The position numbers and the translations under genes were made by a program. Below, piece by piece: positions 1 to 64,000 of a stretch of 64,000 nucleotides of DNA (its first letter is position 1; the number at the start of each line of letters is the position of its first letter). The stretch covers positions 4,150,054 through 4,214,053 of the forward strand of contig NZ_LT599032.1 of assembly GCF_900079725.1 (NCBI RefSeq), read 5' to 3'. This stretch comes from an uncultured Dysgonomonas sp. GTDB lineage: Bacteria > Bacteroidota > Bacteroidia > Bacteroidales > Dysgonomonadaceae. The notes below the pieces were generated by a model. The model was not told where the DNA came from and ran no database searches. It saw nothing but the letters and a program-made list of their open reading frames with translations.

Positions 1-1444
1 AGATAATTATAATAAAAAACTTCAGATAATAGATTCGATTAAGAATCTGACTGAAAGTTCAGACGACTTTAATAAGTTATATAAAGAGTTCAAAGATTTG
101 CAGCAACAATGGAACGATATAGCATTAGTCCCTCAGGCTAAAGTTAAGGAGTTGTGGAAATCATATCAGATTTATACGGAAAAATTCTATGACCTGATTA
201 AGATAAACAACGAGTTCCGTGATTATGACTTTAAGAAGAATCTGGAACTGAAAACATCTATAATTGATGCTGTGGAAAAACTGATAGATGACGCGGATGC
301 AGTGTCAGCATTCCATCAGCTTCAGAATTTCCATCAACAATGGCGTGAGATAGGTCCTGTAGCCAGAGAACTCAGAGAAGAAACCTGGACACGCTTCAAA
401 GATGCATCTACTGCTATAAATAAAAAATATCAGACACATTTCGAATCTCTGAAAGGAAAAGAAGAGGAGAATCTGGCAGAGAAGACTGCAATTTGCGAAA
501 CACTGAAAACGATTGATTATTCTACGCTTAATTCATTCAAAGATTGGGATGAAAAGAGTAAAGAAGTAATTGAATTACAGGCAAAGTGGAAAACCATCGG
601 TTTCGTACCTAAAAAGGTAAATACACAGATCTTTGAGGAATTCAGAGCTTTATGCGATACTTTCTTCGAACGGAAAAGTGAATTTTTCAGAGGGGTTAGA
701 GATGAGATGGACATCAACCTTGAGAAAAAACGCTCTTTGTGCGAGCAGGCAAAAATGTTGAAAGACAGTACCGAATGGAAATCTACGGCTGATAAATTGA
801 TTTCTATTCAGAAAGAATGGAAAACTATTGGTCCGGTACCCCGTAAATATTCGGATGCTATCTGGAAAGAATTTGTTACAGCATGTGATTATTTCTTCGA
901 GCAGAAAAAGAAGAACGAATCTTCACAAAAAGGTGAAGAACTGGAAAATCTTGCAGCAAAGAAAGAAATTATAGAGAAGATAAATAATATAGACCAATCT
1001 TTAGAAGCATCGGAAGCAATCGCTCAGGTGCGTGCCTTGGCGGATGAATTCCATAAAATAGGATTTGTTCCGTTTAAAGAAAAAGACAGGATTTATAAAG
1101 AACTCCATCAGGCTGTAGATGCTCATTACGATCGCTTGAAAGTGGATAAGACCGAACGTCGTTTCGAAGCTTTCAAATCGAATATGAGGGATATGTCGAA
1201 ACAAGACAATCCAAAGCGGGTATTATACAAAGAAAGGGATCATCTGATGCACCAGTATAATAAGGTGAAAACAGATCTTCAGACTTACGAGAATAATATG
1301 AATTTCCTTTCCGTTTCATCGAAGGGTGGTGGCGGCCTTTTGAAAGACATAACTCATAAGATAGAGAATCTGAAAAATGAGATGGACTTACTTGTTAAGA
1401 AAATAGAGGCCATTGATGAAAGCCTCAATGAGCTAGAAAAATAG
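1..1444 (+). CDS. DUF349 domain protein, 5' end outside window
   Basis: The reading frame is open from base 2, so the true start lies upstream of the window and the internal TTG at 98 should not be taken as the start. The visible 480 residues are highly charged and alpha-helical. They repeat a module of roughly 75 residues whose signature is W-x-x-I-G-x-V-P (for example WREIGPV, WKTIGFVP, WKTIGPVP, with a degenerate HKIGFVP copy near the end). This is the DUF349 three-helix repeat, known from Bacteroidetes and actinobacterial proteins of uncertain role. There is no signal peptide or membrane segment in the visible part, so it is probably cytoplasmic. The C-terminus is a predicted coiled coil. 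Function is not known. Confidence 0.9.
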   Translation, partial: DNYNKKLQIIDSIKNLTESSDDFNKLYKEFKDLQQQWNDIALVPQAKVKELWKSYQIYTEKFYDLIKINNEFRDYDFKKNLELKTSIIDAVEKLIDDADAVSAFHQLQNFHQQWREIGPVARELREETWTRFKDASTAINKKYQTHFESLKGKEEENLAEKTAICETLKTIDYSTLNSFKDWDEKSKEVIELQAKWKTIGFVPKKVNTQIFEEFRALCDTFFERKSEFFRGVRDEMDINLEKKRSLCEQAKMLKDSTEWKSTADKLISIQKEWKTIGPVPRKYSDAIWKEFVTACDYFFEQKKKNESSQKGEELENLAAKKEIIEKINNIDQSLEASEAIAQVRALADEFHKIGFVPFKEKDRIYKELHQAVDAHYDRLKVDKTERRFEAFKSNMRDMSKQDNPKRVLYKERDHLMHQYNKVKTDLQTYENNMNFLSVSSKGGGGLLKDITHKIENLKNEMDLLVKKIEAIDESLNELEK

Positions 1445-1464
1445 AGAGTCTCTTATAGAATATG

Positions 1465-1503
1465 AAGAAAGGATATCTTGAGCAAGATATCCTTTCTTAT
1501 TTT
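1465..1503 (+). terminator. Intrinsic terminator after the DUF349 gene
   Basis: A near-perfect inverted repeat (arms 1465-1480 and 1483-1498, identical over 16 bp, so the effective loop uses the innermost bases) is followed by a T-rich run. It lies between convergent genes and may also serve the exporter operon ending at 1516. Confidence 0.8.
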
Positions 1504-1515
1504 TATAGATTGTAT

Positions 1516-2628
1516 TCAATTTGTCTTCTTGTAACTTATTACTGCCCATATATTAAAGAACAATGCAAATCCGATGAGGACAACCATATGTGTCGTCATA
1601 TCTGTTAATGCGCTTCCTTTCAGAAATACCATACGCATTACCTCTATGAAATACCTCAGAGGATTAGCCATCGTAATGACCTTTGCCCACTCTGGCATAC
1701 TGTTTATGGGAGTAAACATACCACTCATCAGAATCAGTATAATAAGGAAAAAGAACATGACAAACATGGCTTGCTGCGTTGTATTCGAATAATTTGATAT
1801 AACCAGTCCCAAGCCTGAAACTACAAGTGTATAAACCCCGGCAAAGAGGGCGATAGTGAGAAGGCTGCCCGAAGGAGCCAAGCCATACACTAAAGCGGAA
1901 AGCAAGAAGCAAACCGTAAGTACAATACCTCCGATAATCCAGTATGGAATCAATTTTGCCAGAATAAAGGTGAATTTATTAACCGGAGTTACATTCATCT
2001 GCTCGATAGTTCCGGCCTCTTTTTCTCCAACTATGTTCAATGCGGGTAGGAATCCGGCAAGTAAGGTAAGCAACATAACCATCAGTGCCGGTACCATAAA
2101 TACTTTGTAATCGAGATGTGGATTGAATTTATTCTGAGGTACTATATTGATAACAGGCAGAATAGTTTTAGTGCTTGTTTGTACCCATTCTCCTCGTATT
2201 TCATTTCCGAAATCGCTAAGAATAGAGGTCATATAAGAAGAACTCAACCCTCCTTTGACTCCATTCACCGCATTGGCTGAAACCATTACATTGGCCCGGC
2301 CATCCCGTACTAGATTTTTTTCAAAGTCAGGTTGTATTTCCAGAATGATATCCGCTTTGCCGGATTCTATACTCTCCAAGGCTTTATTATTCGATTCAGA
2401 TACGTCTGTAAGAAGAAAATATCCGGAAGAAGTTATTTTATTTACAAGACGCTCTGAATAAGAACTATGGTCGTTGTCGACAATGCTCAGGCTGATATCT
2501 TTTATCTCCTGATTCGCTGCCCAGGGCATGATAAGCATCATCATAACAGGCCATACCATTATCAATTTCGGAAGGAATTTATTCCTCAGAATCTGTTTAA
2601 ATTCTTTTTCGACAAGAAACTTTATCAT
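1516..2628 (-). CDS. ABC-2 type transporter permease (YbhR/YbhS-like)
   Basis: A 370-residue inner-membrane permease of the ABC-2 exporter class. It has one N-terminal membrane segment (about residues 20-36), a long periplasmic domain (about 40-170) and a C-terminal block of five hydrophobic helices, the standard ABC-2 membrane layout. The cytoplasmic motif EKEAGTIEQMNVTP before the second helix is the conserved coupling segment of this family. It is the last gene of the TetR-TolC-HlyD-ATPase-permease operon, separated from the next permease gene (2707-3813) by a 78-bp repeat-bearing gap. Homologues of the E. coli YbhFSRG system export drugs or cations; the substrate here is not visible. Confidence 0.9.
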   Translation of the reverse strand: MIKFLVEKEFKQILRNKFLPKLIMVWPVMMMLIMPWAANQEIKDISLSIVDNDHSSYSERLVNKITSSGYFLLTDVSESNNKALESIESGKADIILEIQPDFEKNLVRDGRANVMVSANAVNGVKGGLSSSYMTSILSDFGNEIRGEWVQTSTKTILPVINIVPQNKFNPHLDYKVFMVPALMVMLLTLLAGFLPALNIVGEKEAGTIEQMNVTPVNKFTFILAKLIPYWIIGGIVLTVCFLLSALVYGLAPSGSLLTIALFAGVYTLVVSGLGLVISNYSNTTQQAMFVMFFFLIILILMSGMFTPINSMPEWAKVITMANPLRYFIEVMRMVFLKGSALTDMTTHMVVLIGFALFFNIWAVISYKKTN

Positions 2629-2632
2629 ATTG

Positions 2633-2703
2633 TTAGCTTTTAGCTACTTGCTTATAACCTTTTCGCTATTTTCTCTAATCACTAATGGCTATAAGCTAAT
2701 AGC
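2633..2703. repeat. Imperfect inverted repeat (TTAGCT/AGCTAA type) in the permease-permease gap
   Basis: Arms at 2633-2645 and 2687-2699 match with 2 differences in 13. The right end runs directly into the stop codon of the permease gene at 2707. A related AGCTATTAG...TTAGCTTATAGCT sequence occurs at 10287-10318, just outside the other end of the operon. It looks like a dispersed intergenic repeat family rather than a terminator, since no T run follows. Confidence 0.5.
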
Positions 2704-2706
2704 TTA

Positions 2707-3813
2707 TTAAGTGAGCCTTGTTTTGAACTTCTTTAAACTTACCACTATCAGGGATACTGCCATAACTAATAGTATTATCATCTCTTTTAATACAAATACT
2801 ACATCCACCCCCTCTATCATAAGCTTTCTTACGGATGATACATACCATTTTGCCGGTATGATATCAGAAAACCATTGGAGAACCGCAGGCATGCTTTCTA
2901 TAGGGAATATCATTCCCGAAAGCAGCATCACAGGCATCATCAATCCCATACCTGAGACCAGCATGGCTGCGACCTGTGTATCTACAATAGTAGAGATAAG
3001 CAAGCCTAAAGCCAATGCCACCATAATGAACAGAACGGAAACGATTGTCAGCCAGAAGAGACTTCCCGCCACAGGTACCTGTAATACAAAGACCGACAAA
3101 AGGAGTATTGTAGACAGATTGACAAAAGATAAGGTGAAATATGGAACCATCTTTGCGAGAATGATGTATATCGGCCTAATCGGCGATGCTAATAGTATTT
3201 CCATAGTACCCTGTTCTTTTTCGCGTACAATAGCTATGGATGTCATCATGGCGCATATCAGCATCAGTATAAGCCCCATTACTCCGGGAACGAAGTTATA
3301 GGCGCTTTTAAGCTGAGGATTGTATAGCATTCTTATCTCGGGTATAATCTGAAACGGAACTTTATATTCCTGCATTAGTTCCTGCTGATAGGAGGTGATA
3401 ATACTGGTTGCGTAACCAGATAGCATACTAGCCTGATTTGGGTCGGTAGCATCGGTTATAAGTTGTACAGACGCTTCCCCGGTATGTAGCAGGTTATCAC
3501 TGAAATTTTCTCCAAATACGATTACCAGATTAACTTTCCCTTCTTTGAATATTCTGTCCATATCATCGGGATTATTTAGTACTTCCGTAACAGTAAAATA
3601 TTCGCTAGCCTGTAATTGTTCCGTGATGCGCTGTGTTGAAATATCTTTTGAGGGGTCGAATATCGCAATCTGCGTATTTTTCACTTCGGTTGTAATTGCA
3701 AACCCGAAAAGTATAATCTGCACTATGGGCATGCCAAGCAGGATAAGCATAGTACGCCTGTCGCGAAATATGTGGAAGAATTCTTTTTTTACGAAGCTTA
3801 TGAATTGTTTCAT
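2707..3813 (-). CDS. ABC-2 type transporter permease (YbhS-like)
   Basis: A 368-residue permease with the same layout as its neighbour at 1516-2628: one membrane helix near residues 22-42, a periplasmic domain with a DPNQASM segment, then five or six C-terminal helices. The coupling motif REKEQGTMEILLASP (about residue 195) is diagnostic of ABC-2 drug-exporter permeases of the YhhJ/YbhS group. The two permeases are expected to form a heterodimer driven by the ATPases at 4306-5960. The start codon at 3813 lies only 9 bp from the inverted repeat of the four-helix-bundle element, so its translation-initiation region is made partly of repeat DNA. Confidence 0.92.
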   Translation of the reverse strand: MKQFISFVKKEFFHIFRDRRTMLILLGMPIVQIILFGFAITTEVKNTQIAIFDPSKDISTQRITEQLQASEYFTVTEVLNNPDDMDRIFKEGKVNLVIVFGENFSDNLLHTGEASVQLITDATDPNQASMLSGYATSIITSYQQELMQEYKVPFQIIPEIRMLYNPQLKSAYNFVPGVMGLILMLICAMMTSIAIVREKEQGTMEILLASPIRPIYIILAKMVPYFTLSFVNLSTILLLSVFVLQVPVAGSLFWLTIVSVLFIMVALALGLLISTIVDTQVAAMLVSGMGLMMPVMLLSGMIFPIESMPAVLQWFSDIIPAKWYVSSVRKLMIEGVDVVFVLKEMIILLVMAVSLIVVSLKKFKTRLT

Positions 3814-3828
3814 CTAATTAATAGTTGA

Positions 3829-3870
3829 CAGTTGATAATGGACAGTTGACAATGGACAGTTGACAATGGA
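3829..3870. repeat. Three tandem 14-bp units at the left end of the element
   Basis: The unit CAGTTGACAATGGA occurs three times back to back at 3829-3842 (one difference), 3843-3856 and 3857-3870, preceded by a partial unit. The matching inverted copy at the other end of the element (4291-4318) has two units. Confidence 0.85.
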
Positions 3871-3914
3871 TATTTCAAAGTTTATGATTATTTTCGTTAA
3901 TTATTAATTTACCA

Positions 3915-4265
3915 ATGGTTGCTGAAAAATCGTATAACTTTGCTCTAAGAATAATAAATCTGTATAAGTGGCTTGTGGCAGAACATAACGAATATGTTTT
4001 GTCAAAACAATTACTTCGTAGTGGAATAGCTATTGGGGCCTTGATAAAAGAAGGTGAACATGCCCAGTCTAAAGCTGATTTTCTAAACAAAATGAATATC
4101 GCTTTAAAAGAAGCCAACGAAACCGAATATTGGCTTATGCTTTTGAAAGATGCAGCTTTTTTATCGGAGAAAGAATTTGTTTCCATTCATTTAGATTGTC
4201 AAGAATTAATAAAACTTCTTATAAGTATTGTAAAAACAACAAAAGAACGATTAAACAGAAGTTAG
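3915..4265 (+). CDS. Four-helix bundle protein (S23/IVP family)
   Basis: A 116-residue all-alpha protein. The segments SYNFALRIINLYKWL, LSKQLLRSGIAIGALIKEG, FLNKMNIALKEANETEYWL and HLDCQELIKLLISIVKT form four amphipathic helices. The combination LxxQLLRSGxSIGA...A...EA.ETxYWL is the hallmark of the family first found as the 23S rRNA intervening-sequence protein and structurally related to Avd of diversity-generating retroelements. Family members are basic bundles thought to bind nucleic acid. It is transcribed against the surrounding exporter operon and framed by inverted repeats, so it is foreign to the operon's function. No clear TAnnTTTG promoter precedes it. Confidence 0.88.
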   Translation: MVAEKSYNFALRIINLYKWLVAEHNEYVLSKQLLRSGIAIGALIKEGEHAQSKADFLNKMNIALKEANETEYWLMLLKDAAFLSEKEFVSIHLDCQELIKLLISIVKTTKERLNRS

Positions 4266-4305
4266 TAGTAAATAGGTTTTGCTATTCACTGTCAATTGTC
4301 CATTT

Positions 4306-5049
4306 TCAATTGTCAACTCTAAGAGCTTTTCTCGCCAACTGCTGAAATACTCCGTCCATGCTATCCGCATTGAACCGGTGGCGAAGATTGGCAGGGGTGT
4401 CCAAAGCTTCTATCCTGCCGTCGACCATGATAGATACCCTGCGGCAATATTCAGCTTCATCCATATAATGAGTAGTTACAAATACGGTGATCCCTCTGTC
4501 CGAAGCCTGATATATCAGCTCCCAAAACTGACGGCGGGTAGCCGGGTCGACACCACCGGTAGGTTCATCGAGAAAAACAACTTTAGGTTTGTGAAAGATA
4601 GAGACGGAGAAAGCCAGTTTCTGTTTCCAGCCGAGAGGTAATTCTTTTACGAGCGTATTTCGTTCATTTATAAAACCCAGTTCGGTCAGTATTTCATCCG
4701 TTTTGGCTGATATCTCTTTGTCTTTCATTCCGTATATTCCTCCAAACAGGCGCATGTTTTCCCATACCTTCAGGTCTTCGTATAATGAGAATTTCTGGCT
4801 CATATAGCCTATGTTTCTCTTTACGTCTTCCTGTTGTCGGGCAATATCGAATCCTGCAACCATGCCTTTTCCTGAGCTTGGGTAACTCAATCCGCAGAGC
4901 ATGCGCATAGCAGTTGTTTTTCCCGCGCCGTTTGCCCCCAGAAAGCCGAATATCTCACCTCTGTCTACACTGAAGGAAATATTATCTACGGCCGTGAAAT
5001 TGCCGAATTTCTTTGTGAGATTTTCCGTATGTATTACTTTTTCTGTCAT
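4306..5049 (-). CDS. ABC exporter ATP-binding protein (YbhF C-half-like)
   Basis: A 247-residue ATPase. Walker A is GANGAGKTTAM (about residues 39-48), Walker B is VVFLDEPTGGVDP, and the H-loop follows in VFVTTHYMDEAE. The signature motif is LPLGWKQKLAF rather than LSGGQ. This deviation is shared with the second nucleotide-binding half of E. coli YbhF, so the site is probably a natural degenerate one. Its ATG overlaps the stop codon of the upstream ATPase gene by one base (TAATG), implying translational coupling. E. coli has the two halves fused; here they are separate. The last codons (VDN, stop) come from the neighbouring inverted repeat, so the original C-terminus may have differed. Confidence 0.93.
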   Translation of the reverse strand: MTEKVIHTENLTKKFGNFTAVDNISFSVDRGEIFGFLGANGAGKTTAMRMLCGLSYPSSGKGMVAGFDIARQQEDVKRNIGYMSQKFSLYEDLKVWENMRLFGGIYGMKDKEISAKTDEILTELGFINERNTLVKELPLGWKQKLAFSVSIFHKPKVVFLDEPTGGVDPATRRQFWELIYQASDRGITVFVTTHYMDEAEYCRRVSIMVDGRIEALDTPANLRHRFNADSMDGVFQQLARKALRVDN

Positions 5050-5960
5050 TATTCGTTATTTTGAGCCAATTGCATGTAACAATCTTCGATAGTTGCCTGA
5101 ATGGTATGTATTTCTATATCCTTATGTTGTTTATCGGCAAGGAAGGCTTTCAGCTCGGCCTCAGTCAGATTATTGTTGACAGTGATATGATGTGTTTCTC
5201 CAAACGTGAAACAGGTCTTCACCTTATCGTATTGCCGTAAATCTTTTAATAACTGATACATCTGATCACTCTTTACCGACCATAACGGCTCCGAAAACCG
5301 GTCTATAATATTTTGCGGTGTATCTACCTGCAAAAAACTGCCTTGCTGAATAAGTGCAATACGGTCGCAAAGCGTAGCCTCGTCCATATAAGGAGTAGAT
5401 ACAAGAATGGTGATATTCTGTTCTTTCAGTTTCCTGAGCATCTCCCAGAATTCCTTTCGAGAAACCGGGTCTACTCCTGTAGTCGGTTCATCAAGGAACA
5501 ATACGGTGGGTTTATGTATAAGGGCGCAACTCAGTGCCAGCTTTTGTTTCATACCACCCGATAACTTGCCTGCTCTCCTGTTTTTGAATGGTTCTATTTG
5601 TTGGTAAATATCTTTTATCAGATGGTAGTTTTCCTGAATGGTCGTATTGAATACGGTAGCGAAGAATTCGAGATTCTCTTCCACCGTCAAATCCTGATAA
5701 AGTGAAAATCTACCCGGCATGTAGCCGATATGATTGCGTATCTCCTTATAGTCCCTCACTACATCAAGTCCGTCGACTGTAGCTGTGCCGCCATCAGCCA
5801 GAAGCAAAGTGGTAAGGATACGGAAAAGGCTTGTCTTTCCGGCTCCGTCGGGGCCGATAATACCGTATATCTCGCCTTGTTCCACGTCGAAACTGATATC
5901 GTTCAGGGCCTGAATATCACGGTACTTTTTACTTATATTTTGTACAGAGATAGCTTTCAT
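5049..5960 (-). CDS. ABC exporter ATP-binding protein (YbhF N-half-like)
   Basis: A 303-residue ATPase with Walker A GPDGAGKTSL, signature LSGGMKQKLAL, Walker B VLFLDEPTTGVDP and a switch segment STPYMDEATL, in which the usual His of the H-loop is replaced by Pro-Tyr (the same replacement is seen in YbhF-type N-terminal halves). A C-terminal accessory domain of about 80 residues follows the nucleotide-binding fold. It forms the energising module with the ATPase at 4306-5049 and is coupled to it by a one-base overlap. Upstream lies a 360-bp to 930-bp stretch of inserted DNA separating it from the HlyD gene. Confidence 0.93.
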   Translation of the reverse strand: MKAISVQNISKKYRDIQALNDISFDVEQGEIYGIIGPDGAGKTSLFRILTTLLLADGGTATVDGLDVVRDYKEIRNHIGYMPGRFSLYQDLTVEENLEFFATVFNTTIQENYHLIKDIYQQIEPFKNRRAGKLSGGMKQKLALSCALIHKPTVLFLDEPTTGVDPVSRKEFWEMLRKLKEQNITILVSTPYMDEATLCDRIALIQQGSFLQVDTPQNIIDRFSEPLWSVKSDQMYQLLKDLRQYDKVKTCFTFGETHHITVNNNLTEAELKAFLADKQHKDIEIHTIQATIEDCYMQLAQNNE

Positions 5961-5976
5961 TTGTTTAAGTAACTGT

Positions 5977-6853
5977 TTAGAAGCTGTTTGAATTATATTA
6001 TTTATCTGTTTTTGTTAAAACCTGACACATCTGACAGTTTTCTTAATTTTTTCGGTTGTCATATTTTTCTTCTTTTTGTGTTCGCCCTTTCTTTTCTGTG
6101 AAGAAGTAAGTACCTGCATATCCTTTTTTGTATGTTCGTTTTTCGGGGGGAACTCGATGATGGCCTCCGCGCAGGTTTCCAATATTTCTTCCGCCGGTTT
6201 TTGATCTATACTATTATCTGCTTCTTCTATTTTTTCCAGAGTTTCGGCTTCATCCTTCATTGTGCATGCTTTAGCGGCTTTCTCCTCCCCCTGGGGAAAT
6301 CGGGAGAGGCTATCCTTCTTATCCTTTCTGTCCAGCAGCATCTTTATCGTGCGAAGGTCGGGCGGGCATTCCTTTTTTGTAACTGTCTTCTGCTTGAAAA
6401 CAAGTTCGCCTGTATGTCCATCGGGGACATAGATGTCTTTTTCTACCGTGGTGTAATAGCCTTCAAGTTTCTTTTTCAGTGAAGCATGGATCATCGTCAT
6501 CAGTTCCGCTTCGCGGCGCACTACCGCCTGTTCCACTTCGCTGCGGAAATCGCCTCTGGTATTCATCCAGCAATAATATGTCTCACGGCTGATGCCTGTT
6601 GCCTTACATACCTGTGATACGGTGAAAAACTCGTCTTCAAGCAGGCTTACAATCTTTTCTGTCAATTCTGTACTGTACTTTGCCATAATGTTTTTGCAAT
6701 ATAGATAAACAGTATTTCTATTCATACAAAATTTTAACATTTTAGAGGTTAGTGGCAGAAGCTTCGTGTTATGGCCCTCCTTCCCTCGGCTACACCGAAA
6801 CACTAGGCTTACAATAGTCAAAATTACTCTGTTATAACTCAAACAGCTTCTAA
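5977..6853. repeat. 15-bp perfect inverted repeats bracketing an HTH gene
   Basis: TTAGAAGCTGTTTGA at 5977-5991 is repeated exactly in inverted orientation at 6839-6853. The adjoining AGTAACTGTTTA at 5968-5979 is also repeated inverted, at 6897-6908, overlapping the stop of the winged-helix gene. Together the left arm (5968-5991) is therefore present inverted on the right but split by 43 bp. The bracketed 877 bp contain only the 223-residue HTH gene. This suggests an insertion between the HlyD side and the ATPase side of the exporter operon. No target duplication and no transposase were found. Confidence 0.5.
6015..6686 (-). CDS. Helix-turn-helix protein with charged C-terminus, phage-terminase-small-subunit-like
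   Basis: The start at 6686 (MAKYSTELTEKI) was chosen because the domain begins there; an in-frame upstream extension to 6842 has no family-like sequence. The N-terminal 50 residues form a helix-turn-helix (VSQVCKATGISRETYYCWM) like that of phage terminase small subunits and related DNA-binding proteins. Residues 55-110 are helical with an EKDIYVPDG turn. The rest is low-complexity, Glu/Lys-rich, and ends in KKTVRCVRF. DNA encoding this last tail (6015-6062) is repeated at 45476-45524 without the gene. It sits inside inverted repeats within an exporter operon, so it is probably acquired. The exact function is not known. Confidence 0.65.
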   Translation of the reverse strand: MAKYSTELTEKIVSLLEDEFFTVSQVCKATGISRETYYCWMNTRGDFRSEVEQAVVRREAELMTMIHASLKKKLEGYYTTVEKDIYVPDGHTGELVFKQKTVTKKECPPDLRTIKMLLDRKDKKDSLSRFPQGEEKAAKACTMKDEAETLEKIEEADNSIDQKPAEEILETCAEAIIEFPPKNEHTKKDMQVLTSSQKRKGEHKKKKNMTTEKIKKTVRCVRF

Positions 6854-6895
6854 TAAGCTATCTCAAAATAATACATAGTAGAATACCAATAATAT

Positions 6896-7102
6896 TTAAA
6901 CAGTTACTAACTCGACATATAAAATGTCATTCTTTTCCAGATAATGAATCTTATTCTCCCTCGAAAGCCAGCCGAGGGTGAGATATACATACATCTGCCT
7001 GTAACCTGTTATTTTTTCTATGTCATCAATTGTCATCATACCCCTTTCGCTGAGTAATTGCCATACTAATCCGGCATCAGCACCAATAAGATTATTCAAC
7101 AT
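6896..7102 (-). CDS. Small winged-helix protein (DUF2582-like)
   Basis: A 68-residue protein that is essentially one winged-helix domain: LVWQLLSERGMMTIDDIEKITG (helices 1-2), YRQMYVYLTLGWLSRENKI (recognition helix) and HYLEKNDILYVEL (wing). This matches the short DUF2582-type winged-helix proteins found as stand-alone genes in Bacteroidales. DNA binding is inferred from the fold only. It lies 213 bp downstream of the HlyD gene and in the same direction; its stop codon overlaps the inverted repeat at 6897-6908. It could be a regulator carried with the operon or an unrelated insertion. Confidence 0.75.
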   Translation of the reverse strand: MLNNLIGADAGLVWQLLSERGMMTIDDIEKITGYRQMYVYLTLGWLSRENKIHYLEKNDILYVELVTV

Positions 7103-7314
7103 ATGTAATAAAATTTCAAGATTTCACAACTTCTTCTTTTAAACGGATACTTATCTTTAAAGCATCTTTCCGTAAGAATATGTTTTATTAGTTCCCGATA
7201 TAAAAATATGTCCGCTATAGTTTACAGGCAATGAAAAATCGACAAACAAATGCTATTTCCCGATGAAACCGGTATCCTTATATGCCAATTCAGGATCTCA
7301 GGATTATGCTGGTT

Positions 7315-8214
7315 TTAGTTCAGTTTCAACTCCCCATACATCCCTTTTTTGAGGTAGCCATCGTTCTTTACGGCTATTTTTACCGCATAGACCAGATTGG
7401 CGCGTTCGTCCCGGGTCTGAATGGTTTTTGGAGTGAATTCCGATTTATCCGATATCCATGTAATCGTGCCTGTATATTCTTTCATGTCTTTTTCTCCGAA
7501 GTCGGCGAATACCCTGACCTGTTGTCCTATTTTTACTTCGGTAAGCTGACCGGAAGTAATATATGCCCGCAGAAACATATTGTCCATATCGGCAATCTTG
7601 AATAGGACTCTGCCTTGGGTTGCCAGTTCTCCCTGTTCTGCGTATTTGGATAGCACAGTTCCTTTTATCGGGCTTGTAATAATTGATTTTTGTAATTGGT
7701 CATTCAATTGGGCAACCTGTATATCCAGCCCTGTACTTTCTTCGGATACTCCTCTGTTAGAGTTTTCCAAAGTCTCGGTTTGTGCAGCCAGCTGCCTTTC
7801 CAATACCAGTATCTGAGCATTGATTTCATCTACTTGCTTCTGATTGGCGGCATTGGCCTTTACCAGATTCTCGAAACGTCTGAGTTCATTCCTTTGAGTA
7901 GCTATTTGTTGTTTCGTGGCTGCTATCTGGCGGGGTACATCTGTATAGCGGGTTTTTACCGATTTCATATTGGCCAGCAGCTGCATCTTTTTCAGATATA
8001 GCTGTACAGTGTCTATATAACCTATTTCCCTTCCTGCATCAAGGAGCTGGCCTTCTGTAATATCAAATTGCATTATCTTTCCATTGGCTTCGGCAGAGAC
8101 AATTACTTCGGTTGTTTCAAATACGCCCGATGCATCATAATCGCCATTACCCCTGCCACAAGATGATAAAAGGATGGCAAAACTGAAGTAAAGTATATTT
8201 TTTATTGTATTCAT
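7315..8214 (-). CDS. HlyD-family periplasmic adaptor lipoprotein (YbhG-like)
   Basis: A 299-residue membrane-fusion protein. It has a lipoprotein signal ending in LLSSC (Cys19). It then shows the usual order: a first biotinyl-lipoyl half with VIVSAEANGKIMQFDITEGQ (about 37-60), a long coiled-coil hairpin (about 70-165), the second lipoyl half (ITSPIKGTVLSKYAEQGE) and a beta-barrel domain. It should link the inner-membrane ABC exporter to the TolC-type channel encoded 4 bp upstream at 8219-9478. The close spacing shows the two are co-transcribed. The downstream neighbours (winged-helix and HTH genes) separate it from the ATPase genes it should work with. Confidence 0.92.
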   Translation of the reverse strand: MNTIKNILYFSFAILLSSCGRGNGDYDASGVFETTEVIVSAEANGKIMQFDITEGQLLDAGREIGYIDTVQLYLKKMQLLANMKSVKTRYTDVPRQIAATKQQIATQRNELRRFENLVKANAANQKQVDEINAQILVLERQLAAQTETLENSNRGVSEESTGLDIQVAQLNDQLQKSIITSPIKGTVLSKYAEQGELATQGRVLFKIADMDNMFLRAYITSGQLTEVKIGQQVRVFADFGEKDMKEYTGTITWISDKSEFTPKTIQTRDERANLVYAVKIAVKNDGYLKKGMYGELKLN

Positions 8215-8218
8215 GCGA

Positions 8219-9478
8219 TTAGTTATTTGTTGTATATTTCAGATTATATATAGATAACAGCAGTTCTATTTCGTGTTGTATTTTATCCTGCTTAGCCAGA
8301 TCCTCATTATTTATTTCGCGCATCAGGTCGGTTACAGTCTGTGTCCCATTAGCTACTTTTGCCTCTGCTGCACGTTTTACACTGTTGCGGAGCGAGATTA
8401 TTTCATCATCGTACTTCAATAAGTCCCGGTTCTTTTCTATCTCTTGTTGTTCTTGGGTAGTTTCCAGATTTGTATTGAAAAGAAAAGTCTCACGCTGAGT
8501 AAGAACGTTATCCTGATTAATTTCTATCAGCTTTTTATCGTTTTTTTGAGTGTAAAGACTACCAAAGTTCCATGACAAACGGACTCCCCCGATATAATAG
8601 GGAGAGAAATCATTATCCAGCATATTCAATCCCGGTTTGCCATAACCTCCCGTAAGGAACAAACCCAGCTTTGGCATATAGCTTGTTTTGATCGATCTTT
8701 TTTGTGTTTCAAGGCTGTTGAGTTGTGCGTCGAAAAGTTCCAATTCGGGGCGGTTCACTTGTGATGAAATTATCAGGTCTTCCCCTTCCGGCTTTTGCAA
8801 TGTGGTCCTTTTATCCAGATTCTCTCCTATTAACAGCGCTAGCATATCCAGATAGGATTTTCTGTTAGATAACAATTGTGTTTTGTTTTGCGCGGTTTTC
8901 AACTGCTCTACTTTAATAGCATCCAGATCGGCCTGATTGGCTATTCCATTTTGAATATAGGACGAAATCAGGTTGTAATTACGCTGCAATTCATCCTGTA
9001 AAAGATCATTTTGCTTTATTTTGGCATCGAGTAATAAAATGCCGAAATACAATTGATTGACCCTGTCGTTTATTGTATAGAGGTCTACATCCAATTGCTT
9101 TTTCTCTACATCGGCATTTGCATTGGTTATCTCTTTTTTTGAGCCGATTGCACCTCCATCCCAGATAGTCTGAGTGATGTCTATCGTTGCAGAATACTGG
9201 TCTTTGCTTAGTCCTTTGATATCTATCCCCGGAACGGAAATTGGTATTTTGGTTACTTCCGACTGATAAGATGCTTTTGCCGACAAAGAGAACTGAGGCA
9301 AATATCCTTTTCCTGCATTCGACAGATTATACTCTTTCGATTTCTCTATCAGCTCGTACCGTCTGATAAGCGGATAGTTCGCTTTTGCTTTCCGGTGACA
9401 AGCCTCAAGCAGGAGAGTTGCCTGAGAAAAAGCCAGGGATGGGATTGAAAACAAAAAAAGTAACAAGTATTTTTTCAT
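8219..9478 (-). CDS. TolC-family outer membrane channel
   Basis: A 419-residue outer membrane efflux protein with a cleavable signal (LFSIPSLAFSQ) and two OEP repeats rich in Gln/Asn/Leu helices, typical of TolC homologues. Conserved features are the AxxxYPLIRRYE start of helix H1, the TQTIWDGGAIGSKKE strand and the repeat GGVRLSWNFGSLYTQKND in the second half. Second gene of the operon, 11 bp after the TetR gene and 4 bp before the HlyD gene. It provides the outer-membrane exit for the ABC exporter. A second, unrelated TolC-type channel is encoded with the metal pump at 20177. Confidence 0.92.
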   Translation of the reverse strand: MKKYLLLFLFSIPSLAFSQATLLLEACHRKAKANYPLIRRYELIEKSKEYNLSNAGKGYLPQFSLSAKASYQSEVTKIPISVPGIDIKGLSKDQYSATIDITQTIWDGGAIGSKKEITNANADVEKKQLDVDLYTINDRVNQLYFGILLLDAKIKQNDLLQDELQRNYNLISSYIQNGIANQADLDAIKVEQLKTAQNKTQLLSNRKSYLDMLALLIGENLDKRTTLQKPEGEDLIISSQVNRPELELFDAQLNSLETQKRSIKTSYMPKLGLFLTGGYGKPGLNMLDNDFSPYYIGGVRLSWNFGSLYTQKNDKKLIEINQDNVLTQRETFLFNTNLETTQEQQEIEKNRDLLKYDDEIISLRNSVKRAAEAKVANGTQTVTDLMREINNEDLAKQDKIQHEIELLLSIYNLKYTTNN

Positions 9479-9489
9479 AATTCCAGCGG

Positions 9490-10110
9490 TTATTCATCTA
9501 TTTTCAACATCATTTTTATCCATTGTGGAACAAGTTTCCGACGCTCATTAATGAAGTTGGTATAATCATCTTCAGTCATCGGACTATGTATGCTTATCAA
9601 TAAGGGTTTACCTACAATAGGGAACACAGTCATTGATACGATATTTATAAAGATTTGAAGTGGGGCAATTCCTTTTATTCCTTTTTTATCCATCTGTTCC
9701 TGTATCTGCTTGTAGAAGTAATTATTCTTTATGAGATTTTCTGAAATCCCGATTTTTTCTATCAGCTTCTTTGGATTGGCTTGTATTTCACTTAATACAA
9801 ATAATGGTAAATTGGGATTTTCTAAAAGAGAATCTACATAACGGTTTGCAATTAAATCTATTTTTTTTGACAATTCTGTGTTTTCATCATTGACGATCCC
9901 AACTATCAGTCCGAACATTTGTTGCATACTTTCTTCCATTATTATATCGAACAGCTTTTCTTTACTGCGGAAATAATAATTAAGTAATGCCAGATTTATA
10001 CCCGCTTCGTCGGCTATATCACGTGTTCGGGCTTGTCCGTATCCTTTTTCCTGAAACACTTTTCGGGCAGCTTCCTTTATTTTTTCTTCTGTCGATATAT
10101 CTTTTTCCAT
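9490..10110 (-). CDS. TetR/AcrR-family repressor of the exporter operon
   Basis: A 206-residue regulator. The N-terminal helix-turn-helix is clear (TRDIADEAGINLALLNYYF, about residues 28-46), followed by the standard ligand-binding helical domain. The start at 10110 (MEKDISTEEKI) is preferred over an in-frame ATG at 10137, because the -7 box at 10135-10142 would place transcription initiation downstream of 10137. It is the first gene of its own operon, the same order as CecR-ybhGFSR in E. coli. Autoregulation is supported by a 20-bp palindrome directly upstream of the -7 box. Confidence 0.93.
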   Translation of the reverse strand: MEKDISTEEKIKEAARKVFQEKGYGQARTRDIADEAGINLALLNYYFRSKEKLFDIIMEESMQQMFGLIVGIVNDENTELSKKIDLIANRYVDSLLENPNLPLFVLSEIQANPKKLIEKIGISENLIKNNYFYKQIQEQMDKKGIKGIAPLQIFINIVSMTVFPIVGKPLLISIHSPMTEDDYTNFINERRKLVPQWIKMMLKIDE

Positions 10111-10134
10111 AAGTAAATCATTATTGTTGTGATG

Positions 10135-10142
10135 CAAATGTA
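10135..10142 (-). promoter_or_regulatory. -7 promoter box of the exporter operon
   Basis: TACATTTG on the minus strand matches the Bacteroidetes -7 consensus TAnnTTTG. It would give a leader of roughly 20 nt before the TetR start at 10110. Confidence 0.7.
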
Positions 10143-10155
10143 GATTGAATTTTTG

Positions 10156-10175
10156 ATTTAATCAAATGATTAAAT
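10156..10175. promoter_or_regulatory. Candidate TetR operator
   Basis: ATTTAATCA-AA-TGATTAAAT is a perfect palindrome with 9-bp arms and a 2-bp spacer, 14 bp upstream of the -7 box. It overlaps the expected -33 region, an ideal place for a repressor to block RNA polymerase. An overlapping TTTGAT-TTA-ATCAAA repeat is at 10152-10166. Confidence 0.65.
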
Positions 10176-10334
10176 AATTATTTTAAAAAATATTTTTAAT
10201 TATTGTATCTAATAATAGCGGTTTTTTCTATGTTTCTTCAGGGCAAATGGAATTTAATCTTTTAGAAAAAGTTTATCTATATAGTAAGCTATTAGTTTTC
10301 TGCTGTTAGCTTATAGCTCTTTGAAATATTGATA

Positions 10335-10514
10335 GGCCCCTTCAATCCCGTAAGGGTCAGAGCTGTTAAGTTCTAATTTTTCATACCCTCTGTGTCATGT
10401 TGAACGGAGTGAAACATCTCGTTTCGCAGGGGCGGGATCCTTCGTTCCACTCAGGATGACAGCAGAAAATAACAGAACAAAGTAGAGAACTTAACAGCCC
10501 GGACCCAAAGGGGC
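10335..10514. repeat. Nested palindromic dispersed repeat
   Basis: The outer arms pair between 10336-10374 and 10486-10514, including GCTGTTAAGTTCT against AGAACTTAACAGC and GCCCCTT/AAGGGGC. The inner arms pair between TGTCATGTTGAACGGAGTG (from 10392) and the reverse complement of the stretch ending at 10461, which reads TGTCATCCTGAGTGGAACG. Sequences of the form TGTCAT-CTGA-CG-A are a known palindromic intergenic repeat in many Bacteroidetes genomes. The nesting of two palindromes, one inside the other, is the notable point. Confidence 0.7.
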
Positions 10515-10529
10515 ACTTACAGAGAGGGG

Positions 10530-10581
10530 AAAAGGTAACAGATAGAAAATAGTGGAAAAAGTGTAACCTTTGTTACCTTTT
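10530..10581. repeat. Hairpin made of two GGTAACA repeat copies
   Basis: AAAAGGTAACA at 10530-10540 pairs exactly with TGTTACCTTTT at 10571-10581. The right copy extends to GTGTAACCTTTGTTACC, which is nearly the reverse complement of the repeats at 45333-45355 and 45643-45663. Confidence 0.6.
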
Positions 10582-10745
10582 AAAGAAGAAAATCGGCTCG
10601 AAAAGTAGTTGTTTGTATTGATTTTCATTATTTTATCTTAAATGATAGTAAGTGAAGACATGGAAACTGTATGAAGAATAGATATTTTTTAACATGTTAG
10701 CATATTTAGCCTCCTAAAAATGATAATTTCCTCAAAACATTTCAC

Positions 10746-10776
10746 TAATTTTGGAAATGTCGCCTCTAAATGAGGC
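10746..10776 (+). promoter_or_regulatory. EF-G2 promoter box and 5'-leader hairpin
   Basis: TAATTTTG at 10746-10753 fits TAnnTTTG. Just after the expected transcription start is a small hairpin, GCCTC-TAAAT-GAGGC (10762-10776). TAGCCTC at 10707-10713 is an inverted copy of GAGGCTA at 10772-10778, a possible regulator site. Confidence 0.5.
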
Positions 10777-10826
10777 TATTTTGGTAAAAGGTATAATAAT
10801 ATTAACCATGTAAAACATTTTTAGCC

Positions 10827-12986
10827 ATGAGAACTTACCAAACACAAGAAATCAAGAACATAGCTATTCTTGGTAGTTCGGGAGCGGGCAAAACCACTCT
10901 CGCCGAAGCCATGCTCTACGAAGCGGGTGTCATAAAACGCAGAGGAAGTGTTAAGGACGGAAATACTGTCTCGGACTATTTCCCCGTGGAAAAAGAATAC
11001 GGATATTCCGTTTTTTCCAGCATTTTCTCTGTGGAATGGATGAATAGAAAACTTAACTTTATTGATTGTCCGGGATCTGATGATTTTGTCGGAAATGTCG
11101 TTACCTCGTTGAATGTGACAGATACGGCTCTGATGGTGCTGAATGCCCAGTATGGTATGGAAGTGGGTACCATAAACCAATTGAGATATACTCAAAAATT
11201 TAAGAAACCGGTGATTTTTATTGTCAACCAATTAGATCATCCAAAGGCAGACTTTGATAATGTGGTTTCTCAACTTAAAGCCGATTATGGCGAAAAGGCA
11301 GTATTGGTACAATACCCGATCAATTGCGGAGAGGGCTTCAATGCTGTTGTCGATGTTTTGAAATTTAAAATGTTCCGATGGAAACCAGAAGGCGGTGTTC
11401 CTGAGGTTCTTGATATACCTGCCGAAGAATTAGATAAGGCAGCCGAATTGCAGCAAAAACTGATAGAGGCAGCTGCTGAGAATGAAGAATCCCTGATGGA
11501 GAAATTCTTCGAACAGGGTACACTGACCGAAGACGAGATGCGTATGGGTATCCGTTGGGGGTTGGTAAACAGGGATTTATTTCCTGTATTCTGCGTATCT
11601 GCCGAAAAAGATATGTGTGTGCGCCGTACAATGGAATTCCTTGGCAATGTAGTTCCTTACGTGCGCGATCAGCCTGCACCTGTGAATACCGAAGGAGTGG
11701 AAGTGAAGCCCGATTCGGATGCGCCAACCAGCCTGTTCTTCTTTAAAACAATGGTTGAACCGCATGTAGGTGAAGTTTCTTACTTTAAGGTAATGAGCGG
11801 TAAGGTTCATGAAGGAGATGATCTGATAAATGCCGACAGAGGCTCGAAAGAACGTATCGGTCAGATTTTCTGTCCTGCAGGACAACAGCGTTCAAAAATA
11901 GAGGAACTGGTAGCCGGAGATATCGGAGCAGCGGTAAAACTCAAAGATGTACGTACAGGGAACACTTTAAATGCAAAAGGTACTGATAACAAGTTCAATT
12001 TTATAAAATATCCGGATCCTAAATATCGCCGTGCTATAAAGGCCGAAAATGAGAAGGATACGGAAAAAATGAACGAGATTTTGCAGCGTATGCACGAGGA
12101 AGACCCTACATGGGTAATAGAAAATTCGAAGGAGCTGAAACAACTTATTGTATCCGGGCAAGGTGAATTCCACCTGAAAACATTGAAATGGAGAATAGAA
12201 AATAACGATAAGATCGCCATTGTATATTCCGAGCCTAAGATTCCATATCGTGAAACAATTACAAAGGCTGCCCGCGCAGATTACCGCCACAAGAAACAAT
12301 CGGGAGGTGCCGGACAGTTTGGTGAGGTGCATCTGGTCGTAGAGCCTTATATTGAAGGTATGCCATTGCCGGAAACATACAAGTTTAACGGTCAGGAATT
12401 TAAGGTGCAGTCACGTGACGTTCAAACTTATGATCTCGATTGGGGAGGAAAACTTGTCTTTGTCAGCAGTATAGTCGGAGGTGCTATCGACGCGCGCTTC
12501 CTTCCGGCAATATTGAAAGGGGTGATGTCGCGTCTGGAACAGGGGCCTCTTACAGGTTCATATGCACGTGATGTTCGTGTGGTTGTTTATGATGGCAAGA
12601 TGCACCCGGTAGACTCTAATGAAATCTCATTTATGCTAGCCGGACGTAATGCATTTAGCGAAGCATTTAAGAATGCCGGCCCTAAAATCCTTGAGCCGAT
12701 TTATGATGTAACAGTATCCGTACCATCGGATAGGATGGGGGATGTGATGGGAGACCTCCAGAACCGCCGTGCCATGATAATGGGTATGGAAAGCGACAGG
12801 GGAATAGAGATACTGAATGCCAAAGTGCCGTTGAAAGAAATGGCGAACTATTCTATCTCGCTTAGTTCACTGACCGGAGGCCGTGCTTCGTTTACAATGA
12901 AGTTTGCAAGTTATGAACTTGTGCCGTCCGATGTTCAGGACAAGCTATTGAAAGAGTACGAGGCAAGTCAGAAAGAGGAAGATTGA
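10827..12986 (+). CDS. fusA2: EF-G paralog of the EF-G2 type (GTPase motifs degenerate)
   Basis: A 719-residue elongation factor G with all five domains in the usual order and length. The P-loop is GSSGAGKTT (residues 16-24), where canonical EF-G has AHIDAGKTT. The switch I element RGITI is replaced by YGYSV (58-62). The G3 motif is DCPGSDDF (80-87) instead of DTPGHVDF, so the catalytic histidine is a serine. G4 is NQLD. Bacteroides EF-G2, which shares this pattern, is reported to act in translocation without GTP hydrolysis and to be induced during carbon limitation. The same role is inferred here. It is a single-gene unit with its own promoter and a strong terminator. A housekeeping fusA is not in the window. 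Confidence 0.9.
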   Translation: MRTYQTQEIKNIAILGSSGAGKTTLAEAMLYEAGVIKRRGSVKDGNTVSDYFPVEKEYGYSVFSSIFSVEWMNRKLNFIDCPGSDDFVGNVVTSLNVTDTALMVLNAQYGMEVGTINQLRYTQKFKKPVIFIVNQLDHPKADFDNVVSQLKADYGEKAVLVQYPINCGEGFNAVVDVLKFKMFRWKPEGGVPEVLDIPAEELDKAAELQQKLIEAAAENEESLMEKFFEQGTLTEDEMRMGIRWGLVNRDLFPVFCVSAEKDMCVRRTMEFLGNVVPYVRDQPAPVNTEGVEVKPDSDAPTSLFFFKTMVEPHVGEVSYFKVMSGKVHEGDDLINADRGSKERIGQIFCPAGQQRSKIEELVAGDIGAAVKLKDVRTGNTLNAKGTDNKFNFIKYPDPKYRRAIKAENEKDTEKMNEILQRMHEEDPTWVIENSKELKQLIVSGQGEFHLKTLKWRIENNDKIAIVYSEPKIPYRETITKAARADYRHKKQSGGAGQFGEVHLVVEPYIEGMPLPETYKFNGQEFKVQSRDVQTYDLDWGGKLVFVSSIVGGAIDARFLPAILKGVMSRLEQGPLTGSYARDVRVVVYDGKMHPVDSNEISFMLAGRNAFSEAFKNAGPKILEPIYDVTVSVPSDRMGDVMGDLQNRRAMIMGMESDRGIEILNAKVPLKEMANYSISLSSLTGGRASFTMKFASYELVPSDVQDKLLKEYEASQKEED

Positions 12987-13010
12987 TACTGACAAATTGA
13001 TTATAAGAAA

Positions 13011-13050
13011 AGGAAAGTTCCGCATAATACCGGGGCTTTCCTGTTTTTTT
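13011..13050 (+). terminator. Intrinsic terminator of the EF-G2 gene
   Basis: Arms 13011-13022 and 13031-13042 pair over 12 bp with two G-U pairs, loop of 8, followed by a run of seven T. Confidence 0.85.
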
Positions 13051-13084
13051 CGGCAAATGAATTATCTATATCTAAAAAAATATT

Positions 13085-13966
13085 ATGAAAAAAAGTTTTA
13101 TCCTGATTGTTCTATTTCTATTGATAAAAGTATCCTATTCTTTCGGGCAAGGATATAATATTATAAACCATGTTTTGACAGATGATAACAGATATTACTA
13201 TATGGGTTCATTGAAGGAAAGTGGTCCAACCACATACCAAAAATTAAAAATAGAGATTTTTGGAGGCGATTTCTCAAACTCCATAGCAACTGACACCTAT
13301 TCCATAAATACACGTGGAACCAATTTTATAAATATAGAAAGGCGGGGAGGTACGCCATCTAATAGTTACGAATTAAGAGTGTATAAGAATGGAACGCAAT
13401 TCGATTTTGTAATTAAGATGAAATATAACTACGTTTCTATTTTTGTTCAGTCATGGATTGTGGATGGACTTATAAATCAGATAAGCTCTATAGCTCCTGT
13501 TAGTATTACAAAATACGATCCTTCAGGAAAAACTGATGTAACAGATACCTTTCCACGAAAGATTATAAGTGCTACTGATGAGTCTGGCAATATCGGTATA
13601 GGCACTCTATCACCACAAGCGAAACTGGATGTAAAAGGGACAATCCGCGCTAAAGAAGTAAAAATAGAAATGAATGCCGGTGAAGGAGCCGATTTTGTTT
13701 TCGATCCGGACTATAATCTCAGATCTTTAGCCGAAGTGGAAGCTTTTATCAATGGAAATAAACATTTGCCGGAAATCCCGTCAGAGAAACAAATGACTGA
13801 GGATGGATTGGATATGAGTAAAATGCAGATAAAACTTTTACAAAAAATAGAAGAGTTGACTTTATACATTATTCAACAGCAAAAGCAACTTAATGAGCAA
13901 AGTAAGAAAAATGCAGAGTTAGAGGAAATGATAAAGAAAATACATCAGGACTTAAAAGATAAATAA
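13085..13966 (+). CDS. Secreted protein with tail-fibre-like C-terminus
   Basis: A 293-residue protein with a signal peptide (about residues 1-21, ending SYSFGQ). The first 160 residues are beta-rich and of unknown fold. From about residue 172 comes a segment common in Bacteroidetes: NIGIGTLSPQAKLDVKGTIR, then a short region ADFVFDPDYNLRSLAEVEAF with NKHLPEIPSEKQM. A coiled coil ends the protein (about 245-293). This ending resembles the module preceding intramolecular chaperone domains in tail-fibre-like proteins, and suggests a trimer at the cell surface. There is no catalytic S74 chaperone domain. Function unknown. It stands alone between EF-G2 and the DUF5106 gene. Confidence 0.75.
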   Translation: MKKSFILIVLFLLIKVSYSFGQGYNIINHVLTDDNRYYYMGSLKESGPTTYQKLKIEIFGGDFSNSIATDTYSINTRGTNFINIERRGGTPSNSYELRVYKNGTQFDFVIKMKYNYVSIFVQSWIVDGLINQISSIAPVSITKYDPSGKTDVTDTFPRKIISATDESGNIGIGTLSPQAKLDVKGTIRAKEVKIEMNAGEGADFVFDPDYNLRSLAEVEAFINGNKHLPEIPSEKQMTEDGLDMSKMQIKLLQKIEELTLYIIQQQKQLNEQSKKNAELEEMIKKIHQDLKDK

Positions 13967-14036
13967 ATACTATATGTAAAAGGGTAGGTGAAAATAAGTT
14001 GGTATATCCTCTTCCTTTGTATTGATGTTAAAATGC

Positions 14037-14044
14037 TATCTTTG
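14037..14044 (+). promoter_or_regulatory. -7 promoter box of the DUF5106 gene
   Basis: TATCTTTG matches TAnnTTTG; a TTTG lies 17 bp upstream. Leader about 18 nt. Confidence 0.65.
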
Positions 14045-14067
14045 CATATATTTAATTGATATAGAAT

Positions 14068-15033
14068 ATGAAATACTTTATACGGATAATGGTTGTTGCC
14101 GCACTCGGATTTTATTCATGTAGTAATAATAAGCCGTTGCAGAATAACGTATCTGCACAGCAGACGGAAGTAGAGGAGAGAACGGCACTGGAGCTACCCG
14201 AGGTGCCGAAAGAACTTACAACCCCAGTCGACAGAGCCAACTTCTTGATTACCCATTACTGGGATAACTTCGATTTTTCAGATACAACATATATTCATCT
14301 TCCTGACATTACCGAACAGGCTCTGGCAAACTACGTCCAGATTCTTCCGATAGCAGATAAGAATATTGCCGAACAATCTATAGCGGCTTTATTGAATAAG
14401 GCAGAGCAGCAGAAAACACCGGAGATGTATTTTTTCTTTACTAAGAATTTCGAGAAATATCTGTATGACCCAAACTCTTTCATGCGTAATGAAGAGTATT
14501 ATATTCCGGTGGCTAAATACGTACTAGCTGATTCGGAAACAGGGGATGTGGAAAAAGAGAAAGTCAGATTCAAACTGGAAATGATGGAGAAAAACAGGCC
14601 CGGACAAATAGCTGCTGATATTACCTACACCCTGAGTTCAGGAAAAACGGGGACACTTCACGGGTTAAATGCAGGATATACCTTGCTGATGTTCTACAAT
14701 CCCGATTGCCATACCTGTGCAGAGAATATAGCCTATTTGAAGCAATCCCCCATTATAAATAAGATACACGAATCGGGTGGGCTTAAAGTGTTGACTTTCT
14801 ATCCCGATGCAGACTTAAGTATCTGGCAAAGTCATCTGAAAGATATTCCCGCATCGTGGGTAAACGGTTATGATAAGAACCAGACCGTATTGAACAAAAA
14901 GGTTTATGACTTGAAAGCTATTCCCACACTTTATCTTTTAGACAAGGAAAAGCGGGTATTGCTGAAAGATGCTACAGCTCAGAAAATCGAATTTTATCTG
15001 AGAGATCATAATCCGATGCTATTTTCCGATTAA
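14068..15033 (+). CDS. DUF5106/thioredoxin-fold lipoprotein
   Basis: A 321-residue protein with a lipoprotein signal (GFYSC, Cys18). The middle region (about 50-175) matches the DUF5106 pattern in which a helical domain precedes a thioredoxin-like domain. The C-terminal third has the thioredoxin-fold active-site motif C214-H-T-C217 after FYNPD, and a late cis-Pro segment AIPTLYLLD. It probably acts as a periplasmic thiol oxidoreductase or reductase, possibly in envelope stress. The gene ends one base inside an alternative upstream start of the His-rich gene, and lies directly ahead of the metal efflux cluster, so the two may be linked in function. Confidence 0.8.
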   Translation: MKYFIRIMVVAALGFYSCSNNKPLQNNVSAQQTEVEERTALELPEVPKELTTPVDRANFLITHYWDNFDFSDTTYIHLPDITEQALANYVQILPIADKNIAEQSIAALLNKAEQQKTPEMYFFFTKNFEKYLYDPNSFMRNEEYYIPVAKYVLADSETGDVEKEKVRFKLEMMEKNRPGQIAADITYTLSSGKTGTLHGLNAGYTLLMFYNPDCHTCAENIAYLKQSPIINKIHESGGLKVLTFYPDADLSIWQSHLKDIPASWVNGYDKNQTVLNKKVYDLKAIPTLYLLDKEKRVLLKDATAQKIEFYLRDHNPMLFSD

Positions 15034-15071
15034 TGAAGTGGATAAGTGTCAGACTTTTTAAGAAAAAATCA

Positions 15072-15079
15072 TATCTTTG
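15072..15079 (+). promoter_or_regulatory. -7 promoter box just ahead of the His-rich gene
   Basis: TATCTTTG ends 4 bp before the ATG at 15084. If used, transcription would begin at or next to the start codon, giving a leaderless or nearly leaderless mRNA. Confidence 0.55.
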
Positions 15080-15083
15080 TGAT

Positions 15084-15539
15084 ATGAAAAAGGTAAAACG
15101 ACTGGTCACTCTGACTTTATTGATGCTTGCCAATATATTTTTATTGGCACATACGGTTTTACCTCATTCTCATCATGATGGTGCTGTTTGTTTCTCTCTG
15201 GAGGAAATAGTTCATCAACATCATTGTTCGGGTCAACATGATGATTCCGGAGATTGTTGTTGTGAACACGATAAGCATCATCACCATTCAGGATCGGAAG
15301 ATTGTAATCTGAAGGAAATTGTCCTTCGACAGAATAATGACCTTCATGAAGATATACTGCCTTGTGCTAATTGTCTGTCCTTACTGTTTACAATAAATCC
15401 CCTGAGTGAGCTTTATCTGGAAGCTCCCGAATTCGGACAGCGATTAGAACAAAAACCTTATTTAGAAAACTATATTCCACCTTTCGTAGGCTCAGTAAAA
15501 AGTCTGCGAGCACCTCCCGTATCTTATTTTTTAGGCTAA
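15084..15539 (+). CDS. Small His/Cys-rich exported protein of the metal efflux cluster
   Basis: A 151-residue protein. The ATG at 15084 (MKKVKRLVTLTLLML) is preferred to 15033, since it gives a normal signal peptide and lies just after a promoter box. After the hydrophobic N-terminus (about 6-24) the protein is dense in His and Cys: HSHHDG, HQHHCSGQHDD, DCCCEHDKHHHH, CANC. This is a metal-binding composition. Similar short His-rich proteins lie upstream of CzcB/CzcA genes in Bacteroidetes. It probably binds or buffers Zn, Cu, Co or Cd in the periplasm before export by the pump encoded next. No catalytic motif is visible. Confidence 0.75.
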   Translation: MKKVKRLVTLTLLMLANIFLLAHTVLPHSHHDGAVCFSLEEIVHQHHCSGQHDDSGDCCCEHDKHHHHSGSEDCNLKEIVLRQNNDLHEDILPCANCLSLLFTINPLSELYLEAPEFGQRLEQKPYLENYIPPFVGSVKSLRAPPVSYFLG

Positions 15540-15627
15540 TTTTTTATAGAAACTTTATCTATGTCATTGAGAAGAGGATGGTATTCCCTCACTCTTTGTT
15601 ATGGCAAAAATCTAAGAAATAAGAATA

Positions 15628-16902
15628 ATGAAAAAATATATTATTTATTTCGCCTGTCTGTTGGCGATATTGTGGAGTTGTAATTCCAAACCAAAAACAG
15701 ACGATCACGCGGGACATAATCATACATCCGAATCGCAAGAAGGTCATAGTCATGCAGAAGGCGAGGAGTGCGATCACGATCATGAAGATGAAGCAGAGCA
15801 CAATCATGCGGAGGGTGAAGAATGCGATCATGATCATGGTAAAGAAGGGCATTCTCATGAAAAAGAAGAACAAGCTCATGGTGATGAAATTTTATTTACC
15901 CCCGAACAGGCTAAGCAGGCCGGCTTGGAAGTGTCTAACGTAAAGCCTGATAAGTTTCATCAGGTGATAAAAACCAGTGGTCAGATATTATCGGCACAGG
16001 GCGATGAAGTAACTGTTTCCGCTACTTCGAGTGGTATCGTATCTTTTAATAAAGCGTCGTTGAATGAGGGCGCAGCTGTAAAAGGAGGCGAATCTCTGGT
16101 TAGTATCTCATCGAAGAACCTAGTCGATGGAGACCCTTCCATAAAAGCGAAAACAGCATACGATATAGCTCAACGCGAGTATCAACGCGCAGAATCTCTG
16201 ATCGGGGATAAGCTGATTTCGCAAAAAGAATACAACGAAATAAAGCTGAATTATGAGAATGCAAAAGTCTCATATCAGGCCATAGGTCAGCGCTCGACTG
16301 CAAGAGGCATCAGTATTTCCGCTCCTATCAGCGGGTTTGTAAAAAGCAAACTGGTATCAGAAGGTCAATATGTGGACGTGGGCCAGCCTTTAATGACTGT
16401 GACACAGAACAGGAAGTTGCAGCTTCGGGCCGATGTGTCGGAACGCTATTATAAAGATCTGGGAAGCATTACATCCGCTAACTTCAAAACTTCGTATGAT
16501 AATACGGTTTACCGTCTTTCAGACCTGAACGGTCGTATTGTCTCGTATGGTCGCTCCACAAACAGTCAGGAGTATTATCTACCTGCTAATTTTGAGTTTG
16601 ATAACGTAGGACAGGTTGTTTCCGGATCTTATGTGGAAGTTTATCTGCTGGGACAGCCGAGGGAAAATGTTCTGGCAATCCCGGTTTCCTCTCTAACAGA
16701 GGAACAAGGTATTTATTTCGTCTATTTGCAGACTCATCCCGATGCCTACAAAAAACAGGAAGTAAGGATAGGAACAAATGACGGTAGCCTAGTAGAAATA
16801 CTTTCGGGATTAAAGGCGGGAGACAGGGTTGTAAGTAAAGGTGCATATTATATCAAACTGGCATCGGCTTCAGCTGCTATTCCTCATGCTCACGAACACT
16901 AA
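15628..16902 (+). CDS. RND metal efflux periplasmic adaptor lipoprotein (CzcB/CusB-like)
   Basis: A 424-residue membrane-fusion lipoprotein (signal ILWSC, Cys18). Residues 25-90 are an unstructured arm with repeated HNH, HSH, CDHDH and EGEECDHD motifs, including two near-identical copies of HAEGEECDHDHE. From about 95 the classical adaptor order follows: lipoyl half (SATSSGIVSFNKASLNEGA), hairpin (about 165-215), second lipoyl half (ISAPISGFVKSKLVSEGQ), beta-barrel (about 245-320) and membrane-proximal domain. The His/Cys arm is likely a metal-capture region that hands ions to the pump. It lies 18 bp upstream of the pump gene. Confidence 0.9.
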   Translation: MKKYIIYFACLLAILWSCNSKPKTDDHAGHNHTSESQEGHSHAEGEECDHDHEDEAEHNHAEGEECDHDHGKEGHSHEKEEQAHGDEILFTPEQAKQAGLEVSNVKPDKFHQVIKTSGQILSAQGDEVTVSATSSGIVSFNKASLNEGAAVKGGESLVSISSKNLVDGDPSIKAKTAYDIAQREYQRAESLIGDKLISQKEYNEIKLNYENAKVSYQAIGQRSTARGISISAPISGFVKSKLVSEGQYVDVGQPLMTVTQNRKLQLRADVSERYYKDLGSITSANFKTSYDNTVYRLSDLNGRIVSYGRSTNSQEYYLPANFEFDNVGQVVSGSYVEVYLLGQPRENVLAIPVSSLTEEQGIYFVYLQTHPDAYKKQEVRIGTNDGSLVEILSGLKAGDRVVSKGAYYIKLASASAAIPHAHEH

Positions 16903-16920
16903 AAATGGGAGGAATAGATA

Positions 16921-19900
16921 ATGCTTAATAAAATAATACAATTCTCTCTCAACAACCGTCTTGTGGTGTTGATTGGCGCGGTGCTCTTGCTTATAGGTGG
17001 GTTCTATACCGCAAAGAATATGGAAATAGATGTATTTCCCGATCTGAATGCACCTACCGTGGTGATAATGACCGAAGCAAACGGAATGGCTCCCGAAGAA
17101 GTGGAACGCCTGGTTTCTTTTCCTATAGAAACGGCTGTAAACGGAGCTACAGATGTGCGTCGTGTACGGTCGTCTTCTACTACCGGATTTTCAGTGGTCT
17201 GGGTTGAGTTTGATTGGGGGACCGATATATATAAGGCCCGACAGATCGTTACCGAAAAACTAACAGCTCTGGGCGATGCCCTGCCCGAAAATATTGGCCA
17301 ACCTACTTTGGGACCACAGTCATCAATCCTTGGGGAAGTAATGATTATCGGTCTGACTTCAGATTCCACTACAATGCTCGACTTACGTACTATTGCCGAC
17401 TGGACAATCCGCCCGCGGCTTTTATCTACAGGTGGTGTGGCTCAGGTTACAGTAATAGGTGGAGATATAGAAGAATATCAGATACTCATCGATCCGGGAC
17501 GTATGAAGCACTATGGCGTAACACTGGATGAAGTATTGCAGGTAACACGCAATATGAATCAGAATGCGTCCGGCGGTATCTTATACGAATATGGAAATGA
17601 ATATATTGTAAGAGGCGTGCTTCAAAGCGCAGATGTAGGGGAATTAGGGAAGGCTGTTGTGAAAAAAGTAGGTGAAAGTCCTATTCTACTTAGTGATGTA
17701 GCTGAGATAAAGATAGGAGCAAAGACCCCAAAGTTAGGGATAGCTTCGGAGAAGACAAAACCTGCCGTATTGATAACTGTCACGAAACAACCAAATACCA
17801 ATACAATAGAACTGTCTGAAAAACTGGATGTTTCACTAGCCGAATTGCAGAAGAATATTCCGGCTGATATAAAGATATCCACAGATATATTTCGTCAGGA
17901 ACGATTTATAAACAACTCGATAAATAATGTGCAGAAATCACTGTATGAAGGAGCGATATTTGTAGTTATTATTTTGTTTATATTCCTGATGAACGGGCGT
18001 ACTACATTCATCTCCCTGATGGCTTTGCCTTTGTCGCTACTCACGTCTATCCTTGCACTGAAACTAATGGGGTTGACAATTAATACGATGAGTTTGGGAG
18101 GGATGGCTATCGCAATCGGGTCATTGGTAGATGATGCTATTATCGATGTGGAAAATGTTTTCAAACATCTGCGCGAAAACAGGCAAAAGCCGAAAGAAGA
18201 ACAACTTTCTGTGCTAACGGTTGTTTTCGAGGCCTCGAAGGAAGTACGCATGCCGATATTGAATTCCACACTGATTATTGTTACCAGTTTTATCCCGTTG
18301 TTTTTCCTTAGCGGGATGGAAGGGCGTATGCTTGTTCCACTGGGTATTGCCTTTATTGTGGCCTTGTTTGCCTCTACCGTTGTCGCCCTTACAGTGACTC
18401 CCGTATTATGCAGTTATCTATTGGGTAACAACAAGAAGAATAAGGAAGAAAAAGAACCTGTCTTTGTGGTTAAATTAAAAGCTGTTTATGAAAAAAGCCT
18501 GCATTGGGCATTGGAAAAACAGAAAATTGTGCTGGGAGTGACAGGAGTATTGCTAGTGTCTGCTATTATTATATTCTTTACATTCGGACGTAACTTTTTA
18601 CCTCCATTCAATGAAGGTTCATTTACTGTGACGATAAATACCCTACCCGGTATTTCGCTGGAAGAATCAAACAAAGTAGGAATCATGGCTGAACAGGCTA
18701 TGCTTAGCGTACCCGAGATACAGACCGTAGGCCGCAAGACTGGCCGTGCCGAACTTGACGAACATTCGTTCGGAGTGAATACGTCCGAGATAGAAGCTCC
18801 GTTTATGCTCAAAGATCGTTCTCAGGAAGATATGCTGGCCGAACTTCGCGAAAGGCTGAATGCTATTCCGGGTATCAGTGTCGAAATCGGGCAACCGATA
18901 TCGCACCGTATAGATCATATGCTTTCGGGGACTAAAGCCAATATTGCGATTAAGTTGTTTGGTACGGACCTGAATAAGTTGTATTCGTTAGGCAATGAAA
19001 TCAAATCTTCGATAGAAAGTATCGAGGGGGTTGCCGACCTGAATGTTGAACAACAGGTAGAGCGTCCGCAATTGAAGATAACTCCAAAGCGTGAGATGTT
19101 GGCTAAATATGGCATTACTTTACCACAGTTCTCCGATTTTGTAACAGTAATGTTGTCCGGTGAAGTTGTATCGCAAGTTTACAGGGATGGTAAAAGCTTT
19201 GACCTTACATTAAAGGGATCGGACGATTACAAGGACCAGGCGGACAAAATCCGCAACCTGATGATAGATGCCGGTGATAAGAAAATACCTTTCGAGTATA
19301 TTGCGGAGATAACTTCATCCACAGGGCCCAATACGGTAAACCGTGAAAATGCCCAGCGTAAGATTGTTGTTTCTGCCAATGTTGCCGATCGTGATTTGCG
19401 CAGTGTAGTGAATGATATCAGGGAAAAGATCGACGGAGAAATTACGTTGCCGGAGGGTTATCATATAGAGTACGGCGGACAGTTTGAGAGTGAGCAGGCT
19501 GCATCGAGGATATTGCTTATTGTCTCTGTCTTTGCTATTATGATTATATTCTTATTGTTGTTCAATCAGTTCCGGAATATCACTCAATCGGCTGTAATAC
19601 TTCTAAATCTTCCGTTGGCCCTTATCGGGGGAGTATATGCTATTTTGTTCACTTCGGGAGAAATCAGTATTCCTGCTATTATCGGATTTATAGCCCTGTT
19701 CGGAATTGCCACCCGAAATGGCATTCTGCTGATGGCGCATTACAATGACTTGGGTAATCACGGATATTCTGTGAATAAGAGTATCCTGCAAGGATCTCTC
19801 GATCGTTTGAACCCAATATTGATGACTGCTTTATGTTCGGGGTTAGCCCTTATTCCATTGGCTATTCAGGGAGACCTTCCCGGAAATGAGATACAAAGCC

Positions 19901-20019
19901 CAATGGCAAAAGTTATACTAGGGGGACTACTTACATCAACTTTATTGAATATGTATGTCGTACCTATTATCTACAGGATGTTGAAGAACCGTAAAGAGGT
20001 AAAACAAGAGATTGTTTGA
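16921..20019 (+). CDS. CzcA/CusA-family RND heavy-metal efflux pump
   Basis: A 1032-residue inner-membrane transporter of the heavy-metal efflux branch of the RND superfamily. It has the twelve-helix layout with two large periplasmic loops. Diagnostic features are NMEIDVFPDLNAPTV near residue 33, the TM4 segment with adjacent Asp404-Asp405 in SLVDDAIIDVEN (the proton relay position), and the C-terminal GIATRNGILLMAHYNDL. It should exchange protons for metal cations and pass them through the adaptor to the TolC-type channel encoded at 20177. The ion (Zn/Co/Cd or Cu/Ag) cannot be read from the sequence alone. Confidence 0.93.
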   Translation: MLNKIIQFSLNNRLVVLIGAVLLLIGGFYTAKNMEIDVFPDLNAPTVVIMTEANGMAPEEVERLVSFPIETAVNGATDVRRVRSSSTTGFSVVWVEFDWGTDIYKARQIVTEKLTALGDALPENIGQPTLGPQSSILGEVMIIGLTSDSTTMLDLRTIADWTIRPRLLSTGGVAQVTVIGGDIEEYQILIDPGRMKHYGVTLDEVLQVTRNMNQNASGGILYEYGNEYIVRGVLQSADVGELGKAVVKKVGESPILLSDVAEIKIGAKTPKLGIASEKTKPAVLITVTKQPNTNTIELSEKLDVSLAELQKNIPADIKISTDIFRQERFINNSINNVQKSLYEGAIFVVIILFIFLMNGRTTFISLMALPLSLLTSILALKLMGLTINTMSLGGMAIAIGSLVDDAIIDVENVFKHLRENRQKPKEEQLSVLTVVFEASKEVRMPILNSTLIIVTSFIPLFFLSGMEGRMLVPLGIAFIVALFASTVVALTVTPVLCSYLLGNNKKNKEEKEPVFVVKLKAVYEKSLHWALEKQKIVLGVTGVLLVSAIIIFFTFGRNFLPPFNEGSFTVTINTLPGISLEESNKVGIMAEQAMLSVPEIQTVGRKTGRAELDEHSFGVNTSEIEAPFMLKDRSQEDMLAELRERLNAIPGISVEIGQPISHRIDHMLSGTKANIAIKLFGTDLNKLYSLGNEIKSSIESIEGVADLNVEQQVERPQLKITPKREMLAKYGITLPQFSDFVTVMLSGEVVSQVYRDGKSFDLTLKGSDDYKDQADKIRNLMIDAGDKKIPFEYIAEITSSTGPNTVNRENAQRKIVVSANVADRDLRSVVNDIREKIDGEITLPEGYHIEYGGQFESEQAASRILLIVSVFAIMIIFLLLFNQFRNITQSAVILLNLPLALIGGVYAILFTSGEISIPAIIGFIALFGIATRNGILLMAHYNDLGNHGYSVNKSILQGSLDRLNPILMTALCSGLALIPLAIQGDLPGNEIQSPMAKVILGGLLTSTLLNMYVVPIIYRMLKNRKEVKQEIV

Positions 20020-20065
20020 CAAGTAAATGAAAACAATTGATAGGACATTCTAAGAAGATGACTCA

Positions 20066-20125
20066 GTAGGGGCGAAATATTTTTCGCCCGTTAGCTATTG
20101 CGGGCGAAAGATATTTCGCCCCTAC
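20066..20125. repeat. Long palindromic intergenic repeat (GGGGCGAAA type)
   Basis: Arms 20066-20090 and 20101-20125 pair over 25 bp with a single G-U mismatch and a 10-nt loop. The sequence GTAGGGGCGAAATAT...TTTCGCCC is a dispersed palindrome type seen in Bacteroidetes and other phyla. Here it splits the pump gene from its channel gene, so it would form a hairpin in the polycistronic mRNA. Confidence 0.85.
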
Positions 20126-20176
20126 ATTTCAAGATGTTGTATTAATTTATTGACTATTTAAATGAATTGTTGAATT

Positions 20177-21361
20177 ATGAGAACAGTAATATACATACTT
20201 TTATTATCACTCCTGTCTGTTGTTAGCGTTGAGGCACAGGATGATACATTCAGTAAGGTGTTGGAAAGCATAGAAACGAACAATACAACACTGAAGGCGT
20301 ACCGGGAACAAGCCACAGCCGATAAGATCGGCAACAAGACCGGAATAAACATGGCTAACCCGGAAGTTGAGTTTGGTTATCTTTGGGGGAGTCCTGCCGG
20401 AGAAGGCAACCGTACCGATCTGAATGTAACGCAATCTTTCGATTTTCCTACTGCTTACCGTTACAAATCACAGTTAGCGGCAGGTAAGAATAAGCAGGTC
20501 GATTTGACCTATAACCAGCAGCGCAGGGAAATTATGCAACAGGCGCGCGCTTTGTGTGTGGAACTTACTTACCAGACAAAATTGAATGAGCAACTAGCCC
20601 AACGTCTGGAATCTGCACGGGAGTTATCTGATGCTTACCAGAAACGTTTCAACCAGGGAGATATAGATATTCTGGAGAGGAATAAAACCAAACTGGATTT
20701 ACTCAATACAGAAAAGCTGTATCAGATAAATATGGTTGAAATAAATACGCTGAACGCCGAATTACAACGGTTGAATGGCGGAGAACCTCTTGCATATCCG
20801 TTTGATAATTATCCGGACTATCTTTTTCCGCTTAATTTTACAGAATGGTTCGAAAGAGTAAAAGAAAATAATCCCTCGTTGCGTCTGGCCGAACAGGAAG
20901 TTGAACTAAGCAAAAAACAGGAGCAACTGACCCGTGCTCTGAATCTGCCGAAGATTACAGCCGGATATACAAGCGAACGCATTCTCGGTACTACATTGCA
21001 AGGTTTTACAGTAGGTGTTTCCATCCCTTTGTGGGAAGGAAAGAATACCGTAAAACACCAGAAAGCACAGACTGTAGCTTTGCAGATGCAGCACGCTGAT
21101 ACCAAAATACAATTTCAGAATGTATTAAAGAATCAATATGATAAAGCTTCTAAACTTTCCGTATTACTGAATGAATATCAGGAGACGCTGAAGGTTACGA
21201 ATAATCGCGACTTGTTGAAGAAGGCATTGGATAAAGGCCAGTTGTCTCTCATCAACTATCTGCTGGAACTTTCGGTATATTATGAAACAATAGACAGGTA
21301 TTATGAAACGGAACGGGATTATCAGCTTGCTGTGAATGAATTGCAGCAGTGGGAAAGATAG
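20177..21361 (+). CDS. TolC-family channel of the metal efflux system (CzcC-like)
   Basis: A 394-residue outer membrane efflux protein with a signal peptide ending VEAQ. It has two OEP repeats: the first with NPEVEFGYLWGSPAGEGN and the second with SIPLWEGKNTVKHQKAQ. The helical segments between carry the characteristic LARELSDAYQKRFNQGDID block. It should be the outer-membrane exit for the CzcA-type pump. It is 157 bp downstream of the pump gene with a palindrome in between, and closes the cluster with a terminator at 21387-21418. Confidence 0.9.
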   Translation: MRTVIYILLLSLLSVVSVEAQDDTFSKVLESIETNNTTLKAYREQATADKIGNKTGINMANPEVEFGYLWGSPAGEGNRTDLNVTQSFDFPTAYRYKSQLAAGKNKQVDLTYNQQRREIMQQARALCVELTYQTKLNEQLAQRLESARELSDAYQKRFNQGDIDILERNKTKLDLLNTEKLYQINMVEINTLNAELQRLNGGEPLAYPFDNYPDYLFPLNFTEWFERVKENNPSLRLAEQEVELSKKQEQLTRALNLPKITAGYTSERILGTTLQGFTVGVSIPLWEGKNTVKHQKAQTVALQMQHADTKIQFQNVLKNQYDKASKLSVLLNEYQETLKVTNNRDLLKKALDKGQLSLINYLLELSVYYETIDRYYETERDYQLAVNELQQWER

Positions 21362-21386
21362 TTTCTTAAATTATTAATTATATATG

Positions 21387-21418
21387 GAAGGCATCCGCTA
21401 TTGTCAGCAGATGCCTTC
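21387..21418 (+). terminator. Intrinsic terminator of the metal efflux cluster
   Basis: GAAGGCATC (21387-21395) pairs with GATGCCTTC (21410-21418), followed by a T-rich stretch. Confidence 0.7.
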
Positions 21419-21478
21419 ACTTTGTCTGTTTCATATGAACCAAGATGCTATAAGAATGTTATTTTAATAAAATTGTGT

Positions 21479-21486
21479 TATTTTTG
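21479..21486 (+). promoter_or_regulatory. -7 promoter box of the SusR-like gene
   Basis: TATTTTTG fits TAnnTTTG; it would leave a leader of about 110 nt before the ATG at 21603. Confidence 0.5.
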
Positions 21487-21602
21487 AGTGTCGAAATTGA
21501 ACGTTTTAAGTAGCGAGAGCAGAAGCAAAGTTTATTTTGATTATGCCGAGTCACCAAAAACGACTAATGTAATTGAACCCTCCTTAAAAAACTGTAGATC
21601 TT

Positions 21603-24428
21603 ATGAAGCGATTATCCGGATATATTATCTTAATCATTCTGCTACTAACTACCATCTCAGCTTTTTCTAATAAGCCGCATATTATAAACCTGTATAGGGA
21701 GAAATATCAGGCTGATAATAAAAACTGGGCAATAGGGCAGGATGAACGAGGAACTATGTATTTTGGTAATGATATAGGGCTTCTCGAATTCGATGGTATA
21801 GAATGGAATCTTAACCGTATACCAAACTCATTGGTGGTCAGGTCTGTCGCAGTATTGTCGCACAAAACTATATTTACGGGTAGCTATGAAGAGTTTGGCC
21901 GTTGGGACAGAGATATTTCGGGAAAGCTCGTTTACACGTCCCTGAGCGATAGTTTGGATAAAGCTCTTTTCAAAAATGACGATTTCTGGAAAATCTGGAT
22001 TACAAACGATTGCGTCTATTTTCAGTCGTTTAATTCTATATATATTTATGATTATAATACGATAAAACGAATACCGTCAGATAAAGCCTTCTTATTTCTT
22101 ACAAAAGTCAGGGATGAATTTCTTGTGCAGCAAATGCTGGGGTCGCTTTTCCGCCTTAAAGAAGATAAACTTGAACGAATAGAAGGCAGTGAGATTTTTC
22201 AAGGTACAGATGTTCGTGTTATTCTTCCTTACAAGGAAGATCAATATCTTATCGGTACTACATCAAAAGGTATTTATATTTATGATGGGACAGCTTTTAA
22301 GGAGTGGAGTCCTGTACTTTCAGGCATAATGAACTTGAAGGAGTTGAACTGTGGAGTATTTTCTTCAAAAGGATCATATTATCTGGGTACTATTTTAGAT
22401 GGAATTTATGAGGTTGATATTAACGGTCGGATTATAGATCATATATCTTCTGAAAGCACACTACAGAATAATACAATACTTTCTTTATATGAAGATAATC
22501 TGGGGAATATCTGGGCTGCTTTGGACCGGGGGATCGCATATATTCAATATATCGAAAATATGAGTTGCTATACCGATCCGGGAGGAAACACCGGCGCTGT
22601 GTATTGTGGTGTGCTTTGGGACGACAAGCTATTTATCGGAACCAATCAGGGGGTATTTTATATCGCAAAAGAGGGGTTGAACAAACCTAATGCACTTTCA
22701 GATATGAAACTGATAGATGGAACACAGGGGCAGGTATGGGCACTCAAAGTTGTTGATGATGTCCTTTATTGTTGCCATAACAAAGGTTTGAAAGAAATTC
22801 ATAAAAACTTATCAGTTAGTAATGCTTTTGCTATAGGTACAGGTGTATATAATTTGTCTGAGGCTAAAGTGAGGGACCGTGATCTATTGGTACTTTCCAC
22901 ATACAGTTCAATACGGATCGTAGATAAGAAGACCGGCCGGGTTTATACTCCCGGTCAGATATCCGAACCGATTATAAATGCGGAGTTTGATCATTTAGGA
23001 AATATATGGCTCGAGCATTTCAACAGGGGAGTGTACCGTTGTAAACTGGAAGATGATTTCTCGGGTTTCAGGTCTTTTTCCTATTATGGAGGTAATAATA
23101 AGGATGGACTACCCTACAAGATGAAAATATTTAAAGTCGGCGGACGTATTGTCTTGCTAGGGAACAATCAGTTTTATACATATGACGATATAGAGAATAA
23201 GATCGTGCCCAGTTCTTTGCTAAATGAATGTTTCAGCACTGTACATAATATAAGGAAGGTAATTCCGATAAGAGAAAATCAGTTTTGGGCATTGACAGAG
23301 GCTGCTATTTATAAATTTTTCTACGATGGTTATGAAATAGCTATAACGGAGAATTATAATTTAGGAATGAACTTGTCTTTAGTCAATGCATATGAAAATG
23401 TTTCCATACTAAATGAAAGTACTAATCTCATATGTCTTGATAATGGTTTTTTATTATATGATAAAAAGGAAGAAGCAACAAAGAAACTTTATAAAGAATT
23501 ACCTGCTCCATATATTGAATTTATGCGGACTGTAAATATGGAAGGCCAATCAGAATATAAGGATTTAACCGAAGATGCCGAAGTCTCTTATAACTTCAAT
23601 ACAGTTACATTTGGTTTTTCATCCAATAATGCATTTGCTTCTAATCTATCATTTCAGTATATGCTGGAGGATGTGGACAAGGATTGGTCTACACCTCAAA
23701 AAGTAAATACAGTTTCTTATGCCCGTCTTCCCGAAGGAAAATATAAGTTTCTGATACGTGCAATAGATAGTTTGGGAAATTATTCCGAACCAATATCGTA
23801 CGAGTTTGAAATACTTTCACCCTGGTATCAGACTATCTGGGCTTATATTATTTATGCGCTGATAATAGTCGGAATATTATATATTACATGGTTGCTTATC
23901 CTTCGCCGATATCGCAATCTTCATTTACAAAAGATCAGATATAGAGAAACCAGACGTTTGAGGGTGTTAGCCGGAGAATTGCAACAAGAAGTGGAGCAGA
24001 AGAGCGCAGAATTGCTTACTCAAACATCTTTTATAATACAGAAGAATGAATTGATTCTTAGAATAAAAGATATCGTGGATGATTTTTATACAAAAAATAA
24101 GACGAATGCCTTATTGCCTTTATATCAAAAAATAAATTCTCTTCTCAATAATAATATGAATTCAGAAGATGACTGGAAAATGTTTCTTATAAAATTTGAA
24201 GAGAAACATACCGGATTCTTCAAAAAAATGAAAGCCTTATATCCTCAATTGACGAATAATGACCTTCGGCTTTGTGCTTGTCTTAAACTAAATTTGGAAA
24301 CAAAAGAAATAGCTTCGTTGATGAATCTTTCTATAAGAGCCGTAGAAAATAGCCGTTACAGGCTGCGAAAAAAGTTAAATATTCAGCCGTCTCAGAATTT
24401 AAATGAGTTTTTTCTAGAGATAGATTGA
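21603..24428 (+). CDS. SusR-like membrane sensor/regulator (beta-propeller, Y_Y_Y, LuxR-type HTH)
   Basis: A 941-residue one-component regulator. An N-terminal signal/anchor (6-20) is followed by a long periplasmic sensor made of beta-propeller repeats (about 25-640; e.g. EDNLGNIWAALDRGIAYI). A Y_Y_Y domain spans about 684-735 (YMLEDVDKDWSTPQKV, LPEGKYKFLIRAID). One membrane helix (745-767) leads into a coiled coil and a LuxR-like helix-turn-helix at about 885-928 (TKEIASLMNLSIRAVENSRY). There is no histidine kinase domain, unlike hybrid two-component PUL regulators. It probably senses a glucan oligosaccharide in the periplasm and activates the SusCD operon starting at 24735. Orientation and adjacency support that. 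Confidence 0.85.
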   Translation: MKRLSGYIILIILLLTTISAFSNKPHIINLYREKYQADNKNWAIGQDERGTMYFGNDIGLLEFDGIEWNLNRIPNSLVVRSVAVLSHKTIFTGSYEEFGRWDRDISGKLVYTSLSDSLDKALFKNDDFWKIWITNDCVYFQSFNSIYIYDYNTIKRIPSDKAFLFLTKVRDEFLVQQMLGSLFRLKEDKLERIEGSEIFQGTDVRVILPYKEDQYLIGTTSKGIYIYDGTAFKEWSPVLSGIMNLKELNCGVFSSKGSYYLGTILDGIYEVDINGRIIDHISSESTLQNNTILSLYEDNLGNIWAALDRGIAYIQYIENMSCYTDPGGNTGAVYCGVLWDDKLFIGTNQGVFYIAKEGLNKPNALSDMKLIDGTQGQVWALKVVDDVLYCCHNKGLKEIHKNLSVSNAFAIGTGVYNLSEAKVRDRDLLVLSTYSSIRIVDKKTGRVYTPGQISEPIINAEFDHLGNIWLEHFNRGVYRCKLEDDFSGFRSFSYYGGNNKDGLPYKMKIFKVGGRIVLLGNNQFYTYDDIENKIVPSSLLNECFSTVHNIRKVIPIRENQFWALTEAAIYKFFYDGYEIAITENYNLGMNLSLVNAYENVSILNESTNLICLDNGFLLYDKKEEATKKLYKELPAPYIEFMRTVNMEGQSEYKDLTEDAEVSYNFNTVTFGFSSNNAFASNLSFQYMLEDVDKDWSTPQKVNTVSYARLPEGKYKFLIRAIDSLGNYSEPISYEFEILSPWYQTIWAYIIYALIIVGILYITWLLILRRYRNLHLQKIRYRETRRLRVLAGELQQEVEQKSAELLTQTSFIIQKNELILRIKDIVDDFYTKNKTNALLPLYQKINSLLNNNMNSEDDWKMFLIKFEEKHTGFFKKMKALYPQLTNNDLRLCACLKLNLETKEIASLMNLSIRAVENSRYRLRKKLNIQPSQNLNEFFLEID

Positions 24429-24734
24429 TATTTTTAATCTGTTGTTTATTAGTTGTTTATTTTTATTTGAGAGGTAATAGTGAGGTGGTGGTACTGTTAA
24501 AAACGAAAGGTAAGTAACTACGGTGTATTAACTATTCAAAACACTTTTGTCAGATTATCTACATTTGACATAAAATCTAATATCACGACCCAGATACGAT
24601 ATGGTAATCTAGTATCTCTTTCGCAACCAGAATTAATGCCTTAAAAAATATATTAAGAATAATTACCATTTCCTTTTCAGTCGTTCATAGTAGATTTTTG
24701 TTTGATAATGTGTGTTTAAATAAAAAGTAAAACT
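24429..24734 (+). promoter_or_regulatory. 306-bp upstream region of the SusCD operon
   Basis: No gene is seen. TACATTTG at 24560-24567 fits the -7 consensus; a TGTCA...TGACA pair (24549-24570) surrounds it and may be a regulator site. If used, the mRNA leader would be about 160 nt. The stretch is a plausible binding region for the SusR-like protein encoded upstream. Confidence 0.5.
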
Positions 24735-27700
24735 ATGAAAATTAAACCTAAAAGAACATTTATTACGTCTGGAGCCAGTTCCTTCTTTATGAGGGGTCTT
24801 ATGTTCCTTACTTGCCTTTTATTGGTGAGTACAGTAAGTATCTATGCTCAGACAAAAACTATCACCGGTAAAGTGACGGATGTAACCAGCGAACCTCTCA
24901 TTGGTGTGAGCATTAAGATACAGGGAACTACCACTGGTACTGTTACAGATGTAGACGGTATTTATTCCCTGGCTGCCAAATCAGGAGATGTATTGGAATT
25001 CTCTTATGTGGGAATGAAGACGCAATTGGTTACAGTAAGTGCTCAGTCTACCATAAATATAACATTGGAAGACGATGCCCAACTGCTTACCGAAACGGTT
25101 GTGATTGGATATGGTTCAGCGAAAAAACGTGATTTGACAGGCTCTATTGTTAGCATTAAGGCTGGTGAAATAGCGAACAGGCCATCTGCTAACCCATTGG
25201 CTAGTTTGCAAGGTAAAGTCGCAGGGGTGCAGATTGTGAATACTGGGCGTGCCGGACAAGATCCGGAGATCCGTGTTCGCGGAACAAACTCTCTTAATGG
25301 CTATACACCTTTGTATATCGTAGATGGATTATTCTCTGATAACATTAATTACTTGAATCCGGCCGATATCGAGTCTATGGAAATTCTTAAAGACCCGTCT
25401 TCATTGGCTATATTTGGTGTACGAGGGGCAAATGGTGTTATTATAATTACTACAAAGAGAGCTAAAGACGGACAAACAATAGTTAATATAAACGCTTCGG
25501 TAGGATTTAAGCATATCGCCGACAGGATAAATGTGACTAATGCAGCCCAATTTAAAGAGTTGTATAATGAGCAAAGACTTAATCAGGGTGTAACCACACC
25601 ATTTGATTATACTGCATGGCAAGCAGATACAGACTGGCAGGATGAGATTTTCCAAACAGGATTTGTGACTAATAATAACGTTAGTATTACCGGTTCCAGC
25701 GAGAAGAATAAATTCTATTTAGGATTAGGATATACTTCGGAAGAGGGATCTATCAAGTCAGAGAAATATACTAAAGCAACTGTTAATCTGAGCAGTGATT
25801 ACAACGTTACTAATTTCTTGAGATTCGGATTTCAGGTTAATGGATCCAGATCTTTACCACCCGATGCAAAAGGCGTGGCAGGAGCAGTCAGAGCAGCACC
25901 TATAGCTCCTATCTATGGTGTATATACTGATCCGCTTACAGGCAAAGAGGAAACTCTATTACATACAATGCCCGATTTTCAACGTTCACAGGTTTGGAAT
26001 CCTTTGATTGCCACACAGTTGCAAGGTGATCATAATAAAGCGACTAACTATCGGATTGCAGGGAATATATATGGGGAGGTTGATCTTATGAAATCTCTGA
26101 CATTTAAAGCAACATTCTCTTTAGATTATTCTACAGGCGACTCGAGAAGTTATTCTCCTCTAGTAAACGTATATAATCCGGATATAAAGAATAAGGAGAT
26201 GATAAGCGAATATGAATCTATCAATCAAAGTAAGAATCATAGTTTGGTTGCTCAACAGGATTATATTCTGACTTATAGCAATCAATTTAATAAACATGGC
26301 GTGACAGCGACAGCTGGTATTACAACTAATTATAGGGAATCTTCCAGTTTAGGAGGTGGTCGCAGTCAAAAATATGGAGATTTTGATTTCTCTATACCAA
26401 ACAATGATCCGGACAAGTGGTGGTTGACTTCAATATCCAATTCATCAATGACCAATAATGGTAGCCAGTTTAGAAGATTTACAATGTCTTATTTATTGAG
26501 AGGTCTTTACAATTATGATAATCGTTACTTATTTAATGCATCGTACAGAAGAGATGGATCTTCGGTATTCCGTAATGTAGGAAATACATGGGATGACTTT
26601 TACTCTTTTGGTGGAGGTTGGATCGTGAGTAGCGAATCTTTTATGGAGAATCAGAGTGCTATTGATTATCTGAAAGTGAAAGGTTCTTGGGGTGTTTTGG
26701 GATCTGAAAATACAGGAGGCCGTAATTATCCTTCTTATCCGGGGTTAAACTCTTCAGGAAGTGCTGTTTTCGGAGACAATATATTGACTGGATATAGTAC
26801 AGCCTATCTTCTTCAGAATGTTGGTTGGGAAAAAACATATTCATGGGAAGCCGGATTTGAAGCTCAGTTTTTGAATAACCGTTTGAGAATAGAGCCGGTT
26901 TATTATAGCAAGAACACAAAAGATATTCTTGTAGTAACAGAAGCTATTGCAGGGATACAAAATGAGATGCAAAACTTGGGTGAGGTACAAAACAGAGGAG
27001 TTGAGTTAGCTGGTTCCTGGTCTGATAAAATAGGAGAGTCGGGTTTCAATTATACCATTGCAGGTAATCTCACTACTATAAGCAATAAGGTGAATAAAAT
27101 AGATGTTGAAGATACTGCGGCTAAATTGGAGAACGGTGTATCGCGTACTATCAAAGGAGAGCCGATCGGTTATTTTTACGGATATAAGGTAATCGGGGTG
27201 TACCAAAACTATGAACATATAAAAAATTCTACGCCTAATTCCCTTGGTACTGTTAGACCCGGTGATTTGATATTTGCAGATATTGACGGGGATGGTAAAA
27301 TTACAGACAAGGACAGAACCAAAATTGGTAATCCAACACCTGATTTTACTTATGGTATCAATCTAAACTTATCATATAAGAATTTTGATCTTGGTATAGA
27401 CATGATGGGTGTTTATGGAAATGATATTTACCGCAATTGGGATGCTTCTTCCTTCGCTCAGTTCAATTACAGAACAGAACGAATGAACAGATGGCATGGT
27501 GAAGGTACTTCAAACTGGGAACCGATATTGGATCCATCCAGAGCAATAAATCAAATGGCTTCAAGCTATTATATCGAAGATGGAAGCTTCTTCCGTATTA
27601 GGAATGTTCAGTTGGGTTATACTTTTCCTAAGTCTATCCTGGATAAGATATATATGAAGTCTCTTCGCATCTATGGAAATATTCAGAATCTCAAGACATG

Positions 27701-27818
27701 GTCAAAAAATTCAGGATATACTCCCGAAATCGGAGGTAGTGCTCTTTCGTTCGGTATAGATAGCGGTAGTTACCCTATGCCGGTGATTTATACTTTCGGT
27801 GCAAATCTTACATTTTAA
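24735..27818 (+). CDS. SusC/RagA-family TonB-dependent outer membrane transporter
   Basis: A 1027-residue SusC homologue. Signal peptide (ending about residue 38, VSIYAQ), then the carboxypeptidase-D-like CTD domain (ITGKVTDVTSEPLIGVSIKI; GIYSL), a TonB box-like segment (ETVVIGYGSAKKRDLTGS), the plug with the SusC motif ADIESMEILKDPSSLAIFG-type sequence, and a 22-strand barrel ending in FGANLTF with the terminal aromatic. No N-terminal STN (anti-sigma interaction) domain is present, consistent with control by the SusR-like protein rather than an ECF sigma pair. It imports the glycan held by SusD; beta-1,2-glucan is inferred from the downstream enzymes. Confidence 0.95.
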   Translation: MKIKPKRTFITSGASSFFMRGLMFLTCLLLVSTVSIYAQTKTITGKVTDVTSEPLIGVSIKIQGTTTGTVTDVDGIYSLAAKSGDVLEFSYVGMKTQLVTVSAQSTINITLEDDAQLLTETVVIGYGSAKKRDLTGSIVSIKAGEIANRPSANPLASLQGKVAGVQIVNTGRAGQDPEIRVRGTNSLNGYTPLYIVDGLFSDNINYLNPADIESMEILKDPSSLAIFGVRGANGVIIITTKRAKDGQTIVNINASVGFKHIADRINVTNAAQFKELYNEQRLNQGVTTPFDYTAWQADTDWQDEIFQTGFVTNNNVSITGSSEKNKFYLGLGYTSEEGSIKSEKYTKATVNLSSDYNVTNFLRFGFQVNGSRSLPPDAKGVAGAVRAAPIAPIYGVYTDPLTGKEETLLHTMPDFQRSQVWNPLIATQLQGDHNKATNYRIAGNIYGEVDLMKSLTFKATFSLDYSTGDSRSYSPLVNVYNPDIKNKEMISEYESINQSKNHSLVAQQDYILTYSNQFNKHGVTATAGITTNYRESSSLGGGRSQKYGDFDFSIPNNDPDKWWLTSISNSSMTNNGSQFRRFTMSYLLRGLYNYDNRYLFNASYRRDGSSVFRNVGNTWDDFYSFGGGWIVSSESFMENQSAIDYLKVKGSWGVLGSENTGGRNYPSYPGLNSSGSAVFGDNILTGYSTAYLLQNVGWEKTYSWEAGFEAQFLNNRLRIEPVYYSKNTKDILVVTEAIAGIQNEMQNLGEVQNRGVELAGSWSDKIGESGFNYTIAGNLTTISNKVNKIDVEDTAAKLENGVSRTIKGEPIGYFYGYKVIGVYQNYEHIKNSTPNSLGTVRPGDLIFADIDGDGKITDKDRTKIGNPTPDFTYGINLNLSYKNFDLGIDMMGVYGNDIYRNWDASSFAQFNYRTERMNRWHGEGTSNWEPILDPSRAINQMASSYYIEDGSFFRIRNVQLGYTFPKSILDKIYMKSLRIYGNIQNLKTWSKNSGYTPEIGGSALSFGIDSGSYPMPVIYTFGANLTF

Positions 27819-27836
27819 TCCTAACAGAGAAATAAT

Positions 27837-29387
27837 ATGAAAAAATATATATTAAAAGCAATTAGTACATCTGCATTAATAGTGTTTGCATTTGTATTGA
27901 CCGGATGCGGAGACCTCTTAGATCAAGCTCCACAAGGTCAATGGACAGAAGACGATAATAAAGGAGGATCTTATCAGACAGATATATTTACATTATATGC
28001 TAAGATGAGAGGTTTTAATGTTACATCAGGTTCTCCGGCTTTAGCTATTCATAACTTTAGAAGTGAAGACGTTGAAACAGGAACGACAGCTTCTGACGGT
28101 TCTCTTCAAAGACCAATGTACGACGATTTTGAGTACAATGCATCAAATGGACTTATCCAAAGTTATTATGCAAGTAATTTTGATATGATCCATATTGTAA
28201 ACCGTGTACTGGACAAGATGAATACAGCCGAAAAAAATGGAGAAACTCTTACCGAAGGGGATATTATCTGTAGAGGAGAAGCACATTTCTTCAGGGCGTT
28301 TGCTTACTTCAATCTTGTCAGAGCCTTTGGTGAAGTTCCATATATTGATTTCAAAATAGAAGATGCGGCAGAAGCTATTCTACCTAAGTCTCCTGCATCT
28401 AAAATTTATGAGCTTATCGATAAAGATTTGACCGAAGCCGAAAATAGTCTTCCTCCTATGTGGGAAAGCAGATTTGTAGGACGTCTTACTTGGGGGGCAG
28501 CTAAATCCTTACATGCCAAAACATATTTGATGCGAAATGATTGGGCTAATACTTACAGCTCAGCTATGGAAGTAATTAATTCAAATATATATAATTTGGA
28601 TACACCTTACGATCAAATATTCAGGGAAACTGGCGAGAATTGTAGTGAATCTATACTGGAGTTGCAATGTACAGCTACATCGGCATTGCCCGGATCTAAT
28701 GATATTGGTAGCCAATTTTGCCAGGTTCAGGGAGTAAGAGGTGCAGGTGACTGGAATATGGGTTGGGGATGGCATACGCCAACACAACTACTTGCAGATG
28801 CTTTTGAACCGGGAGACCCACGTAAAGATGAAACATTATTATATTTTGTAAAAACAGGAGAAGATCCGGCTACTATTCCGGCAAATAAACCGTGGGGAGA
28901 GAAACCTGTGGCAAATGGAGATGTTTTAAATAAATATTATAATAAAAAAGCGTATACAAACCCTGCATTAAGAACTCTCTATACAAAGGGTGGCTTCTGG
29001 TTTAATATTCGCCTTATCAGATTATCGGACGTCATATTGATGGCTGCCGAGTCTGCAAATGAAATGGGAGGAAAAGCTGATGAGGCTATCGAACTGCTCG
29101 AAAGGGTACGTGCCCGTGCAAGAGCTGGAAACAGTGCTATACTACCAAAGGTTACCACAACAGATCAGGTTGCATTTAGAAACGCTGTAAGACATGAAAG
29201 ACGCGTAGAATTGGGTATGGAATGGGATCGTTTCTATGATCTTGTACGCTGGGGAACAGCACAACAGGTACTTCATGCAGCAGGTAAAACCAATTACCAA
29301 AACAGGCATGCTTTACTGCCTCTGCCTCAAGCTGAGATCGATAAATCGAATGGGGTTTTAGTTCAGAATCCAAATTATTCCAACTAA
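27837..29387 (+). CDS. SusD/RagB-family glycan-binding lipoprotein
   Basis: A 516-residue SusD homologue with lipobox LTGC (Cys24) followed by GDLLDQAP, the typical SusD opening. The TPR-rich helical core is seen in RGEAHFFRAFAYFNLVRAFG and in AAKSLHAKTYLMR. The C-terminal RagB segment ends with ERRVELGMEWDRFYDLVRWG and LLPLPQAEIDKSNGVLVQNP, both strongly conserved. It caps the SusC barrel as a lid and binds the polysaccharide. It follows the SusC gene by 18 bp. Confidence 0.95.
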   Translation: MKKYILKAISTSALIVFAFVLTGCGDLLDQAPQGQWTEDDNKGGSYQTDIFTLYAKMRGFNVTSGSPALAIHNFRSEDVETGTTASDGSLQRPMYDDFEYNASNGLIQSYYASNFDMIHIVNRVLDKMNTAEKNGETLTEGDIICRGEAHFFRAFAYFNLVRAFGEVPYIDFKIEDAAEAILPKSPASKIYELIDKDLTEAENSLPPMWESRFVGRLTWGAAKSLHAKTYLMRNDWANTYSSAMEVINSNIYNLDTPYDQIFRETGENCSESILELQCTATSALPGSNDIGSQFCQVQGVRGAGDWNMGWGWHTPTQLLADAFEPGDPRKDETLLYFVKTGEDPATIPANKPWGEKPVANGDVLNKYYNKKAYTNPALRTLYTKGGFWFNIRLIRLSDVILMAAESANEMGGKADEAIELLERVRARARAGNSAILPKVTTTDQVAFRNAVRHERRVELGMEWDRFYDLVRWGTAQQVLHAAGKTNYQNRHALLPLPQAEIDKSNGVLVQNPNYSN

Positions 29388-29401
29388 AAAAAATAATGAC
29401 T

Positions 29402-30259
29402 ATGAAAATTAAAAAATATATATCAGCAATAATAGTTTCAACTGTATTATTGTTTGGTGCTCAATCTTGCTTTCAGGATTTAGAGAATGATCCGGCATTC
29501 GATTATCCTCAGGGATTTCCTGATCCGACAGGTGAATATAAACCTGAAAAACTAAATCTTCCTTTCGAAGGTGATGTTTATGACCAGGGTACCTATCAGT
29601 TTGTAAATAGTGGGGTAGGTGTATACTCATTTGTAGATGGAGTAAAAGGTAAGGCTTATAAAGGAGATGCAGATACCACTTATGTTCTAATAAATAACCA
29701 TCCTGCAATATCTAAAATTGTAGAAAGTGAAATTACAAATCTTGGTAGCTTTACCGTTTCGTTTTGGATGAAATCTTCCCGGAATACATCTGCAACAGGT
29801 TTGTTCTCAATCACAAATACCAAAACATTCTGGTCTAATCTTGATATTTTTCTGGAAAATACCGGTAGCGAGACTCAAGCCTTTTTCAAGGTACATATCT
29901 ACAATGAACGTACCGGAAGCAGGGTAGAGAAATGGGTGGAAGCTAGAGTTGATAATGTATTTGGAGACTGGGTACATATGGCTTTTGTTTATGATGGTAC
30001 TACCTCTACAATGAATATATATAAAGATGGAAATAGCGTATTTCAATCGGTTATAACCGGTTTGGGAGAATTACAATTTAAAGATGTTGGCCCAATGATA
30101 ATCGGAACTTTTCCATATCAGGCTAACCCTAGTTTAACTAGTGGGGCAACTAATCAGAGTTGGGCAGGATGGTATAAAGGCGCTATGGACCAGTTCCATT
30201 TTTATAGTGAGCCATTGAGCGCAAACGAAGTAAAGGAGCTTTATGATAGTAAGAATTAG
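29402..30259 (+). CDS. LamG/concanavalin-A-like surface lipoprotein
   Basis: A 285-residue lipoprotein; an ATG six bases upstream (29396) is an equally possible start. The signal ends at GAQSC (Cys23 from this start), followed by FQDLEND, an acidic stretch of the type that sends Bacteroidetes lipoproteins to the cell surface. From about residue 65 there is a jelly-roll LamG domain (FTVSFWMKSSR; VHMAFVYDGTTSTMNIYKDG; GAMDQFHFYSEPLSANEV). It is likely a surface glycan-binding protein in the position of SusE/SusF. There are no catalytic residues to suggest a GH16-type enzyme. It is 14 bp after the SusD gene and ends ahead of a hairpin at 30308. Confidence 0.82.
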   Translation: MKIKKYISAIIVSTVLLFGAQSCFQDLENDPAFDYPQGFPDPTGEYKPEKLNLPFEGDVYDQGTYQFVNSGVGVYSFVDGVKGKAYKGDADTTYVLINNHPAISKIVESEITNLGSFTVSFWMKSSRNTSATGLFSITNTKTFWSNLDIFLENTGSETQAFFKVHIYNERTGSRVEKWVEARVDNVFGDWVHMAFVYDGTTSTMNIYKDGNSVFQSVITGLGELQFKDVGPMIIGTFPYQANPSLTSGATNQSWAGWYKGAMDQFHFYSEPLSANEVKELYDSKN

Positions 30260-30307
30260 TGGAATTCCACTAATGAAGTTCGTTGAATAATTACCTGATC
30301 AGATAAG

Positions 30308-30336
30308 TAATGAGAGGGAGCAACTCCCTCTCATTA
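30308..30336 (+). promoter_or_regulatory. Perfect 13-bp hairpin between binding and enzyme genes
   Basis: TAATGAGAGGGAG (30308-30320), loop CAA, CTCCCTCTCATTA (30324-30336). It is not followed by a T run, so it is probably an mRNA stability or processing hairpin, or a leaky terminator within the operon, rather than a full terminator. Confidence 0.65.
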
Positions 30337-30351
30337 TTAAATTAATACATT

Positions 30352-32007
30352 ATGAAAATTTTACTCAATTCTTTATTCTTTATATTTTTTCTTTCATCTG
30401 TCTCATGTAGTAGTGATAGTGAAGATGCGGTTCCAATTCAAGAGTTTAAGTTGGACGCGGTTACTATAGATGGGAAAACAAATCAAGACTTGTATGTAGA
30501 TGTAAATCCAACCTCTTCTATTTTTCTTAAGTTTTCGGATCAGATAGATCAGGCTACAATAATTGAAAATATAAAAATAAAAGAACAATCGGGACAATTT
30601 TTGACAATCACTCCGGTCTATGACGGACATTATACTATTGAAATAAAAGGTGAATCGGTTTTAAAATCATATACTAAGTATGAACTTCTTATATATCCTA
30701 ATTTAAAATCAAAATCAGGAAACAAAATTTTGACAGGCAAGACATATTCCATTTCTACAACAATTGATCTGACTGATAAATTTCCGCGCATATCAGATGA
30801 AGAACTATTAGATAAAGTACAAAGTCAGACATTCAAATATTTCTGGGATTTTGGACATCCGGTATCGGGCATGGCTCGTGAAAGGACAACATCCGGAGAT
30901 GTGGTAACCACCGGTGGAACCGGATTTGGTGTAATGGCTATGATAGCGGCAGCCGAAAGAGGGTTTATATCTAAAAATGATGCATTATCCCGTATTCAGA
31001 AGATTGTAACATTCTTAGATACTAAATGTACAAGTTACCATGGAGCATTTGCTCATTGGGTAAACGGAACTACAGGTGCTACGTATCCTTTTAGTCAATA
31101 TGATAATGGGGCCGATTTGGTAGAAACCGCACTTTTGTTTCAGGGATTACTTACCGCAAGACAATATTTTAAGTCGAGTGATGCCGGAGAAGCACAATTA
31201 AGGTCTGACATAACCCGTCTTTGGGAAGCTATAGAATGGACCTGGTTTCAAAAAGGAGGGGAGAATGTCCTGTACTGGCATTGGAGTCCTGATTACGGAT
31301 GGCAGATGAATCTGAAGATAGCAGGCTGGAATGAATCATTAATAGTGTACGCTTTAGCTGCAGCTTCTCCTACTTATCCCATTTCAGCAGAAGTATATAA
31401 ACAAGGATGGGAGAGGAATGGAGCCTTTGCTAATAGCAAATCATACTATGGGTACACTTTACCTTTGGGTACTGAGTATGGAGGCCCGTTATTTTTCAGC
31501 CATTATTCATTTTTAGGGATTAATCCTAAGGATTTGAAAGACCAATATACAGATTACTGGACTCAGAACAGGAATCATACATTGATAAATTACAATTATT
31601 GTCTTACCAACCCGAAAGGGTACGGAGGATATAGCGCAGATTGCTGGGGACTTACTGCCAGCGATGGTAATAATGGCTATAGTGCGCATTCGCCTACAAA
31701 TGATAAAGGCGTCATTGCTCCTACTGCTGCACTATCATCCATGCCGTATACACCAGAGGAGTCGATGAGAGCCCTACACTTCTTTTATTACAAACTGGGA
31801 GATAAACTCTGGTCCGATTATGGATTTGTGGATGCATTTAATCTTTCGGAACAGTGGTACGATAATCAGCATATCGCAATAGACCAGGGGCCAATCGTTG
31901 TGATGATAGAAAATCACAGAACGGGCTTATTGTGGTCTCTGTTTATGGCAGACACTGAAATAAAGGACGGGCTGAAAAAACTGGGTTTTCAAAGCCCTGA
32001 TATATAA
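30352..32007 (+). CDS. GH144-type endo-beta-1,2-glucanase, surface lipoprotein with Ig-like domain
   Basis: A 551-residue lipoprotein: signal to VSC (Cys19), then SSDSEDAVP, an acidic lipoprotein-export-like stretch. An Ig-like (SbsA-type) domain spans about 28-140 (SIFLKFSDQIDQATIIENIKI). The catalytic domain of the glucoamylase/GH144 fold runs from about 145: FKYFWDFGHPVSGMARERT, GGTGFGVMAMIAAAERG, YWHWSPDYGWQMNLKIAGWNE, AIDQGPIVVMIENHRTGLLW. Known GH144 enzymes are (alpha/alpha)6-barrel endo-beta-1,2-glucanases releasing sophoro-oligosaccharides. It probably makes the first cut at the cell surface, before import by SusCD. Function is by family; the catalytic acid was not assigned. Confidence 0.85.
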   Translation: MKILLNSLFFIFFLSSVSCSSDSEDAVPIQEFKLDAVTIDGKTNQDLYVDVNPTSSIFLKFSDQIDQATIIENIKIKEQSGQFLTITPVYDGHYTIEIKGESVLKSYTKYELLIYPNLKSKSGNKILTGKTYSISTTIDLTDKFPRISDEELLDKVQSQTFKYFWDFGHPVSGMARERTTSGDVVTTGGTGFGVMAMIAAAERGFISKNDALSRIQKIVTFLDTKCTSYHGAFAHWVNGTTGATYPFSQYDNGADLVETALLFQGLLTARQYFKSSDAGEAQLRSDITRLWEAIEWTWFQKGGENVLYWHWSPDYGWQMNLKIAGWNESLIVYALAAASPTYPISAEVYKQGWERNGAFANSKSYYGYTLPLGTEYGGPLFFSHYSFLGINPKDLKDQYTDYWTQNRNHTLINYNYCLTNPKGYGGYSADCWGLTASDGNNGYSAHSPTNDKGVIAPTAALSSMPYTPEESMRALHFFYYKLGDKLWSDYGFVDAFNLSEQWYDNQHIAIDQGPIVVMIENHRTGLLWSLFMADTEIKDGLKKLGFQSPDI

Positions 32008-32054
32008 GAGATTTTAGGTAAAAGGTTTAGGTTATAATTAATATATTAAGGAAA

Positions 32055-34352
32055 ATGAAGACGAGACAACTATTTAAGGTGTTTCTGGCGTGTATGGCTG
32101 TTGTGGGTTGCATACAGGCGCAGACTAAGGATCCTAAGATGGATAAGTTTATAAATGACTTGATGGGCAAGATGACGCTGGAAGAAAAGATCGGACAGCT
32201 CAATCTGCCAAGTTCGGGAGACATTACTACCGGACAGGCAAAAAGCAGCAACATTGCCGAGAAGATCAAGAAAGGAGAAGTCGGAGGTTTGTTCAATATA
32301 AAAGGTGTTGAAAAAATCAGGGATGTACAACGTATAGCCATAGAAGAAAGCCGCCTTAAAATCCCTTTGATTTTTGGGATGGATGTTATTCATGGATACG
32401 AGACTGTATTTCCTATTCCGTTAGGTCTTGCTGCTACATGGAATATGGCGGCTATAGAGCAATCTGCACGTATTGCGGCAATTGAGGCCAGTGCAGATGG
32501 TATTAGCTGGACTTTCAGCCCTATGGTGGATATTTCCCGTGATCCTCGCTGGGGACGTTTTTCGGAAGGAAGCGGCGAAGACCCTTACTTGGGTGGACAG
32601 ATAGCAAAAGCGATGATCCATGGTTATCAGGGAGTGGGAGATAAAGCTTATACGCTTAATTCCAATATTATGGCTTGTGTGAAGCACTATGCTTTGTATG
32701 GTGCCGGCGAAGCTGGTCGCGATTATAATACAGTGGATATGAGCGGCATTCGTATGTTCAATGAATATATGTATCCTTATCAGGCTGCTGTAGATGCAGG
32801 TGTAGGTAGTGTGATGGCTTCATTTAACGAAGTAGACGGTGTTCCTGCTACTGCAAATAAATGGTTGATGACAGATGTCTTGCGCGACAAATGGGGATTC
32901 AAAGGATTTGTAGTGACCGACTATACCGGTATCAGCGAAATGATAGATCACGGTATCGGTGATTTGCAAACAGTCTCTGCTCGCGCATTGAAGGCTGGTA
33001 TAGATATGGATATGGTGAGTGAAGGTCTGGCTACAGTAGGTAAATCGCTCAAAGAAGGTAAAGTTACTCAGGCAGAGATAGATCAGGCTTGCCGTCGTGT
33101 ACTAGAAGCTAAATATAAACTGGGTTTATTTGCCAATCCTTACAAATACTGTGACGTAAATCGTGCTAAAACAGAGATATATACACCGGAACATCGTGCA
33201 GTTGCCCGTAAAATAGCATCTGAAAGTTTCGTATTGCTTAAAAACGCCAACAGTACACTACCGTTGAAAAAACAAGGCACTATTGCTGTAGTAGGTCCAT
33301 TGGCAAACACCCGTTCAAATATGCCGGGTACATGGAGTGTGGCAGTGAATCTGGATACAGCCAAAACTGTTGTAGAAGGTGTACAAGCTGTTGCCGGAGA
33401 GAATGCGAAAGTGGTTTATGCTAAAGGTAGCCATCTTATAAGCGATCCTGTGTACGAGAATAATGCTACCATGTTTGGCCGTACTTTACATAGAGATAAA
33501 GAAACACGCTCGGATGAAGAGATGCTGAAAGAGGCATTAGATATAGCTAAGAGTGCAGATGTAATTGTTGCTGCTCTGGGCGAATCGTCGGAAATGAGTG
33601 GAGAGGCAAGCAGCCGTACCAATCTGGATATTCCGGATGTGCAAAAAACGCTTTTGAAGGAATTATTAAAAACAGGAAAACCGGTCGTACTGGTATTATT
33701 TACAGGACGTCCTTTGACCCTGACATGGGAAAATGAAAATGTACCTGCTATACTGAATGTTTGGTTTGGAGGAACTGAAGCAGCGGAAGCTATCGGCGAT
33801 GTATTATTCGGTGATGCTAATCCGAGTGGAAAACTAGTAGCTACTTTCCCTAAAAATGTAGGACAAATACCACTATTCTATAATCATAAGAATACAGGCC
33901 GTCCACTTCAGGAAGGCAAATGGTTTGAAAAATTCCGTAGCAATTATCTGGATGTAGATAATGAACCGCTTTATCCGTTCGGATATGGCCTTAGTTATAC
34001 AACATTTGAGTATAGCGATGTGAAATTAAGTTCTACATCTATTGATGCCAAAGGGGAACTGACAGCCAGCGTAACAGTAACCAATAAAGGAAAAGCAGAT
34101 GGAGCGGAAGTTGTACAGTTGTATATCCGCGACCTCGTTGGTAGTGTTACCCGTCCGGTAAAAGAACTGAAAGGATTCGAAAAAGTATTTATCAAGGCCG
34201 GAGAGTCTAAAACGGTAAGTTTTAAGATCACTCCCGAATTGCTGAAGTTCTACAATTACGACCTTGATTATGTATTCGAATCCGGAGATTTCGATGTAAT
34301 GATAGGTGGAAATAGCCATGATGTTAAATCTGCAAGATTCACTTTGAATTAA
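32055..34352 (+). CDS. GH3 beta-glucosidase (BglX-like)
   Basis: A 765-residue GH3 enzyme with the full three-part architecture. Signal region ends near AVVGCIQAQ; both a lipobox (Cys19) and a signal-peptidase I site are possible. The (beta/alpha)8 domain contains SPMVDISRDPRWGRFSEGSG and ACVKHYALYGAGEAGRDYN. The nucleophile is Asp289 in FVVTDYTG. The alpha/beta sandwich (about 390-600) has GESSEMSGEASSRTNL, and a C-terminal fibronectin-III-like domain ends the protein. A B. thetaiotaomicron GH3 enzyme paired with GH144 is reported to hydrolyse beta-1,2-gluco-oligosaccharides. The position between two GH144 genes supports the same role in the periplasm. Confidence 0.92.
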   Translation: MKTRQLFKVFLACMAVVGCIQAQTKDPKMDKFINDLMGKMTLEEKIGQLNLPSSGDITTGQAKSSNIAEKIKKGEVGGLFNIKGVEKIRDVQRIAIEESRLKIPLIFGMDVIHGYETVFPIPLGLAATWNMAAIEQSARIAAIEASADGISWTFSPMVDISRDPRWGRFSEGSGEDPYLGGQIAKAMIHGYQGVGDKAYTLNSNIMACVKHYALYGAGEAGRDYNTVDMSGIRMFNEYMYPYQAAVDAGVGSVMASFNEVDGVPATANKWLMTDVLRDKWGFKGFVVTDYTGISEMIDHGIGDLQTVSARALKAGIDMDMVSEGLATVGKSLKEGKVTQAEIDQACRRVLEAKYKLGLFANPYKYCDVNRAKTEIYTPEHRAVARKIASESFVLLKNANSTLPLKKQGTIAVVGPLANTRSNMPGTWSVAVNLDTAKTVVEGVQAVAGENAKVVYAKGSHLISDPVYENNATMFGRTLHRDKETRSDEEMLKEALDIAKSADVIVAALGESSEMSGEASSRTNLDIPDVQKTLLKELLKTGKPVVLVLFTGRPLTLTWENENVPAILNVWFGGTEAAEAIGDVLFGDANPSGKLVATFPKNVGQIPLFYNHKNTGRPLQEGKWFEKFRSNYLDVDNEPLYPFGYGLSYTTFEYSDVKLSSTSIDAKGELTASVTVTNKGKADGAEVVQLYIRDLVGSVTRPVKELKGFEKVFIKAGESKTVSFKITPELLKFYNYDLDYVFESGDFDVMIGGNSHDVKSARFTLN

Positions 34353-34371
34353 GTCATTAAACTGAGAAAAT

Positions 34372-35733
34372 ATGAAAAAGATACATCTTCCTTTTATCTT
34401 GTTTACCCTTTTATTAGGAATTGTTAGTTGTAAGCAGAAGCCCTCGACGAATCAAACTGCTAATGGCAGTGATACGACAGAGATATCAGATGAGGCATTA
34501 TTAGATAGTGTTCAACGCAGAACATTCCTTTATTTCTGGGATGGAGCTGAACCGAACAGCGGTATGGCACGTGAGCGTTTCCATGTCGACGGAGATTATG
34601 GAAAACACGATAAAGATGTTGTAACATCAGGAGGTAGCGGCTTTGGCATAATGGCTATGATTGCCGGAATTGACCGGGGTTATGTTACTCGCGAACAAGG
34701 TCTGGAGCGAATGACCCGGATTGTAAACTTTCTGGAAAAAGCAGATTCTTTCCACGGGGTGTATCCCCATTGGTGGAATGGTAAGACCGGAAAAGTTCAG
34801 GGATTTAGTGATAAGGACAATGGAGGTGATTTAGTAGAGACATCTTTCCTGTTACAAGGGCTGCTAGCCTTGCATCAATACTATGTTGACGGATCGGATG
34901 CCGAAAGGGCATTGGCCGCACGTATTGATAAAATATGGAAGAATGTAGACTGGAACTGGCACCGCAATAGTAAAAATGTATTATACTGGCATTGGAGTCC
35001 CAATCATTCATGGGAAATGAACTTTCCTATACGTGGATATAACGAATGTCTGATTACATATGTACTGGCTGCTTGTTCGCCAACGCATGGCGTACCTGCC
35101 GAAGTGTATCATGAAGGTTGGGCCGAAGGCGGTAAAATCATCGGGCCGCACGAACTGGAAGGTTATACATTAAACATGCGTTATCAAAGCAATAGTGGGG
35201 TGGGACCTTTGTTCTGGGCACATTATTCTTTTCTCGGTCTTAATCCTACCGGATTGAAAGATGGATACGCTGATTACTTTCAGGAAATGAAGAATTACAC
35301 ACTGATAAACCGGGCTTACTGTATTCGTAATCCGAAAGGATATAAGGGATACGGAGAGAATTCCTGGGGACTGACCGCCAGTTATTCTGTAAAAGGATAT
35401 GCGGCACACGAACCGGATGAAGCCGGTGACCATGGGGTAATATCTCCTACTGCAGCATTATCTTCTATTGTTTACACACCGGAAGAATCGATGAAGGTGA
35501 TGAGGAATTTATATAATATGGGAGATAAAATGTGGGGACAATATGGATTTTATGATGCATATAGTGAAACTGATGATTGGTATCCACAGCGTTATCTGGC
35601 TATCGACCAGGGGCCTATAGCGGTTATGATTGAGAACTATCGTTCACAATTGTTATGGAATCTCTTTATGAGTCATCCGGATGTACAAAGAGGACTGAAA
35701 AAATTAAAATTTGAATCGTCCGCATTAAAATAA
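34372..35733 (+). CDS. GH144-type glucanase, second paralog, likely periplasmic-facing lipoprotein
   Basis: A 453-residue lipoprotein (signal to GIVSC, Cys20), followed by KQKPSTN, which lacks the acidic export stretch, so it may stay on the periplasmic side. It has no Ig-like domain and goes straight to the GH144 barrel (LYFWDGAEPNSGMARERF; GGSGFGIMAMIAGIDRG; WHWSPNHSWEMNFPIRGYNE; AIDQGPIAVMIENYRSQLLW). Sequence motifs align with those of the gene at 30352 throughout, so the two are clear paralogs. It lies 19 bp after the GH3 gene. It may process imported longer oligosaccharides for the GH3 enzyme. Confidence 0.85.
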   Translation: MKKIHLPFILFTLLLGIVSCKQKPSTNQTANGSDTTEISDEALLDSVQRRTFLYFWDGAEPNSGMARERFHVDGDYGKHDKDVVTSGGSGFGIMAMIAGIDRGYVTREQGLERMTRIVNFLEKADSFHGVYPHWWNGKTGKVQGFSDKDNGGDLVETSFLLQGLLALHQYYVDGSDAERALAARIDKIWKNVDWNWHRNSKNVLYWHWSPNHSWEMNFPIRGYNECLITYVLAACSPTHGVPAEVYHEGWAEGGKIIGPHELEGYTLNMRYQSNSGVGPLFWAHYSFLGLNPTGLKDGYADYFQEMKNYTLINRAYCIRNPKGYKGYGENSWGLTASYSVKGYAAHEPDEAGDHGVISPTAALSSIVYTPEESMKVMRNLYNMGDKMWGQYGFYDAYSETDDWYPQRYLAIDQGPIAVMIENYRSQLLWNLFMSHPDVQRGLKKLKFESSALK

Positions 35734-35752
35734 ATACTCTTTCTTGACTAAT

Positions 35753-35780
35753 AGGCTGTATCCAGGTACGGCCTTTTAGT
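35753..35780 (+). terminator. Terminator at the end of the glucan utilization operon
   Basis: AGGCTGTA (35753-35760) pairs with TACGGCCT (35767-35774), one G-U pair, then a short T run. Confidence 0.65.
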
Positions 35781-35844
35781 CTTTCTTACGAAAAAGAAAA
35801 GACATGAATGTAAACAGATCCACTATCATATCTTTTATCCCCTA

Positions 35845-35931
35845 ATGGAGAAGACGAAGCCTTATTATTTCATGATCGAAGCGATTAATGAGAGCGGGAC
35901 TTCGGAATGGATGAGGGCAGGTGCATTATAG
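35845..35931 (+). pseudogene. Remnant of a fibronectin-III-like C-terminus of a lost gene
   Basis: An open frame of 28 codons reads MEKTKPYYFMIEAINESGTS and ends in EWMRAGAL, stop. Y-Y-F-x-I-E-A-x-N-E-x-G-x-S-E is the usual last strand of FnIII-like domains that end Bacteroidetes glycoside hydrolases (for example GH43 proteins). Nothing upstream in any frame continues the domain: the frame before the ATG is not family-like and the terminator of the preceding gene is 70 bp away. It is most simply the tail of a deleted carbohydrate-active gene. It is too short to be a working gene of this kind. Confidence 0.5.
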
Positions 35932-35932
35932 T

Positions 35933-35940
35933 TATCTTTG
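35933..35940 (+). promoter_or_regulatory. -7 promoter box of the esterase gene
   Basis: TATCTTTG, 26 bp before the ATG at 35966, immediately after the FnIII remnant. Confidence 0.65.
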
Positions 35941-35965
35941 TGAGTCTAATATTAAATATCTAAAT

Positions 35966-36730
35966 ATGAAAAGAAGTATCTTCATTTTTATCTTGTTTGT
36001 ATGTACTGTGTATAGCTTTGCCCAGTTCAAGAATGCGTCGTATATGGTAAACGGATATGCCTTACCTTATCTGGTAATGTATCCGGAAAATTATGATGCA
36101 ACTAAGCAATATCCATTGGTAGTAATGTTGCATGGCGCAGGTGAACGGGGTGATGATAATCAAAAGCAGCTGACGCATGGCAAGCAGTTTTTATCAGAAC
36201 ATTTTCAGTCTGCCTATCCGGCTATCGTTATTGTACCGCAATGTCCTGCAAATAATTATTGGTCTAATGTAGCCCGGCATCAGATCGATGATAAGATGAC
36301 TCTTACTTTCGGGTTGTCAGACGAGCCTACACAATCAATGAAGACAGCGATGTGGCTTATTCAGGATTGGTTGTCGTCCGGCAAGGTGGACTTGAGCAGA
36401 GTATATATCGGAGGCCTTTCTATGGGTGGTATGGGTACGCTGGAGATGTTGTGGCGTATGCCGCAGACCTTTGCTGCAGCATTCCCTATATGTGGAGGTA
36501 CTGATTTGAGTAAGTTACCGTTATATGCGAAGCATACAGCAGTGTGGCTTTTTCACGGGGATGACGATTCGGTGGTTCCGGTAGATAATTCCAGAAATAT
36601 CTATGCACGACTGAAAATATTGGGTTGTGATGTCGAATATACTGAATATAAAGGAGTAAATCATGGCAGTTGGGTGAATGCTTTCGCTGAAGATGGATTG
36701 GTTCCCTGGCTGTTTAAACATAAAAAATAA
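35966..36730 (+). CDS. Secreted alpha/beta-hydrolase (esterase/phospholipase-carboxylesterase family)
   Basis: A 254-residue hydrolase. The ATG at 35966 is preferred to an upstream in-frame ATG at 35921, which would lie before the promoter box. A signal peptide (IFILFVCTVYSFAQ) is followed by a full alpha/beta-hydrolase fold. The catalytic triad is visible: Ser152 in GLSMGG, Asp201 in HGDDDSVVP and His233 in NHGSW. The oxyanion region is MLHGAGERG. Such proteins are annotated as polyhydroxybutyrate-depolymerase- or carboxylesterase-like; in glycan loci they remove acyl groups from sugars. Its link to the beta-glucan locus is only by adjacency, since it has its own promoter and terminator. Confidence 0.85.
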   Translation: MKRSIFIFILFVCTVYSFAQFKNASYMVNGYALPYLVMYPENYDATKQYPLVVMLHGAGERGDDNQKQLTHGKQFLSEHFQSAYPAIVIVPQCPANNYWSNVARHQIDDKMTLTFGLSDEPTQSMKTAMWLIQDWLSSGKVDLSRVYIGGLSMGGMGTLEMLWRMPQTFAAAFPICGGTDLSKLPLYAKHTAVWLFHGDDDSVVPVDNSRNIYARLKILGCDVEYTEYKGVNHGSWVNAFAEDGLVPWLFKHKK

Positions 36731-36818
36731 AAGATTGGTTTGGTTATTTTTTAAGGTAAGGTTGTTTTAGGTTGGGCTGTCTATTAATATAATATTCAGT
36801 TCTGTATGTAAGTGGTTA

Positions 36819-36862
36819 GATAGGCTGTATAGTGATTATATCATTATGCAGCCTATCCTTTA
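36819..36862 (+). terminator. Terminator after the esterase gene
   Basis: Arms 36819-36831 and 36845-36857 pair over 13 bp with one G-U pair, followed by CTTTATC. Confidence 0.65.
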
Positions 36863-36911
36863 TCTATGACAAAAATGAATGGAGATATGCAAGAATACAG
36901 ATAAAACTATT

Positions 36912-36919
36912 TAAGTTTG
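36912..36919 (+). promoter_or_regulatory. -7 promoter box of the CPBP gene
   Basis: TAAGTTTG fits TAnnTTTG; leader of about 60 nt. Confidence 0.5.
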
Positions 36920-36984
36920 TGATTCTGTCGGGGCAACTGCGACTTATCTAAATAAGAACAAGTAAACTAAAAAGTCTGTATATT

Positions 36985-37935
36985 ATGAAACATCTTGAAA
37001 GTGCATTAAACAAAAGGAATAGTTTTTGGAAATATATTGTTGTTCTGTTTATTTCCTTTATACTCGCTAGTTTTGTTGGTGTTGTACCCTTAATGATTGT
37101 TGCAGTAGTCAAAATAATTCAGAACGGAGGGGATATGGTTTCGGGGATGGCTATGATGTCTGATCCCACAGCTTTGGGGATATCATCCAACTTTGCATTT
37201 GTATTACTGCTATTTCCGCTGGTATTAGGATTCTTTATTCTATTGTTTTTCATAAAACTATTAAACGGTCAAAGTTTTCAGGAAGTTGTAAACGGAACAA
37301 AGAAAGTTCGTTGGCCCCGCTTTTTTACAGGAGCTGCTTGTTGGTCATTATTGATGTTAATACCTTTGGCCATTCAGTATTTTATATATCCGTCGATTTT
37401 TACCTTTCAATTGGATATAACTTCATTTATACCGTTAGTGTTTATATCGCTTATATTGATCCCTTTTCAGATTAGTTTCGAAGAACTAGCCTTTCGTGGA
37501 TATCTGGCTCAGGGATTGGGCAATTTGACTAAAAACCGTTGGGCAGTGCTGATTATCCCTTCTTTAATCTTTGCTTTACTTCATGTCGCTAACCCCGAAG
37601 TAAAGGAGTTTGGCTTTTTCATCATGATGGCTAATTATTTATCTATGGGTTTGATACTAGGTCTGGTAAGTATTCTCGATGATGGTATTGAAGTGGCTAT
37701 GGGAATACACGCTGCGAATAATATATTTGCCAGCCTGTTTGTAACGCATGCTTCGTCAGCTTTTCAGACGGATGCGATATTCAGTATAAAAGAGGTTGAT
37801 CCGGTTGGCGGGCTTATCGAAGTGGTTATTGCCGGTACTTTGCTTATATTATTTCTCTATAAAAGATACGGCTGGAGCTTTTCTACAATGAATAAGAAAA
37901 TACAGATCAGTCCTATCGAAGAGGAAGGAGCTTAA
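36985..37935 (+). CDS. CPBP-family intramembrane protease (Abi)
   Basis: A 316-residue polytopic membrane protein with about eight hydrophobic segments. The CPBP glutamic-protease motifs are present in order: Glu166-Glu167-x-x-x-Arg171 in FEELAFRGYL, then LLHVANP, then GIHAANNIFAS. These correspond to the catalytic Glu pair, the His of motif 2 and the His/Asn of motif 3, as in Rce1-type proteases. Bacterial members are linked with prenylated-protein-like processing, bacteriocin immunity or membrane stress. No partner gene is nearby, so the substrate is unknown. The gene is monocistronic and convergent with the GNAT gene. Confidence 0.88.
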   Translation: MKHLESALNKRNSFWKYIVVLFISFILASFVGVVPLMIVAVVKIIQNGGDMVSGMAMMSDPTALGISSNFAFVLLLFPLVLGFFILLFFIKLLNGQSFQEVVNGTKKVRWPRFFTGAACWSLLMLIPLAIQYFIYPSIFTFQLDITSFIPLVFISLILIPFQISFEELAFRGYLAQGLGNLTKNRWAVLIIPSLIFALLHVANPEVKEFGFFIMMANYLSMGLILGLVSILDDGIEVAMGIHAANNIFASLFVTHASSAFQTDAIFSIKEVDPVGGLIEVVIAGTLLILFLYKRYGWSFSTMNKKIQISPIEEEGA

Positions 37936-37968
37936 TCTTATATTGGAGAATCTATTTCAGAGTTATTT

Positions 37969-38469
37969 TCATACTTTTCTTATTGCGTATATTAGCTCAT
38001 CAATGAATACTCCGTTTTTGAATAGAGTTTTTTCAGATCTGGCTTCAAGTGTAAATCCGGCTTTTTCCAATACGCGTTGAGATTGTGGATTGGTACCGAA
38101 TGGCCCTGCAAAAATGCGCGTTATATCAAATGTTTGAAACCCGTAATCTACGATTTGCTTTATTGCCTGAGGCATTATCCCATTTCCCCAATATTCCTCT
38201 GAAAGCCAGTAACCCATTTCTGCATTCTTGGCATGGATATCAGTTTGAGGGAATAGTCCGATAGAACCTACAGCTTCTCCGTTGACAGAGATGGCAAATA
38301 TTTGGGTGGGGTATTGTTGAGAGACAGAGGTTAGATATTTTATCCCGTCATCTTTAGTATAGGGATGAGGAAATCCGTTTGTGAGGAATTTGGCGATGTT
38401 ATAATTGTTGGCATGTTTAACCAGGCTATCCAAATCATCATTATGCCATTCTCTTAATATAAAGTCCAT
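37969..38469 (-). CDS. GNAT-family N-acetyltransferase (RimJ/RimL-like)
   Basis: A 166-residue acetyltransferase with the RimJ/L-type order: FILREWHNDDLDSLVKHANN at the N-terminus, the central strand NGEAVGSIGLFPQ, the acetyl-CoA loop AEMGYWLSEEYWGNGIMPQA, and the final NPQSQRVLEKAGFTLEARS. It transfers acetyl from acetyl-CoA to an amino group; ribosomal proteins or small amines are possible substrates. It is divergently transcribed from the ABC-F gene, with its own -7 box. Confidence 0.92.
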   Translation of the reverse strand: MDFILREWHNDDLDSLVKHANNYNIAKFLTNGFPHPYTKDDGIKYLTSVSQQYPTQIFAISVNGEAVGSIGLFPQTDIHAKNAEMGYWLSEEYWGNGIMPQAIKQIVDYGFQTFDITRIFAGPFGTNPQSQRVLEKAGFTLEARSEKTLFKNGVFIDELIYAIRKV

Positions 38470-38492
38470 GATATTATAAATGTTTATCTTGT

Positions 38493-38500
38493 CAAAGATA
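38493..38500 (-). promoter_or_regulatory. -7 promoter box of the GNAT gene
   Basis: TATCTTTG on the minus strand, about 24 bp before the ATG at 38469. Confidence 0.65.
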
Positions 38501-38561
38501 ATTTTATTTTTCCAAATCGCTTATTTAGCCTTGTTTCTATTTAGCTATCAACAAAATTCCC

Positions 38562-38569
38562 TACTTTTG
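38562..38569 (+). promoter_or_regulatory. -7 promoter box of the ABC-F gene
   Basis: TACTTTTG, 23 bp before the GTG start at 38593. Confidence 0.65.
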
Positions 38570-38592
38570 CATAGATTTAAAATATATTAATT

Positions 38593-40536
38593 GTGATTTC
38601 AGTAGAAGGACTTACGGTAGAATTCGGAGGATTTACCCTCTTTGATGATATATCGTTCGTAGTGAATAAAAAAGACAGGATTGCCCTTGTAGGGAAAAAT
38701 GGGGCTGGTAAATCTACCATGCTCAAAATATTTGCAGGATTGCAACCACCTACACGAGGCAATATCTCGTATCCTAAAGATATAACAATCGGCTACTTGC
38801 CGCAACATATGACCCTCAAAGAAGGGAATACGGTTTTTGAAGAAGCTTCTTTGGCTTTCGAACATATTCAGAAAATGGAGGCCGAACTGGAGTATGTTAA
38901 TCAACAACTTGCCGAAAGAACCGATTATGAATCGGAAGCATACCACAACCTGATAGAGAAATCAGCCCATCTGAACGAACAGTTTCTGATGTCGGGCGGA
39001 AATAACTTTCAGGCTGAAATAGAGAAAACTCTCATAGGCTTAGGTTTTACTCGTACAGATTTTATCCGTCCCACCAGCGAATTCAGCGGAGGATGGCGTA
39101 TGCGTATAGAATTGGCTAAAATACTGCTTTTGCGTCCCGATGTTTTACTTCTTGATGAGCCGACCAACCATCTGGATATAGAATCTATCCAATGGCTCGA
39201 AAATTTTCTGGCAACCCGAGCCAATGCAGTAATCCTTGTTTCGCACGACAGGGCTTTTCTGGATGCGGTTACTTTGCGGACTGTTGAAATATCCCTTGGT
39301 AGGATTTATGATTATAAAGCACCTTATTCTAAGTATGTAGAATTACGAAAAGAACACCGTGAACATCAGATGCGCGCTTTCGAAAATCAGCAGAAACAGA
39401 TACAGAAGACCGAAGAGTTTATCGAACGTTTCCGTTATAAGGCAACAAAAGCGGTGCAGGTACAATCGCGAATCAAGCAGCTAGATAAAATAGAGCGGCT
39501 CGAGGTGGATGATGAAGATAATGCTATGCTGAATCTGAAGTTTCCCCCAGCCCCACGTTCCGGTTCATATCCCGTGATAACTGAAACTGTGGAGAAAAGC
39601 TATGGCAACCATCTTATATTCAAGGATGTGACCTTTACTATCAACAGGGGAGACAAAGTCGCTTTTGTAGGTAAGAACGGTGAAGGTAAATCTACACTGG
39701 TAAAGTGTATCATGGGGGAAACTGACTTTAAAGGAAAATTGGAGTTGGGGCATAATGTAAAGATTGGATACTTCGCACAGAATCAGGCGCAATTGCTGGA
39801 TGAGGAAAGAACAGTGTTTGAAACAATAGACTATGTTGCTGTGGGCGATATTCGTACTAAGATACGGGATATACTCGGCGCTTTTATGTTTGGCGGCGAG
39901 GCCTCTGATAAGAAAGTGAAAGTTCTTTCAGGAGGGGAACGAAGTCGTTTGGCAATGATCCGCTTGCTGCTCGAACCTGTAAACCTGCTAATTCTGGATG
40001 AGCCTACCAACCACCTCGATATGAAATCGAAAGATGTACTGAAAGACGCATTGAGGGAATTTGAGGGCACTGTGATTGTTGTATCGCACGACCGTGATTT
40101 CCTGAATGGTTTGGTGGATAAGGTATATGAGTTTGGCAACCAACAGGTGAAAGAGCATCTTGGAGGAATTTATGAATTCCTCCAACGAAAAAAGATGGAT
40201 AGCCTTAAAGAACTCGAAGTGTCAACCACTGTCTCGTCAACTGCAAAGACAGAAAGTGTGCCAGAGCCTGAACCTGTCAATAAACTATCTTATGAAGAAC
40301 GTAAGGAACTGAGCCGGCAGATTAAGCGCGTGGAGAAACAGATATCGGAGTTAGAGCAACTTATCGAAAAAAAGGAAAGCCATATAGCTGAAATAGAAGT
40401 TAAGTTAACCACTCCGGAAGGCGCTGCCGATGCATCGCTATTCGAGAAGCACGGGCAACTGACAAAGGAGTTGCAGGATGATATGAAACACTGGGAGGAG
40501 CTGACAATGGAGCTTGAAAATATGAATAATAACTAA
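38593..40536 (+). CDS. ABC-F family ATPase (ribosome-associated)
   Basis: A 647-residue soluble protein with two ATP-binding domains and no membrane domain, the ABC-F layout. It starts at a GTG codon (ISVEGLTVEFGG), placed 23 bp after a promoter box. Domain 1 has Walker A GKNGAGKSTM, signature SGGWRMRIELAK and Walker B VLLLDEPTNHLD. An interdomain linker follows (about 240-320, with HREHQMRAFENQQKQIQKTE). Domain 2 has GKNGEGKSTL, LSGGERSRLAM and LLILDEPTNHLD. A C-terminal coiled coil spans about 570-645. ABC-F proteins act at the ribosomal E site in translation quality control or antibiotic protection; the Uup/YheS-like layout suggests a housekeeping role. First gene of a co-directional group to 43279. 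Confidence 0.93.
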   Translation: MISVEGLTVEFGGFTLFDDISFVVNKKDRIALVGKNGAGKSTMLKIFAGLQPPTRGNISYPKDITIGYLPQHMTLKEGNTVFEEASLAFEHIQKMEAELEYVNQQLAERTDYESEAYHNLIEKSAHLNEQFLMSGGNNFQAEIEKTLIGLGFTRTDFIRPTSEFSGGWRMRIELAKILLLRPDVLLLDEPTNHLDIESIQWLENFLATRANAVILVSHDRAFLDAVTLRTVEISLGRIYDYKAPYSKYVELRKEHREHQMRAFENQQKQIQKTEEFIERFRYKATKAVQVQSRIKQLDKIERLEVDDEDNAMLNLKFPPAPRSGSYPVITETVEKSYGNHLIFKDVTFTINRGDKVAFVGKNGEGKSTLVKCIMGETDFKGKLELGHNVKIGYFAQNQAQLLDEERTVFETIDYVAVGDIRTKIRDILGAFMFGGEASDKKVKVLSGGERSRLAMIRLLLEPVNLLILDEPTNHLDMKSKDVLKDALREFEGTVIVVSHDRDFLNGLVDKVYEFGNQQVKEHLGGIYEFLQRKKMDSLKELEVSTTVSSTAKTESVPEPEPVNKLSYEERKELSRQIKRVEKQISELEQLIEKKESHIAEIEVKLTTPEGAADASLFEKHGQLTKELQDDMKHWEELTMELENMNNN

Positions 40537-40557
40537 CTCTATACAAATCCTCCAAAG

Positions 40558-41223
40558 ATGAGAACCATATTACTGACATCCTTGTTATTACTTTCGTTCC
40601 ACGCTATGGGACAGGAAATAAAAGAGAATATTTTGGATAATCAGATTTATATCGACCGGATGGCTGTGTTTAAGGCGAATCCCCTGAAAGAAGGACAGAT
40701 TGTTTTTCTTGGTAATAGCCTTACCCAAGCTGGGAAATGGGAAGAATACTTTCCCGGAATGAATATTGCAAACCGGGGTATCGCAGGGGATAATGTATTC
40801 GGTATGCTAGGCCGCCTGCGCGAGATAATCGATGCCAAACCCATGAAACTCTTTCTAATGGCGGGTATCAATGATATTTCGTTAGGCCGCCCAAATGAAA
40901 AGATAATGGTTGGCATCAAATCCCTCATTTATCAGGTAAAAAGCGGAAGTCCCGATACACAGATGTTTATGCAGAGTGTGCTGCCGATGAATAAGGATGT
41001 GTGCATATATGAACGGATGAAGGGAAAGGAAAAACAAATCGAAGACCTGAATAAAGAGATACGCAGGTTTTGCAAAGAGGAATCCATTCCATTTATAGAC
41101 CTGTACCCCTTTTTCCTTGCAAAGAAACGATTGCTGAATGCCGGATATACGGGCGACGGGCTTCATCTGAATGATGCAGGCTATGCCGTTTGGAAAGAAC
41201 AATTAGAATCATATATCTATTAA
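40558..41223 (+). CDS. Secreted SGNH/GDSL hydrolase
   Basis: A 221-residue hydrolase with a signal peptide (ending SFHAMGQ). The SGNH blocks are visible: block I FLGNSLT with the nucleophile at about Ser54 (GNS replaces the classical GDS), block II NRGIAGD, block III AGIND and block V DGLHLN with the Asp and His. This subgroup includes sialate and sugar O-acetylesterases and lysophospholipase-like enzymes. It is 21 bp downstream of the ABC-F gene and 10 bp upstream of the M13 peptidase gene, so probably co-transcribed. The substrate cannot be told from sequence. Confidence 0.87.
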   Translation: MRTILLTSLLLLSFHAMGQEIKENILDNQIYIDRMAVFKANPLKEGQIVFLGNSLTQAGKWEEYFPGMNIANRGIAGDNVFGMLGRLREIIDAKPMKLFLMAGINDISLGRPNEKIMVGIKSLIYQVKSGSPDTQMFMQSVLPMNKDVCIYERMKGKEKQIEDLNKEIRRFCKEESIPFIDLYPFFLAKKRLLNAGYTGDGLHLNDAGYAVWKEQLESYIY

Positions 41224-41233
41224 TTTATAACAA

Positions 41234-43279
41234 ATGAGAACAATCTACTATTTACCAATTGCTGTTCTCGCCTTTGCTTCCGTCAGTTGCAAAGACAAGA
41301 CAAATACTCAGACGAACGTGGAAGTGAAAAACTTTGACATTGCCAATCTGGATACTACAGCTATCCCCGGCAACGATTTTTATCAGTATGCTACAGGCGG
41401 GTGGGCAAAAGCCAATCCGATGAAAGATGAATATGCCCGTTACGGCTCTTTCGACCAACTGGCAGAAGAGAACCAGAAACAAGTAAAAGGTCTGATTGAA
41501 GACCTGGGAAAGACAGAACATAAACAAGGTTCTGTAGAGCAAAAGATCGGGGACTTGTTCGCTATCGGGATGGATAGTGCAAAACTCAATGCCGATGGGG
41601 CAAAACCGATCCAACAGCAGCTTGATGCGATTAACAAAGCAGCCAGCACAGCGGATATCATTAAGTTATCCGGGGAATTGAGAAAATATGCAAGTTCTCC
41701 TTTCCTATCCCTTTATGTTGGTGCTGACGATAAGAACAGTGCGATGAATATCGTTCAGCTATATCAGGGTGGACTTGGACTTGGCGAACGTGAATATTAT
41801 GTTGCTACCGATTCTACTTCTGTTGCTATCCGTAAAGGATATAGCGATCTGATCAAGACACAGTTTATAAATGCAGGCTATGCAGAAGCCGATGCAGCAA
41901 AAGCTGCCAATGCAGTCCTGAAAATAGAAACAGCCTTGGCTCAGGATCACTTCAAGAAAGAAGATACCAGAAAGCCTGAACTGAACTATCATAAGATGAA
42001 AGTTGAGGAACTGAACAAATCCGTAGCCGACTTCGACTGGAAAGCATTCTTCGACGCTGCCGACGCGAAAGACTTTACTGAGATCAATGTGGCTCAGGTA
42101 AAACCGGTTGCTACAGCCGTAAAACTTATTCAGACACTTCCTCTTGAAGAATCGAAAGCATATCTTTCTTGGTGTGTGATCGATGCTGCGGCTTCGTATC
42201 TGAGCGATAACTTTGTTAATGCCAATTTTGACTTCTATGGTAAGCAACTAAGCGGCCGCAAGGCATTACAACCTCGTTGGAAACGTACGGTAAGTACTGT
42301 CGACGGTGCATTGAGCGAAGCTGTAGGACAGATGTATGTGGCGAAGTATTTCCCTGCCGAAGCCAAAGAGAGAATGGTGAAACTGGTGAAAAACCTGCAA
42401 GTGACTTTGGGTGAGCGTATCAACAACCTGACATGGATGAGTCCCGAAACCAAGGAGAAAGCTCAGGAAAAACTGAATGCCTTCAATGTGAAGATCGGCT
42501 ATCCTGACAAATGGAAGGATTATACATCCCTCGAAATCAGGAAAGACGAAAGCTATTGGGCCAATATGCTCAGGGCTGAACAGTTTTCTTATAACGAGAT
42601 GATTAAGAAGATCAACAAGCCTGTGGATAAGGAAGAATGGCATATGCCGCCGCAAATGGTCAATGCATACTATAATCCTACAACTAACGAAATCTGTTTC
42701 CCTGCGGGTATCCTGCAACCACCGTTCTTCTATCTGGGTGCTGATGATGCGGTAAACTACGGGGCAATCGGTGTTGTTATCGGTCACGAGATGTCCCATG
42801 GCTTCGACGATCAGGGTAGCCAGTACGATAAAGTCGGTAATCTCGCTAACTGGTGGACTGCAGACGACTCCAAGAAGTTTACTGAAAGAGCACAAGTGCT
42901 TGTTCAGCATTTCAATAAGATAGAAGTTCTACCGGGTGTATTTGCCAATGGAGAATTTACTCTGGGTGAAAATATCGGTGACTTCGGTGGCTTGCAAATA
43001 TCCTACAATGCATTTGAAAAGACAGATGAAGCTAAAGCAGGTAATAAGATTGACGGCTTTACTCCGGCTCAGCGATTCTTCTTGTCCTATTCGGGTGTGT
43101 GGGCCGGTAATATCCGTGACGAGGAAGTTCTCCGCCGCACCAAAATGGATCCTCACTCATTAGGGAAATGGCGTGTAAACGGTACTCTTCCTCATATCAA
43201 TGCATGGTATGATGCATTCGGTATCACAGAGAAAGATTCGTTGTTTATACCAAAAGAAAAACGTGCGGATATCTGGTAA
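41234..43279 (+). CDS. M13-family (neprilysin/PepO) zinc metallopeptidase lipoprotein
   Basis: A 681-residue peptidase with a lipoprotein signal (ASVSC, Cys19). It carries the M13 N-terminal lobe (NDFYQYATGGWAKANP) and the catalytic C-terminal lobe. The zinc site is HEMSH at 518-522 with the third ligand Glu579 in ENIGDFGG. The substrate-binding NAYYNPTTNEICFPAGILQPPFF-type sequence lies just before. The length is usual for the family. It degrades oligopeptides in the periplasm. It is the last gene of the co-directional group starting at 38593 and ends at a shared terminator. Confidence 0.94.
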   Translation: MRTIYYLPIAVLAFASVSCKDKTNTQTNVEVKNFDIANLDTTAIPGNDFYQYATGGWAKANPMKDEYARYGSFDQLAEENQKQVKGLIEDLGKTEHKQGSVEQKIGDLFAIGMDSAKLNADGAKPIQQQLDAINKAASTADIIKLSGELRKYASSPFLSLYVGADDKNSAMNIVQLYQGGLGLGEREYYVATDSTSVAIRKGYSDLIKTQFINAGYAEADAAKAANAVLKIETALAQDHFKKEDTRKPELNYHKMKVEELNKSVADFDWKAFFDAADAKDFTEINVAQVKPVATAVKLIQTLPLEESKAYLSWCVIDAAASYLSDNFVNANFDFYGKQLSGRKALQPRWKRTVSTVDGALSEAVGQMYVAKYFPAEAKERMVKLVKNLQVTLGERINNLTWMSPETKEKAQEKLNAFNVKIGYPDKWKDYTSLEIRKDESYWANMLRAEQFSYNEMIKKINKPVDKEEWHMPPQMVNAYYNPTTNEICFPAGILQPPFFYLGADDAVNYGAIGVVIGHEMSHGFDDQGSQYDKVGNLANWWTADDSKKFTERAQVLVQHFNKIEVLPGVFANGEFTLGENIGDFGGLQISYNAFEKTDEAKAGNKIDGFTPAQRFFLSYSGVWAGNIRDEEVLRRTKMDPHSLGKWRVNGTLPHINAWYDAFGITEKDSLFIPKEKRADIW

Positions 43280-43300
43280 TTCCGGTATGAAATATATAAG

Positions 43301-43334
43301 AGAGAGGATGCTTCCATGTGGTTGCATCCTCTCT
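43301..43334. terminator. Terminator between convergent genes
   Basis: AGAGAGGATGC (43301-43311) pairs with GCATCCTCTCT (43324-43334), loop of 12. T-rich sequence follows on the plus strand. Confidence 0.75.
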
Positions 43335-43379
43335 TGCTTTCAGTTAGTAATAAGTAGTTTAGCGAGGACATCCTCCTCC

Positions 43380-45212
43380 TTAATTTCTAGTTAAGCCTTT
43401 TGCAGTTTCCATCAGCCGCACAAATTCCCGCCTATACCCTTGCGAATCCTTTCCATAGCCAGATTGTGCTAATTCAATGGCTTTGTCAAATGTTCCTTCT
43501 CCTTTATATTCCGAGCCTTTCATTACCTGCCCGAACATCGCAACAGCCGCCGCAAAACGGAAATCATCCGATACTTCATTTGTATTACTATCTATTAGCG
43601 GTACCTCAATCTTCTTACTGGTACTGCCGCTCGGTTGTTTGTATCTCAGTTTTACAGTCAGCAAATCGGGATGCATACTTTCTCCAAGCCGTTTCTGTAT
43701 CGGATTTTTCGCTTCGGTTTGATATTTCAACGGGTCTACGTTTCCCTGCATATTCATTTTTACACCTACCGGTACCACTTCGTAGAAAGCCGTTACGGTA
43801 TGTCCCGCACCCATTTCTCCTGCATCCTTTGTGTCATCGTTGAAATCCTCTTTGTTCAGCATCCGGGTTTCATAGCCAACAAGACGGTATGCCTGCACTC
43901 TGTTCGGGTTGAATTCGATTTGTAGTTTTACGTCTTTGGCTACAGTGTACATTGTTGCCCCGAACTCATTTACCAATACTTTGTTAGCTTCCTGTAGATT
44001 GTCAATATAAGCGTGATTCCCATTCCCGGCCTGTGCCAGTGTCTGCATTTTGCTGTCTTTATAGTTACCCATGCCATAACCGAGGATAGAAAGGAATACA
44101 CCCGTTTTTCGTTCGTTCTCTATCAAGGCTTTCAATCCTTCGTTACTGGATACACCTACATTGAAGTCGCCGTCGGTACAAAGGATAATGCGATTGTTCC
44201 CTCCTTTTATAAAATTCTGCTTTGCTATTTTATATGCAAGCTGAATACCTGCGCCTCCGGCGGTAGAGCCTCCTGCCGAAAGGTTATTAAGCGCTTCTTT
44301 TATCTTTTGCTTATTCTCTCCCGATGTGGATGGCAGTACTTCGCCCGTAGAACTTGCGTAGACAACAATAGCTACACGGTCTTTCTTCCGGAGGTTATTC
44401 ACCAACAGCTTCAGGGACGATTTCACCAGGTCGAGGCGGGTAGGGCCATTCATAGAGCCAGAAACATCTATCAAGAATACAAAGTTGGATGCAGGTAGAT
44501 TATCCGAAGCCAGACTCTTAGCTTTCAGCCCCACCTTTACCAATCGGTTTTGAGAATTCCACGGACAAGAGCCCACTTCTGTTGCAATTCTTACAGGATC
44601 ATCTCCGGTAGGTTCAGCATAATCGTAGCTAAAATAGTTGATAAGTTCCTCGATGCGTACTGCATCTTTATAAGGCAATTCTCCCCTGTTTATAAACCGC
44701 CGCATATTACTGTACGATGCAGCATCTACATCTACCGAGAAGGTAGAGAGCGGTTCTTCCCTTGCCATCTTAAACTTATTTTCTGCAAACTGGCTGTATT
44801 CTTCGTTGCGCTGTCTGTCGTAGCGAGGTGATTCAGCCATGATAAAGGGTTTTGCAACCGGAGCCTCTGCAACGATAACTTTGTGTTCCCTTAGTTCGGC
44901 AATATCAACAGCCTGCTTATCATGAGAGCCTTTTACATCGGCTACTGAAATTTGCATTTGAGATTCCTGAATTTCGTTTTGGCTAAGCATATAATCATTA
45001 CTTCCCGCCTCATCCTTACTTATCGTGGGAGGGACAAACTTTTGTTGGACTGCCATTGGTGGTGGAGGTGGTGTTGTTGATTCCGTAAACTGTTCGGGGT
45101 GAGATTCCATTACAGCGTATTGGTCATTTGGAGCTTCCGTTTTAGTCTTCGTATTACACGAGAACATAAATATACCTGATAAGATAATCAATCCGATTGC
45201 TGATGTTTTCAT
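43380..45212 (-). CDS. VWA-domain lipoprotein (YfbK-like)
   Basis: A 610-residue lipoprotein (FMFSC, Cys19). Residues 40-125 form a low-complexity arm with a run of five prolines. Next is the von Willebrand-associated N-terminal domain (PLSTFSVDVDAASYSNMRRF, about 154-205), then a VWA domain with an intact metal-ion-dependent adhesion site, Asp249-x-Ser251-x-Ser253. A C-terminal DUF3520-like region follows (about 430-600, VTAFYEVVPVG). The layout matches E. coli YfbK and Bacteroidetes relatives, whose function is unclear. It may form periplasmic or surface protein-protein contacts. It stands alone, with no MoxR ATPase nearby. Confidence 0.88.
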   Translation of the reverse strand: MKTSAIGLIILSGIFMFSCNTKTKTEAPNDQYAVMESHPEQFTESTTPPPPPMAVQQKFVPPTISKDEAGSNDYMLSQNEIQESQMQISVADVKGSHDKQAVDIAELREHKVIVAEAPVAKPFIMAESPRYDRQRNEEYSQFAENKFKMAREEPLSTFSVDVDAASYSNMRRFINRGELPYKDAVRIEELINYFSYDYAEPTGDDPVRIATEVGSCPWNSQNRLVKVGLKAKSLASDNLPASNFVFLIDVSGSMNGPTRLDLVKSSLKLLVNNLRKKDRVAIVVYASSTGEVLPSTSGENKQKIKEALNNLSAGGSTAGGAGIQLAYKIAKQNFIKGGNNRIILCTDGDFNVGVSSNEGLKALIENERKTGVFLSILGYGMGNYKDSKMQTLAQAGNGNHAYIDNLQEANKVLVNEFGATMYTVAKDVKLQIEFNPNRVQAYRLVGYETRMLNKEDFNDDTKDAGEMGAGHTVTAFYEVVPVGVKMNMQGNVDPLKYQTEAKNPIQKRLGESMHPDLLTVKLRYKQPSGSTSKKIEVPLIDSNTNEVSDDFRFAAAVAMFGQVMKGSEYKGEGTFDKAIELAQSGYGKDSQGYRREFVRLMETAKGLTRN

Positions 45213-45332
45213 AATCTATCTCTATTGAGTTAATAATTTGTGTTTATTGGATAGATATATTTTTGTTGGCGATTCCATAAATTCAGCGTGTATATTTTTC
45301 TGGAATTTTTATGTAGCAAATCGAATCCGGAT

Positions 45333-45396
45333 AAAAAAGGTAACAAAGGTAACACAGAAAACAATTAATAATTAAGAATGAATAATTAATAATTAT
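45333..45396. repeat. Composite repeat copy 1 (GGTAACA pair plus AATTAATAATT block)
   Basis: The GGTAACAAAGGTAACAC motif (45333-45355) is followed by a 34-nt block at 45363-45396. The same order recurs at 45761-45821. Confidence 0.8.
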
Positions 45397-45401
45397 CTTG
45401 T

Positions 45402-45468
45402 CCCCTCGCTCGCGCAGACTTCCCTTTTCAGTTGTGCGACAGACACCGGAAGTCCGCGCTAGCGGGGG
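45402..45468. repeat. GC-rich imperfect palindrome
   Basis: Arms 45402-45423 and 45448-45468 pair (CGCGCAGACTTCC against GGAAGTCCGCGCT) in an otherwise AT-rich gap. It has the character of a dispersed palindromic unit. Confidence 0.65.
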
Positions 45469-45475
45469 TATTTAG

Positions 45476-45524
45476 TTAAAACCTGACACTTCTGACAGTT
45501 TTTTCATTATTTATACCTTGTCAT
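45476..45524. repeat. 49-nt copy of the 3' end of the HTH gene
   Basis: The first 27 bases differ from 6015-6041 at one position and the rest is weaker but ends in the same TTGTCAT. On the minus strand it would read ATGACA...KTVRSVRF, stop, but with a frame break in the middle. Confidence 0.6.
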
Positions 45525-45552
45525 TTTTGCATCTGTTAATCATATATAGATG

Positions 45553-45663
45553 AAAAGTAACAGAGGTAACAGATATATAAGTTAGCAGTTAACCAACTTG
45601 TAACCTGTAACTACCCGCAGGGCGAAGTAACTTGTAACTGTTAAAAGGTAACAAAGGTAACAC
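45553..45663. repeat. Two further GGTAACA-type motif copies
   Basis: Copies at 45553-45572 (AAAAGTAACAGAGGTAACAG) and 45643-45663, with a degenerate copy at 45841-45860. Confidence 0.6.
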
Positions 45664-45760
45664 TCTTTCTGTCTTCTCAACTATAACCTTTTCCCTTCTT
45701 CCTTAACAATAATCATTTCAAAGACCGCTTGCTATTAACCTATATTTGCAATTTATAGTT

Positions 45761-45821
45761 AAAAGGTAACAAACGTAACAAGAAACTAATTAATAATTAT
45801 GAATGAACAATTAATAATTAT
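45761..45821. repeat. Composite repeat copy 2
   Basis: GGTAACAAACGTAACA-type motif (45761-45782) followed by the 34-nt block at 45788-45821, which differs from 45363-45396 at two positions. Confidence 0.8.
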
Positions 45822-45942
45822 TTTCTTATACCTCTTGAAGAAACGTTACAAACCTTACAACTATCTACACTATTCTTATCACTTCCCATTCATTGGCACA
45901 TTAAAACAGTATAGATAAACATTTGGGTATTTCATAACAAAA

Positions 45943-45974
45943 AGAGGTGCTTTAGCAATTACTAAAGCACCTCT
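45943..45974 (-). terminator. Terminator of the AsmA-like gene
   Basis: Perfect 13-bp stem (45943-45955 with 45962-45974) and a 6-nt loop, 25 bp after the stop codon; on the minus strand it is followed by a CTTTTTG run. Confidence 0.9.
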
Positions 45975-45998
45975 CTGTGCAAGATATGTATTCTGTCT

Positions 45999-48671
45999 TT
46001 ATTCTGTAGTTGCAGCCGTTTCGCCTTCAATCTTTTTGATTTGCTCTTCAGCTTTATTCCTTAGGTTTTGAGCCTGTTTTTCGGCTTCGTCTACCAGTTT
46101 CTTACCGGCACCTTTCGCTGCTGCTTTTGCCAATGCATTGCTGCCGGCTTTAGCTACCAGATTGTCTGATTGCTTTTGTGCTTCTTCAACAAGCTTTTTA
46201 GCCGCATTATCTGCTTCTGTCCTTATTTTTTCTATTTGTGCAGTTTTATCACCCGATAGAGCAGATGTTGCACCATCACTTTTTCCGCCAAGTAATCCGC
46301 TAACGATCGAGGATGCAGCATCCGAAACCAGCGACTTAGTATCGACACCAATCTTAGGACTGGAGAAGGTACCGCCGATAGTAATAGGCACATTGTTGAT
46401 ATAATTATTAGCCAATGATTTGGGCAGGGTTACGGTTCCTTTATAATTGATACTTTGGTCGAGTCCGGTAGAACCTTCCAGTTTCATCATGCCTCCGTTT
46501 CCGATATTGATATTGAATGGCTTAGTAGTGATCTGTCCGTTATCGATATTGAACGGCAGATTCAGGTCTTTCGGGGATATAGTTTTCAATGCGTCGGTTT
46601 TCAGCGCAGATGAAAGAGCTGTAAGTGCAGCTACATTCTCTACCTTTACATCGCTTGTCTGCAATGCGCCGCTACCGGTAAGGCCTGCAAGGGTTTGCAT
46701 GATGGATTGCCCCAGTGATGTATTGAATTTCAGATTCATGGAATATGTACCTATCAGGCTTTCGAAGATAGGGGCGAATTTCTGGATTGATTCCACTGAT
46801 TTGAATGTTTCTGCAAATGATACTTTCGATAATGCGATGTCAAAGTCTACCTTTGGTGTTTTAGGATCGGACGTGTTATATGACCCGCTTACTTTTGCGG
46901 AACCGCCCAACGCGTTGGCGCTGACATTGTTCAGTGTCAGTATACCGTTCCTGACAGTCATATTGCCCGCCATGTTTGTAATGTTCATTTTACCATATAC
47001 GATCTGGTTAAGGACAGCGCTCAGCGTGAAATCTATATTCTTAGGGATAATGATGTCTTCCGACGTCGCCGATGTGGTATCGGATGCGGCTGTGCCGGAC
47101 GTTTCACTGCTGATGAAATCATTAGCATTCAGATAATTCGATTTTATATTCAACTGGCCTTTCAGTGTCTGGTCTTTCAAGGCATAAGCGATAAAGTTTT
47201 CCAGACGGCCGTTTGCCGAGATGTCGTTCTTGCCGATTTTTACTTCCAGCGAAGGTAGATTTACATAACGCGGGGTAAATTCGAGGGATGCATTGTTGAT
47301 TAATACTTCCGGCATATCGGTAGCTTTGTATGCCATATTATTTAATTCCAGTTTACCGGTCGCCGAAACATTTTCATATTGTTCTTTTTCTATAGCAGAC
47401 ATTCTTGTGGCCAGATTGATGTTAGCTGTGATTATACCATTCAGTTCCGTACCTTTTTCCAGAGGATATACTTCCTTTATCATCCCCAGATTGATTGTAC
47501 CATTGGCATGCGCTTTCAGGTTAGGGTCGCTCATCGGGGTGGTAATGTTCAGGTTTCCGCTGAATGGATTTCCTCCCAGGTTGAAGCTGAATTTGCTGAT
47601 GTCGATAATCATATTATCTAGCGAACCGCCTTTACTGTTTATATCCACTGCTAAATTGATGTCGTTCACCGATTTTGGCAATGACGGATATTGGAACATG
47701 GCATTATTTACACCTACCTTTACATTAAAAGCAGGGTAATTTTCTCCTTGCCAAAGCCCTTTGATATAGGCGTCGAGAGTTGCTGTCCCCGATGTTTTCA
47801 CATCTTTGAAGTCGGCTGTGTACATGGCCGGAACAAGGGAAAGTATATCTTTGAATTGTGTGTCGGGAGCATTCAGTTTCAGGTCGAAGTCCATATCCTC
47901 ATAGTTTTTGCCCTGCATTGTAAACCATCCGTCGATAGAGGCTTTCAACTCATTTATCCTGATTTCGCTTTTGTCGAATGTGAACTTCATATTATCGAAA
48001 TTCGCGTTAATGGTAGCATCCGCATTTCCTTTTACTTTGTTCAGATAAGGGATACCATCCATATAGAAGGAAATCTCACTGATTTCGGAGGTGGTTTTTA
48101 TCGTTGTTTCGCTGGCAGAAAAATCACCGGATATTTCACCGCTCCATTTATTGAGCACGAGTTTCATTTTTGTGGAATCGTTCTGATAAACGATGTTGCA
48201 GTCATTCACTGTAATTTTTTTCAGATTCAGGTTAAACGGAGTACTGTTTTCAGTTTCGGAGTCAGTTGCAGTAGAATCCGTTTTCATTATATCATAATTG
48301 GTACGGCCGTCGGCCAGCACTTTCGCATATACGGAAGCCCTGTCCAGATTGATTCTGGAAATATTGTAATTGCTTCCGAACAGGCTCATCAGATCTATTG
48401 TTACACTACCCGATTTAGCCTGCACCAATGTGTCTTTCTCGAAGTCACCGACACCTGTAATGCTGGCATCTTCGAGAGATAATGTGGCATTGGGGAAATT
48501 TGAAAACAAATTGAGACCGAAGTCTTTAATGTCTACTTTGGCATTCAGTTGTTCGTTGGCAGCATTGAGTACCGCGGTTTTAATTTTATCCTTAAACAAA
48601 AAAGGTATCGATATCATTGCTATTATAATGACTATCAATACTACGCCAATAATGGTTAATACTTTCTTCAT
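45999..48671 (-). CDS. AsmA-family envelope protein
   Basis: An 890-residue protein with an N-terminal membrane helix (VLTIIGVVLIVIIIAMISIPF), then the AsmA opening (NAANEQLNAKVDIKDFGLNLFSNFPNATLSLEDASITG). Long repeating beta-strands follow, the bridge-like groove fold of AsmA/TamB/VPS13-type proteins thought to move phospholipids between membranes. The AsmA C-terminal region is around 560-760 (GSGALQTSDVKVENVAALT). Residues 820-890 form a charged Ala/Lys/Glu coiled coil ahead of a short tail. It likely spans the periplasm from an inner-membrane anchor. It is monocistronic, with a strong terminator. Confidence 0.9.
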   Translation of the reverse strand: MKKVLTIIGVVLIVIIIAMISIPFLFKDKIKTAVLNAANEQLNAKVDIKDFGLNLFSNFPNATLSLEDASITGVGDFEKDTLVQAKSGSVTIDLMSLFGSNYNISRINLDRASVYAKVLADGRTNYDIMKTDSTATDSETENSTPFNLNLKKITVNDCNIVYQNDSTKMKLVLNKWSGEISGDFSASETTIKTTSEISEISFYMDGIPYLNKVKGNADATINANFDNMKFTFDKSEIRINELKASIDGWFTMQGKNYEDMDFDLKLNAPDTQFKDILSLVPAMYTADFKDVKTSGTATLDAYIKGLWQGENYPAFNVKVGVNNAMFQYPSLPKSVNDINLAVDINSKGGSLDNMIIDISKFSFNLGGNPFSGNLNITTPMSDPNLKAHANGTINLGMIKEVYPLEKGTELNGIITANINLATRMSAIEKEQYENVSATGKLELNNMAYKATDMPEVLINNASLEFTPRYVNLPSLEVKIGKNDISANGRLENFIAYALKDQTLKGQLNIKSNYLNANDFISSETSGTAASDTTSATSEDIIIPKNIDFTLSAVLNQIVYGKMNITNMAGNMTVRNGILTLNNVSANALGGSAKVSGSYNTSDPKTPKVDFDIALSKVSFAETFKSVESIQKFAPIFESLIGTYSMNLKFNTSLGQSIMQTLAGLTGSGALQTSDVKVENVAALTALSSALKTDALKTISPKDLNLPFNIDNGQITTKPFNINIGNGGMMKLEGSTGLDQSINYKGTVTLPKSLANNYINNVPITIGGTFSSPKIGVDTKSLVSDAASSIVSGLLGGKSDGATSALSGDKTAQIEKIRTEADNAAKKLVEEAQKQSDNLVAKAGSNALAKAAAKGAGKKLVDEAEKQAQNLRNKAEEQIKKIEGETAATTE

Positions 48672-48833
48672 AATTTATTGATTTTCGTAATTTGTTCTGT
48701 TTGTATATCTATATATAACGGAAAGTTTGTGTGTTTGTTTTATTTTTCCATAAAATCAAGCCGAAGTTACTACTTTTTTTAACATGAAATGAAAAAACGC
48801 AGAGGTCGCCGATACTTTTCCTTCTTTCCGCTA

Positions 48834-49931
48834 TCATTTCACCTTCTTTATTAATCTATTCAGATGGGGCGAAATCATATTGTTATAAAATACACTGACA
48901 ACAAATGATATAGCTATTGTTATCAACAAATGGATAAGCGCCAGTAATAATATTTCAGGCTGTTCCTTTCTGTACATATATCGGATGTTATAGGAGCGCA
49001 GGGGTCCGTTGATAAGGAACATAAACATACTGATGGCTCCAACAAATAAGAGCGGCTTCTGTATAATTTTCCAGGAGCAATTATATATAGGATAGCAAAA
49101 ATAGATTATCAGAATGGCTGCCGATACAAAACTTAGAGGGTAAAAGTATCCAGAAAACCATGAGAGTATAAATATACAGAGAGCAGGTAGTACTGTTTTA
49201 TAATCGATGTACCAGTCTTTATACATGGCAAAACCGATAGCAAGAATAAATTCGGGTAAATGCCCTATGAAATTGGCAAAGAGAGGTATATTTAATTTAT
49301 TGCAAACAGGTAGCAGAGCATATATCAGAATACAACAGATACCAAACATAATATATAATCCCCTTTTTTTATATTTATCTATAATGAAGTAGAGTAGGGG
49401 AAAGATCAGATACAATTGAATAATAAAACTGAAATACCACCATGGTCCGATAGACGGGTATGCAAAAATAGTATCGAAAGAAAAGTTATTGTATAGTAAC
49501 AAAGATGATATGGCGAACTCAAAAAAACGGTCTGCTGTTATCAGATTTATACGATACATCAACATGAAGTAGCAGACGAGGCCTATTATAATCAGACCGT
49601 ATATCTTTATCAACTTCGGTAGGATGTAGGATTTGTATGATGCCGGTTTTTTCTTCAGAAATTGCTTAGTCAAACCATAAGCACTGGCAAAGATGAATAT
49701 TTCAATACCCAGAAATCCCCAGAAAGAAAAGCTACCTCCTATAATTAACCACGGATCGTAATTAATTACGGCATCTATAAACCTGAATATACGACCGGGA
49801 TCGAAAGAGAATTCATTCTCGCCTACTTCGTTTGTCCAGTGCAGAAAATTGTGTAGAACTATGATTATCATACCAAGTCCTTTTAGCACGGTAATCTGGT
49901 TCTTAGAAAGATCATGGATAGATATTTTCAT
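48834..49931 (-). CDS. Acyltransferase family 3 membrane protein
   Basis: A 365-residue polytopic protein with about ten hydrophobic helices. It begins with the acyltransferase-3 signature KNQITVLKGLGMIIIVLHNF, containing the conserved His, then GIEIFIFASAYGLTKQF and PSIGPWWYFSFIIQLYLIFP. These proteins move acyl groups (commonly acetyl) onto sugars of surface polysaccharides or lipids. The ATG at 49931 is preferred; a GTG at 49934 directly abuts the preceding stop. It is the third gene of a probable operon with the methyltransferase and HerA-like genes. Confidence 0.85.
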   Translation of the reverse strand: MKISIHDLSKNQITVLKGLGMIIIVLHNFLHWTNEVGENEFSFDPGRIFRFIDAVINYDPWLIIGGSFSFWGFLGIEIFIFASAYGLTKQFLKKKPASYKSYILPKLIKIYGLIIIGLVCYFMLMYRINLITADRFFEFAISSLLLYNNFSFDTIFAYPSIGPWWYFSFIIQLYLIFPLLYFIIDKYKKRGLYIMFGICCILIYALLPVCNKLNIPLFANFIGHLPEFILAIGFAMYKDWYIDYKTVLPALCIFILSWFSGYFYPLSFVSAAILIIYFCYPIYNCSWKIIQKPLLFVGAISMFMFLINGPLRSYNIRYMYRKEQPEILLLALIHLLITIAISFVVSVFYNNMISPHLNRLIKKVK

Positions 49932-49934
49932 CAC

Positions 49935-50828
49935 TTACTTCTTAAATCGGGCATATACACTAAGTGGAAGGTTTTTACCCGATTTTTCCGGCACAATAAG
50001 TTCTCCGAACTGGCAATCTTTTACATCCGGAAAATAATCCTTTATCAGATTTTCAGCAATAACGGCCGAGAATCCCATAGAATAGAGATTGAGAATAAGA
50101 AATGAATTTTTATCGGACAATAGTTCACGGCATAGCTCCATTAGTTCAGCGATATTTTCTTCCAGTATCCATTTTTCACCGTCAGGCCCGCGACCATATG
50201 CCGGAGGATCAAGTATTATACCGTTATATTTCTTTTCGCGCTTTACTTCCCTGCGGCAGAATTTCAGAGCATCTTCCACTATCCAGCGGATATTGTCCAG
50301 TCCCGATGCTTCCATATTCTCACGCGACCATGTAATCACCTGACGCACCGAATCTACATGTGTAACATCTGCTCCTGCACTTTTAGCGGCGATAGAGGCT
50401 CCGCCCGTGTATGCGAAGAGATTGAGGATTTTAGGCTCCTCTGCTTTTATTTCTTTGATCGTATCGTAAATGAAATTCCAGTTTTCGGCCTGTTCGGGAA
50501 ATATGCCGACATGCTTGAATGAGGTCAGTCCCAAACGAAACTTAAGGTTCATTTCCTTATACTTATAATTGATAAACCACTGATCAGGCATTCCTTTTTT
50601 TTGAGTCCATACACCCTTATCGTTACCATCCTGAGAAGTTTTTCCTTTCTCCCTTTTGAATATGGCATCCGGCATATTTTCCCATTCTTTTTCCGGTAAT
50701 GATTTGCGCCATACGGCTTGCGGCTCGGGGCGGCGTATAATATATTTGCCGAATCTCTCCAACTTTTCATATTCTCCCGAGTCGATCAGCTCGTAATCGA
50801 TCCAGTGCTGAGGTTGTAATAATTGCAT
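49935..50828 (-). CDS. Class I SAM-dependent methyltransferase (RlmI-like rRNA MTase)
   Basis: A 297-residue methyltransferase. The N-terminal beta-rich part (about 1-110) precedes a Rossmann fold with motif I ILNLFAYTGGASIAAKSAG, the acidic VTHVDSV loop, and motif IV DPPAYGRG. The DPPAY motif is typical of rRNA or tRNA base methyltransferases of the RlmI/RsmC-like groups; 23S rRNA m5C1962 or a related base is a possible target. ATG at 50828 is used; a TTG immediately upstream is in frame. It lies 11 bp after the HerA-like gene and 3 bp before the acyltransferase gene. Confidence 0.87.
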   Translation of the reverse strand: MQLLQPQHWIDYELIDSGEYEKLERFGKYIIRRPEPQAVWRKSLPEKEWENMPDAIFKREKGKTSQDGNDKGVWTQKKGMPDQWFINYKYKEMNLKFRLGLTSFKHVGIFPEQAENWNFIYDTIKEIKAEEPKILNLFAYTGGASIAAKSAGADVTHVDSVRQVITWSRENMEASGLDNIRWIVEDALKFCRREVKREKKYNGIILDPPAYGRGPDGEKWILEENIAELMELCRELLSDKNSFLILNLYSMGFSAVIAENLIKDYFPDVKDCQFGELIVPEKSGKNLPLSVYARFKK

Positions 50829-50839
50829 CAATCTGTTTT

Positions 50840-52342
50840 TTATCTTTTCTTTGAACTTTTGAAGAAAGCATTAATAACCTGCTTTGCCAATGGAACTACA
50901 ACCGTAGTTGCTATTGCTCCCCAGAATTTCTTTTTTTGCACTGCTTCCTGACGTTCTATTTTTGCTTGTTCTTTCTGTATTTTTTCCTGTTCTTTTTGAG
51001 CTTTGGCATCGGCTTTTTCTTGTGCTGCCTGTTCCTTTTCGCTCAATGTGCCTTGCAGACGTTCGGTAAGGATTTCATAAGCCGATTGCCTGTCCTGTAC
51101 CTGTGCATAATGCCTGTAAAGCAATGAACCGGCTATCATCTTCTTCCTGATATCGGCATCGAGCGGTCCTATCTGCCCTTCGGGAGGCAATATATAGGCT
51201 CTTTCCACCTGATTTGGCCGTCCCTTTTCATCGAGGAAAGAGACTAATGCTTCTCCCGTTCCCAGTTCGGAGATAGCGCTTTCCGTATCGAATTCCGGAT
51301 TGGCGCGGAAAGTCTGTGCTGCTACCTTTACGGCTTTCTGGTCTTTCGGCGTATATGCCCTGAGTGCATGCTGTACACGGTTACCTAATTGTCCCAAAAC
51401 CGAATCGGGTATATCGGCAGGCGTTTGGGAAATGAAATATATACCTATCCCTTTCGAGCGAATAAGCCGTACCACCTGTTCTATCTTTTCCAATAGCGCT
51501 TTTGGCGCATCAGTGAATAGTAAATGGGCTTCATCAAAGAAGAAAACCATTTTTGGTTTATCAGGGTCTCCTACTTCAGGCATTACTTCAAACAGCTTTG
51601 TCATCAGCCACATCAGGAAGGTTGTATACACCCTCGGAGAATTCATCAGCTTGTCTGACGCAAGGATATTGATTACACCTTTTTCTCCCTCTGTTTGTAT
51701 CAGATCGTCGATATTCAGGTTAGGCTCACCGAAAAACTGATCTGCTCCGTCATGCTCTAGTGTAATCAATCCACGCTGTATAGCTCCGATACTGGCTGTC
51801 GATATATTTCCGTATGCAGTTGTATATTTATTGGAATTATCGCCTACATATTGGAGTAGTTTCTGCAAATCTTTGAGATCGATTATTTCCAGAGATTCGT
51901 CCTTTGCTATCTTGAATATAATAGTCAGAACGGCAGATTGAGTGTCGTTCAGCGAAAGCAAGCGGCTAAGCAGCAATGGTCCCATATCGGCAACTGTAGC
52001 TCTGATAGGAGTTCCCTGTTCACCGAATACATCCCAGAACTGTACGGGAAATGCCTGAAATTTAAATCCTTTGTCAGCCAGATGGTACGACTCTACACGC
52101 TGTACTACGCTATCCTTGTTTCCTCCAATGGCGGCTACACCCGACAGGTCACCTTTTACATCGGCAGCAAAAACAGGTACACCCATTTTGCTGAATGTTT
52201 CCGCCAATGTTTGCAGGGTAACGGTTTTCCCTGTTCCGGTGGCTCCGGTAATAAGCCCATGACGGTTTGCCATTTTAGAAACCAGACAAACCTCCGCATC
52301 TTGTGATATGGCGATAAAAGCCCTTTTTTCGTTGTCGAACAT
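50840..52342 (-). CDS. HerA-like/DUF853 ATPase (YjgR family)
   Basis: A 500-residue P-loop ATPase of the HerA-FtsK superfamily. Walker A is GATGTGKTVTLQ (about 36-45) and Walker B is KMVFFFDEAHLLF (about 263-275). The Arg-finger-like GIGIYFISQTPADIPDSVLGQLGNRVQHALRAYTP-type sequence follows in parts. The C-terminal 80 residues are a Glu/Lys/Gln-rich coiled coil, then a basic hydrophobic end. E. coli YjgR is the model of the family; its function is unclear. No NurA nuclease gene is nearby, so it is not a typical repair HerA-NurA pair. Possibly first gene of an operon with the methyltransferase. Confidence 0.88.
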   Translation of the reverse strand: MFDNEKRAFIAISQDAEVCLVSKMANRHGLITGATGTGKTVTLQTLAETFSKMGVPVFAADVKGDLSGVAAIGGNKDSVVQRVESYHLADKGFKFQAFPVQFWDVFGEQGTPIRATVADMGPLLLSRLLSLNDTQSAVLTIIFKIAKDESLEIIDLKDLQKLLQYVGDNSNKYTTAYGNISTASIGAIQRGLITLEHDGADQFFGEPNLNIDDLIQTEGEKGVINILASDKLMNSPRVYTTFLMWLMTKLFEVMPEVGDPDKPKMVFFFDEAHLLFTDAPKALLEKIEQVVRLIRSKGIGIYFISQTPADIPDSVLGQLGNRVQHALRAYTPKDQKAVKVAAQTFRANPEFDTESAISELGTGEALVSFLDEKGRPNQVERAYILPPEGQIGPLDADIRKKMIAGSLLYRHYAQVQDRQSAYEILTERLQGTLSEKEQAAQEKADAKAQKEQEKIQKEQAKIERQEAVQKKKFWGAIATTVVVPLAKQVINAFFKSSKKR

Positions 52343-52647
52343 CAGATTATTGATTTAGATTTCAGACTGAGGTCGCAGACCTATTTATTACTTATATAAA
52401 AACTCAAAGCGTAAAAAGTTCTTGAAATTTAAGACAAAAATAATCATTTATTCATGCTAACCCGTAGATAAAAAGAATAAATAATTTCTCGCAAAGACGC
52501 TAAGGTGCAATGAAACCTTTAATAAAAAATAGAAATAGTAAGGCTTATTTTATTATTCATATTTTTCTGAACCTAAAGTCACGCCTTAGCCTCCCGTGAT
52601 TTGCTTATTCTTTGCGTCTTTGTGTCTTTGTGAAAATATTTTAACTA
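52343..52647. other. 305-bp gap with a degenerate dispersed repeat
   Basis: On the minus strand TATTTTTG (52442-52435) may be the -7 box of the HerA-like gene. From 52485 to 52640 there is a repeat-like stretch: GCAAAGACGCTAAGG (52491-52505), and near the right end CCTTAGC plus GCGTCTTTG and GTCTTTGTGTCTTTGTG, giving partly inverted arms. No gene was found. Confidence 0.55.
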
Positions 52648-54408
52648 CTAATTCCCATTATTAATAGATCCTCCTTTCGTTCTGAACCCATCTTTTATTG
52701 AATTTCCTCTAGCTTCTATCCACCTGATGTCCGGGATTGTCCAAAAATCCGGCGTACCTTCCTTATTGGCTATACAAGGTATGCTGTCACCATACCATCC
52801 GCTGGGGTAGGCACTGATACCGATGGATACCGAATTATTCAGTTTATATTGTTTGATAGAAAAGTATTCATCCGCAGCTTCGTTTTCCTTTAACGCGGCC
52901 ATTTTATCTTTGGCTGAGTAGGGATGTAATAATATTCTTGTTATACGCCCGCTCTTTTCAGTCATATGCAACTGATCCTTCAGACATTCATTGTAATAGG
53001 AAGCTGAACGAAAAGAAAACGCAGCCATCCATGCCATTAATAGAGAAATACCGAGAATGCTTAATCGGGGAAATGAATATTTCTTTTTACCCAATATGCA
53101 CGCCACTCCCATGAATATGGTTGCAAACACATAGCCGCTGCCAAAACGGAAATCGTGTGCAAAAAAGAACCAGTAGCACAGGCAAAGGATCAGGGTTGCC
53201 AGTACATATTTGTATATTGTATTCTTGCTTTTGAAGGTTGCGTATAAGGAAACGACAAGAGATGAAGCGGTAAGCAAATAGATAAATGAAAGGATTATAT
53301 AATATTTGTTGCGCACTGCTATCCCGTTTCGGAAGGCCTCTGCCATATATTCGTTTGCATAATAGCCGATAAGGAAACGTTGCTTAGCAGCAGTCTCCAC
53401 AGGTACTTGCCAGTCGAAAGCGAAAAGGTTGATTTCGTGAAGAGGGTATATAAGGTAACCCGATATAATTACGGTCCGTGTCATCCATAAGACAAAATAC
53501 AAGAACAGGAGGGAGGTAGTAAAGATTAGCGGCTTGTATTCCTTTTGACGGATAACAGCAATAGCAAGGAAAATACTGAGCAGGGCAACCGGTGCGGCGG
53601 ATAATTTGAATCCGGCCAGAGCAATAGGAACGAATATGTACAGTAAATAGTTTTGCCTGAAAGATTCAGGATATAAAATGATTTTGGCAACAAGGTAAAA
53701 TGTGATCAGTCCGGGAATTATATCAGTCGATGTATCACTTATCCCCCTATGCTCATAATAGAAATAAACGACAGATATGATAAAGAGGATTACACGTTTC
53801 AATTCAAATTTTGACCTGAAAACCTCTAAGAGTATCCATGAGAATATGATTATGGCTATTAATGACTGGACAGTATAGACCGGATAGCCGAGGAAAAGCC
53901 TGAATGTGAAAATGGCATCCAGCAAAAACAGGTTGGAATTGAATCCGAAGCGGTCTTCAAGGTTTGCTATGCCCGGTGTTACCGGATATTCTTCATTCCA
54001 GCGAATATTCGCATAGTGGTATGACATGGCATCGAATCCGTTTGGTGCCCACACTGCGATTAAGATAAAGGATAAAAAGAGAAATGCTAGCAACACTTTT
54101 TGGTAGAATGTAAGAGTATATAACAATCCTTTTATTTTCTGTAATAACAGAATTATTCTCTCTCTTTTCCAAATCCAATATCCTGTACATAATATAATAA
54201 AGACGAATAAGATATAATGATTGGAAGGAATAAAGAAAGAGGAAACAGAAAGAGGAATGATTGTAAAAAACAGGCCAAGTAGAGTTGTATCGGGAATCGA
54301 ATATACTTCTTTTCGCTTGCAAATGAGATTGTATGTGGAAATAAAAAAATCTCCGGAAGTGAATAATACAAAGAAAATTATGAGCCAAGATATAACTATT
54401 ACTGCCAT
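52648..54408 (-). CDS. Large polytopic membrane protein, GT-C glycosyltransferase-like
   Basis: A 586-residue protein with about twelve hydrophobic helices and a soluble C-terminal part (about 465-586). The fold order fits GT-C type transferases: an N-terminal helix followed by a long first loop with WAPNGFDAMSYHYANIRWNEEYPVTPG. The Asp of FDAMSYHY is in the position of the metal/acceptor Asp of such enzymes. Family members use polyprenyl-phosphate sugars and glycosylate envelope components. No specific family name was recognised. It is divergent from a second GT-C-like gene at 54550. Confidence 0.55.
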   Translation of the reverse strand: MAVIVISWLIIFFVLFTSGDFFISTYNLICKRKEVYSIPDTTLLGLFFTIIPLSVSSFFIPSNHYILFVFIILCTGYWIWKRERIILLLQKIKGLLYTLTFYQKVLLAFLFLSFILIAVWAPNGFDAMSYHYANIRWNEEYPVTPGIANLEDRFGFNSNLFLLDAIFTFRLFLGYPVYTVQSLIAIIIFSWILLEVFRSKFELKRVILFIISVVYFYYEHRGISDTSTDIIPGLITFYLVAKIILYPESFRQNYLLYIFVPIALAGFKLSAAPVALLSIFLAIAVIRQKEYKPLIFTTSLLFLYFVLWMTRTVIISGYLIYPLHEINLFAFDWQVPVETAAKQRFLIGYYANEYMAEAFRNGIAVRNKYYIILSFIYLLTASSLVVSLYATFKSKNTIYKYVLATLILCLCYWFFFAHDFRFGSGYVFATIFMGVACILGKKKYSFPRLSILGISLLMAWMAAFSFRSASYYNECLKDQLHMTEKSGRITRILLHPYSAKDKMAALKENEAADEYFSIKQYKLNNSVSIGISAYPSGWYGDSIPCIANKEGTPDFWTIPDIRWIEARGNSIKDGFRTKGGSINNGN

Positions 54409-54549
54409 GTTTGTAAAATTTGTGTCTGTAAAGATATAAAGTATTAGAGTTTTAATGGGAATGTTTTAACAAAATATTGATATCTTGGCGAACATAATCA
54501 GTCCCTGTAAGTTATAATCATACCGGTCTGTTATTTAAAGTCAGATAAT

Positions 54550-55878
54550 TTGGAACCAACAACTAAAATATGGCTGTGGTGTATCAATCACCCCGTAAAA
54601 GTGATTGTTATTGTTGCGGTATTTGTCCGTTTATTAATAGCTATCCTTTACGGGCATATTACATTATATCCTGACAGCGAAGATTACAAGGTATTGGCAG
54701 AACGTATTCTAAATTTAAATCTCACCGGATACGAAGGAGAGAGGCCTCCCGGTTATCCCATGCTGCTTTGTCTTTCCGGTTTGTCTGATCTGATAACGGT
54801 TATATTCCAACTGGTAATGGGTGTATGTACACTTGTCGTCGGCTATAAGACCCTATTGCTGATGGATGTGGAGAAAAGGATTGCATTGGTGATGACCCTC
54901 TTCGGAGCAGCTTATCTGCCTACGGTTTTCTTCGAATTCACTATACTTACCGAGACTTTTACATTATTGGTTGTAACGCTTATATTTTATGTCTTTTTGG
55001 GTATTATAAAAGATAGAGAAAGCAGTTCAAAAAGCTATTTATGGTTGTCCATGCTCTGTGGCTACCTTGTGCTGATAAAGATGTTTTATATCTATTTGGC
55101 TATCCTCCTGTTTATAATGCTGGTATTGCACAATCATAGTTCTCTGAAGATTATAATCCGTAAATATGGTTTGACGTTGCTCATACCTTTATTGGTATTT
55201 TTAGGATGGTCTTATGTAAATAAACTGAACACAGGTCTTTTCGTTTCTTCCACTTTCTATGGTTACAATATTGCTCAGAATTGTGTATGGTTTGCAGATA
55301 ATACAACTGAAGAATACAGGGAAATCGGAAATGTATATGTGAGATACAGATACGAAAGCCCTAAAGATAAAGAAATCGCTATGACTATCTGGGAGGCCTA
55401 TCCCGAACTGAAAGCCCGCACAGGTTTATCCTTCCCCGATTTATCAAAAAAAATGTATGATTACAGCATTGCTACTATTCAGAAAAATCCGGGGCTTTAT
55501 CTTGAACAGGTACTAGTTTCGTGGCGCGATTTTTGGAAGACCTCGCTTTATTGGGAGGTTTATAGTTTCTCTGTACCCGAGTCGCATATTGCAGTTATGT
55601 ATGTATGTTATGCGAGCCGTATTGTCCTGCAACTGATAAAAATACTTTTTGTATTACTTATTCCTTACAATATTATAGTTGCTATACGCAGAAGGAGGCT
55701 GACGCCCCAAGCGATTATATCCTTGACTGTATTATTTGCGTCTCTTCTTCAGGCTTTTGCTACATACGGGACAAATTCACGGTTCAGCTATCCGTTCGAA
55801 ATCCTGATGGTTACATCAGTATTATTGAATGCACTGCAATATTACCGGTATAGATTGAAACGAAAAACTGCACCCTGA
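54550..55878 (+). CDS. GT39/ArnT-like polytopic glycosyltransferase
   Basis: A 442-residue membrane protein with about eleven hydrophobic segments. The first large loop has YPDSEDYKVLAERILNLNL and GERPPGYPM, matching the PMT/ArnT-type GT-C pattern with an acidic pair after the first helix and an RPPGYP motif. Such enzymes transfer sugars from lipid carriers to lipid or protein acceptors outside the membrane. The frame starts with a TTG at 54550; no in-frame ATG occurs until about residue 70, inside conserved sequence, so TTG is likely right. It is divergent from the other GT-C-like gene, suggesting a shared pathway. Confidence 0.72.
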   Translation: MEPTTKIWLWCINHPVKVIVIVAVFVRLLIAILYGHITLYPDSEDYKVLAERILNLNLTGYEGERPPGYPMLLCLSGLSDLITVIFQLVMGVCTLVVGYKTLLLMDVEKRIALVMTLFGAAYLPTVFFEFTILTETFTLLVVTLIFYVFLGIIKDRESSSKSYLWLSMLCGYLVLIKMFYIYLAILLFIMLVLHNHSSLKIIIRKYGLTLLIPLLVFLGWSYVNKLNTGLFVSSTFYGYNIAQNCVWFADNTTEEYREIGNVYVRYRYESPKDKEIAMTIWEAYPELKARTGLSFPDLSKKMYDYSIATIQKNPGLYLEQVLVSWRDFWKTSLYWEVYSFSVPESHIAVMYVCYASRIVLQLIKILFVLLIPYNIIVAIRRRRLTPQAIISLTVLFASLLQAFATYGTNSRFSYPFEILMVTSVLLNALQYYRYRLKRKTAP

Positions 55879-55895
55879 TTTCTCAAGATGCAGTT
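55866..55895. terminator. Weak terminator between convergent genes
   Basis: AACTGCA (55866-55872) pairs with TGCAGTT (55889-55895); the 16-nt loop can pair in part. Overlaps the end of the GT39-like gene. Confidence 0.45.
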
Positions 55896-55914
55896 CATGA
55901 TGTTTTCTCTTTAA

Positions 55915-56697
55915 TTATTCCTTTTCTGCTATATTCTTTCTAGCCTTGGTAAGGAAGTCGAGCATGGCCGTGCTATCTTTCTTTTCTATTATTTCCAGAA
56001 GGTTCTTCAATTCCTTACGGATGCCTTCGACCTGTGCTGGTGTGTATGGGTTGAAGAGAATTTCTGTAAGCAAATAATCATCTTCCGACAGCAAACCTTT
56101 AGCGATATCCATATGTCGTTTGAATGTCGTACCCGGTGCTTCCTGATGTTTCATTACCGATGTGAAAACAAGGGTGGATGCAAAAGGTATGGACAAAGAG
56201 TAAGCAATTGTTTCGTCATGTTCTTCAAATGTATATTCAAATACTCTTAAATTCAGACTTTTATATAGGTCAAGGAAAAATTTCTTTCCTACCTCGCTCG
56301 ATTCCGAGATCACGATTGCACTTTGTGTACTCAGGTTGCGCAGGTCGGCAAATGTAGGGCCGAACATAGGGTGAGATGAAGCAAAAGGCTGCTCCACAGT
56401 TGCATAAAACTCTTTCAATCCTGTTTTTACGGATGCTATGTCCGAGATGATGCAATTTTTGCTGATATATGGTAGCACCGTTTTGAATGCGTCTATCGTA
56501 TATTTAACTGTAGCAGCATTAATAACAAGTTCGGGATCGAAATCCGCAATTTCTTTCGGATCACTCATTCTCACGGTATTGTATATAAATCTCAGCTTTT
56601 GCGGATCAACATCAAATACAGCAAGCTCGTGGTCGAAGCTAAGCACATCGCCGAAGAAAGAACCCATCTTTCCGGCTCCAAGTATCAAAATTCTCAT
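55915..56697 (-). CDS. tyrA: Prephenate dehydrogenase
   Basis: A 260-residue NAD(P)-dependent enzyme with Rossmann motif GAGKMGSFFG (residues 7-16) and the acidic end of strand 2 (FDVDP). The diagnostic prephenate dehydrogenase block HPMFGP follows FASS, and a helical C-terminal domain completes the fold. It converts prephenate to 4-hydroxyphenylpyruvate in tyrosine synthesis. No chorismate mutase domain is fused and no ACT domain is present. In Bacteroidetes, tyrA usually follows a DAHP-synthase/chorismate mutase fusion gene; here it is downstream of nothing related, with its own -7 box. Confidence 0.92.
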   Translation of the reverse strand: MRILILGAGKMGSFFGDVLSFDHELAVFDVDPQKLRFIYNTVRMSDPKEIADFDPELVINAATVKYTIDAFKTVLPYISKNCIISDIASVKTGLKEFYATVEQPFASSHPMFGPTFADLRNLSTQSAIVISESSEVGKKFFLDLYKSLNLRVFEYTFEEHDETIAYSLSIPFASTLVFTSVMKHQEAPGTTFKRHMDIAKGLLSEDDYLLTEILFNPYTPAQVEGIRKELKNLLEIIEKKDSTAMLDFLTKARKNIAEKE

Positions 56698-56724
56698 TTC
56701 CTGTATTATTATTTAAAATTGGTG

Positions 56725-56732
56725 CAAAGATA
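56725..56732 (-). promoter_or_regulatory. -7 promoter box of tyrA
   Basis: TATCTTTG on the minus strand, 27 bp before the ATG at 56697. Confidence 0.65.
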
Positions 56733-56772
56733 CAAGATTCGGTACAATCTGTATCAAATCGCTGCTTTTTAA

Positions 56773-58104
56773 TTATAACAATGTACTTGCCACTTCAGAT
56801 AACTTACTTCTTTCACCCTTCACCAGATTTACATGAGCAAACAGGTCCTGTCCGTTCATCTTGTCTATCATATAGGCAAGTCCGTTCGACTGGGCGTCGA
56901 GGTATGGGGAATCTATCTGCTGCAAGTCTCCTGAGAATATCATTTTAGTACCTTCTCCTGCACGGGTAATAATCGTTTTTATCTCATGGGGGGTCAGGTT
57001 TTGCGCTTCATCTATGATGCATATCATTTCCGACAGGCTTCGTCCGCGGATATACGCAAGGGCTTCTATTTCGAGTTTCTTACTCTTCTGCATTTCTTCA
57101 ATGTTGCGGTATTCTGCACCTCCGTATGCGATGTGATTTTTTATTACCGAAAGATTGTCGAACAAAGGCTGCATATATGGTGCTATCTTTTGCTTTTCGT
57201 CTCCTGGCAGGAATCCCAATTCTTTATTGCCAAGGGCTACAATAGGGCGGGCTAGCAATATCTGATCGAAACTCTCATTTTGTTTCAAGGCCGAAGCTAA
57301 TGCCAGCAAGGTTTTACCTGTACCGGCTTTCCCTGTCAGGGCTACCAGCTTTATATCCGGATCCATCAATACTTCCAGCGCAAATGTTTGTTCGGCATTG
57401 CGTGGCTGTATGCCGTACGCTATTTGTTTTTCAATCTTCTTTATCTTATTGGTGAAAGGATTGTAGCGGGCCAAAACGCTCTTTTTCCCGTTTTTCATAA
57501 CAAAACATTCGTTTGCGATAACAGGATTTTCCAGATCAAATTCATCGAGGTCGATACCATCCGGATTGGCATACAGATTATCAATGACCGAAGAGTCCAT
57601 GTCTTTGAATGTTTTATGCTGTTTTTCAAACATAAATACATCCACTACTTTGTCGTTGATATAATCTTCTGCCAGCACACCGATGGCGCGCGCCTTCATC
57701 CGCAGATTAATATCTTTGGTAACCAGTATTGTTTTTGTTTTCGGATCGCGCTCTGTTATCTCTACTACAGCGGACAAGATACGATGATCGGGGATTCTTT
57801 CGGGAAATATTTCATATACCTGGCTTTGTGCTTTGATGCCTGTTTCTACAAAGAGATTACCCATTCCGCTTCCTAAGGGAGTACCTTTCGAGAATAGATT
57901 GTCGTCGGTGATGGCATCCAGTTGGCGGAGAAATTCGCGGGCATTGTAATTTATCTGGTCATTTCCTTTTTTGAATTTGTCCAACTCTTCCAGCACTACG
58001 ATAGGAAGATATATATCGTTTTCTTCAAAATTATCTAAACATCTGAAATCATGTAGTATTACATTTGTATCTAATACAAAGTTCTTCTTTTTTTTTCTTG
58101 CCAT
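56773..58104 (-). CDS. PIN-PhoH fusion protein (PhoH2 type)
   Basis: A 443-residue protein. The start at 58104 (MARKKKKNFVLDTNV) is chosen because a PIN domain begins there and a longer N-terminus lacks similarity. Residues 10-150 are a PIN nuclease fold with the acidic set FVLDTNV, LEELD and VTKDINLRMKA. A PhoH ATPase follows: Walker A GKAGTGKTLLALA (about 262-270), Walker B MICIIDEAQNLTP and SGDLQQID. PhoH2 proteins of this layout are ATP-dependent RNA helicase-nucleases in mycobacteria; an RNA-processing role is the best guess. It is transcribed toward tyrA with a 75-bp gap. Confidence 0.9.
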   Translation of the reverse strand: MARKKKKNFVLDTNVILHDFRCLDNFEENDIYLPIVVLEELDKFKKGNDQINYNAREFLRQLDAITDDNLFSKGTPLGSGMGNLFVETGIKAQSQVYEIFPERIPDHRILSAVVEITERDPKTKTILVTKDINLRMKARAIGVLAEDYINDKVVDVFMFEKQHKTFKDMDSSVIDNLYANPDGIDLDEFDLENPVIANECFVMKNGKKSVLARYNPFTNKIKKIEKQIAYGIQPRNAEQTFALEVLMDPDIKLVALTGKAGTGKTLLALASALKQNESFDQILLARPIVALGNKELGFLPGDEKQKIAPYMQPLFDNLSVIKNHIAYGGAEYRNIEEMQKSKKLEIEALAYIRGRSLSEMICIIDEAQNLTPHEIKTIITRAGEGTKMIFSGDLQQIDSPYLDAQSNGLAYMIDKMNGQDLFAHVNLVKGERSKLSEVASTLL

Positions 58105-58348
58105 ATTTTTTACAATTACTTTATCTGTGATATATAACAATAAATATAGCTGATTTGATTTATACAAAGTAAATTTTTGAAATATTTTTATTACCTTTCG
58201 GACATAAAACTAGGTCGGAATATTAGACAACTGAATATTAGCATGTACAAAGAATATCTTTAATGATGTTCTGTTTTTATTTTGCCCGATTATGGGTGGA
58301 GACTTTATAGAAGGTGTGGATAAATACCTATAACACTAATATATAAAT

Positions 58349-59413
58349 ATGAAAAAGATTTTTATCGTTTTTCTGATGGTGGCATTCATTTGTTATCACC
58401 AGAAAGTCTGTGCACAACAAAGTAATAATGCTAAATACAAAAACATTGAATTTGAATACGACAAGGAAAATGTATTTGTAAGCATTTATTTTAATTTGCA
58501 AGACTACTATGTTGAATCAGGTGATTCCCTGACATTGACACCTCTGATAAGGGCAAACTCTAAAGCATTGGAACTTCCCAATGTAATACTGATAGGGCAA
58601 GGGCAACAAGGTTTCTATTTGCAAAACAGAAGCCTGTCAGATCCTAGTTCATATAGGTTTCCTAAAGCTTCCAGTCAAAAAAACGAATTATATCAGACTA
58701 AAGTACCTTACGAACCGTGGATGAATAGTTCGAGGTTGGATATGAAGATTGATTTGAATCAGATAGGAGGATTTCCATTATACAGTTATGCCGAAGCTTT
58801 GAAAAATGGTATTAAAGCAAAGGTTTCTAAGATACAAATGCCTTTGCCTGTAGCAAGACAGGAATTCATAGGCAGTGCACCGTCATCTACAAATGAGATT
58901 TTTTCTATTCCGGCAGACCCTTCACGCGAAAGCGTTACTTTCGATTTGCGCCTTTCGGGCAAAAAATCGTTCGCTGTAGCTAATCAGGAGGAAGTAGATA
59001 AGATAAAAGCGTTGATCGACTGGGCTATGACCAACGAGAATATTACTCTTATCGGTGTATATATTACTGCTTATACGTCTGTGGACGGGATTTATATGGA
59101 TAATGATGAACTTACCAAGCAGCAGTCTTTGGCGTTCAAAAGAACTTTGCAAGCCGGGAATAGCTATCCGGATCCGTTGTTTTTTACAGAGTTTAAAGGA
59201 GAGGACTGGCCGGGATTGACCGAGCTTGTCAAGCAATCAAATATGCCGTATCAGCAAGAAGTCCTCAATATCATAAACAATACAGGTATTTTTACCGGTC
59301 GAGAACTAAAGCTTATGCAGTTGGCTCAAGGTAATCCATACAGATATATGCGGGATAATTTGTTCCCTCAGCAATGGCGGATAGAATGCCGGGTCGTATA
59401 TAAAAATAAATAG
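58349..59413 (+). CDS. Secreted DUF3868/OmpA-like protein
   Basis: A 354-residue protein with a signal peptide (HQKVCAQ). The first 180 residues are beta-rich with LTPLIRANSKALELPNVIL, resembling DUF3868 proteins of Bacteroidales fimbrial (Mfa/Fim) loci. The C-terminal 150 residues have ITLIGVYITAYTSVDGIYMDNDELTKQQSLAFKR-like sequence, the OmpA-type peptidoglycan-binding pattern (here shortened). It may anchor an outer-surface assembly. No fimbrial subunit or chaperone gene lies nearby, so it is an orphan. Downstream is a terminator. Confidence 0.6.
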   Translation: MKKIFIVFLMVAFICYHQKVCAQQSNNAKYKNIEFEYDKENVFVSIYFNLQDYYVESGDSLTLTPLIRANSKALELPNVILIGQGQQGFYLQNRSLSDPSSYRFPKASSQKNELYQTKVPYEPWMNSSRLDMKIDLNQIGGFPLYSYAEALKNGIKAKVSKIQMPLPVARQEFIGSAPSSTNEIFSIPADPSRESVTFDLRLSGKKSFAVANQEEVDKIKALIDWAMTNENITLIGVYITAYTSVDGIYMDNDELTKQQSLAFKRTLQAGNSYPDPLFFTEFKGEDWPGLTELVKQSNMPYQQEVLNIINNTGIFTGRELKLMQLAQGNPYRYMRDNLFPQQWRIECRVVYKNK

Positions 59414-59419
59414 CAGAAA

Positions 59420-59450
59420 AGAGGCTTTCATTTGAAAGTCTCTTTTTTTA
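59420..59450 (+). terminator. Terminator after the DUF3868-like gene
   Basis: AGAGGCTTTCA (59420-59430) pairs with TGAAAGTCTCT (59433-59443) with one G-U pair, followed by seven T. Confidence 0.85.
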
Positions 59451-59607
59451 TTACCGGACCGGACAGATATATCTTTATACCTATGCTCTTCGATCAGCTT
59501 TTATCGAAAAAAAGGTCTTTTCTTAAAATATGCATTTGAGTTATTCGTCTACAATGATAGGGGGATAATCTACCCTGCTATATTTAACCCATATAAACAG
59601 TATAAGA

Positions 59608-59781
59608 ATGGATTTCAATAAAAGTATAAAGAACCTTTTTATTCATATCATAGTTCGCCTGTTGGAAGAGTTTGATTTGGAGTGGACTTTAAATTCTACA
59701 ACTTATAAATCTTATATAGGACACGGGCATTCTGAAGAAAAGTTAGAAATGGACTCTTACGAATTTCACGGTTGTTATTAA
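59608..59781 (+). CDS. Possible small gene, 57 residues, unknown
   Basis: An open frame starting MDFNKSIKNLFIHIIVRLLE and ending in EFHGCY stands alone between two terminators (59420-59450 and 59806-59830), 27 bp ahead of the second. It has no signal peptide or known domain: an amphipathic helix comes first, then a polar segment with GHGHSEEK. The neat bracketing by terminators supports expression, but there is no strong TAnnTTTG box (TATATTTA at 59579 is the nearest). It could be a real small protein or a chance frame in an untranslated RNA. Confidence 0.4.
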   Translation: MDFNKSIKNLFIHIIVRLLEEFDLEWTLNSTTYKSYIGHGHSEEKLEMDSYEFHGCY

Positions 59782-59805
59782 CTTTTAAACATGCCGTTAA
59801 AAAAT

Positions 59806-59830
59806 AAAACCGACCAATCCGGCCGGTTTT
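59806..59830. terminator. Bidirectional terminator
   Basis: AAAACCGACC (59807-59816) pairs with GGCCGGTTTT (59821-59830) with one mismatch. T runs follow on both strands, so it can end the small gene on the plus strand and the polyferredoxin operon on the minus strand. Confidence 0.8.
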
Positions 59831-59872
59831 TGTAAGTATTATGAATTTTAGGAATAATGATGAACGGGGGAA

Positions 59873-61408
59873 TTAGAATCCGAAATCATCAACCTTAACG
59901 TCTTCTTTTTCTTCAACCTCGAACGCTTTCCGGTTCTGATGAACTACATTACCTTCTACAAAAATTGCACGATTAGGCCTTACAGGACAGATAAATTCAC
60001 ATCCGCCACACCCTACGCAAATGTCAGGGGTGATATGTGGTATAGTAAGTCCTTCGTGACCCTCGTAGGGGACCATCGTTACAGCTTGTGTGGGACAATG
60101 CTCGGCGCAAGCTCCGCAATTAGTTCCGTCTACGTGCACCACACAAATATCTTCGACAAAATGTACCCGCCCTATTTGTGTCATATGTTTTTCTTCCATT
60201 GTCAGAGGCAGTAATGCCCGGTTGGGGCACACGTCGGTACATACTGTACAGTTATAGTTGCAGAATCCCTTCTCATACGTCATTACAGGTTGCATGATGC
60301 CTCCGATACCGTATTCCATAAAAGCAGGCTTTATAACCCTTGACGGACAACGGCTTATACAAAGGTGGCACGATGTGCAATGGTGTAGTAAATGTTCGGC
60401 ACTTTTTGCTCCCGGCGGACATATCGGATTTTGCCGTGTAGGAACTTTTTCTCCTGTTATAATCTCGACTATCTTTTCCTGAGCAAATACCGCAGGTACA
60501 GATACGGCTGTTGTTATTGCCGTAGCCAGAAATTGCCTTTTTCCTGAGTCGGTCGTATTTTCTATATTGATATTGGTCGCTTGCTTCCTGTACGGGGTAA
60601 ACTTCAATGCATTACGTGAGCAGCTGTCGAGGCAATTGAAGCAATCTACACAGCGACTGTGGTCTACTGTATGGTTTTTGCTGTCGATGCATGACGCTTT
60701 ACACTTCATAGCACACGAACCACAGCTGTTGCACAGGCTGTCGTCTATCCGGATTTTGAATAGTGAAAACTTACTGATGAAGCCCAATACAGTTCCTCCA
60801 GGACACACTGTATTGCAAAATGTACGCCCGTATTTCCATGCAAAGAAGCCTATGCCGAGGAATGTGATAATAGCAATGAAAAAAGAAAACATACTGAGTA
60901 TCACTACTTCCATTTTATAGAATGTATAATTGCCGAAACTGGTGAAAATAGATTCCAGAACATTATTTCCGGCCAGATAAACTGGTCTGAATAGATTGGC
61001 AATAATACGTCCGTATGCACTATAAGGGTCCACTAATCCTAATAAAACAGGATAACCTGCAAAGAACGTTATCAGGACGATTGCAATTACCGACCATCTG
61101 AGTATATTCTTGGCTTTACTGTACTTATATCTCTTTTTCTTTTTGGCAGTTTTCTTTGAAACCCATGCCACTATGTCCTGATAGATACCCATCGGACAAA
61201 TTGAGGAACAGTATACACGTCCGAACAGTAGAGTCAATACAATAAGGACAGTCAGTATAATAAAGCTACTTCCCAATATTGCCGGAATAAACTGTATGTG
61301 TGCCAATGCATGAAACTGGTCAGGCATCAGTGCTGCAAAATCAAGGAAATAGAACGTTATCAGGGCGAATAAAATAAGAGATACTCCCACCCGAAGTTTT
61401 TTTAGCAT
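59873..61408 (-). CDS. NapH-like membrane polyferredoxin with embedded export-like segment
   Basis: A 511-residue protein. Residues 1-190 hold about five membrane helices with two CxxxCP motifs facing the cytoplasm, Cys67-x3-Cys71 and Cys198-x3-Cys202, as in NapH/CcoG-type proteins. Two ferredoxin motifs follow (CNSCGSCAMKC, CVDCFNC). A second hydrophobic segment at about 290-309 (KRQFLATAITTAVSVP ending VFAQ) resembles a Tat-like signal without the double Arg. After it come further 4Fe-4S sets (CTSCHLCISRC, CTVCTDVC, CGACAEHC, CVGCGGCEFIC). It looks like NapH fused to a NapG-like ferredoxin, an electron-transfer unit across the inner membrane. Last gene of the operon. Confidence 0.87.
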   Translation of the reverse strand: MLKKLRVGVSLILFALITFYFLDFAALMPDQFHALAHIQFIPAILGSSFIILTVLIVLTLLFGRVYCSSICPMGIYQDIVAWVSKKTAKKKKRYKYSKAKNILRWSVIAIVLITFFAGYPVLLGLVDPYSAYGRIIANLFRPVYLAGNNVLESIFTSFGNYTFYKMEVVILSMFSFFIAIITFLGIGFFAWKYGRTFCNTVCPGGTVLGFISKFSLFKIRIDDSLCNSCGSCAMKCKASCIDSKNHTVDHSRCVDCFNCLDSCSRNALKFTPYRKQATNINIENTTDSGKRQFLATAITTAVSVPAVFAQEKIVEIITGEKVPTRQNPICPPGAKSAEHLLHHCTSCHLCISRCPSRVIKPAFMEYGIGGIMQPVMTYEKGFCNYNCTVCTDVCPNRALLPLTMEEKHMTQIGRVHFVEDICVVHVDGTNCGACAEHCPTQAVTMVPYEGHEGLTIPHITPDICVGCGGCEFICPVRPNRAIFVEGNVVHQNRKAFEVEEKEDVKVDDFGF

Positions 61409-61432
61409 AGTTGATAGTTGATCTTTGTGAAA

Positions 61433-62371
61433 TTATATTTTTATCCTCTTGATATTCAGTTTATCTATGTCCATTGTGCCAAGTTTATGAGCCTGTCCGC
61501 CTGCTATATGACCTATGTGATCGAGGGGCATTGTGCGCACCTGATTGAAAAACTTGGCTGCAGCTGTATCTACAGCTACTATATCCTGTGAAATAAAGAG
61601 TCCTTTCGGATTTGCCACATCGGCAGTCGAACGGCCTTGCGGACCGTTTGTTTTTACCACTCTGTATGCATCTACGATATTGAGAACAGGCTTTTTGGGA
61701 TATGTACATATATCTGCTATGCATTGCTGCAGATCGGTACGGTGGAATATGCGCCTGTCCCAGACGATACCCATATAGTTTTTCATCGATATGGTAAGAT
61801 TAGTCCCTCCATGATGCTTCAAAACAGGAAGATTTATCCATGCATCGCAATCGATGATGGCTTCGTGTATCTTTGCACTTTTCAGTTTCTTCCCCATTGG
61901 TAGAGTAACTTCACGGTAATATGATTCTTCGTGTGCAGGTACTACTTTTGCCCCTGCGGCTTTAGCTGCCGCCTCGATGCCGCTGTTTTTGTAACACTTC
62001 AGCCAGTCGTCGCAGGTATGGTCGAATACCACAACTTCTTTTGCTCCGGCAGACAAACATTGGCGGATAACTTCAGTTACCAGCTTCGGGTTGGTATTGC
62101 CCGATTGTTCAGGAGTCTTATCCCATCCTATATTCGGTTTTACTACTACTTTCCACCCTTTTTTTATGAATTTGCTCATGCCGCCCATTTCAGTCATGGC
62201 ACGCCTGAACATAACCTCGGGTTCACCACCCATGACGGCAACCATATCTACTGCGGCTGCAGATTCGGAGCTGATAAATTTCTCAGACAGTATATCTATA
62301 TTGCCGCTTGCTTTAATTGTAGCTGCGGCTCCTGTAAGTGCTATTGCTCTTAAAAAATTACGTCTATCCAT
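61433..62371 (-). CDS. DUF362 protein with Tat signal
   Basis: A 312-residue protein of the DUF362 family. The ATG at 62371 (MDRRNFLRAIALTGAAA) gives a twin-arginine signal; a TTG two codons upstream is also in frame. The DUF362 core shows VVKPNIGWDKTPEQSGNTNP, EVVVFDHTCDDW, PVLKHHGGTNLTISMKNYMG and NIVDAYRVV. It lies 24 bp upstream of the polyferredoxin gene, a pairing seen in Bacteroidetes. The Tat signal implies export folded, possibly with a cofactor. Function is unknown; the partnership suggests an electron acceptor or donor for the polyferredoxin. Confidence 0.88.
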   Translation of the reverse strand: MDRRNFLRAIALTGAAATIKASGNIDILSEKFISSESAAAVDMVAVMGGEPEVMFRRAMTEMGGMSKFIKKGWKVVVKPNIGWDKTPEQSGNTNPKLVTEVIRQCLSAGAKEVVVFDHTCDDWLKCYKNSGIEAAAKAAGAKVVPAHEESYYREVTLPMGKKLKSAKIHEAIIDCDAWINLPVLKHHGGTNLTISMKNYMGIVWDRRIFHRTDLQQCIADICTYPKKPVLNIVDAYRVVKTNGPQGRSTADVANPKGLFISQDIVAVDTAAAKFFNQVRTMPLDHIGHIAGGQAHKLGTMDIDKLNIKRIKI

Positions 62372-62414
62372 AACCAACTGTTTTTTCTTTATTTGTTTTA
62401 CCTTTTACCCTTCA

Positions 62415-62813
62415 TTATAATAACCATGGAAATTTAAAGCAAGTTTCATCGTAGAGACTATAATCTGCTTTTCCGTTCACCGCAAATGTTTTTATCAGTT
62501 TAGCGTCTTTCAGCAGTTCACAGGCTTTCGTAAGAGATGCCCCTGTTTTAACCCTGTCTTCTACAAGCAGTATTGTTTTACCTTTAAAATCAAAATCGAT
62601 GGGAGCCATTAGCTGTGGGCTGTCGTAAATTGGCCTCTGGTTGCTGTCTCTCAGATTGATTTTTAAAAGTTGTATTTCAATGCCGAAACGCTGATTTAGG
62701 ATCGCCGCAGGGATTATGCCTCCGTTAGCGATGGCCACAATCATATCGAACTGTTCGGAAAAAGATATTGCGCGAAACCGCTCCAATACTTCTTCGAATG
62801 TTTTATCATACAT
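62415..62813 (-). CDS. Type I phosphoribosyltransferase
   Basis: A 132-residue enzyme with the PRPP-binding motif ILLVEDRVKTGAS (residues 81-93; acidic pair Glu85-Asp86) and the upstream loop IVAIANGGIIPA. The hood region is short. It lacks features that separate hypoxanthine, xanthine, orotate or adenine types, but its size is near the xanthine/hypoxanthine group. It converts a base plus PRPP to a nucleotide. It sits between an ECF S-component gene (62924) and the DUF362 gene (61433), so a salvage link with the imported compound is likely. Confidence 0.85.
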   Translation of the reverse strand: MYDKTFEEVLERFRAISFSEQFDMIVAIANGGIIPAAILNQRFGIEIQLLKINLRDSNQRPIYDSPQLMAPIDFDFKGKTILLVEDRVKTGASLTKACELLKDAKLIKTFAVNGKADYSLYDETCFKFPWLL

Positions 62814-62839
62814 GATAATTATGATTTCAAGATTTCAAG

Positions 62840-62909
62840 ATTTCAGGTTTCAAGATAAAGATGTAGTTATATTGTGAATAACATATTTTGAAATCTTGAA
62901 ACCTGAAAT
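62840..62909. repeat. 17-bp inverted repeat between S-component and PRTase genes
   Basis: ATTTCAGGTTTCAAGAT (62840-62856) is repeated exactly inverted at 62893-62909, loop of 36. Its left side begins with tandem GATTTCAA units (62823-62838). Confidence 0.75.
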
Positions 62910-62923
62910 TCCGAAATTATTTT

Positions 62924-63436
62924 TTAGAGTTTAGCCATAGCCTTTAATACGGCAAAGCCTCCAAATATCTGGATTAGCATACCCGGTATGCCAATGCGGA
63001 AGTCCTGAACAGCTACAAACAGATCTTTTTCTATAGCCCATTCTACTGGTATTCCTATGATCTGATAAGCCAGTACCACGCCAACTAATGCAAGAAGAGA
63101 CACTTTTTCGAAACGGTGGGCGGCATACGCAGCAGCACCGGCCAATAAAGATGATTTGATGAGGATTATAGGCAATACATCAGCCGGGGGCATGCCAAAT
63201 AAGATATTGTTAGCCAAAGGGGATAATATGGCTGTCAGCAGTCCTACACGGAAGCCATATTTATATGCGGCAATCAGTGTGAAGAAATAGATGGGCAGCC
63301 ATGTGAGCCCTCCACCCGGTATGAGATGGCAAAGTTGAGGAAGTGCTATGTTGCCGGCAATAAACAAAAGGGCAAACATATATGTTTTAGCCTCTTTGTA
63401 GTTGAGAGAATAAAGTTTTACTGTTGTTGTTTCCAT
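62924..63436 (-). CDS. ECF-transporter S-component (substrate-binding membrane subunit)
   Basis: A 170-residue membrane protein with about five or six helices (FALLFIAGNIALPQLCHLIP, WLPIYFFTLIAAYKYGF, ILIKSSLLAGAAAYAA, LVGVVLAYQIIGIPVEWAI, GMLIQIFGGFAVL). The pattern GLTWLPIYFFTLIAAYKYGFR plus LSPLANNILFG is typical of S-components that bind small vitamins or nucleobases. The energising subunits (EcfA, EcfT) are not in the window. Adjacent PRTase gene suggests that the ligand may be a nucleobase-like compound, but this is inference. Confidence 0.72.
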   Translation of the reverse strand: METTTVKLYSLNYKEAKTYMFALLFIAGNIALPQLCHLIPGGGLTWLPIYFFTLIAAYKYGFRVGLLTAILSPLANNILFGMPPADVLPIILIKSSLLAGAAAYAAHRFEKVSLLALVGVVLAYQIIGIPVEWAIEKDLFVAVQDFRIGIPGMLIQIFGGFAVLKAMAKL

Positions 63437-63788
63437 AATTTCAAAACGAATTAAATCAGTGTTTTATGTTCCTATTTCGTATGGGCAGAGGATCTGCCTT
63501 CCTTTTCTAGTTGCTGCTTTGTTTGGAATGAATAGTTGTTTTTAGTGGAAAAAGATTTAAACTGTTAATACCGGTCTCTTCAATAGTGTTGTACATGATA
63601 TATTAACAGATGCAATTTTAGTCAATATTCTTGTTATGAGCAAGAAAAGGTATGTTTTTTTAGTTTCATTAAGATTCGTCTGCACTGTTGGATTTAGTAA
63701 TAATTATAGATATCTGGGCGTTTTATCATAAGAGATAATATTTGTACCTTTGATAAAGTTTTTAATACATTCTAATCAAACGAATAAA
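63437..63788. other. 352-bp divergent region between ECF operon and kdsA
   Basis: No gene. Contains a small hairpin GGCAGA-GGA-TCTGCC (63484-63498) in the leader of the S-component operon and the kdsA promoter: TACCTTTG at 63745-63752 fits TAnnTTTG, 37 bp before the ATG. The hairpin was not recognisable as a known riboswitch. Confidence 0.55.
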
Positions 63789-64000
63789 ATGAATATTACA
63801 AATCTGAAAAATGATAATTTCTTCCTGCTTGCGGGACCATGTGTTATTGAGGGGGAAGAGATGGCATTGCGCATTGCCGAAAAAATAATAGAAATCACAT
63901 CAAAACTTGATATACCCTACGTTTTCAAGGGTTCGTATAAAAAAGCAAATCGTTCGCGAGTCGATTCTTTTACCGGTATCGGTGATGAGAAAGCACTGAA
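63789..64000 (+). CDS. kdsA: 3-deoxy-D-manno-octulosonate-8-phosphate synthase, 3' end outside window
   Basis: The visible 70 residues open with MNITNLKNDNFFLLAGPCVI and continue with ALRIAEKIIEI, FKGSYKKANRSRVDSF and TGIGDEKAL. These are the diagnostic KdsA motifs: AGPCVIE and the PEP/phosphate-binding KGSYKKANRS. The enzyme condenses PEP with arabinose-5-phosphate to make Kdo-8-phosphate for lipopolysaccharide core synthesis in the cytoplasm. The gene continues beyond the window edge. Confidence 0.95.
   Translation, partial: MNITNLKNDNFFLLAGPCVIEGEEMALRIAEKIIEITSKLDIPYVFKGSYKKANRSRVDSFTGIGDEKAL

Follow-up and report, generated by a model that had tools for sequence, protein, structure and literature searches.

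The window, that is, the whole 64,000-nucleotide stretch of Dysgonomonas DNA that was analyzed, contains a small gene that separates the ATPase gene from the permease gene of an ABC transporter operon and is bordered by a repetitive arm on either side (Table 1). The first-pass annotation had assigned its product to the S23/IVP-type four-helix bundles, and this assignment was confirmed by matches well above the curated cut-offs to PF05635 (E 3e-28, 98.5 bits, cut-off 33.8) and TIGR02436 (E 2e-30, 105.1 bits, cut-off 24). By sequence, the nearest solved structure was 2rld (E 1.6e-38). The gene is antisense to the ATPase and permease genes, a point on which the annotation had been silent. ORF analysis and family searches revealed no other gene inside the cassette, and no transposase. 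The cassette is not located inside a 23S rRNA gene, an Rfam search of positions 3600-4600 gave no match, and neither PADLOC nor PHROGs contained a match for the feature. Upstream of the transporter genes, the protein encoded at 6015-6842 showed a weak match to HTH_Tnp_1 (24.0 bits versus the Pfam cut-off of 24.1 bits).

Table 1. Features of the window locus and the additional PF05635 copies of the source genome.
Feature	Position	Strand	Basis or remark
ABC-2 type permease gene, downstream in the operon	2707-3813	-	ORF and family search
Left arm, about seven 7-bp units, RTTGAYA alternating with ATGGAYA	3823-3872	+	repeat analysis
IVP/S23 gene, 116 aa, four-helix-bundle family	3915-4265	+	profile matches; antisense to operon
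Right arm, repeating the left arm in inverted orientation; final 13 nt coincide with the ATPase 3' end	4282-4318	+	
ABC transporter ATPase gene, upstream in the operon	4306-5049	-	ORF and family search
PF05635 copy L005, between sdhA and sdhB			neighbours named from translations, without family search
PF05635 copy L007, after an SDR gene			neighbour named from translation, without family search
PF05635 copy L008, with in-frame stop, between a MoxR-type ATPase gene and a DUF58-type gene			neighbours named from translations, without family search
PF05635 copy L009, between leuC and leuD			neighbours named from translations, without family search

The inverted ends of 28 nt that had been reported around the small gene are real. 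The segments 3823-3850 and 4291-4318 matched in inverted orientation at 25 of 28 positions, whereas 300 randomly chosen pairs of windows with equal spacing gave 18 of 28 at best, and a repeat search lengthened the pair to 37 nt with 84% identity. Two details of the earlier description had to be revised. The tandem unit, given as 14 bp, actually consists of two units of 7 bp, GTTGACA and ATGGACA. In addition, the segment had been thought to provide the stop codon of the ATPase gene, with which the right arm overlaps by 13 nt (4306-4318). The stop codon is, however, native: the C-terminal VDN of this ATPase corresponds to the RGDN, RSDN, and RGEN termini of relatives both with and without an insert. 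Throughout the family, the outer end of the left arm was found a median of 1 nt past the upstream stop codon, and it overlapped the stop in 28 of 61 scored loci. Therefore, the overlap with the ATPase stop follows a rule of the family and does not reflect a donated stop codon.

The arrangement was then compared across related genomes. PF05635 was present in at least 43 of 61 genomes (the source genome and 60 relatives). At least 117 distinct PF05635 genes in 75 gene contexts were found, a minimum number in which weaker or partial matches are not included. For 109 of the 117 the full gene and its flanks were available, and the best local match between the left 250 nt and the reverse complement of the right 250 nt was used as the score, with a threshold of at least 14. 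This threshold was reached at 69 of the 109 loci, versus 11 of 109 in the direct orientation, 31 of 1308 pairings with other loci, and 1 of 114 neighbouring genes. A second set of named loci, which are the best 80 of 588 from a genome scan seeded with the subfamily of the window gene, spanned Bacteroidota, Cyanobacteria, Clostridia, Gammaproteobacteria, Sulfurovum, Acidobacteria, and others; many of these are MAGs, and the names may be wrong. With usable flanks available for 78 loci, the inverted score passed at 63, compared with 10 of 78 (direct), 146 of 936 (other-locus pairing, 15.6%), and 2 of 73 (neighbouring genes). Accordingly, 40 of 109 and 15 of 78 loci remained below the threshold. 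The neighbouring genes were our own ORF calls of at least 90 aa, not annotated genes; one of these controls, L126, scored 21, and the flanks inspected lack a heptad array. Both the proposed link to S23/IVP intervening sequences and the view that these elements settle in the gaps between operon genes are thereby supported, with inverted arms at most of the scored loci.

Quantification of the repeat periods showed that a period of 7 dominated both arms (0.71 and 0.72, versus 0.46 in the far flank; 187 loci), and 7 was the best period in 129 of 187 left arms versus 21 of 187 far flanks. At 88 loci, a clear heptad array was present in both arms. The two arms shared an identical heptad in 36 of these 88 cases, versus 1.7% across loci. 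The repeat unit is locus-specific, but it tends to match between the two arms of a locus. A common form, ARTKNNN, was fitted by 174 of 223 arm units, versus 27% of random heptads and 94 of 223 reverse complements, although the strength of this fit is overstated because one set of loci served both to derive the form and to count it. Similarity of the IVP proteins correlated with similarity of the repeat units (Mantel r 0.27, 0 of 2000 permutations, 104 loci). This correlation would fit recognition of the unit by the protein, but it would equally fit common descent and base composition, and it was not taken as proof. Together, the comparisons establish the arm-gene-arm layout with a locus-specific repeat as a pattern of the family, common in many bacteria.

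A trivial explanation would be that AT-rich gaps yield spurious repeats, or that annotation produced the pattern. The flanks are indeed AT-rich, and 15.6% of the other-locus pairs of the named set reached the threshold. However, none of 300 random pairs attained the 25 of 28 matches, the direct, other-locus, and neighbouring-gene controls passed far less often, and strict heptad arrays are rare, with three in the 64-kb window, one of which is the arm described here. The controls refute this explanation, which we regard as extremely improbable. In 106 kb of permease loci of the relatives, six strict heptad arrays were found, five of them in a single gap. We also considered whether heptad arrays generally flank other cargo. 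This was rejected, as in L003 and L022 another interspersed repeat is bordered by an array on just one of its sides. Among virus contigs, eight stretches fitted the pattern, and none of them encodes a relative, in a search that covered close relatives.

The source genome contains five PF05635 genes including the window copy, and short tandem repeats flank all five on either side, with a different unit each time. Three copies passed the inverted-flank threshold (22, 23.5, and 19.5). The copy between sdhA and sdhB failed (8.0), and its left and right arrays differ in period; the broken L008 copy was left out of the scoring. The gene family thus has four more members in the same genome, and there is no second copy of the window cassette itself. 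Only partial matches were found, namely 148 nt at 73% identity in the gene at the SDR site and two arm-like stretches without a gene. The idea that the ends are common transposon termini was not borne out, because the arm sequence varies from locus to locus, no second cassette exists in the genome, and a transposase is absent. A classical insertion sequence or MITE is likewise not supported: the IVP gene is the only gene inside, the ends differ between loci, and the own genome yielded only partial matches. As a whole, the earlier interpretation is partly supported.

The relatives also bear on the history of the window's site. In G004 and G025, an IVP gene occupies the same ATPase-permease gap, and both genes group with the window gene in the tree (support 96/86). 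This argues that the insert is old at this site. The alternative that had been raised, an ancestral part of the locus that is free of repeats and has no other copies, agrees with these orthologues, but not with the repeats of their own at these sites, nor with the existence of other copies. The first-pass annotation had proposed a search for the empty site. In the closest relative, the sister genome G019, the gap is short and retains just a scar of about two heptads, and in G014 and G017 it is bare and measures about 10 nt. In G035 (L050), the gap contains heptad arrays of two units only and no IVP gene. In G025 (L150), the arm extends into coding sequence: the first permease codons contain an inverted copy of the 3' coding end of the ATPase gene.

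The orientation of the IVP genes was highly uniform. In the set of relatives, 98 genes had the same orientation as the operon, 2 were opposite, 4 convergent, 2 divergent, and 7 at an edge; in the named set, the respective numbers were 56, 4, 6, 7, and 7. In the co-directional gaps of both sets combined, 154 of 160 IVP genes face the way of the operon, and the window copy is among the exceptions. Because its orthologues in G004 and G025 face the operon's way and group with it, the window cassette has probably been flipped within its arms.

At 13 sites, both flanking genes are common to more than one genome, and the IVP genes form one group at 9 of these 13 sites. A detailed comparison of G000 and G019 did not yield uniform results. 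At the sdh site, the IVP genes are 100% identical and the flanks 91-99%, and at the moxR site the IVP genes are 98% identical. At the SDR and leu sites, the identities are 67% and 72%, respectively, the arms are new on either side, and the IVP genes of G019 branch outside those of more distant relatives; the SdhB of G019 is 100% identical to that of G000. For 129 ortholog pairs, which are non-independent, the identities of the two flanks correlated with each other (0.63), whereas the correlation between flank and IVP was 0.18. In the same non-independent pairs, the arms matched better within the locus than across the orthologues in 99 cases, with 12 ties and 18 worse cases. Presence is also patchy: of 27 genomes (the cut-off locus of G001 was excluded), 11 have more than 300 nt between sdhA and sdhB, and the other 16 have no more than 52 nt. 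Several PF05635 copies among the matches listed carry stops. These comparisons show that the cassettes get swapped, broken, and lost, and that they do not merely track their neighbouring genes. Usable dS values were obtained for 16 of 92 pairs, and the median dN/dS of these was 0.13, which indicates purifying selection on the IVP protein where it is measurable. G015, G018, and G012 (L291, L295, and L298) carry other inserts, of a different element class, between leuC and leuD. Because they stand there in place of the IVP cassette, this gap appears to be a hot spot.

Two explanations of this history were weighed. The first is a small operon gene passed on by vertical descent together with a hairpin for processing or attenuation. 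Its protein would serve the host, the spacer repeats would grow by slippage, and template switching at quasi-palindromes would even out the arms. Clustering by site at 9 of 13 common sites, the low dN/dS, and the occurrence of heptad hairpins without cargo, such as the G035 gap, would be expected. The patchy presence in the sdhA-sdhB gap, the poor tracking of the flanks by the IVP identity, the unrelated functions of the host operons, and the broken copies would not, and we consider this explanation unlikely. The second is a mobile DNA element. Here the arms would function as DNA, either as a cruciform or as sites of recombination, the IVP protein would bind to them, and an enzyme of the host or from outside would relocate or exchange the cassette. 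The 75 gene contexts for 117 genes, the sharp swaps between G000 and G019 (at the SDR site, 67% identity in the IVP gene versus 91-94% within 250 nt on both sides), the position of the G019 leu and SDR genes outside those of more distant relatives, the scars with leftover heptads, and the flip in the window all speak for it. However, the cassette lacks a transposase, the arms are not common to the copies, and a comparison by eye of filled and empty gaps revealed no clear target site duplication. Furthermore, the swaps could be explained by ordinary homologous recombination via the flanking genes, and the orientation bias of 154 to 6 points to transcription. A mobile DNA element therefore seems rather improbable to us.

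The predicted RNA structures also point to the transcript. In the operon-strand RNA of the window, the arms are predicted to pair around the gene (z -2.64), and 0 of 100 shuffles were as stable; the duplex of the two arms was calculated to have -48.5 kcal/mol. In the family, the median duplex stability was -35.5 kcal/mol within loci versus -21.0 kcal/mol for mixed loci, and at 90 of 187 loci it fell below the 5th percentile of the mixed pairs. The pairing on the operon strand, the within-locus duplex stability, and the orientation bias together argue for an element that acts at the transcript level.

The closest described system is the intervening sequence (IVS) of 23S rRNA in Coxiella and Leptospira, and for this reason we read the cassettes as intercistronic intervening sequences. 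According to the parts of PMC4990558 drawn on here, RNase III cuts the stem whose loop holds the S23 ORF of the Coxiella IVS, the ORF is in the sense orientation, two or three tandem heptamers occur at the 5' cut site, and the S23 protein was reported as decaying. Compared with these parts, the cassettes share several features: an S23/IVP ORF as the loop between stem-forming inverted repeats, tandem heptamers in the 5' arm (in the window, period 7 is present in both arms), an ORF that is, as a rule though not in the window copy, in sense with the host transcript, and a patchy distribution with some broken ORFs. In contrast to the IVS as described there, the present cassettes are located between protein genes of operons, have locus-specific, near-ARTKNNN arrays in both arms, and exist in many copies per genome; their IVP proteins are apparently under purifying selection, and the window copy is antisense. 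By our own comparison, the Coxiella heptamer GACAGAT given in PMC4990558 does not fit ARTKNNN. Heptad-like stretches were also noticed in rRNA operons, at 1501-1521 of both L011 and L023, placed between tRNA and 23S and between 23S and 5S, and a pattern scan found such stretches at four operon-like places.

On balance, we favour, with some reservation, the view that the window segment is the intercistronic counterpart of a 23S rRNA intervening sequence. The arms would pair in the transcript of the operon as a long stem with the IVP gene as the loop, and RNase III or a similar enzyme would cut this stem. Cutting would either remove the insert or split the mRNA between two genes, where little harm would be done. 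The IVP protein may bind its own stem and aid the persistence of the cassette, or its copying into the same gap elsewhere. After a flip, as is probable for the window copy, the stem could still form in the operon RNA. Several observations weigh against this intercistronic IVS: the window copy is antisense to its own operon, loci fall below the flank threshold in both sets and include sdhA-IVP-sdhB of the source genome, the inverted repeats would also make a DNA cruciform, the Coxiella heptamer departs from ARTKNNN, the reported decay of the Coxiella S23 protein has no parallel here, and the insert is located outside rRNA.

A wider generalization is tempting, but we think it doubtful. It would posit a widespread class of mRNA intervening sequences, in which each S23/IVP lineage recognizes its own heptad in both arms (a fixed ARTK plus three free positions), enters the same operon gap of other genomes by homing-like copying, possibly aided in trans by a reverse transcriptase, and uses the 3' end of its new neighbour gene as the seed for its arms, with the rRNA intervening sequences as a special case. 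The inverted ATPase end at the permease start of G025 might be an example of such seeding. According to the parts of PMC10053308 drawn on here, the Avd protein of diversity-generating retroelements belongs to the same four-helix-bundle fold family. Unlike for Avd as presented there, no reverse transcriptase gene is present in the window, but 12 RVT_1 matches occur elsewhere in the genome. Because the genome encodes reverse transcriptases, an Avd-like partnership in trans is possible.

Among described repeats, the TAACTGA repeats are intergenic tandem heptamers near gene ends and are mostly direct, as stated in the sections of PMC4679880 drawn on here. Their reverse complement can be rotated to AGTTATC, which, as we infer, fits ARTKNNN, and a term search of PMC4679880 found no link to an S23 gene. 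In the open-access full text searched, we found no description of S23/IVP genes between heptad arrays in operon gaps. S23 ORFs in rRNA inserts were already known, and the new aspect is that matched inverted heptad arms are a family-wide layout in operon gaps. The S23/IVP family thereby gains a defined partner, the matched heptad arms. To our knowledge, the proteins have been known from rRNA inserts for decades without a function. Because related genomes offer many sites that are filled, empty, flipped, or broken, RNA processing and the recognition of the arms by the protein become directly testable. If the arms are processed, the inserts would alter the expression of their host operons, such as those for succinate dehydrogenase and leucine synthesis, and others.

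In REP/RAYT systems, a gene likewise lies between short inverted repeats, which are also found on their own; the RAYT protein is a transposase, whereas the IVP protein is not. Repeats without a gene were observed at three further places in the window. A cargo-less TTTCAAG heptad hairpin lies between two genes at 62814-62923 and resembles the arms of the IVP locus L087 of another genome. A long gap at 45213-45998 contains AATTAAT-type arrays together with a second interspersed repeat that recurs at other loci of the genus. Lastly, the next gap of the transporter operon (2629-2706) contains a small gene-less hairpin with short repeats of the TAGC type, and a longer one is present in the same gap of G004.
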